A stretch of DNA of 64,000 nt from Lonicera japonica (taxonomy: Eukaryota > Streptophyta > Magnoliopsida > Dipsacales > Caprifoliaceae): NCBI GenBank assembly GCA_021464415.1, contig CM038470.1, positions 24,453,601 to 24,517,600 on the forward strand, written 5' to 3'. The notes under the pieces were generated by a model, which made no database searches, was not told the DNA's origin, and saw only the letters and a list, made by a program, of their open reading frames with translations. Below, piece by piece: positions 1 through 64,000 of this stretch (position 1 is the first letter of the stretch; each line of letters opens with the position of its first letter). A program made the translations under genes and the position numbers.

Positions 1-489
1 TGGACGAGCCAGCAAATCCAAATAATTTTCGAGGTAGTATGAGCAAGAGTATGATATTCAGCCTCAGCACTGGAACGAGCAACAATAGTTTGCTTCTTAC
101 TTTTCCAAGAAATGAGAGAATCACCGAGAAAAACCCAAAAGTCAGTGGTAGATCGCCAATCAGTAATATCTCCGGCCAAGTCAGAATCAAAGTACCCTTG
201 TAGCATAAGACTAGAGGCAGAAGATAAATGCAAGTCGTGGTGTATGGTCCTTTTTATGTAGCGGATGATACGAAGAACAGCAGCAAAGTGAACAAATCTT
301 GGAGCAGACATGAACTGACTCACAATATGGACGGCATAACTAATATCTGGTCTGGTGATGTAATTGAGATTGCCCACAAGTTGCTAGTATAATGTAGGAT
401 TAGCCAGAGGAGTGCCATCGGAAGAAAAAAACTTGACATTCATCTCAAGAGGAATATCCGCAATCTTGTTGTCTGTCAATCCAGCCCCG
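1..489 (-). pseudogene. Ty1/Copia RT C-terminus and RNase H fragment
   Basis: Read on the minus strand this encodes the end of a Copia reverse transcriptase and its RNase H. Visible motifs include VGNLNYITRPDISYAVH, the SAPRFVHFAAVLRIIRYIK stretch, DSDLAGDITDWRSTTDF, and SWKSKKQTIVARSSAEAEY, in family order. A frameshift or stop lies near 385-390. In a working element this region degrades the RNA template during cDNA synthesis. The fragment begins (near 489) at the same codons (IVDRASLTD-like) where the plus-strand Copia element at 850-7822 ends, so the two may be the halves of one element separated by an inversion. The window edge cuts the element, so its 3' LTR is not visible. The Copia RNase H call is secure; the link to the other half is inference. 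Confidence 0.85.
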
Positions 490-849
490 TCAAAATCGTC
501 AAAAAATACCCACGAACGTGCCCTCACGCGCCAGGCGAATGAGATGCAACTGTTCCATGAAGCCCATGACATATACGCACCCACACGTGTCCTACGCCCC
601 CCCCCCCCACACACACATGCTCCTACACGTGCCGTTAGTTTCAGCGGCAGTTTTCTAACGCCGTTAATTCCATGTTCCAAAAAATATTTTAAATAAATAA
701 AATAAAAAATAACTTGTTCCCAAGGTTTTCCAATGTTTCGGACTCAACCGCTGCCTCCGTTTTTGCCAATTACATCTCTAAAATACCTGTATCAGGTTCC
801 ATATCTTACCTTTTCCATTTCCCCTTCCGTTAATTCTCCATTTTCCGCC
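490..849 (+). other. Copia leader / rearrangement junction, no gene
   Basis: This stretch lies between the inverted Copia 3' fragment and the gag start codon near 850. It includes a C-run followed by CA repeats (about 600-617) and AT-rich DNA. The last part, from about 730, is pyrimidine-rich and probably the 5' untranslated leader of the Copia element. I could not delimit a 5' LTR. Confidence 0.4.
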
Positions 850-1700
850 ATGTCTTCCAACTCTAAAATTTCTATTACAATTAAACTTGATGGGAACAAT
901 TATAGTCATTGGTCAATGCTATTTCAAAATTCTCTGAAAGATAAAAGTCTTTGGAATTATATTATTGGCAAAGAAAAATGTCCTATTGATACTGATCGCA
1001 AGTTTGCAAAATAGGATTTAATAATAATAAGATCTTAACCAGAATTGCCAATACCATCATACTATCTATTGGCATACAGCTCGGGAAATGTGATACTGCA
1101 CAGAAAGCTTGAGATTTTTTGGCAAACCGATATATTCAAACTAATTTTGCTAAAAAGTACAAGCTTGAACAGGATATACGGGCCCTACAACAATAAACAG
1201 GACAATCTGCCTCCGATTTTCATTCTAACATGTCTCTTATCTGAGATCAGTTAGAACTTATGGAACCATAGTGGACTACTGATATGCAATTGTGAAAAAC
1301 TTTTTGTGAGGAGACTCGGCTTGTCCAATTTCTTAAGGCTCTCAGGGAAGAATTTGAACCACTACGAGTCGCTATGCTCCACCGTAAACCTCTGCCTACC
1401 GTTAAAATGGCTCTGACAGAATTAATTACTGAAGAAACCCACATAGGTATCTCCTCAAATTTATCTTTGGTATTCATTGCGACCCCTCACCTACAGCAAT
1501 AGTCTTACCAAACTCCCATAAATCACCTTTCACCATGACCTCCCCATACTTCAGCTCATCCACAACAGGCTTCCCCCCCGGCCACCCAGAGGTTTATCAG
1601 AGGTACAATGTAACTACTGCAAGGAATTTGGTCACACAGTTAAGTACTACCCCTTTCCTACTTCTCATTACATGCGAGGCCTACAAAAGTCCTCCCAATC
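850..1700 (+). pseudogene. Copia gag (broken)
   Basis: The start codon near 850 opens a frame with the Copia gag N-terminus: KLDGNNYSHWSMLFQNSLKD followed by a WNYIIGKEKCP stretch. The frame is lost near 1010. Gag sequence returns at about 1325-1500 (LREEFEPLRVAMLHRKPLP). At about 1606-1640 there is a CCHC zinc knuckle, CNYCKEFGHTVKYY, whose last cysteine is a tyrosine codon (TAC for TGC). Gag packages the RNA into virus-like particles and the knuckle binds nucleic acid, so the lost cysteine alone would disable it. Confidence 0.8.
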
Positions 1701-1854
1701 TGCTACAGCCTTTACATCATATAATCCACTGAGTATCGGCTATTCGCCTCCACTTGTTTTTTGCCCGACCGCCACCCCTGAGGTCTCTACCAACCCTCCC
1801 CAATTCAATCATACTGTTGCATCGGCCTTATCTGCTCCCACTGGTACATCTCCC

Positions 1855-2279
1855 TCCATGGTTTCTTGATTTTGGAGCATCAAACCACATGACGTTTGAT
1901 TCTACCCACTTTGCATTATCTAGTCTAATATACTAATCTCCCTCGATCCATACGGCTAATGGGCCTACTATCTCAGCTAGTCATATTTGGTTATATTAAC
2001 ACCAACAACGATTTGTCTGTTCCTGATGTTCCTTTTGTCCCTCAATTATCTAAGCAACTTTTTTCTGTTGGCCAATTATGTGATCTCAGGCTAATTATTT
2101 CTTGATTCCTCTGGTTTTGTTGTGCAGGACCGCTCGACGGGGATATCAGTTGGGACATGCCATAGAGTTGGACGCCTATATGTGACAAACAGATTACAAA
2201 TCTCTACTCCACTAGTTCACCATTCGTGGCACTTACTCCTACCCCCTCCTCCTTTATCTACTGACATTCTAGATTAGGT
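1855..2279 (+). pseudogene. Copia aspartic protease and pre-integrase remnant
   Basis: WFLDFGASNHMTFD at about 1860-1905 is the Copia protease active-site region; the usual DSGA is DFGA here, so the catalytic triplet is altered. Next come DLSVPDVPFVPQL and LFSVGQLCD (about 2010-2085) and the pre-integrase start, with in-frame stops. The reading continues across the solo LTR insertion: the codons broken at 2279 resume at 5884, where the RLGH-type pre-integrase motif is completed. Confidence 0.8.
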
Positions 2280-5200
2280 TGTGAAGCCCCAATCCCGTTT
2301 TGAGATTTTCATCTCTAGGATCCGGTTAATCACGAGTGTCTTACGCGACAGCGGGTTTAAATTAATAAGATCATGACTTTTAAAATCTTTTTCTTAATAA
2401 AACATGACCCGAGGAAAAGTTCGTTTTACAAATTTTCGTTATGTGGAGTTCGTTTACACAACAATCCGCCCTGTTAAGTTTAAAACAATTTTCATACCAA
2501 AAACAACACAAACCAATCCACATTTAAATCCACTCCACTATTAAAACCGTTTACACAAGTTTACAATACAAATCGTTTATCAAAGTCATAGTTCATTTAC
2601 AATACATTAAAAGCCAACAATTATATAACTCAGTCCTTTATCTAAAGACTATAAGGTTTATGGAAATCAGAGGCTTCTAAGTTAACACTCCACGCTCTTG
2701 CCTCGAAGCCCAACCTGCAAAACTGCTTTGAAAAGGGGAATGAGCCAAATCCGGGCTCAGTGGGAACTATAATGTTTTGATATGGAAAATACTTTACTTT
2801 AATGCATTAGTTAAAACCATGCAATGCAATGAAAATCATATCCATGTGCATGCCGAGCCCGCCAGGATCCCCCTTCCAAGTCATTGGAAGCTATATTATT
2901 CATTATCCGACCCCATCCTTATATATTCCTAGGTATGACCTCTATTTATAAGTTTACGCCTTTTTCAAGAGGGCATCCATGAAACAACTTAATAAATTAT
3001 CAACATCCTATGGTACGTCACGTTACGGTGAGTTGTCCCATGGTGGGAATTAAGAATCATATACTTATACCGAGAGTTGACAATTATCCACCAAGCATTA
3101 GATATTTCCTCTTTGCTTATAGTTCATTATAAGTTTTGTGCTTGGCCAACTAATATGCATTACCACTAGATCATTCAACTTAAGCACTACGTTACAGTGT
3201 CCTCCAATATAGCCATTCATTTGCTATGCCTACCACTTTGATTGCTAATGTCCTATGTTTAACATGAACTGGTAAATTAATTTTATAATTACATTCGTCC
3301 ACGCACCCGTATGTTATCTACGGATCAATAGTATTAGAACTTTCCATATTAGGCATTAGTTTATTATGAATGGCCACATGGTTCTCTAAGTAAATTATGG
3401 TCCGTATAGTAAAATACGTATTCATTCTTACGTTATATGCAATATATCCGAAATAATACATATAACATAATACAAGATATAATATAATATCACTTATTAA
3501 AGTCACTATCACATCTGTCACTCATGACGTGCAAGTATCATCCGACACATAGTCTCTTATTCTCAATAGTCAACCATGTCATCCGAGACATGTATCTCAG
3601 TGGCCATCATAGTCTTGACAGTCACAATAATATATGTAGTTGTCCAAGTGTCACCAGATCTGCATTTCGTGGCCTTTCACTCATGCAGCAGCAAGGCCTC
3701 TCGTTCGTTTCCGTGCAGGGTTTTGGGTCTTTCACTTAGGGGCACTATGTCCCAACTAAAGGTCCCAATCATTAGAGACCAACCCAGGGCCATCACTGGA
3801 CTAATGTTATCTCATCATCTCATTATACACATTTATATATTCAACCATGAATCACATAATATACACATTACCACATTCATATAACCCATCATTAGCAAAA
3901 TACAATGAAATAATAACAAAATGTATCATATGTGTACTCGCGCCAATAAGGTAATTCACATTTAGGGCCTCATCATCAATCACCCGCATACATATATGTA
4001 ACAAGCCCAAGCCCATATATATAGGAATCAATATGTACGTATATATATATATATATCTCATTTCATTGTGCCGATAAGATAATTCACATATTAGGCTTTA
4101 TAGTCATTTATACATATATGTGTGCGTGTATATCTAAGTCAAGCCCACGCAACCGGCCAATTTGGAATCTAATTTATATGCATATAATCACACGATTACG
4201 CACCACTCATTTATCATTATCAAAAGCTTTGTTATTACGTCTTTTATCCATAATCTTTCCGTAACATAATAATTCACATTGAAATGGCCAATTAGTGTGT
4301 TATCGGGATTCACCTCTCATAGTGAATCATGTGCGTAAAACTAAAATCGCATGATCTTTACCAAAGTTGTTACGTCATTATATTAAGCCAAACAACGGGT
4401 CCTATGTGCCTCGCCTAACCGTTAAGCTTACAGTGCCTCTAGCCTTTTATGAATAAGATTACAACAGCCTATAACTCACAAATTGGTGTTTATAACATTT
4501 CTAGAATGCACCAAGCCACATTCTCACCACTAGTCACAACAAGGGTCTATATAAAGCGCTAAGCTCAAAAGTTAGTATTTATCATTACCGCCCTAGTGGG
4601 TTCTTGGTTCAATACTTATGTATAAGGTTCAATACCTTTAACTAATAAAATATATGCGTATATCTATCATTTACAATCTATAACCAACCATTCTATGCAC
4701 ACAAATCCCAAAAACCCAATTTTTTAGTCCATACACCTTATTACCAAATGGGTATGATATGTAGAAACAAGTTAATGGGTCATAGCATCATAAGAGTTCA
4801 TAATACATGATATATATGCGATATTCTACTCGTATACACCATCAATTGATCCTCAAACCAACCAAACTCACATACACATCACAACCTAGGGTTTTTCACC
4901 AAAATCCCCATCTTTGTATGAAATTGCTATACAACACATGATAGTTTGAAAAGAAACAAGTTTAAGATTAGTGTTCCCACCTAATTGAAGCTTCATCCTC
5001 GAATTGATGATGCGTGGTCCCAAATTCTGAACCCCAATCCCGAGCTCAAGCTGGCATGGATGAGGAGGAAGGATGAAGAAGATGAATAGTTGTTTAGAAT
5101 AAGGGTTTTGATGATTTTTTAGTTTAATCTTTGGATGGGAGATGAAAATCCACTAAAACCCTCAAGAATTTTCTTATTATATCCCTCTCTAGAAGCTCTC

Positions 5201-5883
5201 GCGAGGTGGTGTTGGAATGAGGAGAAAATGAAGGAGAACGTGTATATAAACTATTGCTTTAATCGCATGGTTAGTATTTAAGTGTCACACTTTGGGACCT
5301 ACAGCATTGAACTTTAGACGGCCATAACTTCTCGCTCGGAAGCCTGATTGAGGTAATTTTTATGTCCACGAAAGCTTATTCGGAGCTCTACAAGTCTGTA
5401 AGAGGAAGTCTCCTCAAATTCTGGATGGATAATTTCCAGAAATTCGACGAAGTCAGTGCATTAATGTTACTGAATGAACAACTGATAGCGATTTGCCTAT
5501 TTCGCGCTCAGTTTTGACCTAGTAGGAGTCCGAATTTTCCTTTGGTCAAAACACAAAAGTTGTAGATTGCCTAAAAATATAGACACTAACATAGACGGAA
5601 ATGCAATCTGGCGAGCAACGAAGAATTTACATTCCCCCCAAGTTATCCCAAAATTATGAAGTCGAGTAAATTAAAAATTTGTAATTTACATCCCAATTTC
5701 AACTCGACACCCAAAATGACTTACGGATATTCTAACATGTTTAAATATATTAATGTAAATCGTTGAAAGTCTTTGAGAAATTCAAATCCTTTCGGAGAAA
5801 AATATGGCTATCCGAAGTACACTTTCGCCTTACGCGCGACTTGTATCACGATTCTGACAAATAGAGAGGTACAGGGCGTTACA
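2280..5883. mobile_element. Solo LTR (long Gypsy-type), nested in Copia
   Basis: The insert starts TGTGAAGCCCC and ends GGGCGTTACA. It is flanked by TAGGT (2275-2279) and TAGGC (5884-5888), a 5-bp target duplication with one change. Removing it rejoins the Copia pre-integrase coding sequence. It is 3.6 kb and holds no recognisable coding domain, primer site or polypurine tract, so it is best read as a solo LTR. Its last 0.8 kb is clearly related to the last 0.8 kb of the 46382-49029 insert (shared GCCATAACTT..GCTCGGAA and CAAAACACRAAAGTTGTAGA stretches). Such multi-kilobase LTRs with a TGTAACRCCC start are typical of Tekay/Del-type chromoviruses; that lineage name is inference. Confidence 0.8.
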
Positions 5884-6740
5884 TAGGCCATGTTTCTTTT
5901 TCTTGTCTTCAATTTATGGTTAATAAAGGGTTGTTAGGATTAGCTACATTAGACAAAGATCCTTCTTGTGTTGCTTGTAAATTGGTTAAACAACCAGCTC
6001 TTCCTTTTAATAATAGTATTACTGTTTCAGACTCTCCATTTGATCTTGTGCATTCTGATGTTTGGGGTAAATCCCTTGTTACCTCTATGGGTGGGGCATT
6101 ATATTATGTTGTGTTCATTATTGATAATTACTCCCGTTACACCTGGACAAATTTACTCTATTCCCGATCGAATTTTTTGAAAGTCTACGTTGAGTTTGCC
6201 ACTATGATTAAAACTCAATTTTTCAAAGCCATTAAAGTTTTACGATTCGACTCTGGCAGTGAATAACTGTCTCAGTCCTTTTTTGATTTTCTTAAATATC
6301 AGGGGACTCTTTCTCACATATCTTGCCCTGACACTCCTCAACAAAATGGGATTGCAAAACGCAAACACCGACATCTTGTTGAAACAGCCTGTACTTTACA
6401 AGTCTCTTCCTCTATTCTCTCAATTTTCTGGGGTGAAGCCATCCATACATCTTCCGTCCTTATTAATCGCATTCCTTCCGTAGTTACTGGTAGTCTCTCT
6501 TTTTTTTAATGTCTATTTGGTACTAAACTTGATTATTCTTCTCTTCGTGTTTTTTGGGCCACCTGTTTTGTGCTTCTTCCACCATGAGAGCGCACAAAAC
6601 TCACACAAAAAACGGCTATATGTGTCTTCTTAAGGTATCGAGTTCAATAAAAAAAGCTATCATTGTTATGATCTTAATGCAAAAAGATTTCGTATTTCTA
6701 GACATGTCACCTTCTGAGAGAATACCCCTTACTACACCTT
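5884..6740 (+). pseudogene. Copia integrase (broken)
   Basis: The zinc-binding pre-integrase end (DPSCVACKLVKQ) is followed by the integrase core. HSDVWG at about 6050 carries the first catalytic Asp, FIIDNYSRYTW follows, and the region leading to the second Asp (VLRFDSGSE) runs to a stop at 6264. After a frame change, QQNGIAKRKHRHLVETA and WGEAIHTSSVLINRIPS continue to about 6480. Integrase would insert the cDNA into chromosomes. At least one stop and several frameshifts disable it. Confidence 0.8.
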
Positions 6741-7029
6741 AAATAAGGATTTCGTGTCATCCCCTGAACCTTCCCTACCCATTGATCAACACCTTAATTC
6801 TTCTACCATTAACTTCTTTCTTCATTAACCCACTCATCTCCCCATTCCTGATCCAACACCATTACTTGCCCCTCCCCCTGATTTTGTATATGGATGTTCA
6901 CCTGCTGCTAACTCTACATCCTGTCCTAACTCTATTTGTCCCATCGACGGTTCTGTGACACAACTGACTCGTGATCGTCGCCCACCAGCCAAACTGTCAA
7001 ATTATCATTATTTTCTCTCTGCCATATGT

Positions 7030-7822
7030 CTCTCCATGAACCCATTTCCTATCACCCTGCCTCCTTAGATCCCCATTAGCAACAGGCTATGGCTGATGAA
7101 GTTACTGCTCTCCAATAGACTAATACGTGGGATCTTACCACTTTACCTGCAGGGCAATCTGTTGTTGGTTGTAAATGGATTTACAAAATTAAAACTAAGG
7201 TTGATGGTTCTATTAACCGATACAAGGCTCATCTTGTTGCGAAAGGTTTTACTCAAGAATATAGCATTGACTATGAAGAAACTTTTGCACCCATCGCTCG
7301 TATGACCACAGTTTGCACTCTAATTTTGGTTACCTCTGTCCGCCAATGGTCCTTTCATTAAATGGATATCAAGAACACCTTTTTTCATGGTGATCTCTCT
7401 GAGGTGGTTTATATGCAACCTCCTCCCGGACTTCCTTATTCTCCTAGGCAAGTCTGCAAACTAGGGTGTGCTCTTTATGGCCTCAAACAAGCACCCAGAG
7501 CCTAGTTTGCAAAATTCTCCACCGTTGTCCTCGCCCATGGATTCTCTTAGAGTACTCATGATTCGGCTATGTTCATATATTCCTCATCACAGGGCATTGT
7601 TATTCTTCTAATATATGTTGTTAATATGATTATCACTAGGAATGATTTAGCTGGTATATCTCAGCTCAAAGCCTATCTGTGTTCATGTTTCAAAATGAAA
7701 GATCTGGGTACTCTTCGCTACTTCTTAGGCATTGAGGTTAATAACTCATCTACGAGATACTTCCTTTTTCAAATGAAATATGCTTATGATATTGTTGACC
7801 GCGCTAGTCTGACAGATTTATA
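7030..7822 (+). pseudogene. Copia reverse transcriptase (truncated)
   Basis: Recognisable RT blocks in order: a WDLTTLPAG stretch, [63 protein letters not shown] and [16 protein letters not shown]. The catalytic YVDDM box is YVVNM here (about 7613-7627), so both essential Asp positions are lost. Several in-frame stops are present. The sequence ends at about 7822 after a KYAYDIVDRASLTD motif, and the remaining RT and RNase H are absent downstream. Confidence 0.85.
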
Positions 7823-8434
7823 GTGTAAAAATAAGCGTCTAGGTCAGACACCCATATCCATTGGAGCTCTAGCCTTTAGAGAATTCAAGTCATCACCTTT
7901 GGCAGTGATGCGCGTCACTTTTCGGCAAAATTCCTTCGTTTAGAGCTCCTCTGAGCTCCTCTTGATGTGGCAGAATCTGTTGCTGACGTGGGTAGTCACG
8001 TCTCAACTCGTGATTGATAGGGTAAATTAGCTTATTAATTTATACCATCAATCATCATCATCCTGAGCTCTGAGCTTGGGGAAGTATCTAAATGAAATAG
8101 TGTGCCCAAATCGAAATCTTGCACCAAATAAATTCTAAAGAGCTTACTAAAACCATATAATCATAAACCCAAATCAAAATCTTGGATTGAGAGACACTTA
8201 TATCAAATTCATTAGTGTTGAGATGGCATGTATGTCGTAAATCTTAGATTTGACAAAGAGGAAGAATAATTGAAGAAAGAAGAACTGAGAGAGGGGGAAG
8301 AACACAATGAGAGAAAGAGAATAGTGGTGGGGCCAGCCAAATAAAGATAAAGAAGATGTGGAGAGAGAGAAGTAAAAAAACATTATGAGGAGCAGCAAAG
8401 AAAAATAACATATTTTTAAGGGGCAATCGGGCAT
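7823..8434. other. No gene recognised
   Basis: Between the broken Copia RT and a terminal-inverted-repeat element I see no conserved protein, RNA gene or clear repeat. If the Copia halves were separated by an inversion, this stretch would be the original flank or LTR on the element's 5' side, but I cannot confirm an LTR end. A purine-rich run (8240-8400) gives a long low-complexity open frame that I do not believe is coding. Confidence 0.4.
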
Positions 8435-8559
8435 AAGGGATTATTCTAATAATAACATAATTATAAAAGACACTTACAAATTAGCCGTGTAAATGAAGGA
8501 CACTGTACAAAAAAGACACTAATACCCCTTCCTTATAACATCTTACGTCTCATCAGAAT

Positions 8560-9075
8560 TAGTGCTAAATTTGTTTTAACACCAATACAAAACAGAGAAC
8601 AGCAAAATTCATGGTGGTAAAATAGATGTAGTACCCATCCAATCTGCACATCAAGGAGGTTTTAGCACCAATGGTGCTAAATCTGTTTTAGCACCCGTCA
8701 CCTTTCATTATAACATCTCACGTTTCATCAGAATTTGTGCTAAAATGGCTTTAGCACCATTGGTGATAAATCTGTTTTAGCACCGATACAAAACAAAGAA
8801 TAACAAAATTGGTGCTAAATCTATTTTAGTACCAATACAAAATAGAGAACGACAAAAATTTGTGCTAAATATGTTTTAGTACCAATACAAAATAGAGAAC
8901 GACAAAAATTTGTGCTAAATATGTTTTAGTACCAATACAAAACAAAGAACGACAAAAAATGGTGCTAAATCTGTTTTAGCACCAATACAAAATAGATAAC
9001 AACAAAATTTATGGTGATAAAACAGATTTAGTACCCATCCAAAGCTACACATCAAGGTGTTTTAGCACCAATTTT
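8560..9075. repeat. 50-bp tandem array with self-complementary units
   Basis: The unit ACCAATACAAAATAGAGAAC plus a GTGCTAAAT..ATTTTAGYACC core repeats. Units at 8831-8880 and 8881-8930 are identical over 50 bases, and 8931-8980 is a close copy. Each unit contains TGGTGCTAAA then TTTTAGCACCA about 4 bases apart, which can fold into a short hairpin. Flanking units (8560-8830 and 8981-9075) are more diverged and partly inverted. Confidence 0.8.
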
Positions 9076-9377
9076 TCAACACTAGAATGATGCCATATCT
9101 TTGATTTAGAGTTCGTAAAAAAAAAGAGTTAAGATCAGATTATTTTTTTTCAAATCCCGCTGAGCTGTCGAAATTAGTCGATTTCTATAACAAAACGACC
9201 TTTGTCCATTTTGATTTTTCACTTAATTATATTAACTGTCTTCCGAACAACATATCCAAAAATCAGCCCAATCCAACTGTTCAATCGAAAGTTATATATG
9301 TTTTATGATTGCACCTGTTGAAAAAAAATATATGAGGAGAACGACACTTCTCTCAGCTATACAATTGGAGAGTCGGG

Positions 9378-9405
9378 TAGTGGTGGTGGTGGTGGTGGTG
9401 GTGGA
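9378..9405. repeat. GGT/GTG microsatellite
   Basis: A run of GTG triplets inside the TIR element. It produces short valine-rich or histidine-rich open frames on the two strands that have no other protein-like feature. Confidence 0.9.
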
Positions 9406-9849
9406 AAAGGTGAGATCGTTGATGAAGAGGTCGGAGAAAGAGGTAGTGGACAGATTTAGCACCAATAAAGTTAAAATCGGTATAATATAACTGTTTAGGG
9501 GCCGAGAAAGAGAGGCGGGAGTGAGCGAGAGAGAAGGGCACTGTTTAGTGTGTTTTTGTCCATCAACATTTATCATTTTTCTTAAAATAAATTAATATTA
9601 TGAAAAGTGTCCTTATTGTAAAACCAAATTATGAAATTAGTACTATTTCCCTTTATTAAACACGAGTCCATCCTTAGAGTTATAAAACATTACGGAGCGA
9701 GGCTTTATAACTCATTATATAGTTGTTTTTTTTATTTTCTCTCACAAGTGGGGCCCGGTATTTCATTTTGTCAAAGTTGCAAGTTCCACAAGGAGGACCA
9801 ACTCAATTTTGGAGAATCCATGATAGAGTTCTCATAAGAAACGTTCTCT

Positions 9850-10270
9850 GTATCCCAAATGATGGGAAAAAAATTTAAAATAACTAATTTTTTTTATCCT
9901 TAAATGTAAACCAGTCATTTTGAAAGGATAAATCGATAGAATTTTTTTTATTATACTTGGTGAAGATGGTCTCCATGATTAGTAGATCGTACCCATCAAA
10001 TTTTATCGAAAAATTTAATCGGAAAGTGGGCTAACTAAACATCTAAAATTTTAACAGACATAAATGCTCATACATATATATATATATAAATTTTTTAGTT
10101 AACCTACTTTTCGGTTGAATTTTTTAATGAAATTTGGTAAAGATGAACACTAATCATAGATATCATCTTCATCGAGTTTCATCAAAAAAATTCATCCATT
10201 ATATACCCTTTAAAATGGTTGGTCGATATTTAACGATAAAAAATTTGGTCTCTTTAGATCATTTCCCTAC
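9850..10270. mobile_element. Fold-back MITE
   Basis: About 190-base left and right arms are imperfect inverted repeats over their whole length. GATGAAGAT..CTATGATTAGTG in the complement of the right arm matches GGTGAAGATGGTCTCCATGATTAGTAG in the left, and CCGAAAAGTAGGTTAACTA matches CGGAAAGTGGGCTAACTAA. A short AT-rich loop (about 10040-10095, with TATATA runs) separates them. There is no coding sequence. It lies 2.65 kb upstream of the subtilase and could form a long hairpin RNA if transcribed. Confidence 0.75.
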
Positions 10271-10549
10271 ATACTATACACTGTATATATAAATATATAT
10301 GCATGTATTTACATATATAAAATATTTTATATTTTTTATCTGATGCATAAGGGAATTCAGGTGGTGTGATGTGGTGGTTCTGATTGGTAGTGAAGCTTTT
10401 TGAAAATTAAATGAGCATTGAAATTGAAAACTCTATTATTCATATAGAATTCAATTCTTTAGAATTGAACCATAATCTTCTGCTCCATCCAAATAAGGGA
10501 ATTATAATTCCATGACATAAAATTGGAGTTGCCAAACACATTGTTACAA
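10271..10549. other. AT-rich spacer, nothing recognised
   Basis: AT-rich sequence between the fold-back MITE and the dispersed repeat. I see no coding or structural signal. Confidence 0.4.
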
Positions 10550-11075
10550 ATTGTGTGAAGAGATCTAGAATCATTCTTTACTCTACACATTCAACTAGGT
10601 AGTAACATGCAAAAGCATGAATAATTTGTTATAGGAAGTTAGGAACTAATAATTGTGTTTGATGTGTGCATAAGAATAAAAACTCTCTCCTTATTCCATG
10701 TTCTTTCTGCAAATCCTCTCTCCCTTTCTTTCCCCTTCTTCTATGAGGAAGAAGGAGAGGACCCTTTGGTCTCCTTAATATTAATAAATAAGGCAAGAAT
10801 TTGTGTGGTTTTATCAGATCTCAGGTAGTCATCTTTCTCTCCATTTGTGAGAATTTTTTTCCTTCCCTCCTTTAAGATGTGGAAGTGTTCATAGAGCAGC
10901 ATATATATATGTTGAAGTGGAGACAAACAGACCGATGCTTATAAATGCAGATGTAACTCAAGATTATGAAGATCTATTCTTTCTCTTTCTCCTATGATAT
11001 TTTTGCATTGTTTTTATGTTTATTGGTTATTTGAACTCCGTTTTGGGTGCTTTGATATTGTTATTTAATTTTTTT
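10550..11075 (+). repeat. Dispersed repeat, copy A
   Basis: About 525 bases closely match 32888-33400 in the same orientation, with small indels. Shared stretches include CAAATTGTGTGAAGAGATC, CATTCAACTAGGTA, GCATGAATAATTTGTTATAG and TTTTATCAGATC. No coding sequence or terminal repeats are visible. It may be part of an unrecognised element or an untranslated gene region that was duplicated. Confidence 0.7.
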
Positions 11076-12828
11076 TTCTCTTGGACTTTTCCTTTATTTT
11101 TTAATGTTACCCCACATTATCAAGGTTTTTATTTTATCATGTAGGCCTTTATCGTGACCGTTGTTTCTTCGACCTCTAATAGCATATTCGTTATCGGTAC
11201 ATGTTGATCTTGTAAATTCTTATTATGAAATGAAATTATTATCTCAAAAAAAAATTGTATTTGACAAGTAGAATAAGAGTACGATATATGATAAAATTCT
11301 CTTGTCCCATGTTTAGTATTAGTCATGATTGAATTTTAAAGTGAATTATTATTTATTTTTTGGAAAAATTTAAATAATTTTGTTAAAGAAACGAAATCAA
11401 TTAATACACAGGACAGACCCCCAAAAAGAACAACTCAACATAACGCTTCACCCTAGCTAACATACATCAAAACTAAATTAAACAACAAATCAACTCATAA
11501 ACCACACTATCAGTACAACACAATCCCTAATTATTTTACATCCATTAGAGAGGGATAAAATAACCTAATTGTTTTATTTTGTCCAAAAAAAATTAAATAA
11601 TTAGATCCAATGTTTTTATCTGATGCATAAAAGCATTAAATTATTACACTTCTAAGAGACTCGCCAATGAATACTTCTTCGCTCCAATAAAACATACAGG
11701 TAGGTAGGTATAATTAATCAACACTAAATGTGGAACCACGTTTTTCTTGGATTTTAATTTGAACATTGAAAAATCGGACTGATTCATACAATTTATAATA
11801 TGTGGTCGGTCGTCCCATAAGTAATTTGTAGAATTAATATTTCTTTATTTATTTAACTAGCAGTAATTTAAATTGACCTTATTGAAGATAACTACTTGTG
11901 TTTTACATTCTAGTTAATATTATTTGCTTTAAACTCTGGTTATGAAAGGTTTTCATCTCCCAAATGACTATTACTAAAGACTAATGACCATACGTGTATA
12001 GTTGCAACAATTAATTTGATTACCACACATAAAAAAATGTGGGATCAACTTTCAAAATATTCAATGAAACAAAGACCTACGCTAATCTGCCCACAACACT
12101 TAGTTATTACAATTTCAGTATCACGATAACCTTTAAATCACGAAACAAAAATTACAATTAAACCATACAATCACAAAATAGTTTTTCAATATGAAAACAC
12201 AATATTGAATAACCAAAGAGTAAGGATCTCAAAATCTAAACACGTACAATATTCAACCCCACAATCGATATCGTGTCAATATTAAACCATAAAAAAGTTA
12301 AGCATGTTGTCTTATTTAAGTGCAGCCCATCATAAACGAGAGGTTGTGGGTTTGAAATTGAGGAGACAATTTTCTCCACGTAATTACCAAATGGAGTATT
12401 TCACAAGAATTATAGCAGAACAAAGTGAAAACAAGTCTGTAGAGAGTTTGTAAGTGTTGGAGACTCAAGGTCAAACCACATCAGGAACATTTTCAAATCC
12501 CGTCAAGACGAGCCTCAAATCTTTTAAGGCGTAGCTGATAAAGAAAGGTTACCCCCATTTCATAACCCACTATATTATCCATTTCCTATTAAATTTGCAC
12601 AATTGTTTTTCAATTATATATATACATGCCCATTGCCCAGCCATATATATATTATACCTAGATTTTTTAAAATTAATCAGGAGTAGGACCACACCCACGT
12701 TGGCCAACGCAACAACTCATATTAAATCCGCATAACCAAATTAAGGACCACCCATGTTTAACACAACAAAATAAACATGCATGCACCAAATCCTTTCCTC
12801 CTTCCTGCACAACTACACACATAATGTC
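11076..12828. other. Upstream intergenic region of subtilase
   Basis: AT-rich sequence with no conserved coding region. A short stretch at about 12310-12370 (AGAGGTTGTGGGTTTGAAAT) weakly resembles an RNA polymerase III B box and could be a SINE remnant. The last few hundred bases presumably hold the subtilase promoter. Confidence 0.45.
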
Positions 12829-12836
12829 TATAAATA
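12829..12836 (+). promoter_or_regulatory. TATA box of the subtilase gene
   Basis: TATAAATA lies 85 bases before the subtilase start codon. Transcription would begin roughly 25-35 bases downstream, giving a short leader of about 55-65 bases. Position and match to the plant consensus are good; it is otherwise untested. Confidence 0.65.
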
Positions 12837-12920
12837 CACACACTTTGTTGCTGTTGTATCTCACCACTACCATATATTCTAAAGCTCTTTAATATTCATT
12901 CACAACACAAGCTATAGATC

Positions 12921-15182
12921 ATGGCTTCCCTTTTCCTTCTCACTCTCACTGTCACTTGCATGTTTAGCCTTTACCCCTCTATAGCTCTGGACCCAAAAAT
13001 TTCATTGCCAAGGAGTGAAAATGAAGACCTTGAATTACATTCATCAGGTATGAGTGTCACAAACAATACCCATCTGCAAAATTACATTGTCCATGTAGAT
13101 TTGCCATATGGTAAAGCCGATTCCCTTCCGTTCCAAGAGCTAGAAAGCTTGTATTACTCGTTTTTGCCGTCAACAATTGCCCACGCCCAACGCAGAACAC
13201 GCATGGTTCATTGCTACCGTCATGTATTGTCGGGCTTTGCAGCAAGATTGACACCGGAGGAAGTCGAATCCATGGCAAAGAAAGACGGGTTTGTGTCTGC
13301 AGCACCCGAGAAAGTTTATTCCTTACACAGCAGTCGTAGCCCTACCTTCTTAGGATTGCAACAAAATACAGGGTTATGGGGGGACTCGAATCAAGGGAGG
13401 GGAATGATTATTGGAGTCCTGGACACGGGAATTGCTCTAAACCACCCTTCGTTTAGCGACAATGGAGTTCCACCACCGCCAGCAAGATGGAGAGGGAGGT
13501 GTGATCTCCCCAGCACAACCTGCAATAATAAATTGATTGGAGCGAGGACCTTTTTTGCTGGTGATACACCGGAGGACACAAACGGGCACGGGAGCCACGT
13601 AGCAGGCATAGCAGCAGGTAACTTTGTGAGTGGGGCCAATGTATTTGGTCAAGCAACTGGTACAGCTAGTGGCATTGCACCTCTTGCTCACTTGGCTATC
13701 TACAAAGTGTGTTCCACAACAGCATGTCCTGGAGCAGCAATATTGGCAGGAATGGACGCCGCAATTGGTGACGGCGTTGATTTGGTTTCTATGTCCATAG
13801 GTGCTGGTTCAACCCCTTTCTATAATAGCGAACTTGCTATTGGCACATTTTCGGCTATTCAAAGAGGGATTTTCGTAAGTTGTTCCGCTGGAAATAGGGG
13901 GCCAACTACAGCTTCATTATCAAATGAATATCCGTGGGCTCTCACTGTTGGTGCTAGCACTATTGATAGAAATATAAGGGCAACAGCGGTGCTTGGAAAT
14001 GGGGTTGAACTCAATGGGGAGTCACTTTCACAGCCTAATAATTTTCCTTCAACATTGTTGCCTCTTGTCTACCTCGGTAGGACTGGAAATCAACAAGCTG
14101 CATGGTGCTTCGCAAACGCATTCAACAATGTTAATGTCAGAGGAATGGTGGTATTGTGCGATGATGGCGGTAACATTGGAAGAGTAGCTAAAGGGCAAAA
14201 TGTGAGGAATGCTGGTGGCGCTGCCATGATTCTCGTGAATGAAGAAATCCACGGCGACAGTATTCCTGCAGAAGCGCACGTTCTCCCAGCAACACTTGTA
14301 AGTTACAGAGATGGGACAACAATCAAGACCTATATAAACACAACTCCATTACCACAAGCAACTATTTCATTCAGAGGAACTATATTAGGGGTAAATGGTA
14401 CACCAGAGGTCACTTCGTTCTCTTCAAGAGGTCCAAACCAAGCCAGCCCAGGCATTCTAAAACCAGACATTATTGGCCCTGGTAGAAACATTCTAGCTGC
14501 ATGGCCGTTTTCTGTTGATGGCACCACCACAGGAGCAACATTTAACATTATTTCAGGCACATCAATGGCTTGCCCTCATTTAAGTGGAACTGCGGCCCTT
14601 CTGAAAACCATGCACCCAAGTTGGTCTCCAGCGGCCATTAAGTCAGCTATTATGACTACCTCCACCTTGTCCAACAACGATGGCAATGCTATTAAGGCAA
14701 ACTATTATGAGCTTGGAGCTGGCCAAGTCATCCCATCAATGGCGAACGATCCAGGGTTAATTTACGACATTCAACCAGATGATTACATTCGTTACTTGTG
14801 CGGATTAGGTTACACGAACCAACAAGTTAGCACTATCGCACGACGCTCAATAAGCTGTTCACCTGGATTCTCGATACCTGAAGCTCAGCTAAACTATCCT
14901 TCATTTACGATCAGGCTCACGTCTTTTCCTCAGTCATATACGAGAACGGTGACTAATGTTGGTGATGCCATTTCATCGTACACTGTGACAGTCACTATAC
15001 AACCACAAGTTAATGTAGTTGTCACTCCGAATAGGCTCGACTTTACCAGGGTCAACCAACAACTGACATATACCGTGACTTTTAGCCGAGCTGTGACCAC
15101 CCCAGCAATTTTGCAAGGATTTTTGACATGGGCTTCATCTAGGCATGCTGTTAGGAGCCAGATGTCTGTAACATTGGCTTGA
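12921..15182 (+). CDS. Secreted subtilisin-like serine protease (plant SBT1-type subtilase)
   Basis: A 753-residue intronless frame with the full plant subtilase layout. Residues 1-22 are a hydrophobic signal peptide ending SIA-L. An I9 inhibitor propeptide spans about 54-136 (YIVHVD to VYSLHSSRSP). The S8 catalytic domain follows. The catalytic residues are present: Asp168 (VLDTGI), His223 (NGHGSHVAG), oxyanion Asn325 (SAGNRGP) and Ser548 (GTSMACPH). A PA-type insertion lies at about 378-475 and an Fn3-like C-terminal domain at about 655-753 (TVTNVGDAISSYTV). N-X-T sites occur at 48, 473 and 492. The enzyme should be secreted and self-processed, cleaving proteins in the cell wall or apoplast. 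Length and lack of introns fit SBT1. Small departures from consensus are GHGSHV for GHGTHT, SAGNRGP for SAGNSGP and SMAC for SMSC. Substrate and paralogue identity cannot be read from the sequence. It is the only gene here that looks functional. Confidence 0.95.
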   Translation: MASLFLLTLTVTCMFSLYPSIALDPKISLPRSENEDLELHSSGMSVTNNTHLQNYIVHVDLPYGKADSLPFQELESLYYSFLPSTIAHAQRRTRMVHCYRHVLSGFAARLTPEEVESMAKKDGFVSAAPEKVYSLHSSRSPTFLGLQQNTGLWGDSNQGRGMIIGVLDTGIALNHPSFSDNGVPPPPARWRGRCDLPSTTCNNKLIGARTFFAGDTPEDTNGHGSHVAGIAAGNFVSGANVFGQATGTASGIAPLAHLAIYKVCSTTACPGAAILAGMDAAIGDGVDLVSMSIGAGSTPFYNSELAIGTFSAIQRGIFVSCSAGNRGPTTASLSNEYPWALTVGASTIDRNIRATAVLGNGVELNGESLSQPNNFPSTLLPLVYLGRTGNQQAAWCFANAFNNVNVRGMVVLCDDGGNIGRVAKGQNVRNAGGAAMILVNEEIHGDSIPAEAHVLPATLVSYRDGTTIKTYINTTPLPQATISFRGTILGVNGTPEVTSFSSRGPNQASPGILKPDIIGPGRNILAAWPFSVDGTTTGATFNIISGTSMACPHLSGTAALLKTMHPSWSPAAIKSAIMTTSTLSNNDGNAIKANYYELGAGQVIPSMANDPGLIYDIQPDDYIRYLCGLGYTNQQVSTIARRSISCSPGFSIPEAQLNYPSFTIRLTSFPQSYTRTVTNVGDAISSYTVTVTIQPQVNVVVTPNRLDFTRVNQQLTYTVTFSRAVTTPAILQGFLTWASSRHAVRSQMSVTLA

Positions 15183-15214
15183 AGTTGAGGAGATGTGTGG
15201 AGGTTCTAGCAAGG

Positions 15215-15220
15215 AATAAA
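15215..15220 (+). terminator. Polyadenylation signal of subtilase
   Basis: AATAAA occurs 33 bases after the stop codon, followed by a second AATAAA-like hexamer at about 15226. This is the expected near-upstream element for 3' end formation. Confidence 0.6.
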
Positions 15221-15634
15221 ATTAAAATAAATGTCCTATGTATTATAATAAATTGGATTCATTCCACTTTCTAAAATAATAATTAAATAAAGAGATCAAA
15301 TGTACGTTTATTACCTTTTTACCACCGTGTTATCCCCTTATTAGCATAATTATCAAGCCAATATAGGTGATCAATTAAGTAAATTTTATTAAGTAAATGA
15401 GTATATAAATTTTTATTTTTTTTGGTGGAATTATTGTTTTTTTTTGGTGGAAATGAGTATATAAATTTTATGAACTAAAATGAGCTACATATAGTACCGT
15501 AAATTAGAAACTTATCCGAGTTTGAATCCTGCTCACCTATTTGGAAAGTGAATATTTATACCAAAGACATCATTGTACGGTAAATTAAGCCAAGAAAGAT
15601 TGACAAAAATATTCTATACTAGAAATTAGGTAGA
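15221..15634. other. Intergenic, nothing firm
   Basis: AT-rich DNA. GAGTTTGAATCCTGCTCACC at about 15518-15540 resembles a polymerase III B box, and could be a SINE trace, but no A box or tail is convincing. Confidence 0.35.
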
Positions 15635-16222
15635 AGGTCTTACTACACATTGATTTTTATCAAAACTCCAATGAATAATATTTTTTTGAATGAGGGGCCT
15701 ATTTTTAATTGGCAATTAGTGTAAGAGGCCTATTTTATTTTATATTTTAAATGAAGGTATTTGAATAAATTTAAATATTATTTAATTAATAAAAACATGT
15801 TATATATTACCTAAATTACCCCCTCTTTATGAAATTTGCACAAAAAATATGAATATTGCAATGAAATATGGACTGCAATATGAACTTTGCACTAGAAATA
15901 TGGACTGCAAAGTTCACATTGCAGTAAAATATGGACTGCAATATGAACTTTGCACCAAAAATATGGACTGCAAAGTTCATATTGCAGTAAAATATGAACT
16001 GCAAAGTTCACATTGCACTGAAATATAGACTGTAAAGTTCATATTGCAATCCATATTTTAATGCATATTGGTATTTTTTAGTTTATTTTAAGGGTTGGGA
16101 TGTCATTTTATAATGAAAAAAAAAACAAATGTCATATTATTAATAAAATAAAAAATAGGCCCTTTATTTACAAAAAAATTATTCATTGGCTTTAGTGTGA
16201 AAATCTTTCTGTAATAAGACCT
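15635..16222. mobile_element. MITE with about 80-bp TIRs and hairpin core
   Basis: The left end (AGGTCTTACTACAC..CCAATGAATAATATTTTTTTG..GGGCCTATTTTTA) is an inverted repeat of the right end (complement reads AGGTCTTATTACAG..CCAATGAATAATTTTTTTG..GGGCCTATTTTTT). There is no coding sequence. The centre is built from short self-complementary units. It lies about 450 bases downstream of the subtilase stop codon. Target duplications are unclear, so the class (Mutator-like or other) is open. Confidence 0.75.
15836..16055. repeat. Alternating inverted short repeats
   Basis: Units such as ATATGGACTGCAAAGTTCA, TTGCAGTAAAATATGGACTG and TGCAATATGAACTTTGCAC alternate in direct and inverted orientation at roughly 30-45 base spacing, giving many possible stem-loops. 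Confidence 0.75.
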
Positions 16223-17457
16223 TTTTTTTAATTGTCCCTATTCTATATTGTAAAGGACCATGATCAGCACAAAGTTTTCCTCAGAACCCTCCCTATCTAA
16301 AGACTCATAATGGTGTATAGTGAATATGGGCGCTTAGATATATATTCTCTCACATTAAAACATCAATCGCATTAAAACATGAAATCAATCACAATATAAC
16401 ACACAAATGCAACAAAAAATACTCTCAGCACACTTGAACACGACTTTTCTCTATATATATTTATAATCTAGGGATTTATAGACTTAACACTCCCCCCTTT
16501 TCTTTCCCATCAATAAGCCTATATTTGTAATTATTCTCCGCACCAAATTTACATTTCGCTAGACCCATTTTCTGATATAAATAGTTATTTTATATATAAT
16601 TTATGTTTTCATAATAATTGTCAATGGTACGATGAAGTCGCGCTAAATAAAGTGCTACGAACTCAAATAGTTATTAAGGTTGTGCAAGCCTAGGCCCCAC
16701 TCCATCTCCATATCTAATTTTCTATCTCCTAACATTTTTTTTCCTTCTCTTATTTTCCGTTCCCTCTCCCCCACATCTCTCGTTCTCTCTCTCTCTCTCT
16801 CCATTATTACCACCTTCCCATATATTTAACCCCACTTTTAACATATAGCCCACCAATTAATCCAACTCTTCACTCAAAGCCTTCCAAGTCAAAAACACAT
16901 ATTTCCCAGATCCAATTCTCATTTCTTCTTCGTTCATTTCTTTCTTGCTTTGCTCCTATGAATCCATCCATTCAGCAAAAGCAGAAGAAAGAATAACACA
17001 AAACAGAAGTCCGACAATTAGGCCAGTCCGGCCGAGCAGCTAGGCAGTGTTCTTGGTGGCGAGGAGTTGGGCATTTGCCAAACTCCATTTTATTTTCTTG
17101 CATTATTTTCTATTTATCCACTTGAGATTTTTATTGGTAGGATAGAAATTGTGAGATATATACACGGGGAAAGAATGAAGTATTAAAGGGTGAAGTCTCT
17201 GTGTTAATTCTTTCACTTCATATCAGAGATATATTTGGAACCATTTATATTGTTTGTTCATCTCTCTTAACATGCTATGCTAATTAATCTCCATTTTAAA
17301 GAAAGAGATGAAGTCGCACTTTTATTTATGATTTAAATTATATTATTATTGGACAATTTATACCCATTTGTAAACTTTCTTTAAAAATTAAGTTTTGGAT
17401 CACACTACATACTATAAGTGTTCCGTATACAATAGGTATCCTGTATTTGGTCTTTAT
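16223..17457. other. Intergenic; possible gene-leader remnant
   Basis: No conserved protein is visible. Between 16690 and 16990 the sequence is C/T-rich with a CT microsatellite (about 16780-16802), and a 12-codon frame starts at 16958 and is stopped at once. This resembles the 5' leader of a plant gene whose body is missing. A 24-base near-palindrome (GGAGTTGGGC..TTTGCCAAACTCC) is at 17064-17087. Confidence 0.35.
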
Positions 17458-17530
17458 TGTTAAATTTCGGAGCATCCAACCTAAAACCAATTGGCAATAA
17501 GTGGAGTAGCCCAAACAGCGGGGATTTATT

Positions 17531-17542
17531 CCTTTGATACCA
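17531..17542 (-). other. Primer binding site of the TRIM
   Basis: On the minus strand TGGTATCAAAGG directly follows the LTR end TCTAACA. TGGTATCA is the usual complement of the 3' end of initiator tRNA-Met used by many plant LTR elements. Confidence 0.75.
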
Positions 17543-17663
17543 TGTTAGATTTCGGAGTATCCAACCTAAAACCAATTGGCAATAAGTGGAGTAGCCCCTT
17601 AGATCTTATATATTGAATTATGATTATCCACTCTCCACTCTTCCACTACACCAACAAGGCTCT

Positions 17664-17990
17664 TGGGCGACGTAGTCAATAGAATACGTCGCCTAATAAT
17701 ATCCTAGGCGACGTAATAATGGTACGTCGCCTAATATAATCCTAAGCAACGTAGGTATATAATACGTCGCCCTATATAATATGAAGCGACATAGGTATCC
17801 ATTACGTCGCCTTAGATTATCTAAGGCGACATACGTAAATTCACACGTCACCCAAAAGCTGTTGACCACCAACACTTTTAAGTGGCGGTCAACAGGGGGT
17901 TTGACTGACTTTTAAGCGACATATAAACTATAAGTACGTCGCCTAATATTTCTCTTGGGCATCGTATATATAGTTTCTACGTCGCCTAAG
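17664..17990. repeat. CACTA left subterminal repeats
   Basis: At least a dozen copies of the 11-base motif TAGGCGACGTA or its complement alternate in orientation. In related En/Spm elements such motifs are binding sites for the TNPA-type protein and organise the transposition complex. Confidence 0.9.
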
Positions 17991-18017
17991 ATCCTGTCAT
18001 CTTTATATCAGAACCTC

Positions 18018-18790
18018 TCCTCCATTTTCGGGGTTGCTATGTTTTAGAGCTACTTTGGGCGATTTTCGCGATTTTGAAAGTGAAAATCAACATCATTTCC
18101 CTCATTAAAGGCTTGTTTGATCTTTAGGTAATCTATCTCTTATTAATATTAATTATTCATTAATTTTTGTGTTTATATAGATATTGTGTTTAGTGTAGAA
18201 AATTTGTAATTGGTGTTGAAGATATAGTATTGTTGTTAGTTGTTGCCCCTATTTGATGTCTAGGTTAGTACTACGTTGCCTAAGAACATGCCATTTTCGG
18301 TTTTAGAGTTAATTTGGGCAATTTTGGAGATTTTGAAGGTGAAAATCAACATCATTTCCCTCACTAAAGGCTTGTTTGATATTTAAGTACTCTATCTCTT
18401 ATTAATATTAATTATTTACTAATTTTTGTGTTTATATATATTGTGTTTAGTGTAGAAAATGTGTATTTGGTGTTGAACATATAGTATTATTGTTAATTTT
18501 TGCTCCTATTTGATCTCTACGTTCGTACTACGTCTCCTAAGAACATGCCATTTTCAGGATTGATGTGTTTTATAGTTAATTTTGGCGATTTTGAAGGTGA
18601 AAATCAACATCATTTCCCTCATTAAGAGCTTGTTTGAACTTTAGGTACTCTATCTATTACTAATATTAAAATTTTTACTATAAATAGATATCGTATTTAG
18701 TGTAGAAAATGTGTATTTGATATTGAAGATATAGAATTGTTATTAGTTGTTGCCCTTTTTTTATATATACGTTAGTATTATTCTTAGTTG
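18018..18790 (+). repeat. About 258-bp tandem triplication upstream of TNP2
   Basis: GTGAAAATCAACATCATTTC recurs at about 18080, 18339 and 18597, each followed by CCTCAYTAA..GCTTGTTTGA, CTATCT..TTAATATTA and a GTGTTTATATA-like stretch. The units are 258-259 bases long. Each carries a leader-like exon piece and possible splice donor (TTTAGGTA), so this is probably the triplicated 5' leader or promoter of the transposase gene. Confidence 0.8.
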
Positions 18791-18854
18791 TTGGAAATTT
18801 TTAAGTTTGTAATTATTTCTCATATGACAATGATCGAAAATGAATAAGAACTAG

Positions 18855-21800
18855 ATGAAATGCTCAAGAGGTTCAACGGAATTCATTGTGGGGCTAATGG
18901 AGTTCTTAGAGTATGTACGAGAAAATGGCAACAGTTCGACTGGATTGTATCCATGTCCCTGTAAAAAATGTTTCAACATGGGCCAACAGGTGACATTAGA
19001 TGAAATATACATCCACTTGACCAATGCGGGTATAATAGAGTCATATACAGTATGGAACCTACACGGGGAAATTCTAGAGACACCTTCGCAATGGCAAGAA
19101 GAACAGAACCAGGCGTTTTCGAGTAACCCGACCATGGACTTCGTACAAGATGCTTTTCCTTTTCGTGAATCGTATGATCACGCTGGCGTTGAAAATGCAT
19201 TTCATGCCGACCCTGTCGCCAAAGAAAATTCGATAGCATATCAACGTCTCTTAGACGAAGCAGTGACTCCACTGTACGAAGGTAGTCAAGTCACAGCGCT
19301 AGCTTTAATGCTTAGATCGCTGCAGCTAAAATAGAGTTGCAATATGACAGACACATCCTTCAACAAGTGGGCTGCTGAAATTAATTACATGTTGCCTGAA
19401 GGGAACAAGTACCCCGACTCATACAAAGTTATAAAAAAGGCCTTAAAGAAGATCGGCATGGGTTACGAGGTCATCCACGGGCGTTACTACGGCTGCTACT
19501 TGTTTTATATGGAAGGGTAAAGACCTAGATCAATGTCCCATTTGCAGTGAGTCAAGATGGGAAGAAGAATATACAGGCAATGGCAAACGGATTGCCCGGA
19601 AGACGGTTCGGTACTTCCCATTGGCACCGAGGTTGTAGCGTTTGTATAGTTGCAAACATATTGCAAAGGAAATGCGGTGGCATAGGGAAAGAAGAGAAGA
19701 TACTGAATATCTTAAACACCCAGCGGATGGAGAAGAATGGAAGGATTTTGACAGTTGACGTATATATTTAGAGTTCGTACGCATACAATTTACTAAACTG
19801 TTAGTTTAATTATTTTCATATTAAGGAATTTGTCTCGTCATGTTACAGGTGGCAACCGCAATTTGCCGCCGACATTAGAAACGTACGTCTTGCTCTAGCA
19901 TCAAACGGGTTCAGTCCGTACTCTACTATAACGGTTTGTTAGAGTGATATACTAAAAGCCATAATTTTCTTGTTGGTTTGGATATGTTACAAACTTGGTT
20001 TTGCTATTTTAATGAGAATCTGTATAGGCAATGGTTGCATTATATTAATTATTTAAATATTGTGCATGTGTGTCTTTTATTCCATAGAGTAGATGATTTG
20101 GTGTGTAGAGTATAGCTTACACACAGAAGATCTTATCATCGGTTCTTGTAGAATATAAGTTTAATGGTTCACAGTCTTAGATGGAATTGGACACCCATCG
20201 GTAGGATTTTAGCACAAGTTTTAGTAGTTTATCTTAACTACAGAAAATGGTATAGTTTTAACTCGTTGTGCTAGTACACTTTGTGTGTATTGAATAGGAC
20301 CAGTTTAGGTTAATTGTTTTTATACTGACTATATAAAACAATTTAAAATCCCATGGTTATTATGATTACTTATGCTCTTAATCTTGAAATAATTAATAGA
20401 CATATATATGTAGTGTTTGTTGTTTTGACTCAATATGAGTGAGATTCATTTATGGATCAATAATCTTCGTGAATTGGATGACGACACTATATGTATGATG
20501 AATATTAATTATTGATGGAATCCACGTCCCGGTATAGGGATTGATGATAGCCCCTTGAGAAGCTTATAAGTTTTGATCCTGTCAAACCCTGCAGGTGGAT
20601 TATGTTAATCCGACATGTCAAATAAGTTAAGTGGTAGGCTCAAGGATTAAGAAGTTATTTAAATATAATTGTCAGTAATTTAATTTAAATGACAATTATC
20701 TGTAATCTTAACGTGGGGAGAATAATAAGGAGCTCAAATTATAATTTTAAGATAAGGACGGGAGTGAAATTATAATTCTTTAGTGGTGTGAATTATAATT
20801 TATGGAAGGAACTAATTCATAATGGAATTAGGATTCCAACTTTCCATAGGAAGCCCAAACACTTATTTTTCCTTAAGGTCCCTATCGTAGCCTTATATAT
20901 ACACCGGCCTAATCTCTTCTTATAATAACAATAATTCTCATGAGTTAGGATTTGTTCTATTAAGAGAAGAGAAAATCTTGGTGATACCGTAGCCCACACT
21001 CGGTGCAAGATTTGATGGCGGAAGGAATACGATAGAAGATCTTTAGGTTTTTCGTCACAGCAGTCGTAAATCAATCGTAACTTTTGATCCCACCGTTGGA
21101 TCGGACTGATTTTTGGATATGTGGTTCGGAACACAAAGTTACTTTTATGACGCAAAAAATCAAGACGATCAGAAGTCGTTTCGGTTGCGAAAAAAATTAA
21201 TTTTCGCAGCCTAGCAAGAATTAAAAAAATCTGACCAAATCGCAATCTAATGCTTTCAAACCCTAGTCTCCTCATATGGATCCTCTACATGATCCACAAA
21301 GGTGAAATCCCTTTATTCTTATAGGGTTTTAGCATAAGTTTTTTTTTTTCAATCTATACGCAATATCAAACGATCCTGTATTTATGTCTCCATCAGGTTC
21401 CCTACAGCTGCTGGCCTGTTATTGCGATGCCTTATAATTTGCCGCCTTCGTTATGTATAAAGAAGGAGTTTAACATTCTAGTCTTACTAATATCCGGCCC
21501 AAGAATCCGGGAAAGACTCTGAATGTGTTTATGAGACCACTATTTGATGAACTTAAGATGCTGTGGGAGACGGGGGTTTCAACTTGGAATCGATACGGTG
21601 AAGTGGCATTCAACATGAGGGCAGCCGTTATATGGACCATCAGCGACTTTCCAGGACTAGGAATGTTGGGAGGTATTCAGACAAAAGGATACAAGGCATG
21701 TCTCATATGTTTGGACGATTTTGTTGCGGTTCATAATAATTGAAGGATGTCATACCAGGGCGTGCGTAGATGGCTATCCGAAGATCACCCTTATCGGAGG

Positions 21801-21890
21801 CAATCAGAAAGGTTTAATGGGGAGCCAGAGCTCAAACCCGCCCCACAAAGAAAGTCTGCACATCAGGTCTTGAAGCTACCAACAGTTTTC
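18855..21890 (+). pseudogene. TNP2-type CACTA transposase (broken, truncated)
   Basis: The N-terminus matches the transposase-associated domain (FLEYVRENG, LYPCPCKKC, DEIYIHLTNAGIIESYTVW; codons 1-75). The TNP2 core then follows: DTSFNKWAAEINYMLPEGN (about 19350), a DQCPICSESRW-like stretch, MRWHREREED, WQPQFAADIRNVRLALAS (about 19850-19905). After a nested solo LTR come SCWPVIAMPYNLPP, a GKTLNVFMRPLFDELKMLW stretch, FNMRAAVIWTISDFPG, and GIQTKGYKACLICLDD (21405-21715). Stops occur at several places, and the gene ends near 21890, so the usual downstream DUF4218 and DUF4216 regions are missing. The protein would be the catalytic transposase in the nucleus. The call is secure; the gene is certainly non-functional. 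Confidence 0.9.
19937..21395 (+). mobile_element. Copia-type solo LTR inside TNP2
   Basis: The insert begins TGTTAGAGTGATATACTAAA and ends TCTCCATCA. GGTT is present on both sides (19933-19936 and 21396-21399). Removing it with one GGTT restores the TNP2 reading frame. It is 1.46 kb, has no coding domains, and contains a TATA-like TTATATATACAC at about 20892-20903 followed by a leader region, as expected of a plus-oriented LTR. The strict 5-bp duplication is imperfect (CGGTT against GGTTC). Confidence 0.85.
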
Positions 21891-21926
21891 CTTACCCTCA
21901 GAATTCTTTTATTGCGTTATGATAAT

Positions 21927-22326
21927 CCGCATCATGTTTATTGCATTATAATAATCTGCTACTATGTATTGAGTTGTACTAATAATATTTGCGAAATCAT
22001 CCTATCAATGGCCGAGTCGCTCTTAAAATCTATTAGATCACTCATTGAAGATGACTTCAGAATGAAATTTGTGGCGCACAATTTCGACAAGCTTTAGGTG
22101 ATTCTCCAGCCGCAACTCCACCAACTCGTTGTAGGAGGACCTTAAGTCGTGGAGCAGCAGGGGGGAAACATCTTGAATACTCGTTGGAACATTCAGCCGG
22201 AGTTCCTCGGGGATAAAAAAATCTTCCAAACCAACACTAAAACCTTCAGAATAAGCTTTTCTCTCCATAAGCATCGGTTGTACAGAATTGAAGAAGCTCA
22301 GAACCTCATTGATAGTATGGCACACA
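21927..22326 (-). pseudogene. Captured NRPE1-like fragment, copy 1 (Pol V largest subunit)
   Basis: On the minus strand this encodes a stretch that I recognise from NRPE1, the largest subunit of the plant RNA polymerase V used in RNA-directed DNA methylation. It contains VLSFFNSVQPMLMERK, EGFSVGLEDFFIP, SIQDVSPLLL, LRSSYNELVELRLENHL, and, after a one-base frame change, SDLIDFKSDSAIDR. These match the order of the funnel-region segment of NRPE1 (GFSVGLEDF, then YNELVELQLENHL, then SESAINK). The fragment is antisense to the transposase genes. It is one of two 417-base tandem units. It lacks the catalytic Asp triad, so it cannot encode a polymerase. A related NRPD1 origin is possible but fits less well. 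Confidence 0.75.
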
Positions 22327-22343
22327 AAGCGAATCTGCTGCAT

Positions 22344-22743
22344 CCGTATCCTGTTTATTGCGTTGTAATAATCTGCTGCTGCGTATCGGGTTATAATAAT
22401 AATATTTGCGAACACATCCTATTAATGACCGAGTCGCTCTTAGAATCTATTAGATCACTCATTGAAGATGACTTCAGAATGAAATTTGTGGCATGCAATT
22501 CCGACAAGCTTTAGGTGATTCTCTAGCAGCAACTCCACTAACTCGTTATAAGAGGACCATAAGTTATGCAGCAGCAGGGGGAAACATCTTGAATACTCGT
22601 CTGAACATTCAGCCGGAGTTCCTTGGGGATAAAAAAATCTTCCAAACCAACATTAAAACCTTCAAAATAATATTTTCTCTCTATAAGCATCGGTTGTACA
22701 AAATTGAAGAAGCTCAGAACCTCATTGATAATACGGCACACAA
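22344..22743 (-). pseudogene. Captured NRPE1-like fragment, copy 2
   Basis: This is the second unit of the tandem pair, roughly nine-tenths identical to copy 1 by eye. It begins INEVLSFFNFVQPMLIERK and includes GFNVGLEDFFIP. A G-run that is one base shorter than in copy 1 (near 22576-22580) shifts the frame after SIQDVSP. It is directly followed by AT-rich DNA and, from 22790, CACTA subterminal repeats. It is also antisense to the transposase genes. Confidence 0.75.
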
Positions 22744-22789
22744 AAATTATTAAAATTAAATTACTATTAAAATAAAAAATTATTAAAAA

Positions 22790-23045
22790 CTCTTAGGCGA
22801 CGTAGTTTTTATTTGTACGTCGCCTAAGAGTCACTTAAGCGACTTAGTTTTTTAAACCACGTCGCCTAGGTTACTCTTAGGCGACGTACAAATAAATACG
22901 TCGCCCAAAAGATTTCCCCCCTTTAAATTTCCCGAAAATTTAAAATATTCTGAAAATTTGAAATTCACTTGAGCGACGTATATAATTAAATTACGTTGCT
23001 TAGGTGATGTCATAGGCAACGTACTTAAATACTTACGTCGCCAAG
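22790..23045. repeat. Internal block of CACTA subterminal repeats
   Basis: About ten more alternating TAGGCGACGTA / TACGTCGCC motifs occur in the middle of the element. The left border, AAACTCTTAGGCGACGTAG, resembles the true left end (AAGGCTCTTGGGCGACGTAG) without its first bases. This suggests the truncated left end of a second, related CACTA element fused to or nested in the first. Confidence 0.8.
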
Positions 23046-25140
23046 TGGATAGGATAAATTAAACCTTTCACCCCTATTTCATTTTTTCGCGAAACAATCT
23101 CCTTCTCCCTCTATCTCTCAGTTCTTCCTCCTCCCTCATTTCCGACCACCACCACCTCGAAACCCTAGCCCCCATTTCCGACCATCACCAACTCAAAACC
23201 CTAGCCCCCATTTCTGATCACCACCTCCCTCGCTCACCACCACCACCGCCCTCGCTCACCACCGCCACCGACGCTCACCACCACCATTGTCCACGTAAGA
23301 TTTATTCCCATTCGCCCTTCTTAAGTCTCAATCCCATTGCCGTTTTTTAGTTGATTGCTAGTTAATTAATATTACTTCTTAAATAGTTAATTATGGAGAT
23401 CAAAATGGGATAATAAAATGATTTTTACTACTATTTGTGACATTGTATGAATCAAATTAAAGTATCATAGGCCTAAAAAATTTGTTTCTTTAAATTCTAC
23501 TTAATTTTACCTTATCAATTATTTTTAGTGTTTGCTTTTGCTGATGTGGGCTATATAGCTTCATCACATCAAGCATTGCGTTAAATTAATGATGAAAGTA
23601 ATTGTTGCGGTTCCTTGTTCTTTAATTCGATCTGAGAGTCATGTTAATCTTCACTTGAGTGGCGTCCAAATTTATTAATTTTCTCACTTCATTGGCTAAT
23701 GCATTAAATAAACGAGGACCGACAGTAATTACTCCATTATTAATGTAATACACTAACCAACGAGGTGTGAGCATCATGTTAACCTTCACATTTGGAGAGT
23801 CAATAGATATGGATCACGTGAGTCATGAATGAGAGTCAATAATTTTGGACTCACATAATTGATCAGCTGAGGGTAGACATAAGCTGCTATAAAGGTTGTA
23901 GTAGTTGAAGTAGTTGGTGATACTAAATAATAAGCTGAACTAGCTATGACCATTTGATATCTTACAAGAAATTTCTTAGTAAAAAGTTTGATTGTAAGGA
24001 ATTGTTTCATAATACTTTCGGATAGGGATTCTTTGCTTCAAGGAATTCGGGTGCATATAACTAGAGGACATGTGCAAAACAAGAATAAAGTTTAGGATTG
24101 TGGTTGCTAATCTTTACCAATGCAACTTGTGTGTATAAAAAGATGGTTTAGGATTTTCGAATATGTTGATTCTGTATAGAGAATAACAGCCACGAATGCC
24201 AATAACTTGTTGAGTAATAAGAAAACCAAAAATATTGGGACGAGGGAGAAAACTCAATGTTTATTTATCATTAGCTTCAAAGTAACTCGTTCAGTGCATC
24301 TTGTCATTCCTGTTCTAGAATGGTATTATAAGGCTAAAGCTGTCACCCAAAAATTTATCAAACTTGCACAAAAGCCCTATTATAAGATTGAACTTGTCAG
24401 ATGTGTGCTAGGTTTGCTTCATCTTTGAGGGTGTGTTTAATTAAATTCCCCAAATATGATATTTTCCATCTTCAGGGTGCTTATTTGTATAGTTTCCCAC
24501 GGAATCAATTTTCATGGTACAACTTAGTTTAGCTCAATTTTCTCATTCTACTAAGTTCGAAAACCGGATCCTGCCTATGTTTTTTGTTTACTATGGAAAA
24601 GTTTTCCATGCAAATAATTTCCTGGGATTCGATTATTTTCCATATGGACTGATAAAACAATTCTTATAGCTAGTGATTGGATGACATTTTCCAGGAGTAG
24701 GTAGTCAAAAAAATGAGGGACTGAAAAACCATCTCATGAAGGAAACAATTTTCTGGGGATAAAAAATTTCACACTTGGATAAATGTCTATAAACATATTA
24801 TAACGTTTACATGCATTTGATTTGCCTGGTCATTTTGCCTCATTAACCACATCTAAGTTTCAACTGCTGAGTTATTTAAACACAATAAACACAAATGTTA
24901 AAACTCTACATATGTTGACCCTGAAATCAAGAAGAAAATTTGTCTGAAATATTTCACAGCTTCTACACTTAACATCAATGCATTCAAATACTCCCATTTG
25001 AAGCCTCAATTAGTGTTTCCGCTACACTTTTTGGTACACGCAATTAGTACCTATGCCCTTTTTCCTGCATTAACACAAGTAGATATATTAGGACCAAAAA
25101 TATTCCTACTTTTATTCATTAAATTGTATTCAATAATCTC
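23046..25140. other. Leader-like and non-coding DNA inside the CACTA
   Basis: 23090-23296 is a C/T-rich leader with CCACCACC-type repeats and AACCCTAGCCCCCATTTC twice, ending at a plausible splice donor (CCACGTAAGA at about 23293). It could be the promoter and first exon for the downstream TNPA-type gene, or a captured gene leader. I see no coding sequence to about 25140. The end next to the IQD fragment is probably its 3' flank. Confidence 0.45.
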
Positions 25141-25712
25141 TTAACCTACTTTACTCACATCAAATGCAACGAGTGATCTGCAGTAGTTGGTATTTGTCAG
25201 CATCGTACTGTTAGATCCGCATTCACTATCCATAAGTGGAACCACCGACCTATCAAGCTTGATGGACCACAGATACTGATAATTCTGAGCCGTTGAACCA
25301 ACATGTGAAGATGACCGCTACATGTGCACCGCCCTTGGCACATTTCTTCCCTCTATCGACGGTCTACATTTGCTAGATTGCCTCTCAAATGTCTCCACGG
25401 GCGTTGCTTGTGTGCACTGTGTGATCTAACTTTTGCCCTTGAAGATTCTATATTGGCCATGTAGTTTGGGAAAAAGGGGTACTCATAGGACATGGACTCA
25501 GCATATTCTGGCCGAGGATTATCAAAAGGGATTCTTGATGGGTCGGGTTTGGATATGGCAGAGTAGTATTGAGGGCTGCTTTGAGCTGTGCCAAATGTGT
25601 ATTCCTCGAAATGGCCACTAGAGGGTTGGGACTGATGGTACTGGTGAGATCTGTTGAGGCTCTTGTTTTGAGCAAGAACGATAAGTGTAGAATATGTGCT
25701 CTGTTTGTGCAT
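25141..25712 (-). pseudogene. Captured IQD-family gene fragment (C-terminal exon)
   Basis: On the minus strand the frame reads SGHFEEYTFGTAQSSPQYYS, SKPDPSRIPF, then PNYMANIESSRAKVRS and HSAHKQRP. These are the DUF4005 hallmarks of IQ67-domain (IQD) proteins, plant calmodulin-binding microtubule scaffolds. After a frame change it continues RPSIEGRNVPRAVHM, RSSSHVGSTAQNYQYLW, SIKLDRS, DSECGSNSTMLTNTNYCRS to a stop near 25141. This corresponds to the last part of an IQD14-like protein. The IQ67 calmodulin-binding region is absent. The fragment is antisense to the CACTA genes and has frameshifts, so it is a transduplicated piece rather than a gene. Confidence 0.8.
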
Positions 25713-25963
25713 GGTTTGAGTAGCTAGTCCTGCTTTTTATACTTCCCTTTGATTCGCAGAGATCCATTTCCACTATCTTGATGTTCTTAGTATAACCATT
25801 TCAACCATTAAGTGTTTATTATTTTTATTTAAAAAATTAGGTAGGCACAAGAAACAAGGAGATCGAGAAACTAGAGAGAGAGATAGAGGGGAAATCTAAC
25901 TACTCTGTCTATTGAAGAACGTTTTTAGTATAACCAAAATCTAGTGTTCTTATGTTTCTTTCA

Positions 25964-26010
25964 ACTTCAATTTCAATTTCAATTTCAATTCAATTCAATT
26001 CAATTCAATT
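25964..26010. repeat. CAATT/TTTCAA microsatellite
   Basis: Runs of TTTCAA followed by TTCAA units lie upstream of the first TNPA-type exon; a similar short run occurs at about 26065-26120. Confidence 0.9.
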
Positions 26011-26159
26011 AGGGCAAAGTTGAAATTGATCTTGAAGTTTACCGTTCTTATTTTTCTTTCAATTTTGATTCAATTCAATTTCAATGTCAGTTCAATTCAA
26101 TTCAATTTTAATTCAAGTCAATTATAGTATTCTTATGTTTCTTTCAAATATATGTCAGG

Positions 26160-27768
26160 ATTCCTCCGAAAGATTCAGCCACAAGGAAGAAATCTCGTGT
26201 AGAGCTGCGTGAGGAGTTTCATCTTCCCTTGCAGCAGCCCTCGCAGGCGCCTCAGGCGCCTCGCAGCAGGCGGCCCAGGCCGACAGACCACCGGTCTCAA
26301 CGCAGGAGTTGCCGGTCCTGCCGCTTGTTCTGCCCCTCCCTTCCGCACCACCCACACGCTGCATTTGCTGCACTTTTGCTACTACTCACGTGCCGACTGA
26401 CTCAGGTAAAGTTCTTAAAGTCGTAGTCGGGAAGAAAACGGCGGCGATCACGAAAGAGAATGGCAGGACCCCGATGACCTATAAGGATTTGATTAGGGGG
26501 CCCCTTCTCAGTTCGCTCCCGATTCGTGACGGACCTCTAGGCTTATATAAAAGACCGATGTCCAATGCCCCATCCGACGTGGCATGACCTTCCGATGACG
26601 GAGCGGACGAGGTTGCTGGATTTTTTATCGGTAAGTTTTGCATTTTTTTTTATTTTTTTATTGTTTGTTATTATTTCAAATTACTAATGTTTCTCTCTGC
26701 TATTTTTCTTTGCAGGTGAACTACGATATCGATCACCGGCATAGGGAGATCACTGGCTGGATAGACGAGAAGGCCGCCAACCGGTTCAGGCAATGAAAGT
26801 CTTCCTGTCACACGAACTGGCAGGAATTGGGAGATTTGCCCCTTCCTCTCGAGTTCGCCCATCATCCTGCGGAGTGGCAGTGGTTGTGCAACCACTTTAG
26901 GGATCCCGAATTTCAGGTAAAATTAATTAATTTGTCTAACTTAATTTAAATACAATTGAATATTCTAACGGTTTGTATCTTATGTATCTTGCAGAGGCGG
27001 AGCGAGCAAATGAAGGCGGTCTGGGCCTCGAAAAATAAGAGGCCCCATAGCGGAGGGGCCAAGCTTTTTGCAGCTCGGGCTGATGAGTACACGAAGAAAG
27101 GTGAGCAAGCTCCTCACGTGAAGACGTACATGGATATGTACAAGAAATTCGATCCCGAGGGCACGGTAAGTTTATTATTTATTAATTCATTACATTTATT
27201 GCTAGTTATTTGTAATAAGAAATTCGATCCTTATGCTTAATTATTTATAATAAGAAATTCATTAATTATATTTATTGCTATTTGCAGTCGCGGGTTCAGC
27301 AGGCGAGCGACAAGGCGGTTGCCTCATTGATGGCAAGTATGCCTCTGATGGAGGATACATCGGATGGCTGCTCGCCGGCCTTAGTCACAGCCCCGCCGAG
27401 ACTCTATGTTAATGTAGAGATCGGGCTTATAGAGAGGGTGGTCGGTCCTTCGAGAGGGACCAGGGTTCCCGGCTTAGGCAGCGGCGTCGCCAAGCAGTCG
27501 AGGACGAGAGGACCATCACAGCCGGAGCCCCGAAACGCCGCGATTGAGGAGGAGTTCGCCAGACTTAGGGCAACTCAAAAGGAACTAGAGGAGCATCTTC
27601 AACAGGAAAGACGGGATCAGCAGGAGCGCGAAAGGCAACTCAAGAAGGAGCGGCAGGATCGAGATAGGGAGCGGCTGGAGTTCGAAGTGAGGGTACAGGC
27701 CTAGCTTGCAAAAATGGCGAGGCAGATGAATATGAGGGCTCCACCATTCGATGGCTCCAACTCAGGAT
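26160..27768 (+). pseudogene. TNPA-type CACTA protein (PF03004-like), four exons, broken
   Basis: Exons with good splice signals: about 26160-26630 (donor GTAAGT), 26716-26916, 26995-27165 and 27288-27768. The conserved core is DYI-like WQWLCNHFRDPEFQ joined to RRSEQMKAVWASKNKRPHSG, GAKLFAARADEYTKKG and the MDMYKKFDPEGT end, which is the plant Ptta/En/Spm transposase signature. The last exon encodes a long charged coiled coil (EEEFARLRATQKELEEHLQQ and onward). In En/Spm the matching protein binds the subterminal motifs. A TGA replaces Trp near 26798, a frame change lies in exon 1, and a TAG at 27702 truncates the tail. The splice phases still agree across exons 2-4. Confidence 0.85.
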
Positions 27769-28057
27769 AGTTTTAGGTTTATTTTCTTATTGATCAATTT
27801 TATATGATTATAAAGTTTTTAAAATAGTTTTATAGGACATTGCTATAATCTATAAACGTTTTGAACATTTAATTGAATGCTTACACATTTGAATGGTTGA
27901 ATGCTTAGATATTTGAATAATTAAATGTTTTGATATTTGAACGATTGGGCAGGATGTTTGAATGAATGAAATTGGTTTGTAATGTAGGTTATTTGCATAG
28001 AAGTGCACGTGTGGGATGCACATAGAAACAGACAATTTCTATTATTATTTTAATTCA

Positions 28058-28560
28058 CTTAGGCGACGTAAGTAAAATAAGTACGTTGCCCAAAGTCCAG
28101 TCAAAGTCAACTCTGCTCTGACCTAGGCGACATAAGTACAAGAATTACGTCACATAAGTAATAAACCTATGCGTCATAGATATTTAAATACGTCGCCTAA
28201 GATCAGTGCAGAGTTGACTTTGACTGGAATTTAGGTGACGTTAAATATCTACGTCGCCTAGGTTTATTCCTTAGGTGACGTTGTTAAATATCTACATCGC
28301 CTAGGTTTATTCCTTAGGCGACGTAATTATTATACTTATGTCGCCTAATGTCCAGTCAAAGTCAACTTTTCTCTGACCATATAGGCGACGTACGTATTTT
28401 TTGCGTCGCCTTGGAATTTTCTTAGGCAGTGTAATTATTTGTTTACATCGCCTATTACCCTGGGCGACATAGCTTAGGAGACGTATCTTACGTCACGTAA
28501 GATACAAGCGACGTATATGTATACTTGGGCGACATACAATCTATGTCGCCTAAGTGACCT
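28058..28560. repeat. CACTA right subterminal repeats
   Basis: About twenty alternating TAGGCGACGTA / TACGTCGCCTA motifs. A 25-base block, CCAGTCAAAGTCAACTCTGC at about 28091, recurs inverted at about 28205-28230 and directly again at about 28351, so the end can fold into larger stems. Confidence 0.9.
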
Positions 28561-28600
28561 TTTGAGGTAATGTTTCGATGTGGGATTGATAGTCTCAACA

Positions 28601-31263
28601 TTTATATTGGGCTTACAGAAATGATTTACATACCATGAGATTTTCTCTTGACCCAAATGTACTTTCCAAAGTCTTTTATGTATTAACCGTTAATAACACA
28701 GAATTGTCAAACCACTAATCATATTAACACGGGGTTATCAAACCTATATATATAATATTCAATCAGACTACAATTAATGTTGACTAAATATAAATTAAAA
28801 CCATCACAAAAATAATGCAAATCCCTAAAATTAGACTGAAACTTAATCAAGGGCATCGTACACCATGGAATTACAACATAAGTAAATAGATTAAAATTTT
28901 AGTCTAATTATAGTTAGCCTAATTAAATCCACATTAAAGACCGTCCCAATTGCACCAAACAAATGATGGCACAATTTAAAGGTGGAAAAATGATGGCAAG
29001 TTATCCTCGTCGCTCAAAATAACTCAATCAAAAATCCTTAATTATGTACCTGTAAAATATATTAATAATGTAGATAGTAGTTGCAAGGTATCAAATCAAC
29101 GGGACTTGTTTAGGAATCGGTGAAAACAAAATTGAGAAAATAGTATGTAGATTCAGAATAAAAATCATTTTTTTTGTTCGCTAAATGCTTGCTTTTATCA
29201 GGAATAATTAATACTAATAAAATGAAATGATAGTAGAGAGTGGTTTTGGAAAAATAATGTGTAGGGATTTCAACGGTTAAGAATCCACTACTAAATTATC
29301 AATGGATATATATAGAAAGATATATTATTGCACATATATACCCAAAATAAATTATATATTAGTTTGATCAAATGGAATCACCTATGGTATGTAGAGTGAA
29401 CCAAAAAACTAATCAAATAGTATTTGACAATTTATTTCTTTATAAGAGATTTTTCCCTTCAAGATCCATATTTTATTGTTTTAAAAATAACAATAATATG
29501 AGGTTGTAACTCATTCACATTAACACTCAAGAACTAGAAGATAAATTTGGAAAACAAAATGAACTCAAGAAAATCCTATGGTGTGTAATTCATCTCTTAA
29601 GTCAAATATAAAAACCAAAGTTGGATCACCTTTAGACTGTAGAGTAATTCAAAGATCTTATTTAATAAAATCACAAATGAGTATATTCATATAAAATTGT
29701 AAATTATAAATAAAAATGGGGTTTCATCTTCTCCCTTGAAAGGGAGGTTAGCCTTCCATAAAAATAGAAGAATAAAACATATAATAAAATGGCTCCTTTA
29801 ATATCTCCAAATATGTGAGTAAAGTGAGACAAGAATTTCTCTCATCAGTCTATAAATTTTATCTCCTGTAAGGTCAATTGTATGTTGGTTTATTCCTTCA
29901 ACGAAAAAACAACTTATTTTTAAGGTTGATGTGTCAAGTGAGATCATCTTTGAAGACTACAAGTGACAAAGTTAAGCAACAAGTTATCAAGAATCATACT
30001 TTGAAGATTATGATTGGTAAACTTGGGAAGGAATTTGGTTTCCAACTTTTGGGGGTGTATATTATTTTTCAAAATAATTTTTAAACATGTTAAAAGATTT
30101 CAAATCGTGAACAGAAACTTCTTGATCTTAAAGTAATTAGGGATAAAAGGTTTTCCAAGTGATTTGGAACTCCTTTAATGCAAAAATGGACTGAAAGTAA
30201 TTCAGACAGGTACAAAATCTATTTGTGGACAGGTTCGGCATGAAAATCCTTAGAAAAACTAATTCCAGAAATCAGACCGGTACAAGTACTTAGTTTGGAT
30301 TGGTTCGGCAGTAACAATGTTCAATAATTTTCCAAAAAGGTGGAGTAGTTTAGCTTTTGCTAACCTAAATTAGTCCAGCACCACTTTTCTGCATACATTA
30401 TTTTTATTGTAAAACTTGTTTTAATATGGTAAGTTACCTATTTCAACTATGAGTTGGACCTTTTATTTTTTATAAATTAATTCCTAAGGTCTCATACCAT
30501 TTAATGGTCTTTAAAGATCAATTTATACACTTTTTAAAGAGCAATTTTGCATCACAACACCTAGGGTTTAACCAAACTCCATACCAAATTAAGTGTTCTT
30601 CATCAAAGAACAATAAATCCCAAAACCTATTATTGAAGCGCGAGTCTGTCAAGGAGATCGAAACGAGTTCGAGACGTGTGATACGTTGTATTCCAAATTG
30701 AGTGATCCGAGGAGGAAGTTGTTGCACTAAACGTGACATCTAGAAGTTATTCTTGAGTGATTTAAGACTATACGTATGTGTCGGTTAATGATTAATCAAG
30801 TATGTACCTCTTGTGTTTATTATAGTAAAATTTTCTTTTGATGATTAGCCTTACCCTGCAGGGATACTTCGTTAATTCTAGTGTTGATATTATGTTTGAT
30901 TGATTGATTTATTTGATTCATGCTAGAAAATATTAAACAGATTTTTCAAAATTAAGATTTATAAATGATTAAGGTTTATTTTCTGCTATAACCACAAAAG
31001 GATTTTTACAAATAATCAAAGAATAACTTACCTAGGTTAATTACTCAGCATTTGTAATTTTTCATCTCCTTCGTCAAATGAAACAATAATACAAAAAGAC
31101 GAAAAATATGAAGCACTCAAATATTTCTTATCTTCTATTTTTTTTGTACACCACGCTCCCCTTCTTTCTTGGCCAAATATGAATGAATATATGCGAGAAA
31201 TGGAAGATAAGTGTAATAAGAAAGTAGACAATAGGGTAAGGGGGATGAAGTGTGTGAGAAATG
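28601..31263. other. AT-rich intergenic DNA, possible old LTR
   Basis: There is no recognisable protein. 29880-31030 has LTR-like composition (a leader-like stretch near 30480-30720 and CCTTACCCTGCAGGGATACT at about 30850), but I found no matching ends or duplication. The rest is very AT-rich. Confidence 0.35.
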
Positions 31264-31530
31264 GACCCCGAGATGGCTGAATTTAGAAAAGTACTGAACT
31301 TTGTTATCTCACTTAATATTTTTTAATTTACTTTCATAACTTTGCTTTACTTTGTTTTACTTATTTTATTTTATTTTACTCCACCAATTTTTTGGTTAGA
31401 TTAAGAATTTAGTGAAAAATTAACCAGGTAATTATAAAACATAATATTTAAGTCTTTGTGAGATCGACCTTTCTTTCGCCCTATATTATCAACTTATTCG
31501 TGTGCTTGCGAACATAAATTTAGTCTTACT
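31264..31530 (+). repeat. Rearranged fragment of an Athila-type LTR
   Basis: GGTTAGATTAAGAATTTAGTGAAAAATTAACC.. and the GTGAGATCGACC / GTGTGCTTGCGAACATAAAT stretches match the complement of the Athila LTR at 41140-41290. ACCCCGAGATGGCTGAATTT at its left edge matches 42181 in the other orientation. The piece therefore looks like a small rearranged relic. Confidence 0.6.
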
Positions 31531-32887
31531 TTCATCTCTTTTTCACCTTTTTTTGTTGGTTGTTACTGTTCATCCTAATTTTTTGGTTGCTAATCAATCT
31601 TGCTGGATGTATAAGTGTTCATAATTTTAAAGGTTGATAATTGTGAATGGTGAAACGAATTGCTATTACCATTAGTAGTTGATTACATATTTAGGGGGGG
31701 TATATATTTATATATATATATATATGAATGTCTAATTTATTTATAGATGTGTGGGGGTGAATTAAGATTATAATAGAATAGGGAAGATGGGGGTATCTTA
31801 GGCACATTGTATCTTTAAATACATAGTAATAAATAACTTAACTGGGTAAACTTACAAGAATATTTTTTTAAATAATCACAAAAAATAACTATCCTTCTTT
31901 TTAGGGTGGACGGACTATAAGATTGAGCAGATATAAACAAAATCACCTATTCAAAACCCTTTACTAAAAACACTATTAATTTTTTATGGATTGGGTCGAT
32001 CAACTAATATAAACCCTAGAATTATACAAATGATGAGAGGCTGGAAAAATAATTTTTTTGTTTGGTTTATAAGAAGCTTTTTTCCCCTTAATTATTACAA
32101 TTAATTATATTTTAAAAGATATATGTTTGCTTTAAGGTTTGTGTTGAGTAGTGATAACTTCTATTTTTTTTCTTTTAAAGAGTGCTAACTAGTTTATCAA
32201 TATTTACAAATTCTTGTTTCAAAAACAAATTGAAATATGTATCACAATTATCAAATCTGATCCAAACACTAATCTGGTAAAGGGACTAAGCTAAGTAAGT
32301 AGATCACCCGTTCAATCGGCTACGGGATCACTTTTTGAATCTCATATATAAAAGACCACAAAAGAATTAAATAATATCCATATTTATAAGACTATAAGGG
32401 TCACTAGTCAAACCACATAACCAGTTTACAATATACTAACATATATTAGACTGTCATACGTAAAATATTAGAATAATCTTTTTAAATGACAAGGCAAGAC
32501 AAAAAAAATGACATTGATACGAAGATTAGATAAAATAACAATAAATAACAAATTTTTCATCGTAACAAATGATATCTATATCCTCTCATCTTCTTTTTAT
32601 CTTTTTATTTTATGTAGGACAATGTCTCTGTTCGAATTAGAAGAAGGGGACTCTAATTGTGAGCCTGAAACTTCAAAACATTATCACACTTCATTGTAAT
32701 AATAATTATTACAATCATGCATATAGATGTAAATCCAAAGTTGGTATCACATATTCTCTTGTCTTTTTTCTCATTATGATGAGTCCCTTTTCGAAAATCA
32801 CTTGTTCATTTTTTGTGGATATTTTAACATTGAAAATATGGACTGATTGATAAGCATAATAAACCATTAAAATGAGGATATATTAAC
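31531..32887. other. AT-rich intergenic DNA, nothing recognised
   Basis: Very AT-rich sequence with TATATA runs at about 31705-31725. No coding or structured element was found. Confidence 0.4.
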
Positions 32888-33400
32888 AAATTGTGTGAAG
32901 AGATCCAAAATCATCTTTTACTCTAGACATTCAACTAGGTAATGACAAAAGCATGAATAATTTGTTATAGGAAGCTAGGAACTAAAAATTGTGTTTTACA
33001 TGTGCATAAAAATAAAAAACTATCTAATGACGTACCATATTCCCTGTTCTCTCTGTAACTCCTCTCTCCCTTTCTTTCCCTTTTTTTCTATGAAGAAGGT
33101 GGGGATGATCCTTTTTTAATAAATCAAGCAAGAATATGTATTGTTTTATCAGATCACGTGGTCATCTTTCTCTCTATTTGTGAGAGTTTTTTTTCCTCCA
33201 TCCTTTAGTATGTGGAGGTGTTCATATAGTAGCATAGTTCAGAGTGGAAGGGGACAAATCGACGCTTGTGGACTCAAATCTAACTAACGACTATAAAGAT
33301 TTATTCTTTCTCTATTTCCTGTTATATTTTTGCCTTGTTTTAGTGTTTATTGGTGATCTGAACTCCGTTTCAGGTGTTTTGAGGTTGGTCATTTTAATTG
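32888..33400 (+). repeat. Dispersed repeat, copy B
   Basis: A same-orientation partner of 10550-11075 with scattered substitutions and small deletions. It ends about where the minus-strand Copia LTR begins, so the Copia element may have inserted next to it or truncated it. Confidence 0.7.
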
Positions 33401-33552
33401 AAGTCTAGATAGGGATGGGAATATGAGTTGTATTTTAATAATAATGAATTAATACAAGAGGACCCTATTTATATGGTTGTGCATAAGGGGAAAATAAGGA
33501 AACATAATACCATAAGGAAACCAATACAATAAGGAAACCTAATTAATTATAA
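33401..33552 (-). repeat. 3' LTR of the minus-strand Copia element
   Basis: On the minus strand the RNase H stop is followed by the polypurine tract GAGGGGGAG and then TGTTATAATTAATTAGG. A TATA-like motif (ATATAAATAGGG, complement of about 33463-33474) fits an LTR promoter. The outer end is uncertain because it runs into the dispersed repeat. Confidence 0.6.
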
Positions 33553-33572
33553 CATACTTTAAAACTCCCCCT

Positions 33573-33815
33573 CAAGTTGGTACATAGATATTGAGCTTTC
33601 CCAACTTACTGATCAACCTGAAAAATAACATGTTGGAAACATCTTTAGTAAGTACATCGGCCAACTGATATTCCGAGCGTATATGAGGCACTGCAATTAA
33701 GTTTTCCCCCAATTTCTCTTTAATGAATAATCTATCCACTTCCACATGCTGTGTTTTATTATGTTGAATCGGATTTTGAACAATATTGCATGCTGCCATG
33801 TTATCATAATATAAC
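33573..33815 (-). pseudogene. Copia RNase H, C-terminal end
   Basis: LYYDNMAACNIVQNPIQHNK, TQHVEVDRLFIKEKL and YQLADVLTKDVSNMLFFRLI, then SKLGKLNIYVPT and a stop, are the typical last residues of a Copia polyprotein. The frame is open, but its upstream part lies beyond a solo LTR at 35077. Confidence 0.85.
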
Positions 33816-35076
33816 TGTGAACACCCCAATCCACGACTCTCGTGTGAATACTGCTTTTCTTAAAACGAGCATATTGCATTTAGCCCTAAGTCATCATGCA
33901 TATAGAAGACTGTTAGGAAAGACTCCAATTTTCGGACGCATTAGGAGTTTGATGTAACCTTTGTTGCCTCTTCGCTTACTGGGACGGGGCACCTAGCCGT
34001 ACCAACCGTACGGCTACCTGCCAGCCGTACGGTTGGCACCTAGCCGCACGCCCCAGCCGCACGACCCAACCGCATGCTCCAGCCGCACCCCCTGCGGCTA
34101 CCCCCTACGGTTGGCTTCTTTTTGAGCGTTTTTGGCGAAAATTTCCCTATAAATAGGACCCTTGGGCTCTTATTTGAGATCATCAACACTCACTAGTGTT
34201 TTTAGTAAAGTGAAATTCTGTCAAAATTATTATAGAGTCTTTTCTTTTAGAGAATTTCTAGAAAGATGAAGTTTCGGAGAGAGAAAATTTTGAGAGAGAA
34301 AGTTCTAGAGAGAGAAGGAAGCAAGCAAGGCAATCAAGGCAAGGTTCTCATTTCTTATTCGAGCGCATCAGAGAGAGGAAGTTTTAGAGAGAGAAGAAAG
34401 CAAGCAAACAAGGCAATCAAGGCAAGGTTCTCATTTCTTCTTCGAGCGCATCAGGTACGTCTTTCTACAACTCTCCTAAATTTCAATACTGCATTTAAAT
34501 TCATTCTTTAAACACAGAAAATTAGATAACTTGCAAAGAAGTTCACTGTTTTCTAAACTAGTCCTTTTTAAGTTTTACAAGAAAACTAAAAACCTGTTTT
34601 GACACGTTTTCAAAACAAAAAACAAAAATACAAAAACAGTTTCCAAACAAGTGGAACTACGAGACTCTGATTTCATTCTACGAATGAATACGTAGGCGCT
34701 CGCAAAGCTCGAGTCTGATTTCAAATACAATTTTAAATTGAATTTATCCATAAAGGACTATTCTGAAATTAATTCAAACTACTTACAAGATATCTAAAAT
34801 AGGAATTAAATACATGATCCATTAAGAGACCGAAAGGGCGAATTGGGTGCCTAATACCTTCCCAATTCGTAACGTAGTTCCCGAACCCTAGGAAAGTAAA
34901 TTTTTAAAATAAATCTCTGGTTTCAAACGTATGAAAGATAGTTCGTTTTCGAATTATCCTTCGTACGATCTTTTGTTTGTTTTCTCGTAAAACAAACTTG
35001 CGACTCTACAAAACAAGTTTTCGTTTTTCCAAACCAAGAAACCGAGAAGGACGGGTCGTGGATCCGGATTCTCACA
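33816..35076. mobile_element. Solo LTR nested in Copia RNase H
   Basis: TGTGAACACCCC..GATTCTCACA, bounded by ATAAC at 33811-33815 and ATAAC at 35077-35081 (perfect). It contains a promoter-like CCTATAAATAGGACC (about 34145) and no genes. GGGCGAATTGGGTGCCTAAT and CCTTCCCAATTCGTAACGTA at about 34835-34875 are shared with the solo LTR at 36695-38662, so the two come from related families. Confidence 0.9.
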
Positions 35077-36694
35077 ATAACATCATAGGTTCTCTAGGCA
35101 GATAACTTATATCAGTCAATCGCAACTTCAGCCACAATAATTCCTGGACTTCTACTGCCATTCCTCGATATTTCGCATCGGCACTCGAACGAGAAATGAA
35201 ATTTTGTTTCTTGCTTCGCTATGTGACGAGATTCCCACCAACAAATATGAAATATCTTGATGTAGACCATGTACCACCAATATTTTCGGCCCAATCAGCA
35301 TCAGTGTACTCTTTAATTTTCAAAAAATCATTGTTCTTTGTAAACAAAATCCCTTTTCCAAGAGCTGCCTTCAAAAAACTAAGAATCTTCTTCACAACCC
35401 ACATATGATCATAATTGTTTTGTTTGTACTTGAACTTCCTTATTGATATAGCGAATCTCCCAAACCAAGCCCATGTATATCTCTTCCTCTAAATCCCCAT
35501 GCAAGAATGCATTCTTCGCATTGAATTATTGTAATGGCAGATAGGCAGACAATTCCCGTTTCACTTAGTAAATCTAATGCATACTTTCTTTAAGATAGGA
35601 AGATTCCCTTTAAAGATCTAGACACCTCAATCCCAAAAAAATACTTTAGCTCGCCAAGATCTTTCATCTTGAACTAACGAGATAAGTATATTTTTAGTGC
35701 TTTTTGTTTACAAAGGTCATCCCCGATGACAACCATATCATCAATATAAACAATAAGTACTATGATCTTCCCATGTCACTTCTCCAAGAACAACATATGA
35801 TCAGAATTGCTTTATTTGTACTCAAACTTCCTTATTGATATGGCGAATCTCCCAAACCAAGCTCTCGGAGACTGTTTCAAGCCATACAAATACTTTCTCA
35901 ATTTGCATACTTTGTTTTTGTGCACCACAGGGACATCATACCCTGGTCGGAGCTCCATGTATATCTCTTCCTCTAAATCCCCATGGAAGAATGCATTCTT
36001 CACATCGAATTATTGCAATGGCGGACAGGCAAACATTCTTATTTCACTTAGTAGACATTCCTGTTTTACTTAGTAAATATAATGCATACTTTCTCTAAGA
36101 TAGAAAGATGGCCATTGAAGATCTGGACACCTTAATCCCCAAAAAATACTTTAGCTTGCCAAGATCTTTCATCTCGAACTCCCGAGATAGGTATTTTTTT
36201 ATGTTTCTTGTTCACAGGGGTCATCCCCTGGGACAACCATATCATCAACATAAATAATAAGTGTTGTGATCTTCCCATGACACTTCTTCAAGAACAATGT
36301 ATAATCAGAATTGCTCTATTTGTACCTAAACTTCCTCATTGATTTGGCAAATCTCCCAAACCAAGCTCTCGGATACTGTTTCAAGCCATACAAAGACTTT
36401 CTCAATATGTATACTGTGTTTCTGTGCTCCATAGGGACATCTTACCCTGGTGGGAACTCCACGTATATCTCCTCTAAATCCCCATGCAAGAATGCATTCT
36501 TCACATCGAATTATTATAATGGTCAATCCAGATTTACCGTTAAAGAAAGCAAGACATGCACAGTGTTAATTTTTGCCAATGGTTCAAATGTCTCCAAATA
36601 ATTGATTCCAAGTGTCTGGGTGTAGCCTTTCGCTATAAGTCTTGCTTTGAATATTTCGATAATTCCGTCTGCCTTATATTTCACCGTATACATC
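35077..36694 (-). pseudogene. Copia RT and RNase H with tandemly multiplied RT segment
   Basis: The minus strand starts with [38 protein letters not shown] (36690-36560). The next RT segment then occurs two full times and a third time in part, about 503 bases apart: FDVKNAFFHGDLEEEIYMEL, LYGLKQSPRAWFGRF, and YVDDM or YIDDM with both catalytic Asp kept. Copies lie at about 36530-36050, 36027-35530 and 35520-35405 (the last lacks about 87 bases). RNase H follows (EYTDADWAENIGGTWSTSRY, SKKQNFISRSSADAKYRGMA). Stops and frameshifts occur in each copy. Confidence 0.85.
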
Positions 36695-38662
36695 TGTGAA
36701 CACCTCATTTTGTGTCCTTTGCAAGAATTCTGATCTCTAAGAAAATGAAAACGCATGCATACACGAGTATTCCTAGATGCATACATACTATGTACATGTG
36801 CCACAGGTCAAAAAAGGAAGCAGAAAGGATACCCGGACGAGAAGTTATGAGAATAACCAAAAATTGCCGAAATCAAAAATCGTCAAATCCTCTGAAAACT
36901 TTTGTAAGGAGAATTGAAAATTTCTAATCATTCTCAAACTTTAAAGGTTTTTAGACATTTCTATAAGGAACAACATACTCAAAAATCAGCTCGATCTGAC
37001 GGCCGAATCTCCGAAAATTTAGAAAATCAGAAGTTCACTTTAGGTAATTAAAAGGGCACCTTCTAGAAGTCCAAATGATCTCAAATTTGGTCAACATACA
37101 GGTTGTATTAAAAGGAATAACATGTTAAAAATTAGATTGATCTGATGCTCCATTTGGCCAGAACTATAAGAGTCGTCTGCCAGACAAATGCCCTGAGGCA
37201 TTTGTCCACACGACACACACTTGGTGTGTCTTGTAGACAAATGCCTTATGGAATTTGTCCACAAGATAAATGCTCCAAAAATTAAAATTTTCCGATTCTT
37301 ACACAATGAGACTTCCTGACTTCTGATCATCCTCAAATTTTGGGGTTTGTTAGCTAGATAGTACTCTAGGTAGTAACATACTCAAAAATCAGCTCGATCC
37401 GTTGGCAAGATCTCCAAGAATTCAGGAAAGTGGGAGTTCAACTTGGGAAATCAAACAGAGACTTTCCTGAAGTCCAAAAAATCTGAATATTTGGTCAGTA
37501 GGTAGGTTTTGTCATGGGTAACAAAATACTAAAAAATCAGATCAATCCAACGTGTAATTTGACCGGAATTATAAAAACTGTCTCAAGTGGATAACATTTG
37601 TCTATAAGACAAATGCCTTAAGGCATTTATCCACACGACACACGAAGTGTGTGTTGTATGGAAAAATATCCCTAGGCATTTGTCCGCGGACAGATGCTTC
37701 CTGGCCTAACCCATAATTATTTGTCATATATAAATACACATGTACATACCTCATTTGAAGCATCAGTCAGCTCATTTGTTTTATCAATTATAATTGATTA
37801 ATCGCATGTAAAAATTGATGTTTATCTCAAAATCAGTCCATATTTCATATTTAAACTCCGTTTTCAAAACTAAAGGTGTGGATCAAGCTATAACCATTTT
37901 AAACATATTTTTATCAGTTAAAATCATAAAATCCCTTTTTTACGAGTCTCAGTTCATGAAATAATCAATACGCGTTTGTTCCCGATTTAATCTATAAATC
38001 GCGAGGCTTACCTAAATATCCAATATAAGATTACTGAATTTGTTAATACCGGTTTAAATAATTAAACTGTGGTACACTATCAACGAACGAATATTGAGGA
38101 TTGCCGGATATTCGATTTCAAATTGAATTAGCTTTCGAAAAGACCTGAATCTTTCCAAAAACACATGTTTTGTTATCTATCATTATCAAAATCATTTTTT
38201 AAACCACACACACTAATTTCTAAAATTAAAGGAGCGAAATAAGAAGCACATGCTTTTCCATCCCCACCCCCAAATCCCGGTTTTCTAAAATTATGGGCTG
38301 ATATGTGATAACATTAATAAGCATGCAAATTTTTTTATTATAATCACACTCACATCCGACTTAGAGATCGAAAGGGCGAATTGGGTGCCTAACACCTTCC
38401 CGATTCGTAACTTAATCCCCGAACTTTCGAATCAACTGGTTTCGCATATATTGTGTATAAAAGGATATTTAGTCCATAAATACTTCTCTTTTACTCAAAT
38501 CTTTTATTTGTTTATTAAAAAAATCTAGCGACTCTGATTTCTTTTACAAACCATCACCATTTTTTCCTATAATAAAATGAACTTTTTTTTTTCAAACAAA
38601 CCGAAAAACAGGAGGAGTCGCCGCTAAGAGGACCGACGTCAAAAGCGCGGGTTATCATAACA
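36695..38662. mobile_element. Solo LTR nested in Copia RT
   Basis: TGTGAACACCTC..TTATCATAACA, bounded by TACAT at 36689-36693 (plus one extra C) and TACAT at 38663-38667. Removing it rejoins the RT start (GKKCVDCK region) to [10 protein letters not shown]. The 1.97 kb insert has no coding domains. It shares the GGGCGAATTGGGTGCCTAA block (about 38373) with the 33816-35076 LTR. Confidence 0.85.
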
Positions 38663-39313
38663 TACATTTGCAATCAACACACTTCTTCCCTAGTGGTAAT
38701 TCAACTATATCCCCTTTACCATTGTTCTTTAGGGATTTCAACTCTTCGTCCATTGCTATTTTCCATTTTGGATCGCCCAAGGCTTCCTACACACTATTAG
38801 GAATGGATACAAATGATAACTGATTTATAAATGACTTATTTAATTCAAACAATCTATCGTAAGACACATAATTTCTCATGGGGTATTTGGCATTACTAGC
38901 AAGATTAGGTTCATATGTTAATTTAGGCACGCCTCTATTGATTTAGTAAGGGAGTTGTTTTCTTGGAGGTTTAAGAGAAAATACCTGAGGATCAGGAGGA
39001 GGTAATTGATATACAATTCAGATGTGTTTGAGTGAGACCATTGGTTATGCACACCAAGCGATGGAAAGCTTGAGGATTGTGGCAGATTCAATGGTGAACT
39101 TGGCGAGCTTGATTCTGACGAATTCAACGGTGAACTTGGTGGAGTCGGTAATTGTGAAGTTAATTGTTGAGATAACTTGAGTTGAATTATTTTATCCTCG
39201 TCACTATCAACAAAATTAAAAACTTAAACTTCATGATGATACTCCCCTTAAAGTTTAACCGGATGAAAATATATATCTTATTCATGAAAAACATCCATGG
39301 TCATGTATAATTT
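38663..39313 (-). pseudogene. Copia RT N-terminus and linker
   Basis: DPKWKIAMDEELKSLKNNGK and VELPLGKKCVDCK (about 38790-38665) are the RT start. A serine/proline-rich linker (38918-39127) lies between integrase and RT, as is usual for Copia polyproteins. Stops interrupt it. Confidence 0.7.
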
Positions 39314-39700
39314 TCAAGTATGAGGATGATATATATACCTTTTCTGAGAGGATGAGTAACCCACAAAAACGCATTTGAGAGCACGGGATTCTAATTTATT
39401 TCGTTGTTCTTTCGGCAAATGAACAAATGCAACATATCCAAATACACGTGGGGGCAATTTTGGCATTGTATAAGCCAATACAACATTGTGAAAGACATGA
39501 AATGGTGTTTGAAAATCAAGGACCGCTGATGGAACACGATTGATTAAATAAACTACAGAGACAAATGCTTCACCCCAATAAGATGTGAGTGCATTGGCCC
39601 CGAGTAGTGATGCACATACTACTTTTGATAAATGCATGTTCTTCATTTTTGTAACACCATTTTGCTGAGGTGTATAAGAGCAAGTTGTTTAATGAACAAT
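39314..39700 (-). pseudogene. Copia integrase C-terminal part
   Basis: The frame shows NGVTKMKNMHL, LLGANALTSYWGEAFVSVVY, LINRVPSAVLDFQTP, then VFGYVAFVHLPKEQRNKL and KCVFVGYSSSQKRYIYH. This is the end of the integrase core and the Copia GKGY-like C-terminal region. 39700-40160 holds the more decayed N-terminal part, with integrase-like stretches in broken frames. Confidence 0.8.
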
Positions 39701-40159
39701 TTCATTATGCTTGAAATACTCCTGTAATTTTGTACTCATATATTCTCCTCCATTATCACTCTGAAGCACTTGAATGGTGGCTTTATACTATGTATTGACC
39801 TGTTTATGAAATCTTTAAAACAAAGAACTTACTTTAAGACATACCCATGTCATTCTTGTGCAATCATCAATGAAAATTAACGAGTACCATTTACAGACAG
39901 AGTAAGAGAAGGCCCCCATACATCAGAGTGAATTATCATGAAAGGAACTGAACATTTATTAAGTGAGGGTAGAAAGGAAGTACAATGGCTCTTTGCAAGT
40001 TCACAAGCTTCACAAAGAAAATCGAGAGTTCAACATTTCTAAAAGTTTTAGGAAATAACCTTTTTAAATAGTTAAAGGATGCATGACTTAATCATCAATG
40101 CTACAGCCAAATCTCATCCTCGGCATGTTTTCTTGGAGTTATGTCAAATTGTCTTACTC

Positions 40160-40660
40160 GTCTAAATATCCTTAAAGACATAGTGATAAGGTCTAAAAAT
40201 AGCGATACAATTTAAAACATAGAAATCTGAGCAAGATATATACGATAAATTATTTTTTACTGAGGGGACTACGAGTGCCAAATTTAAATTTAAGGAATCT
40301 AATAAATGAACAGACCATTTCCCAATAACAAGGACTAGATCACCATTAGCTGTGAAAATAATTTTTTTTGGAGGAAGGGGCAAGAGAGGTGACCTGTATA
40401 GAATCGAATGTCATATAATATATAACACTATAATCAATTATCCATGTATCATTCAAAATAGATGCATAATTTAATGCCTTACCAGGGTGTCCTAATGGTT
40501 ATAAGCAATCCCAAATTCCTTTTATCTTCACCTTGATTTGAACGATGACTCCGAAAGTGATCCCACCAGTCTGGATAACTAACTACATAGTACCGTGCTT
40601 TTAAATGTCCAATTTGTCCGCCTACTGAAGAAGGTGGATACGTTGAATTGCTCCATAATT
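40160..40660 (-). pseudogene. Copia gag end and protease remnant
   Basis: IGHLKARYYVVSYPDWWDHF at about 40610-40550 matches the post-knuckle gag segment. WIIDYSVIYYMTFDS (about 40445-40400) is the protease active-site region with DSGA degraded to DYSV. LVVPSVKNNLSYISC follows. No 5' part of gag is visible beyond about 40700. Confidence 0.7.
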
Positions 40661-40699
40661 TTGAAATTGAGAGACACCTATTTGGTTACTGTGACTCTG

Positions 40700-41119
40700 C
40701 CAATTTGAGATTTTTTTTGATCAATCTTGATCGTTTAAGTTAGACAAATTTTGTAAGATGCACTTGCAAACCATTGCGAGATTGTAACACTTGAAAATCG
40801 AGGTCGATTCTAAAAAACTTGATGTTGTAGTTGTGTTTAGAAGGTGTAAAAATCGCAAAGTCAACTATTGGTCAAAGTCAACCATGGATCAAAGTCAACT
40901 GTGCTGAGGTGGCAAATGACATGGCAGTCCACTTATTTCAAGCTAATATGGCACTGACACATGGAAGCTTGCATGGCTGTAGGGCTAAGATGGTAGTTTG
41001 ATGATTTTTTAAAGGCAAAAAATAGGTATATATTGCTTTTAGCTTTTAAACCTAGGTCTAAATTATTGTTGGTTGCTACTTGTGCCACCAAAGTATGCAC
41101 TCCCTTGTTGATTGTTTCT
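40700..41119. other. Truncated repeat, no gene
   Basis: TGTAACACTTGAAAATCGAG at about 40784 looks like an LTR start. The following 330 bases contain GTCAACYATGG..CAAAGTCAAC repeats and no coding sequence. This may be an LTR truncated by the Athila insertion at 41120. Confidence 0.4.
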
Positions 41120-42476
41120 TGTTGTGATAAATTTTAATACTCGCATGCGAACGAATCAGTTTATAGTATAGCGTGTAAGCAAGGTCAATCCCACAAGGAC
41201 TCAAACAGTATGTTTTATAATTATCTTGTTAATCTTTCACTAATCCCTAATCTAACCAAGAATAATTAGTGAGAACCAAACTAATAAAATAAAGCAAATT
41301 AAATAAAGCAAAGTAAAGAAAGTAAATTAAAGCAATGGAACTAAACTAAATAATAGTAAGCAAGATAATAAAATTAATGAATTAATTGACTAGGGTTTTG
41401 GAGTCATATATTTAATATTATCTTCCTTAGTATTCATGCGCATAAACTTTACTCTTATCTCGCACTAATTTGGTCTCTCGACTCGATTAGATAGGAAAAA
41501 TAAAATCATTAAAGTCCAATTAATTAATAAAATTCAATTGTAATTCTTTCACAACCAAACTTATGTATAAAATCAAAACACTCACTATATCCGTCAAAAC
41601 ACTCACTATATCCGTCAAAACACACCCTATATCCGCTCTTAACAAATCATAAGGTGAATCCAACAAAAAATAATGCGAATCCAACTTTACTTTTTATCAA
41701 TTAAAATAGGTATCCAATATATAGAATTGTATTTAACATTAAAGCATTAAATTGGTAGAGTCAATTGGCATGAATACGTGCAATGCAATTAATTAAATAT
41801 ACTCATCCTAACCCTAGCACAAATTTACGCTAGCATCATAAAAATTAAATAACAAATCTTCAATCTTCAAAACTTCAAAGTAAAAATAAAAGAAAAGAGA
41901 CGAGAGGAATATTGCTCGGCAGTGGCTGCTGGCTAGCTCCATTGTGCATCTCCCCACCCATTATTTATAATGTTGATGCCTCCTTTTTTAAGCCCTAGTC
42001 TACTTGGATTTGGAACATTACATTAATTGGGCTTCTAGTTTAAGGGATGTATGTTAGGCCCACCTTTAGGATGACTTGGAAGATGGGCTTGTTTAATATT
42101 GATGTCATATGAGTGGCCCATAGATAAATATATTGAATTTTTGCCATAATAAACTGCAGAATTTTGTGTCACAATTTTAGACCCCGGGATGGCTGAATTT
42201 GAAAAAGTATTTAACCGGAAAGTTGTAGGTCTCGAAATTTTCTTCAATTTCGGCTCAAGAATACCATTATTCGGAGCTCCGAGTAAAAAGTTATGAATTT
42301 AGAAGTATTGAGCACTTTTAGGTGTCTTCACCTGCTTTAATTTCTCCATTCTTTCAATCCTTTCCAATTCTTTACTACCACCTGAAAAATCATTAAAAAT
42401 ATAAATATTAGTAATATTTTACGATTTCTAAATTATAAATTAACATAATAGATTATACCAATTTCTTGGCATATCA
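41120..42476 (-). repeat. 3' LTR of the Athila-type element
   Basis: On the minus strand it begins TGATATGCCAAGAAATTGG right after the polypurine tract and ends TTTATCACAACA. The end region has the GTTTGAGTCCTTGTGGGATTG and TTCGCATGCGAGTATTAAAA blocks that are common in these LTRs. The left target duplication cannot be checked because the partner is outside the window. Confidence 0.7.
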
Positions 42477-44370
42477 AATTCCCCCTAACTTACACTTTGC
42501 TAATCCTCAAGCAAAACTAAAAGTTTTTTTTAAAAAAATTAATTTCTTAACTCCAAGATTTTCAACATAATTCCAACGCAATGGTTGTTTTTAAAATTCA
42601 ATTCCCCTTTCTTCACCAATGCAATTAACTCAACAAATAAATCAAAACACCCACATGCTAAAACAATGTGACATATATGCAACATTAAAGTTCTCAAACT
42701 AGCAAGATTAATAAAATATTTTATTCTCACCAATCCTCATCATGCGTGTGTGAATTGACAACAACATAACATCATTGATATCAAAGTAAGCGAACTTTCG
42801 AATTCCATCCAAAGTATGCTTTTACTCAATTCCTCACTTGGCATGCACTCAATAAATGAAACTCTCGATAATAAGGTGTATCAATGCACTCATTACATGC
42901 TGGCTATACAGAGTAGATGTATGCAAATTCAAAGGCCTCTCGCATGTATATATAGAAAAAAGATATAATTGAAAGAATATGAGTCTCACGAACAGATATA
43001 TCTCACTAGAAAAATGAAATGCATAAATGGATCATTATGACTTTTTCCGGGTTGTAACATAAGGCTTAGGTAAGGAATATCAAATGAAGGGTATATAAGG
43101 GATTCAAAAATCTAAGAAATACATTGAGATATAAAATTGACACTTTGGGCTTAACTTTGACTTCAATTAAGCTTTTTTCGTTCTTTTTTTTTATGTTATT
43201 TACATCTCCCTTTTTTCAGACATTTATTTTTCTTTTGATATTTGAAGGAGATTTCATAACTTTTTTTTTCATATTTTGTCCTTCTCACTTATTTTCTTTT
43301 TTAAGCACTTTTCACTATTGCACATACATAAAACAAATAATCTCAACATAAAATCTCAACATATTATTAGATAAAAGGGTAGACTATAAATATGGGTTAA
43401 ACTCCTAATTAGAGTAGAGTGAGGAGTTAACAAAGAAAGTCTATTATATAGAAAGCTCAAATGGGTGACTAGCGGTATAAATGTAAAGGTATGATAAGGC
43501 AAATATGTAGGCTACCAAAGATGGCCTAAATCACTTCCGATGGTATATAGCTCTTCGAATCAAGTAAGATCAAGGATCCTTTAAAAAATTGCATTTCATG
43601 GACGTACCTTTCTAATGTTCAATCAAAATAAAGAACAATGAGACTACACAGTGAATTACGCTTTCAAAAATTTTAAGTTAATATAAACCCTCAAAAAGGA
43701 AGATTTGCTCAAATTCTCAAGGGTTATTTAGTCTCTGCATTTTTGTTCTTTAGAAATTTTTAGTTTACTCACTTATCCATCTAGTCATGTAATAGTTGTC
43801 ATATGTGCACAAATATAATGAGGATCAAAAATCATAAAATTTCTACTAATAAAGATAGTAAAAGAACTAAGTACGCACATGTAAAGCATTAAGCCGAATG
43901 CGTCATCGTTAGCACAATAGCTAGAAAGGAAATCTTAATTAAATCAAAGAACCATTGCAAAAAAATTTTATGCTATTTTTTAATATATGCAGGACTAACA
44001 AAGTTAACAATTTTATCCACTTCCCCCAATTTGAATGTTTCTTTGTCCTCAAAGGAACACATAAACTAAAATTTAAAATAACAAGGAGGGGATGTAAGAT
44101 ATCACCTGAATACGCGATTCATCAAATAAAATAATTCATGCAAACTAGATAAAACTTTAAGCACAAAATATTTATTAATCATTCTAATAATATAAATGGC
44201 ATCCAAAAATATGTGAAAATAAATATATAGCCAAATATATCACCACTCAATATTTAATTTCTCATAAATCAATAATCTAAAATGATGGGGATCATCGCAA
44301 TAAAACATGTATATCCCCATAAGCTTAAAAATATAATCAAAATAAATATAGCAATTGAGCTCGAGATAAT
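42477..44370 (-). other. Athila 3' non-coding region
   Basis: AT-rich sequence between the Tat insertion and the Athila 3' LTR. TTCAAATTGGGGGAAGTGG (complement, about 44020-44040) is a typical marker after the integrase in Athila elements. No RT or integrase codons were found. Confidence 0.6.
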
Positions 44371-45101
44371 TGTCGGTGGTCAAAATTTTATGACCCAACC
44401 CATTGTAAAAAATAGTTTGAGAAATGAGTCAGAGAGAATAGCTTAAACAGATGGAGTGTGACAAAAGGATTTTTTGGGCACGGTAGGTTCCCCGGCAGCG
44501 TTTATGCTGATCCAGCGGTACGTCCTCCGTCTATGTGTGTGTGATTGTTGTATTGAGCTCTAAAGGTAATGTTAATGGTGTTACAAGCTTTCTCTCTCTA
44601 AAAAAGATTAAGTAAAACTGGCAACTCTCTCTCTGCTCAAGTATCCAGCAACCAGCCCTTTTTCCGAGCTTCCCCCTTTTATTTATACGTATAGAATTAA
44701 GGTTACATTTGCTCATTAAGGTTGACGGTAAAATGACTAAAGAGGGTAAGACTTGGATAACACTCCAGCCTTCTTTCCCTTATCCACTACTAACAACTCC
44801 TGAATTCGTATGTTGGTGGTGGAGCAGTGGGGATCTACACTATTCTATGCAATCCGCACCATTTGGTATGATCTTCAACACGCGTTTCTCACGTATTCCA
44901 CACGTGTTATTGCACGTGCTCCCTTTCCTGAGGATCTCGGCACCGGCTTTCCATCTCGGCGTGTATTAGCACCTTCTCTTCGACATGTCTTCTTGATGTT
45001 CCTCTTCATTTGGGCATGGCCCATCTGTTAGGCCCGTGGTATAGGCCTCCGAGTTGATTGGACTGGCCCAGTTTACCTTGGCCAAATTTTATGCTCCCTC
45101 A
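44371..45101 (-). repeat. Tat element 3' LTR
   Basis: 731 bases, on the minus strand starting TGAGGGAGCATAAAATTTGG and ending TTTTGACCACCGACA. It pairs with 60181-60917. Confidence 0.9.
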
Positions 45102-45113
45102 ATTTCCCCTTCA
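45102..45113 (-). other. Polypurine tract of the Tat element
   Basis: On the minus strand GAAGGGGAAAT abuts the LTR start TGAGGGAGC. This is the expected plus-strand primer for cDNA synthesis. Confidence 0.75.
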
Positions 45114-45469
45114 AGCATGCGATCTTATCAAATAAGATGTGGATCATCGATCTGGTTATTTGACGACTTGAGGTTCAACCCGTTTGTTCCTAATTTGTGA
45201 CTCATTTTCATCATTGCGCTTCTTAAGGTATAACCACCCTTTAAATATGGTATCGTCATCATTATGTGTTCATCCTTTGAAGTGAAAAACTTTATGCTTG
45301 TGTTATCATCCCCTACCTTCGCTCTAGGGTTTTGCTAAATCGGCCATTCACCATTATATTCTTCTTCACGTTCTTGCTCCTTACTAGTTCCACCATTGTT
45401 CTTGCCATAAACCCTTTCGAAACCTTAAAAGGCTATGGGTCGTTATCGATTAGGAACTGAAGAAAGAAC

Positions 45470-48400
45470 GAATTTTACCACAATTTTCTTCCTGAGCGGT
45501 TCCAATGAGAAGATATTGAAACTGAGGGAGATGTGATTTCTGAGCAAATTGCATTCGATGATGGTACGTATCCCGTTTACACTACCTATTTTGGGCAAGC
45601 TGGATTACGGGTTCCTTTGACCCACTGTTGGTTGATTTTCTTCATCGGACTTGGCTCTATTTGAGCCAAGTGGTTCCCAACATGGTCAAGATCATACTGG
45701 GCTTGGCCGAAGTGAATAGAAGGTTTAACATGCAGCTTCACTTCTGGGATATCGTGTACTATTATTCTTTCAATTTTTCAAATTCTGAGGGTAGATAGAG
45801 CTTGAAGGGGAAGCCAAAGGCCCCGGATCTAATTATTGGCTTATGGGACTCGAGTAAATACATGTACAATGACGCAGTGGTCCTAAGGGGGAATGTGGAG
45901 CCCGACCCCTCCGAATTTTCAATTCCCAGGCAGCACAACCGACTTGGTAAGTCATCGTTGAGTTTTATACTATGCCAACTCCCGTTCTTCGCTTTTTTAT
46001 TATGATCTAAGTGTTGTGTTTATCTCTCAAAGATGATAGGTTGTTCTCCAGGACTGCTTGGGGTATCATTCATTATGAACAGCTAAATGCCATCGCCAAT
46101 CACACTGGAAACGATGACGGTTCGATATTAAATCATCCCAGGTCGACTAACAACCTTCTAGGCTACTGTCCTGACAGTACATCTTTCCTCAATAGGACTT
46201 CCCCAGGTGACTAGATAGGAGATCAATTGGAACCTCCTGCTATGTACCAATTGTTCGCTCGTTATCATATTCTCAATCAGAAGATCCAGGCCGATATTGA
46301 GATAAATGCTCGTAAAGCGGCTGAAGGCCCTGCTGAAGTAACTTCGGACCAGCTACAAAAAAAGTGCCAGAAGAGTAAGGCTGTAACACCCCCGCCTTAA
46401 TCTACAGGACAACACCCGTAATTAAGACCTGGAGTGCTACTAACCCATCTTAGATTGACTAAAATGGGTATATATGTAAATGCATAAAGAAATACAACCA
46501 ATAATAACATGCATGTCAAACATCCAAACATATACATATTCATGTTACATAACCATCTAAGTAACCCAAGTGAATATTCTACACTCTGGACTAGCCATGG
46601 CTTCCCAGAAGTACATATACATGACAAAAATGAGTCCATATCAAAGCTACTAACATGTCCCCAATCCCGTTGCGTCCATGCCCTCTTTGGACTCCTGAAT
46701 ACCTGTATAGTTTTAGAAAAACGGGGTGAGCATATCGCCCAGTAGGGGGGAGTAAAAGGGAAGGACTTTGAAAACATTTATTGATTCGTTACTTTAAACA
46801 AAGTAAACCTTTTCATAATACAATTCAAACATGATTTGTAACTTATCATAATTTCACAAAACCATACATGCTCATGCTTATGCAGGTTACCTCCCTTGTG
46901 TCAACCGTTACGTCGAATCACCAAAATATAAGTGAGCCAAAATAACAAATGATATGAGTATGCTTGTCCAAGACCATAGCTGGTCCTTATCAGGAATTAT
47001 AACTGTAATAATAATCGTGGGCTTAACCGCCCCGCCAAAAGATCAATCCATGAGCATTCATAACATAGGCCTGACCGCCCTCAAAAGACATAAAATCGAG
47101 ATCATAATATGGCCTCTCCGTCTCGGGTGACTATCAACAGATAATAACAATTTGGACCACAGTCCACCATATCACATCAACAGCTCTTTTCCTTACCAAC
47201 CAGGATATTAGTGCCTTATCACTGTCTAGATTTCTGGATTGCTCACCATTGGCTCTAGACAACCGACAACTTGCTGATCCCCCTGGAGGTTTAGGGCTTT
47301 TCAACCCAAGGGCACCAGGCCCTGCCTACTTTCCATACCGGCAAGCACTAACCACAATTATTCCCCTTCACTGACGGAAGGCCCAAACATAGATACTGAT
47401 AACCGTGGGCAATATCCCACCATATAACATAGTCAAGAATATATCCCCATACGAATGAAGAACTCCCAATGATAGATAATCATATGTTCAAGAATGCCTC
47501 AAGAGCATAGAATGCCATCCACATCATAGAGAAGAGATATAATTCTCCCAAGAGACAATTTCCATGCCATACACCGTAGGGAGGCTTCAAACTTGCCACG
47601 AGATCATCAAGATGCCGGGTTGACACAATAATGATGCAAATGTGTACAACATGCTCTAAATGCAAGCTAGAAACAATATATGTCATATAAACCTCATCAA
47701 TCATCATACTTGTCCCTTGGTGCATACCAAAATCATTTATTAGTTCAATCATATCAACTTAACACATATACACCCGAGGGACACCCCGTAGATATCAAAT
47801 ACTATATGAATATCGAGTTTATATGGCATACCTTGCTTCACTCTATGAAATTCATAGCTCAATCATGCACAACATATGTATATCAAATGATATGATCAAC
47901 ATGCTAACATACATGTATAATATCACCCATGTATAATTAATAACGAGAGATATGCGGTTTATATATCACGTATATGTATAATCATCCATTTCTTGTTGAA
48001 ATAAAATCATATTATCAAGCTTTGAGAAGATATAACCCCTACCTCAAGTTTGTAGACCAAAAGAAGGAAGAAAGATGCAAACCGAATCTTCATTCGGTAA
48101 AATACTCAAGCTCTCGCGTCAACACGTTCCTAGCGTAGCAAAATCTCCGAATCAATGATGTATAAACCCAACCCAAGTAGCCAAAGCTCACACTTAAGCT
48201 TTTATAAAAGACAACCAAGGTAGAAGATGATGAATAGTACCTTATATATGGGTTTGGATGATTTCATGCTTTAATCTTCGATTCGGACGGATAGATGCGT
48301 AGAAATCTTCCTTTTTCTCTCTCTAGAACCTCTAGAACTCCCTAGAGGAGTGTGGAAGTGTTTGGCTCAAAGTTCGGATGAAAAATGACCAAAAATGGCT

Positions 48401-50935
48401 TAAAAATGTGCTTAAGTCGATGGAAATAGTTAACTGGCGGACCGGTATGCCAAATACTGAATACCGGTTCACGGAGTACAAATTTCCCAAAAATTTTGTG
48501 CCGGACCGGTATGCCAAAAACTCCATACCGGTCCGCGCTATAACTTTGGGGATTTGGCACACTGTTTTTGTTTTGGCCATAACTTTTTGCTCGGAACTCC
48601 AATTGAGGTGATCTTTATGTCCACGGAAAGGTAGTGGAAGTTTTCCCAAATTCTGAATATATTTTTCCCAAAAATTCACCGAAGACAACGCTCTGCGGAA
48701 GTGCTGCCGAATGACCAGAATTTTCAATGGGCTTACTTTGCACCCTGTTTTGACCCACGGGGAGTCTGAATTGGACTTCGGACAAAACACGAAAGTTGTA
48801 GAATGGTACAAATACTAGACACCTTCGCGAACATAATCTCAGTCGGATAAATAACAAAGAAATTATGATAGCTTAAAGATGGCTAGAATTAACGAATCGC
48901 GAAGAACCAAAACATCTCATTCACTAACCGAAATCGATTCGGACCACCCGAATCGTGAAACGATCATTAACGAGTATAAATAAGCTATTATACTTAAATT
49001 TAAAACAAATTAAGGTACAGGGTATTACAAAGGCCCAAAGTCAACCAAGGTGAACATTTTGGCGATTTTCACAATCGATGAAAGTTCGGTTGTTCCTATC
49101 ACCAGTGATGCCCCAATTCCGGCGTCATTACAAGTTACTATTGTAGACGATGTCCCAACTGCTACTTCTCTTCCAAAATCAAACCGAGGGTCACTGTTCT
49201 AGTGGAGGGTCTAGATGACCATAACGGTTTGCAATGAAGGGGATGACCCAGAAATCGAACAACTTTTTGATGATGCTGGGTTTACTAACCATGTTGGTCC
49301 CTCTGATACTCTACTTGCGAATGAGTTAGAGGATCTTGTCCTGACCACCACCTTAGAGGGGCATGTCGGCTCGGATACCGCAACCGAACGTCCCACCTCC
49401 GATCTGGCAATATCTAAATTGGATAACCCTTTTCCAACTAAAAAGGTTATAACAAACGAATGTGCTTTTCCCCTTTTCTCTCCTTCTTCCAGCATTATTT
49501 TCTTTGAGGAGTTTTCCTCATGGCCCACCAATGTTAGAAGGCACCTGATAAGGCAATATCGTTTTTGAGTCGGTGCTAAACCCAGTCATTGTTTACGTGA
49601 AACAGGCATTGCTGAGACCTCTCTTCCCCTTTCCTCTGTCCTAGTCTTGGAGAGTACAGTTCCTCCTCGGACAAAAAGACTGAATTTTTAGCAAGTTCGC
49701 CTGATGAAAGAGAATAAGGCGACGTCGACTTCTGAAATAGCTAAACTTGCTACTCCTTTAAAGAAAAGGAAGAAAAATAGGGCACCTCGCGAAGGTGACG
49801 CAGAGGCAGTTTTGCCTAAGACTCCCCAAGTTGATCTTGGGGTCTCACTATCGGACGTTGTTACGAATGTTAACGATGTTGCTACTCCCATCATTTTTGG
49901 GGTGGTGACCTCTATAGAGGGTGGATCTTTTGCTGGCTTAGCGATTACTAATGAGGGAGTTTGTGTTCCCAGCTCAACTACTGAAGGCGATATTGGTCCT
50001 GGCCCATCTATAGATAAAGGCAAGGAAAAAGTTTTTGTGGCAGAACTGAGATTATGCTTCCCTGATAGGCTAGTGACTGTCGAAGATTCGACTATCCATG
50101 ATCCCGAAGTCGCCCACGCCATGATCACATATATGCCCCTTCCTAAGGATCAAGAACTGCTGCAGTAAGAAAACCCTTCTGACTTGGGAATGGGAATCTT
50201 TCGATGTCTCGCCGAGGTAAAACACCCCTTCCTCATTTGTCTTTTGTAATTGGTTTTGACTTCTTTCAACATCTATGCAATAATCATCATGCTTGTAGTT
50301 TGGTGCACGCTTCTCTGAACTCAAGCTGAAGCGTATGCGAGAGTTGAAGAAAGCCAAGGCCATTAAGAATGAAAGAAAGGCCGAGCTCAATAAACAACGT
50401 GTTTTGATCGCCGATTTGTTGGAGGCTCAACTAGCCTAGGGAAATGAACTCGTCGCTCTTAAGGCTTCCTATCAGAAACAGGCTTCTAGCCTTGATGAGG
50501 TTAAGAATGCTTTGGGGGCTAAACAACTGGCTATAGAGAGTGCCGAGCTAATGGCCAAAGGTACTGTTACTGAATTGAATCGAGTTAACGAATAGCACGC
50601 CTCGAACTTGATTCAATTAGAAGAAGAGCATGCTTGCAAGATATCCCAACTGAATCTTCGTCGTGGATTTGCTTTGATCAGCGAGAGGAACTGTGGCTAT
50701 AACGAGGCGCTGGGCGACTGTACGTCCGAGATGTTAAAGCTGAAGGATCTAATTTTCTAAGGCGGGTACAGACTCGGTCTTGAACGCGCTGTCCTCCACT
50801 CCGATCATGAGCTATATGGTCGACCTGCATTGTGCCCACCAGATCTTTATAATGCCAAAGTTTCTTCAGATTCTGAAGAGGTTGAGGATGTGTCTCCCTC
50901 AGTCCCCCTCCCAAAGTTTAATAATTGTGTTATAA
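45470..50935 (+). pseudogene. Antisense gene of the Tat element (aORF, PF04195-like), spliced, interrupted
   Basis: This runs opposite to the polyprotein. The first part (about 45500-45946) carries VPFDPLLVDFLHRTWLYLSQ, VVPNMVKIILGLAEVNRRF and FWDIVYYYSF, the pattern of the plant 'putative gypsy type transposon' domain. A plausible intron (45947-46039, GTAAGT..GATAG) leads to LFSRTAWGIIHYEQLNAIAN. A solo LTR (46382-49029) splits the next exon. The middle part (49215-50168) is acidic and low-complexity. A second intron (50217-50298) precedes a lysine- and glutamate-rich coiled coil (FSELKLKRMRELKKAKAIKN) to about 50935. Several stops are present. Antisense frames are known from Tat elements such as Grande. 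The function of these proteins is unknown. Confidence 0.7.
46382..49029. mobile_element. Solo LTR (long Gypsy-type) inside the Tat antisense gene
   Basis: TGTAACACCCCC..GGGTATTACA, bounded by AAGGC at 46377-46381 and AAGGC at 49030-49034 (perfect). The 2.65 kb insert has no coding domains. Its 3' 0.8 kb is related to the solo LTR at 2280-5883, so the same or a sister family hit both regions. Removing it rejoins the antisense gene. Confidence 0.9.
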
Positions 50936-51199
50936 GAGCGTATATGTGTATTCTGTCTGATCTCATAGTCTCTCTGCTTGTTTGCTTTTGCTATAATATA
51001 ATTTTGACTTGGTCTTCAATTTTGTTGCATCTTATGATTGAATTTTTGTTGGTTTCTAAACCAATGTTATTATGGTGTTGCCCCTCAAGACATGAAGTGC
51101 ATGTTACAACATGGGGTAAACGGCGCTTCGTGGATTGATATCCTGTACAGTTTCATGATTAATCTGTAAAGTAATATCAAAAATTGTCAGAAGGTTGAA

Positions 51200-51768
51200 A
51201 TAATGCCCCTAGAGCGCAAGTGTGCATCTTGGCCTATGGCAAATGACACTTGTGATTTAAACAGGCAATTTTTTTAAAAAAAATAATGCCCCTTAGGTAC
51301 AAGTGTTCGTCTTGGCCTATGGCAGATAACACTTGTGGCTAAAACAGCAAAAAAATTTTGAATAATGTCCCTTGGGCACAAGTGTTCATCTCGGCCTATG
51401 GCACATGATACTTGTGGCTAAAACAGCAAAAAAATTTTGAATAATATCCCTTGGGCACAATTGTTCATCTTGGCCTATGGCAGATGACACTTGTGGCTTA
51501 AACAACCAAAAATAATTTTTTAAATAATACCCCCTTGGGCACAAGTGTTCATCTCGGCCTATGGCAGATGACACTTGTGGCTAAAATAGCCAAAAAATTT
51601 TAATAATGCCCCTTGGGCACAAGTATTCATCTCGGCCTATAGTATATGACACTTGTGGCTAAAACAACCAAAAAATTTTGAATGATGCCCCTTGGGCACA
51701 AGGGTTCATCTCAGCCTATGGCAGATGACACTTATGGGTAAAACAGCCAAAAAGAATTTTTAAAATAG
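51200..51768. repeat. Seven-unit tandem array (about 78-85 bp) in the Tat 3' region
   Basis: Each unit reads AATGCCCCTTGGGCACAAGT, GTTCATCTCGGCCTATGGCA, GATGACACTTGTGGCTAAAA, then a C/A-rich and T-rich spacer. Units begin near 51203, 51283, 51361, 51440, 51524, 51602 and 51680. The core CCCCTTGGGCACAAG is partly palindromic. The region between integrase and 3' LTR of Tat elements is known to gain such arrays. Confidence 0.9.
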
Positions 51769-51907
51769 CTAAGACGGCATCGTGCTTAAAATGCAATTAG
51801 TTTATCTGAGTTGTGGCACTTGTGTGCATTAGGTGCACGTGAAAATATGAACGTGATTATCCTTTATGCGAATTCCCTAGCATGTTTAATAGGTGGTTGT
51901 ATGTTTT

Positions 51908-52011
51908 GCCACGTGGCGTTCTGGGAAGGGCGGGTGTCGTTTTTCGAAGCGAACGTTCGTTTTAAATTAATTACATCCCTCGTAAATCATCATCTGCTTT
52001 AGTTATAAATA
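51908..52011 (+). promoter_or_regulatory. Plus-strand promoter inside the Tat element
   Basis: A 10-base palindrome GCCACGTGGC (G-box core CACGTG) at 51908-51917 is followed by TATAAATA at 52004-52011, then a C/T-rich leader, about 90 bases before a plus-strand coiled-coil frame. Spacing and composition look like a plant polymerase II promoter reading against the retrotransposon genes. Confidence 0.55.
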
Positions 52012-52097
52012 GCCCCCTCTATCCCATTAGTTATCATTCTTCATATTTTTTATCTTCTCAACTCATACCATTTACTAAAGGAGGGAGAGAAATACAA

Positions 52098-52377
52098 ATG
52101 AGGCAAGCAGTTCCTTCCGGCCACCGATAACTCGCAACATCGCAGATACCCTTTCTTATAGGGTAGAAGTTCTTGAACAAGAGGTTCGGCGACTAGAGAG
52201 AGATGTCCCTTGGATGGTCAGAATCATCCAAGATTTGGAGAGACGTTTAGCCGCCGTGACCGCAGAAAGGGACCAATTGCAAGAGAGGCTTGGGTATGAA
52301 GAAGAAGAACAAGAGAAGGGAATAAGTACCTCAACCTTATCAGAAATACATGTTTACTCATGTATTTCCGATGGTTG
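52098..52377 (+). pseudogene. Small coiled-coil antisense frame
   Basis: After a near-start frame change the plus strand encodes RNIADTLSYRVEVLEQEVRR, LERDVPWMVRIIQDLERRLA, AVTAERDQLQERLGYEEEEQ, ending VYSCISDG and a stop. The heptad pattern predicts a coiled coil of about 60 residues. No family recognised. It lies just downstream of the promoter-like site at 51908-52011. Confidence 0.5.
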
Positions 52378-53428
52378 AGAGTTCCCGCCTCGAAACAGGC
52401 GGTATTTTCTCTTTTTTGTTCTTCAATTGTTCCATCTACTCTTACCTCCCCTTCCTCTGAACACGTCGAGTTTCATCTTCTTCCTCCTCCTTGAGTTCTT
52501 CTTGGATTGGCTTTTCTTCGCTGATCTAGGGTTCTTATGGAGCTTAAGGTAGTTGTTGAAATTTATGACAAGTTGCGCTTAGCGTCGCGGTTGTTCGTCA
52601 AATAGTGGGATATATTAGCTATTCTTTAGTGAAAATCTCCTTTACTGTGTTGTTTTCATCTTTGTAATCAATTGGACCTCGAAGTCCCATCTTTGTACTC
52701 TTTCACATTAATGAAAAAATATTGTTTTGCTTCATATGATTTTGTTCGCTTTTGTCGATATTCTCTATAGTTGTTTTGATAACTCGTAGTTGAATGGGCT
52801 CCGAACACGAAATATTTTGACCCGGATGACATGTCCTTGTGTCGACAATTAAAAATCCAAAATCGAATAGCGTATACATCGGTCAAGGTTCAAACAATTT
52901 GGACTCTGATCCATTTTACTTTGAACGAATCTAAACCACTTTTCGTAAAGTTTCCAATGTATCCCGACCGAAAAGTTAATGAACTAACAATAATAAGTTA
53001 TGGTTCAAATTATCTCGAACCAGGGTTTTCCAATGTTAACTGTACAGTAATTTTTTATAGACCATTTACTGTCATTTCATCGCTGTTTCGGCAGAATCAT
53101 GATCCTAGTGGACTCTATCGGGCTTCCTGTAAAGAGAGATTGTCACTAATATAATCCATGTGTCAGGTCCTGATTGGCTTGTCATGGGCAGATTTAGAGC
53201 TGTACGTGCAATTTTAATTGTTGCGGTGAATCCCTTTCTAATGTAGCTTTTCGAGGGAAACACCGTCTCGACTTAACATAAATGAATCGTGGCCTTTCGT
53301 CTCTCTAGGCCACCTTTTGCTTCTGTTTATACGAGTTCTCATTCCTTTACTTCTTCCATAACCCCTTTCAAATTCTCAGTGCTCACAACCTTGTCCTAGA
53401 GGTATATAATTTCACAACTCTGAACTTC

Positions 53429-53782
53429 ATGGCAGATCAGCAAAGTGGTGTCAATTCAAACAGTGCCGGTGGCCATAATGCTGCGTATCCTCTTCCTCCT
53501 CGCTCTATTACATCCATTAAAGTTTTCGAAAAGATCCATCGGCTCGAGGTGGAGTTGGCTGAGTGCACCTTCGAGCTGGAGGGTGCTCGGCAAAAGTTGG
53601 ACAGAGCCATCGTGGATGGGGCACATGTTGCCGCAGAGATTGCTTGTCTGTGAGCTGCTTTAGACTTGGTACGCTAGCTCCGGGAGAGCCAAGAAGAGGT
53701 GTATGGCACCATGAGGGGTTGGTACAATGCCTCTGTTATAGAGAGGAGTGCCCTCCGGGCGAGGCTGAGGCATCGGGATTGA
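53429..53782 (+). pseudogene. Second small coiled-coil antisense frame
   Basis: Starts MADQQSGVNSNSAGGHNAAY, then IHRLEVELAECTFELEGARQ. After an in-frame stop at 53651-53653 and a second stop near 53680 it continues RESQEEVYGTMRGWYNASVI, ERSALRARLRHRD and a stop at about 53782. It was probably a protein of about 117 residues. The predicted coiled coil resembles the 52098-52377 frame in style. Function unknown. Confidence 0.5.
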
Positions 53783-54500
53783 ACTGGCTCGCCCTTACTT
53801 TTTATTTTTCTTTTTGTGACTTTAAAGTCTTCTTTGTACACAGCTTTGTCAATCAATATATATTTGTATATATAAATGTGATTAATTCTGGTTTTGTGGC
53901 ATTGTTGTGTTATAAACAAATTGCAAATCGTAGCAATTTTCACACTCATGCGAAACAACTTTAAGACGTTCCTCTTGGTCTTGCCAAATCCTGGGAACTC
54001 TAAGTTTTGATCAAGTGTTCATAAATCATGACTTTCACTTTTTATTTAAAATGTATGATAGTTAAATCAACTTCATCTTAGTCAGCATATTTCAGCCTTT
54101 AATTTGCCCCATAGGCACTGACATTCACAATGACCCCAACAGGCCTGCAAAATTTACGTAGTGCTCTTATCACACTTGGCACTTGTACCAACCTAAACAA
54201 GCCTGCAAGGCCAGTTACCAAGCGGTAATTTTTCTTTTGAGGGAGTGACATCGATTCAGTTTTGGTCAATGTATCAACTCACGTGTTCGGCTCAAACAGC
54301 CTTGCCTTTTCGATGTATTGGTCTCTGCCAAGTCGGCCGTTACAACACTTGTCCCCATTGGAGGTCTTTGGCACACAATGATGAATTAAATAAACTTCTC
54401 ATTACGTTTGAATAATAAAATCGGCAAAGACAATGGCCCTTTGCAGTGGCCTTCTTTGAAACTAATGATAGTAGTTCTTAGATTGCTGATGTTCCATGGA
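53783..54500. other. Tat spacer, no gene
   Basis: Non-coding DNA between the second small antisense frame and the end of the integrase gene. No repeat or motif stands out. Confidence 0.4.
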
Positions 54501-54508
54501 TTTGGGAT

Positions 54509-55520
54509 TCACCTCCTGTCTTGATCTTTTAAGTAGTATGCACCGGTCCCGATCACGCCGGTTACCTCGTACAGACCTTTCCAATTGGCAACCAATTTCC
54601 CATGAGTCGGATCAACCATCGAACCCAAATTCTTCCGCAGGACAAGTTCACCAATCTGGAAAGTTCTGTGATTTACCTTATTATCCCTCTGCTTCATCAA
54701 ACTTTGTTGATAATTGGCCAATTGAATAAGGGCAGCTTCTCCTTTTTTGTCAGAAAAGTCTAAGGCTTCTTCCATCACGGCGTCATTTTCCCCTGACTCT
54801 ACCATCATAGTTCTCAGAGTTGGGAGGCTGACTTCCATAGGGATCACAGCTTATGTGCTGTAAATTAGAGAGAATGGAGTTTCTCCTATGGATCATCTCG
54901 ACGTTGTTCAGAACGCCCAAAGTACCGATGGTAATTCCTTTACCTAATTCCCCTGGGCATCGTCTAACCTTTTCTTCAATCATTTAGGAATGACCTTATT
55001 CGATGATTCAGCCTGGCCGTTTGTCTGAGGGTGAGCTACACTGGAAAAACTTTGCCGAATTTTCAGTTTTTCACAAAATATGTAAATCTTCTTACTTTTA
55101 AACTAGGTGCCATTATCGGCCACGATGATTTTTGGAACGCCGAAAAGGGTAACGATATTCTTCCATAGGAAAGTCTTCACATTAGAATCAGCAATATTGA
55201 TGAGGGGTTCTACTTCCACCCATTTAGTGAAATAATCTGTGGTGATCAGTAAGAATCTCTTGGACCCAGGTGCTCTTAGAAAAGAGCCAAGTATATCCAA
55301 ACCCCACTGGGAAAAAGGCCAAGGACTCGTGATGGGACAGAGCTCGGTGCCGGGGATATGGATAATCGGTGCATGCTTCTGACATTTATTGTACTTCTTT
55401 GCGTAAACTAGTGCGTCCTTTTGCATGTGTGGCCACCAATAACTTTGGTTTCTTGCTCTGTGGGCCAACGACTTGCCCCCAGTGTGACTCCCACAATTAC
55501 CCTCGTTTAATTAGTACAAT
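54509..55520 (-). pseudogene. Tat integrase (broken)
   Basis: The zinc-binding start (SLAHRARNQSYWWPHMQKDA, CQKHAP) and the catalytic core are visible. The first Asp is in WPFSQWGLDIL (residue 58 of the 55103-55468 frame) and the second in IIVADNGT (residue 118). The Glu lies in HPQTNGQAESSNK, near 55020, in another frame. The C-terminal region (RTFQIGELVLRKNLG, NWKGLYEVTGVIGTGAYYL) lies at 54847-54509. Frameshifts separate the parts. Confidence 0.85.
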
Positions 55521-56190
55521 ATTTGCTGAACTTGTTTCGGATATACACACTTTAAGTAGGGACCGAAAAATGAACTTTTGTATAACCTGCCGTCCAAAGA
55601 TAACCAATACCGATTGGCCTGAACCTTGATTCGGTAAGCCTCTGAGCTATCACTGGGAAATTCTCCATCTTTTAGGTATCGAATAATTTGATCCATCCAT
55701 GAGACCCCCAAGTCGGAGTCTATTATAAAAACCATATTGTGTGTTTTATCAGTTTTCGTGCTCGGTCTTGGCAAGAACTCCACCTTGATCACCCTTTTCA
55801 TATCTGAACTGATTGCTAAGGTGAGGGTGGCTAGGGGATCGGCATGATTGTTATTTGTTCTGGAGAACCTTTTGATATACGCCGAGTCAAATTCTTTAAA
55901 CAACCTTTGGGCCAGATTCATGCATGCCTCCATCCTTTGATTCCTAGCAGCATATTCTCCCGTTAATTGATTTGCCACCAAATGAGAGTCGCAGTGAATA
56001 TTGAGGTTCCTAATACCCAATCTTTTAGACCTTTTAAAACCCATGATTAAAGCTTCGTATTCAACTTCATTATTTGATGCAGAAAAACCCAATCGGATGG
56101 CCTATTCTATGATTGTGTTGTCGGGCAACTTTAGTACAATTCCAACCCTTGACCCTTTTCTAGTTGAAGACCCATCAATGAACAAAGTCT
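55511..56190 (-). pseudogene. Tat second (archaeal-type) RNase H
   Basis: TLFIDGSSTRKGSRVGIVLK carries the first Asp (about 56180-56125), followed by a stop. The main frame then has SASNNEVEYEALIMGF with the Glu, and LNIHCDSHLVANQLTGEYAA with the next Asp. A tether to integrase follows. An extra RNase H of this type is the signature of Tat elements. Confidence 0.85.
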
Positions 56191-58000
56191 AAGTTTCAGC
56201 CCTTTGGGTGGTGGTTTGGTCGGCCAAGTCGATCGCCTGTTTTGAGGTGTGGAATCGCAGAGGATTAACATCCATTATATTTGATGCGCTCTGCCCCCCG
56301 GCTTCCACTTGGTCTAAGGTGTGGATTTGTAAAGGATCTACATCCATTACATCCATTATGTTTGGTGCGTTCTGCCCCCGAGTTGGAATAGATGAAGCAT
56401 TGTCTGTTGCAACTGCCAAGTCCAATTGCTGGTCGATCGGCCCTATAAGGCAATCAGTGATTTCGGCAATAAAATCAGCTATCACTTGCCCCTTTATAGC
56501 TGTTCGGGGTTTATACTCAATGTGAAATCTACCTAATTCTACGGACCAACACTCCATGCGCCCGGATAAATCGACTCGTCATAGAGACGCTTTCATTGGT
56601 GTGGAAGTAATAACCTTAACTGGGTGGGCATCAAAGTAATGGCAAAACTGCCGAGAAGCCGTAATAAGGGCAAGTACAAGCTTTTCTATCGGTAAGTAAT
56701 TCATTTCGGCCGCTACCAAACTCTTACTGACATAGTACATAGGTCTCTAAATTCCATCGCGCTCCCTAATCAGAGCAGCACTGACAGTTTTTGAAGATGA
56801 AAAGAGATATATACAAATAGTTGTCCATTGGGTATTAGGATAGATATGAGAGGTGGGATGCTCAGATATGCCTTCAGGTAAGTCAATGCTTTATCACACT
56901 CTTCATCCCACATGAAATACTTTGCCCTTTTGAGCACTTTGAAAAAGGGTTGACATATTTCTAAACATTTTGAAATAAAGCAATTCAGAGAAGCAATCAT
57001 ACCAGCAAAAATTTGCATTTCCTTTAGGTTTCTTGGTGCCTTGACATTCTACAACACCTGTATTTTCTCCGGGTTCGCTTCGATGCCCTTGTTGTTTACT
57101 AAAAAACCCAATAACTTTCCAGAACTGACCCCAAATGTGCATTTTGCTACGTTCAGCTTCATCTTGTAGTGTCGCAGTATCTGAACGATTTTCTCCAAAT
57201 CAGAGATGTGATCGGTTGCCTTTTTGCTCTTTACTAACATATCATTGACGTATACCTCCATGGGTTTTTCGATCTTTTCTCTAAACATTTTAATGACAAG
57301 CCTTTGATACATTGCGCCCACGTTCTTGAGGCCGAAAGGCATAACATTGTAGCAATATAGGCCTATCGTTGTGATAAATACTGTGGCTTCCTAGTCGGGA
57401 CCAAACAAAGGTATCTGATAATATCCAGAATAAGCATCCAAGAAGCTCATCCTTTCGTATCCAGCTGCCGAATCCACCAGCTGGTCAATATTTGGTAATG
57501 AAAAACTGTCCTTGGGGCACGCCTTATTAAGATCCGTAAAATCGACTCAAATGCGCCACTTACCATTCTTTTTCCTGACAACAAAAAGGTTCAAGATCCA
57601 TTCAGGGAATTCAGCCTCCTGATCGTTTTGGCATCCAATAGTTTCTGCACCTCGTATTCTATAGCCTTAGCTTTCTCTGGTGTTGCCTTTCTGGGTTTCT
57701 ATTTCACTGGCTTATGGTTCTTGTTAATATTCAATTTGTTGCACATTACCTCGGCATCAATTCCTGGCATTTCGGAGGGTTGCCATGCAAATACATCTAT
57801 GTTGGCCCTTAAGAACTTGGCCATCTGATCCCTCTCTCCTTCAGTAAATGAACTACCAATTATGAAAAACCTCTCTTCGGTACTCGAACCCTCGACTGCT
57901 GGGACCTGAATTACGTCTTCAAGTACTTTCTCTGCTGGCAACATCTGTGTCCCATCTTCAAAGGCCTGCCTTGATTGTAATTGCTAACAATTCTTAGGGA
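56191..58000 (-). pseudogene. Tat reverse transcriptase and first RNase H (broken)
   Basis: The RT entry region (DVFAWQPSEMPGIDAEVMCN) is at 57944-57699. RT core pieces follow in broken frames, then MPFGLKNVGAMYQRLVIKMF and the active-site box YVNDML (57049-57342 frame, residues 31-36), where YVDD has become YVND. The thumb (GMIASLNCFISKCLEICQPF, FKVLKRAKYFMWDEECDKAL) is at 57018-56770. The first RNase H (YYVSKSLVAAEMNYLPIEKL, GRMECWSVELGRFHIEYKPR) ends near 56480. A repetitive linker (56450-56190) contains two similar SNIMDVNPLRFHT-type blocks. Confidence 0.85.
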
Positions 58001-58250
58001 CCTTGTCCCTTTTGGTGGGAGCTTCGGTCAGCTCTGTCTCCTTTCTCTTTCCTTGGCTTTTGTTGGTCATTTCGGCTACCTTAGCCTTCGGTATCTTGGC
58101 AATTTGACCCCTAGTCTGGATGTCGTCAACGACTTGTAACGGGCGCTTAACGTTAGCGGCTCCTTAGACTACCAAGCTGTAACATAAACGGGCATTTTCC
58201 TGTTTTCCTCGAACAACGACCACACCATGATTTGTTGGAAATTTGAGCTT

Positions 58251-58985
58251 CTAATGAAGAGGGGATGCAATTGCATTCATTTGGGTCAACCACCCTCTGC
58301 CGAGGATTGCATTATAAGGATAATCTATGTCCATGACAATAAACTCCACGATCTTTTGTTTCGGCCCCAAACAGACCGGTACCTTGTCTATAGCAATAGG
58401 CCAAACTGCCTCCCTGCTAAAACTAAAAACGGGCGAATCGATACTTTTGAATTGAGAAGGCGGGAGGTTCAGCTTCTTAAACATGCTATGATACATTATC
58501 TCAGATGAACTCCCTGGGTCTATCAGTACTCTCTTAATGTCAAAAGTATTAATATTAATAGTCAACATCAGTGCATCGTTATGTGGAGTGTCTACTCCTT
58601 GCATGTCATTTTCAGTGAACTTGATCTCATACGAGCGTTTATCACGTCTTTCTTTCCTGTAAGATATGACAGACATCACCTCGACCCTAAATGCTTTCTC
58701 AATGCACTGCGCTCTCTTCACATAGGCCCTCATTGCATTCTTGGTAACATAGTCCTGGTTGGCGTAACCGTGAATTACATCTATTATCCCACCGAAAGTT
58801 TTTGAGACTTCTTTGTTGACCTGCTCATCATCACTGTCATTTTCTGCTTTCTTCTTCTCTGTTTTCTCGGCGAATTTGACAAACTCAGCCAAATGCCCCT
58901 TGGTTACCAAACCCTTTAGAAATTGCTTGAGGGTTTTACACTCTTCTATTTTATGACCATGGTGCCTGTGATATGAACATCTCAC
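58251..58985 (-). pseudogene. Tat gag end and aspartic protease
   Basis: A 244-residue open frame. A zinc-knuckle-like CSYHRHHGHKIEEC is at residues 3-16 (Cys3, His6, His11, Cys16). The protease active site is VLIDPGSSSEIMY with Asp156 and Gly158, and the second half has YNAILGRGWL at about 224-233. DPGSS in place of DTGAS is normal for Tat elements. The frame itself is intact, but it is part of a broken polyprotein. 58000-58250 is a decayed link to RT. Confidence 0.85.
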
Positions 58986-58989
58986 TTTC

Positions 58990-60095
58990 TTATTTCTTCA
59001 CTCCGGATCTCCGCCCAAAGGTCTCAGCCACTTAAAATATGGGTCATCTTTGATTTAATACATGATTCAGTGGATCGGCTTGATGAAAACCATGTGGACC
59101 CTTTACCACCCTGCTGCTGGAATATCTCCCAGTATCTTGATTAGTACTCCCTCAGAGTTTCATCTCTTCACTTTCTTATGTTTGCTAAAGCTTCTGGGCC
59201 CTTGACAAACCTGCTGCTGGTTATGAACCTGGCAGTAAACTGCTCCGCCAGTTCTCTAAAACTATCGATCTGACCAGCTGGCAAACGGGTAAATCATCGA
59301 AGGGCAACTTCACCTAGGCTCGCCAGGAACATCCGGCACATCACGGCATTATCTAAAATCCAGTAAGCTATGACCTATTGATAATATCTGACATGGTCGA
59401 CTGGGTCTATCTTTCCATTATATAAGCTAAACTTCGGCTGTGGTAACTTTTTTGGCCGCAAGGCCTCGGCTATGCGCCATGTGAATGATGAGCTGTTCTA
59501 TTCTCCCCAACGATTTTCATGCTAAGTCTCTAGGGGTATAGGCCACAGACTTTTCGGCCACTGTCGAGTCTATCAACCTCCTCAGATCATTTTTCGCCCA
59601 TGCCTTGGGCCTAGAATCTTCCTCGACCTGTCTGTCGAATACACTCTCTCTAGGTTCTGCCACCTGGACTTCTGGGGTGGAGACGTGTACATCAGGCAGC
59701 CGTTATCATCCCGACCTTGAGCGCGAGTCTGAGCGGGCACCGAATTCTTAGTGGCGATGTTGTCATTGTGCAGTCGCCTAATAGTCGACGTTGCTTTGTC
59801 TTCCTCCTCTGCATTTATGGAGGATGATTTCGTCAAGTACTTTCTCAAAAGTTCATGCAAGGTTTGGTTCTCCAATATTTGTGCAACAACACTGTTGGCG
59901 GCACCCTCCCTAGTAATGTCAGGATCATTATAGTTGCTATCAACCATCCTCCGATTTGTGGTAACCGGCGAATTTTGAGAATCGTTTTGTTGTTGTTGGG
60001 GGGTGGCAATCTACCATTTCCCCTAGTGGTTTGCGCCTATGAAATCCGCGAGGTGGTTGCTCTTGTTTGAGGCATGATAATAGGTATTACCTCTT
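58990..60095 (-). pseudogene. Tat gag (broken)
   Basis: Starts MPQTRATTSRIS near 60077 with an early stop. A frame at 59947-59582 includes ENQTLHELLRKYLTKSSSIN. The capsid-like segment at 59420-59230 reads VDHVRYYQ, MCRMFLASLGEVALRWFTRL and SFRELAEQFTARF in broken frames. Confidence 0.75.
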
Positions 60096-60155
60096 TCAGT
60101 TGATCAAAATAACACTCAATATTTTATTTTTTTGGAATGAAAAATATTGTCTCTA

Positions 60156-60180
60156 TTGTTTCCCACAGACGGCACTAAAC
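60156..60180 (-). other. Primer binding site of the Tat element
   Basis: Directly inside the 5' LTR the minus strand reads GTTTAGTGCCGTCTGTGGGA. The usual plant form is TTTGGCGCCGTCTGTGGGA, so this is a slightly mutated primer site. Confidence 0.65.
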
Positions 60181-60917
60181 TGTAAGAGGTCAAAATTTTA
60201 TGACCAGACCTACTGTAAAAAATAGTTTGAGAAACGAGCCAGAGAGAATGGCTAAAACAAATAGAGTGCGACAAGAGGATTTTTTGGGCACGGTAGGTTC
60301 CCCCGGCAGCGTTTATGCTAATCCAGCGGTACGTCCTCTACCTGTGTGTGTGTTTGATTGTTGTATTGAGCTCTAAAGGCAATGTTAATGGTGTCATAAG
60401 CTTTCTCTCTCTAAAACAGATTAAGTAAAACTGGTAACTCTCTCTCTCTCTGGTCAAGTATCCAGCAACCAGCCCTTTTTCTGAGCTTCCCCCTTCTATT
60501 TATACGTATAGAATTAAGGTTACATTTGCTCATTAGGGTTGACGGTAAAATGACTAAAGAGGGTAAGACTTGGATAACACTCCAGCCTTCTTTACCTTAT
60601 CCACTACCAACAACTCCTGAATTCGTACGTTGGTGGTGGAGCAGTGAGGATCTGCACCATTCTGTGCAGATCCGCACGATTTGGTATGATCCTCAACACA
60701 CATTTTCCACATATTCTACACATGTTATTGCACGTGCTTCCTTTCCTGAGGTCTCAGCACCGGCTTTCCATCTTGGCCTGAATTAACACCTTCTCTTTGA
60801 CATATCTTCTTGCTATTCCTCTTCATTTAGGCATGGCCCATCTACTAGGCCCGTGGTATGGGCCTCCGACTTGATTGGACTGGCCCAGTTTACCTTGGCC
60901 AATTTTATGCTCCCTCA
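60181..60917 (-). repeat. Tat element 5' LTR
   Basis: 737 bases, partner of 44371-45101. On the minus strand it starts TGAGGGAGCATAAAATTGG and ends TTTTGACCTCTTACA. Confidence 0.9.
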
Positions 60918-60963
60918 ATAATAAAACTTCTTTATATAATCTTGACCTACTAAAGAAAAATAG

Positions 60964-61248
60964 TCACTTGGTGGTGGCCATGGCTCTTGAGTAATACGAA
61001 AAAAAATTATGATCATTCTTAAAAGAATTAGAATTATAAGTATCATAAATATCATCATTCACACTTGGCTTAAAATAAGGCGAATTAAAATTCAAAATTT
61101 GAACGTTATGCTTGAAATTCTTTAACAGTGTAGGACATAAATTAATGAGCTCAATTTCATCTTCGATCTTATAACAATTTAAATTCATTGATTTATCAAT
61201 CACATCTAGGGTCTCATTATCATGCATATTTTTTGGGTCCATTGTCAT
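60964..61248 (-). pseudogene. Athila post-protease frame
   Basis: A 94-residue frame (MTMDPKNMHDNETLDVIDKS and onward) downstream of the protease of the Athila-type element. I do not recognise a domain. It ends close to the Tat insertion. Confidence 0.4.
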
Positions 61249-61413
61249 ATTATTTTCAAATTGAGAAAAATCGCTAGAACCTTTATTTAAGAAATTTTCA
61301 ATATTTTCCTCCCATTCATTAGAATTAGTATCATAAAGAGAACTAAGAAAAACACTAGCTTCACAGGATATATCACCATCAATTGGACCACAAGTTTTTA
61401 AGAAATCTTCTAA

Positions 61414-62205
61414 TTATATGTCACTAAAGTTCACATCTTCTTCTAAAGAAAAATAATCTACATTATTTTCAAAAAAATTATCTTCCGCAAGACTATCAAT
61501 TATATTAATTTGACGAATGCATTCATCTTCATAGTCTATGGATGTTTTAGTTATATCAAAAATATTAATTTCAGCAGTGAGATTGCCAAAAGATAACTTC
61601 ATCACACCATTCCAACAATTTATAAGGGCATTAGATGTAGCTAAAAATGGTCTACCCAAAATAACTGGTATTTGCTCCTTCATATTAAGAGTATGTTGAG
61701 TATCAATAACAACAAAATCAACTGGATAATAAAATGTATCAACCTTAATCAAAACATCTTCTATAACTCCTCTAGGAATTTTTATAGATCTATCAGCTAA
61801 TTGAAGCGTCATAGGTGTAGAATTTAATTTTTCAAGTTCTAATTTCTCATAAATAGAATACGGAAAAACATTCACACTAGCCTTTAAATCTAGTAAAGCA
61901 CGTTCTATATGATGGTCCCTTATTTTACAGGATATAGTAGGACAACCTAGATCTTTATATTTAATAGGAATTTTGTTTTGAATTATGGAGTTTGCTTGTT
62001 CAGCTAAGAATGCCTTTTTAGGAACATTAGTTTTCCTCGTTTGAGTTACGAAATCTTTAAGAAACTTAGCGTAGGAAGGGACTTGCTTAGTTACATCTAG
62101 GAATGGTATATTAATATGGATTTGCTTAAATACTTCTTGAATTTCTTCAAACTGAACTTTCTTCCTATTGTCTTTTAGTCTTTGAGGAAACGGGGGTTTA
62201 GGCAC
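61414..62205 (-). pseudogene. Athila aspartic protease region
   Basis: A 263-residue open frame with FAEQANSI-like and KYKDLGCPTISCKI stretches, then the active site LLDLKASVNVFPYSIY. The normal DLGAS is DLKAS (Asp106, Lys108), which should abolish catalysis. VILGRPFLAT follows at residues 181-190. The order and wording fit Athila-type protease. Confidence 0.85.
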
Positions 62206-62355
62206 AAATTTTCTAACTTTAACTTATTTTGAATCATTAGGATTAATGGTAGGATTAGAATATTTTATGGAAGTAATTGACTCTTCCGGAATACTTTCCT
62301 CCTCTTTGTCTTCTACTTCGTCTTCGTTTACTAGCATTCTAACTTGATTATCAAT

Positions 62356-63165
62356 CTAGCGCCCTGATTTATGAGTAATGATTGCATTAACTTGCCCTTT
62401 ATTATGTTCTAAAGGTAGATTTTGAATTTGATTGACATTATTATTAATAGCACCTCTAGGATTAGGGACAGGTTGACTAGGGAATTTTTCTTTTTCATGC
62501 TCTACTAACTGGTTAGCTAACTGACCCATCTGATTTTCTAAGCGTGTTATTGCTTGGGTATTTTTTAAAGTAGTATTTTTTACCTCAGGCATAAATGATT
62601 TCAAATTATCTTTTAAGGATGAAAATTGTTGTTGTGTAACAAAAGATGTGGCATTATTCATGTTCACAAGACCTCTAAAACCTGGTGGGTTTTGACGAGA
62701 GTTATTATTCTGATTTTCCATATTATTTATCAGTTGATTTTGGGACCATGAAAAATTAAGATGACTTCTCCACCCAGGATTATAAGTGTTTGAATAAGGG
62801 TTGTGATTTTGCCTATATTCATTCATAGCATTTATTTGTTCTAGATTGTCTATGTGGTACCCGAACATAGATGGACATGATGCAGCTTTACGCATAGGAC
62901 TGGCATAAATAGAGCACACTTAATTTTACACAAAGTTGGCCGGATTATTAGATAGTCTCATCGTTAAGGCTTCTAATTTCTTATTTAGACTATCTAATTT
63001 TCTTCTAGTTTCTACATCTTCATGAATCTCATATATTCCCCCCTTTTTCGGTTGAGATTGTGTTCCCCTATTAGAAAAGTCCCATTGTTGAGAACTTTCA
63101 AACAAATTATCTAAAAATTGATAAGCTTCATCTTCATTTAGACTTATAAAACTACCCCTATTCAT
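62356..63165 (-). pseudogene. Athila gag, C-terminal part
   Basis: Two frames, 63165-62926 (LNEDEAYQFLDNLFESSQQW) and 62919-62356. The second carries NEYRQNHNPYSNTYNPGWR, HLNFSWSQNQ, PPGFRG and a short coiled coil (LENQMGQLANQLVEHEK), typical of Athila gag. A stop near 62922 separates them. Confidence 0.8.
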
Positions 63166-63168
63166 AGA

Positions 63169-63719
63169 TTATATCATATTTCGATTAATTTGTGAGAGGC
63201 CATTATAAAAATATTGAATTAATCTCCAAGTTTCAAAACCATGATGTGGACATCTATGTAGTACATCTTTAAATCTTTCCCACGCTTCAAAGAATTTTTC
63301 CTCATCTTCTTGGCAAAAATCAGTTATCTTTCTCCTAAGTTCATTAGTTTTAGCCATAGGAAATAATTTTGCTAAAAATTTAGTAACTAGCCCATCCCAC
63401 GTTATGATAGATCTCGAGGGTAAAGAAATTAACCAATCTTTAACTTTATTTTTTAGGGAAAATGGGAATAAACACAACCTAATGGATTCATCAGAAAATT
63501 TTTGAAATTTAAAAGTAGCGCATATCTCTAAAAAGTCTTTTATATGCAGATAGGGATCTTTCATTTCTAAGCCATTAAAAGTAGAGAGCAATTGAATTAC
63601 TTGCGGTTTTAGTTCAAAGTGAACTACAGTAGTAGCCGATAAAACAATGCATAAAGGAGGATTAGTAGTATAGGGACAAAAAGTTCTTTTAAAGTCCTAT
63701 TTTCTTCACGTTCCGCCAT
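63169..63719 (-). pseudogene. Athila gag, N-terminal capsid part
   Basis: Starts MAEREENRTLKELFVP at 63719. After one frame change near 63680 it reads FELKPQVIQLLSTFNGLEMK, DPYLHIKDFLEICATFKFQK, LFPFSLKNKVKDWLISLPSR, and EEKFFEAWERFKDVLHRCPH, the retrotransposon gag domain. A stop near 63168 interrupts it. Confidence 0.85.
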
Positions 63720-64000
63720 CTTTAATTCTTCTTCAAATAAAGGATTAATCTCTAAATTTTATATCCTATTAAGTCTCACTTTTCCTCGTTTCCAACAAAC
63801 GCTCATAAACTAAACAATTCTTCTTCTTTTTTTAATTAATTAATTTTTTGATTTTTTTTATTAATAATAATATTAAAATATTTTTTTATTAATTACTAAT
63901 TTATTCTTTTAATAAAATAATAATTGATGGTGCAAGGTATTAATTCAATTTGCACCACCAACCCCGAGCTGACACATGACTGCCCACATCAGCTATCAAG
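63720..64000. other. Athila 5' untranslated region, cut by window end
   Basis: AT-rich region upstream of gag with T-runs and AATTAATT repeats. The 5' LTR and primer site are expected further right. Confidence 0.5.

Follow-up and report, generated by a model that had tools for sequence, protein, structure and literature searches.

NRPE1, the largest subunit of RNA polymerase V (Pol V), is part of a transposon-silencing pathway. In rice, CACTA elements carry pre-miR820, for which OsDRM2 is the target and a possible source (PMC3459959). The family described here from Lonicera japonica resembles these elements in being a CACTA lineage that multiplied with a piece of a gene for RNA-directed DNA methylation. 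It resembles Tgm-Express (PMC1947982) and other CACTA elements (PMC8978399) in carrying host gene fragments, and it resembles Pack-CACTA and Pack-TYPE elements (PMC13317346, PMC8903248; Catoni 2019, via a review) in that chromosomal DNA lies between TIRs, the short Lonicera element L020 being a case of this kind. VANDAL elements with VANC are transposons acting against host silencing, a likeness that the Lonicera family would share if its insert were active. We arrive at transduplication as a highly probable account of the Lonicera family: a CACTA ancestor captured NRPE1 DNA in antisense orientation behind TNP2, and the piece was then multiplied, trimmed and left to decay.

Results

The window, that is, the whole stretch of 64,000 nt that was analysed, corresponds to C8:24453601-24517600 in a genome of 886,079,548 bases and 967 contigs. 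A first-pass annotation had described two tandem 417-base units in it, with NRPE1-like peptides encoded on the minus strand. The repeat was indeed found, with positions 21925-22341 and 22342-22744 forming a direct tandem repeat of a 417-nt unit at a spacing of 416-417, and the quoted peptides are present on the minus strand, SDLIDFKSDSAIDR being encoded in a second frame. One frame change is common to both units, and unit 2 differs from unit 1 by one extra frameshift, a single-C deletion. The units are 88% and 93% identical across two ungapped parts, with 52 substitutions over 430 aligned nt (K2P 0.133). In each, antisense NRPE1 accounts for about 330 nt and spacer from the transposon for about 79 nt; the NRPE1-derived part is confined to the two intervals listed in Table 1, and the remainder of each unit is spacer. 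The captured piece represents approximately aa 597-702 of the Pol V largest subunit and is frameshifted.

Several searches agree on this identity, which the first-pass annotation had proposed. A PDB sequence search (E up to 10) returned three matches with E values between 5e-6 and 2e-5, and in each case the matched chain was the largest subunit of Pol V. Eight full-length protein matches were obtained among 890 candidates, all with RNA-polymerase largest-subunit domains, two of them annotated as Pol V subunit 1 and not one as NRPD1; the best was a Lonicera macranthoides protein at 81%, and tblastn of the best protein from this species against the window gave E 1.9e-36, by which chance similarity of the units to NRPE1 is ruled out. 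The comparison with plant proteins suggested as a check thus led to the Pol V largest subunit. A protein tree of 38 rows, built from both units together with 36 NRPE1 proteins of plants picked out of 122, placed the units as sister to Lonicera NRPE1 with 100/98 support; their stem measured 0.22, that of the Lonicera gene 0.052. An identity as NRPD1 is unsupported by the PDB and full-length protein matches, the tree comprising NRPE1 only. The 126-aa ORF of the units was without a Pfam match, and a 24-mer of the unit scanned against viral contigs gave no match.

NRPE1 of the host is encoded on C7, and the exon with the captured stretch corresponds to L029 211-1977 (aa 278-866; 98.8% to P0002), the next exon beginning near L029 2373. 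Among the matches listed, the C7 locus alone continued to match the query after residue 159. Alignment of the units to this host gene, another check that had been suggested, bore out the assignment at 85% identity to the C7 exon.

The units lie inside a decayed CACTA element, the parts of which are collected in Table 1. Its TIRs are CACTACACC at 17644 and ...TAATG at 28572, the 3' end being one base off TAGTG; with 1000 3' positions tried and 28572 the best, the score of the TIR comparison was reached by 4 of 5000 shuffles over 20 nt and by 0 of 5000 over 36 nt. The flanks, TTC and TTT, are one mismatch from a 3-bp target duplication, and the sister loci L011 and L016 open with the same 5' end. 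Motifs of the GGCGACGT type, allowing up to one mismatch, number 46 in the window against 10 expected. Near the 5' end, 18041-18780 holds three tandem copies (79-84%) of a segment of about 250 nt that is also present in sister elements.

Table 1. Parts of the NRPE1-bearing CACTA element in the window (strand relative to the forward strand)
Feature	Position	Strand	Evidence or remark
Decayed CACTA element	17644..28572	+	5' end CACTACACCAACAAGG, 3' end ...CCTTTTGAGGTAATG
5' subterminal repeats, GGCGACGT type	17666..17986	.	motif count
Transposase-associated domain ORF (PF13963), TNP2 start	18855..19334	+	E 1.5e-15
TNP2 next part, broken frames	19341..19936	+	18772-19936 90% identical to L010
Solo-LTR-like insertion, 1,459 bp	19937..21395	.	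absent from sister copies
TNP2 further part (PF02992)	21396..21909	+	E 5.8e-37
NRPE1 fragment copy 1	21986..22310	-	85% DNA identity to host exon (L029 1167-1485), frameshifted
Element spacer inside tandem unit	22325..22403	+	81-90% to L009, L010, L012, L017, L018, L019, L025
NRPE1 fragment copy 2	22403..22727	-	85% to host exon; further frameshift
Internal block, second GGCGACGT repeat set (22796-23042) and CT-rich segment	22743..23394	+	right of NRPE1
DUF4005 C-terminal region, second host-gene fragment	25353..25736	-	PF13178 E 4.4e-8
TNPA-side region	26419..27760	+	kept among sister elements
3' subterminal repeats	28062..28550	.	motif search; 71% to L020 3' end

TNP2 of the window copy retains PF13963 and a broken PF02992, the PF02992 match from near 19850 reaching 24.1 bits, below the cut-off. 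The insertion that splits it has the ends TGTTAG...CCATCA (read by eye), and L010 is uninterrupted at this site, so that window positions 19936 and 21396 adjoin there; a stretch at 9145-9312 is related (71%) to the insertion. Compared with L010, the window copy has also lost about 2.4 kb, comprising the second half of TNP2 up to the NRPE1 piece; in L010 this interval holds DUF4218 and DUF4216, ahead of NRPE1. To the right of NRPE1, the internal block recurs, whole or in parts and at 73-95%, in L009, L010, L012, L014, L015, L017-L019 and L025, and likewise at 73-95% in L052 and L054-L057. Two adjacent elements trapping a host piece had been considered because the internal block has its repeats (22796-23042) and a TIR-like stretch starts nearby, at 22762; since sister elements hold the internal block right of NRPE1, the block is part of the CACTA family and the two-element reading was rejected. 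The TNPA-side region, which has no Pfam match, is 79-92% identical, mostly in parts, to L010, L011, L013, L016, L019, L023 and L025, and 89% to L053. The DUF4005 fragment, which we take to derive from an IQD-type gene, is frameshifted, with the frame change after KQRP, and none of the 20 long sister loci matches it over more than 70 nt. With CACTA-type TIRs, TNP2 transposase and subterminal repeats all found around the units, the CACTA (En/Spm) context named in the first-pass annotation holds, and so does the antisense call for the NRPE1 pieces, because TNP2 and the TNPA-side region lie on the plus strand and the NRPE1 pieces on the minus strand.

Elsewhere in the window, an open subtilase ORF (12921-15179, plus strand) is 92-94% identical over its full length to four Lonicera macranthoides proteins, three of which are of the same length and from one contig, while its best matches outside Lonicera are at most 61% among the 120 listed. 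A plant snoRNA R71 (RF00097, 71.4 bits) at 63236-63342 on the plus strand adjoins retrotransposon-like ORFs, and 51199-51767 is a tandem repeat with a 79/241-nt period.

A search of the genome with the unit, in which the best 40 of 234 candidates were scored, gave at least 45 matches. Two of these are the window units and one is the host exon; the rest comprise 38 further loci and four additional pieces that fall inside two of these loci. All 38 other loci were fetched, 20 of them at 9.9 kb and 18 at 1.6 kb. A second query, for which NRPE1 sequence lying downstream of the unit was used, yielded at least 91 matches (the best 91 of 230 candidates). With matches merged within 5 kb and the host gene set aside, both queries together point to at least 98 places (C1-C9, 74; small contigs, 24), a figure that includes matches down to 57% aa identity and is not a strict copy number; some of the small contigs look as if they duplicate copies on the chromosomes (L011 and L016 have their flanks in common, and L020 and L034 are nearly identical). 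The NRPE1-bearing set is larger than the first-pass annotation had described.

Sister copies with the same insert, for which the first-pass annotation had advised a search, do exist: in 17 of the 20 loci for which 9.9 kb was read, sequence of the window's element recurs beyond the NRPE1 piece itself. TNP2 sequence is common to the window and eight of the 20 (L010, L011, L013, L016-L019, L025), the 5' end without TNP2 is found in four (L020-L022, L024), and internal-block, spacer or TNPA-side sequence only in five (L009, L012, L014, L015, L023). The remaining three, L026-L028, showed no window-element sequence outside NRPE1 at the cut-off used; we assign them to CACTA elements because of TIR-like CACTACACCAG ends in L027 and L028 and the subterminal motif in all three. 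Subterminal repeats were also found in sister loci, and in the 1.6-kb set the motif occurs at least once in 13 of 18, with none in L036, L037, L038, L040 and L041. L019 and L010 have PF13963, PF02992, PF13960 (DUF4218) and PF13952 (DUF4216) all present, spread across more than one frame. Read by eye, L020 looks like a short element that is complete, its ends being CACTACACC...GGTAGTG and its flanks a CTA/CTA target duplication; an automated exact-TIR scan that demanded a match at 11 of 14 TIR bases found no pair of ends among the 20 loci. At L033 (C4:49371812-49390416), NRPE1 pieces and CACTA-type subterminal repeats recur in tandem about 10 times with a period of 2,030 bp, apparently as a satellite born from the transposon.

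NRPE1 is antisense to TNP2 in all eight long loci with TNP2 matches, and in the four elements measured (L010, L017, L018, L019), antisense NRPE1 begins about 95-115 bp past the TNP2 stop. For L017 and L018 the last base of the stop codon closing the TNP2 tail is at -217, for L019 at -198 (in a shifted frame) and for L010 at -446, and NRPE1 starts at -103 in L017, L018 and L019 and at -338 in L010, which holds an extra partial NRPE1 copy in tandem. With this arrangement, a transcript reading beyond TNP2 would be antisense to NRPE1. Such a transcript, running through TNP2 and TNPA, had been proposed for the window; the arrangement behind the TNP2 stop in these four better-preserved elements is in line with the antisense part of the proposal, but in the window copy the 1,459-bp insertion interrupts TNP2, of which the 3' half has moreover been lost, leaving TNP2-to-TNPA read-through unsupported there.

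The same place was occupied when the search started from the transposase. Among the best 40 of 448 candidates scored with a TNP2-piece query, three (the window, C357 and C3:184512) lie within 5 kb of a unit-query NRPE1 match. Six of the 37 remaining places, picked from the list of matches and not at random, were read over 3.5 kb each, and five of these TNP2 copies outside the NRPE1 list have antisense NRPE1 remnants of 44-264 nt close behind TNP2: 264 nt at 84% in L055, two pieces in L056, one of 119 nt (83%) and one of 51 nt (96%), 55 nt at 100% in L057, and 44 nt each in L052 (91%) and L054 (89%). The sixth, L053, is without the TNP2 3' end. Within this small, non-random sample, the remnants in five of six copies suggest that the NRPE1 piece is no oddity of a few copies; it looks ancestral to this TNP2 lineage.

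Breakpoints in the host gene recur, the 38 copies starting at host position 924/932 in 15 cases, 1092 in 11 and 1167/1169 in 12. L030-L032, mutually 96-97% identical over about 3.3 kb, match host 1009-2150 and thus extend about 175 nt past the exon end into the intron, from which capture at the DNA level follows. A retrocopy of spliced mRNA is thereby ruled out for these three; the remaining copies lie within one exon and are uninformative on this point. The dS from host to L030 is 0.178, and between the subfamilies compared about 0.13. In L030 and L032, 323 gene codons are matched, with 291-aa open frames and two to three stop codons in the host frame, and such pieces could be mis-annotated as Pol V genes.

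Exact matches to the host are widespread. All 24 sequences tested have perfect 21-mers to the NRPE1 exon, 51-257 per sequence, and jointly they cover 533 of the 1747 host-exon 21-mers; the window has 60, with a longest exact match of 45 nt. This DNA comparison supersedes a protein-only bound, according to which 75 of 232 21-nt windows of unit 1 are without a forced mismatch, the part from unit 2 being poorly aligned. Coding function of the insert is unsupported: differences by codon position (0.106/0.069/0.088 in 22 rows) are not concentrated at third positions, 22 of 25 rows have one or more stop codons in the host frame, and dN/dS is 0.39-0.86 from element to element (pairs computed) and 0.23-0.58 from host to copy. 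These dN/dS values, from a calculation without a mutation-bias model, are all below 1, which counts against a neutral reading. Between unit 1 and unit 2, no significant synonymous excess was found (7/20, p 0.14).

In a first clustering test, the total of perfect 21-mers was reached by 2 of 1000 shuffles (25 rows) and by 5 of 1000 in an 18-row subset, while the other two measures of that test showed nothing. Once columns beside indels and differences common to host and elements had been taken out, the final test showed no clustering of conserved sites (p 0.99; 44 rows, 227 of 323 columns); we read the clustering of the first test as an effect of these two kinds of columns and reject a conserved target site. 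No inverted repeat of at least 25 nt was found over the units, and 241-nt stretches with the remnants of L052 and L057 gave z -0.56 and -0.15 versus shuffles, a miRNA-like fold being absent in both remnants folded.

Discussion

We propose that an ancestral Lonicera CACTA element would have captured, as DNA, part of the large NRPE1 exon together with the start of the next intron, and that this stretch would have come to lie antisense between the TNP2 end and the internal repeat block. Elements with the piece would then have multiplied, subfamilies cutting it to differing nested extents and short non-autonomous copies retaining it; in the window copy, the trimmed piece and about 79 nt of spacer would have been duplicated in tandem while the element decayed. 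The identity of the piece, its orientation and place after TNP2, its multiplication, the intron sequence in three copies and the recurrent breakpoints are directly seen. We infer a single capture event and an insert that is by now mostly neutral cargo; one capture followed by trimming is favoured because position, orientation and nested extents agree.

Some observations speak against this account, namely the three long loci L026-L028 that lack window-element sequence outside NRPE1 at the cut-off used, the five of 18 short loci without the subterminal motif, whose carrier is only presumed to be CACTA, the exact-TIR scan that paired no ends in 20 loci, and the few shuffles that reached the observed total in the first clustering test. 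The differing host breakpoints could stem from more than one capture, and the DNA tree, with the host gene as its sole outgroup, is silent on a single origin. If related CACTA elements had each captured this exon independently, that would fit the three breakpoint classes in 38 loci, the fourth in L030-L032 and the absence of flank similarity between L026-L028 and the window's element, but we consider this unlikely, given that orientation is equal wherever it could be judged, that extents are nested, that related internal repeats right of the piece link the classes pairwise and that even the short remnants share the place after TNP2. Nothing besides the rearrangement of the window copy would suggest an element inserted beside an older NRPE1 pseudogene, or a chance signal; this reading, to which we assign next to no probability, is already refuted by the dispersed copies, with the arrangement repeated at many separate loci, and faces the tblastn result for the window (E 1.9e-36).

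As to present function, the NRPE1 copies are most likely neutral cargo, a reading favoured by the lack of coding or local constraint, the host-frame stops and the unremarkable folds. Active counter-silencing is nevertheless possible: TNP2 read-through, or small RNAs from the antisense piece, might reduce the amount of Pol V in the host, and the family would then be silenced less, much as the CACTA-borne miR820 acts on OsDRM2 in rice. We hold this to be improbable. In its favour are the orientation antisense to TNP2 in 8/8 long loci and 5/5 remnants, the place directly behind TNP2, the many copies, the perfect 21-mers in every sequence tested, the 55-nt exact remnant of L057, and the rice precedent itself (PMC3459959). 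Shared ancestry alone would predict the exact matches, and the lack of coding constraint and, in the final test, of local constraint stands against it, as do the many copies that are trimmed or without large parts and the missing hairpin signal in two remnants. The stricter version, in which the family uses antisense NRPE1 in the TNP2 3' trailer to lower Pol V upon transposase transcription, seems to us more doubtful still; if true, expression of the element would be coupled to RNA-directed DNA methylation being lost locally or transiently, and the repeated trimming to short exact pieces would amount to evolution toward a small-RNA trigger. Least convincing among the functional readings is camouflage, in which small RNAs against the carried part of an important host gene would harm the host, so that the element is protected. 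This epigenetic conflict model is presented in PMC13317346 and PMC8978399 and might apply to NRPE1, itself in the silencing pathway, but there is no sign that the piece has been kept intact, and we regard it as very unlikely here.

If the neutral reading is right, the family still offers a natural series in which one host piece was captured, spread, trimmed and decayed in transposase-bearing CACTA elements. If the insert is active, it would add, after miR820/DRM2, a further transposon family with sequence against silencing, aimed at Pol V and widely spread. In practical terms, NRPE1 annotation and small-RNA mapping in Lonicera are confounded by the copies.

In the literature covered, which left most subscription journals and preprints outside the search and was seen in part, we found no NRPE1 insert in a CACTA element, a Pack-MULE or a transduplication. 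miR820, invoked in the first-pass annotation, is apt as a precedent, but the likeness does not extend to mechanism: in rice, miR820 comes from a foldback making a miRNA with demonstrated cleavage of OsDRM2 (PMC3459959), whereas the Lonicera piece is antisense NRPE1 known from sequence alone, the units forming no foldback precursor from a silencing gene, with no inverted repeat over them and no unusual fold in the two remnants. The VANCs of VANDAL elements are proteins that act on element DNA, in contrast to the antisense gene piece that is all the Lonicera elements have. Among elements with captured genes, the Chenopodium CACTA elements hold their fragments upstream of ORF1 (PMC8978399), while the Lonicera piece lies behind TNP2 and sits in TNP2-bearing and short elements alike. 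The latter feature also sets it apart from Pack-TYPE elements, described as non-autonomous in PMC13317346: a host gene piece between TIRs is present in both L020 and the window, transposase is absent from L020 but belongs to the TNP2-bearing lineage of the window, and the NRPE1 piece occurs in elements with TNP2 domains as well. The nearest precedents found are rice miR820 and CACTA gene capture.
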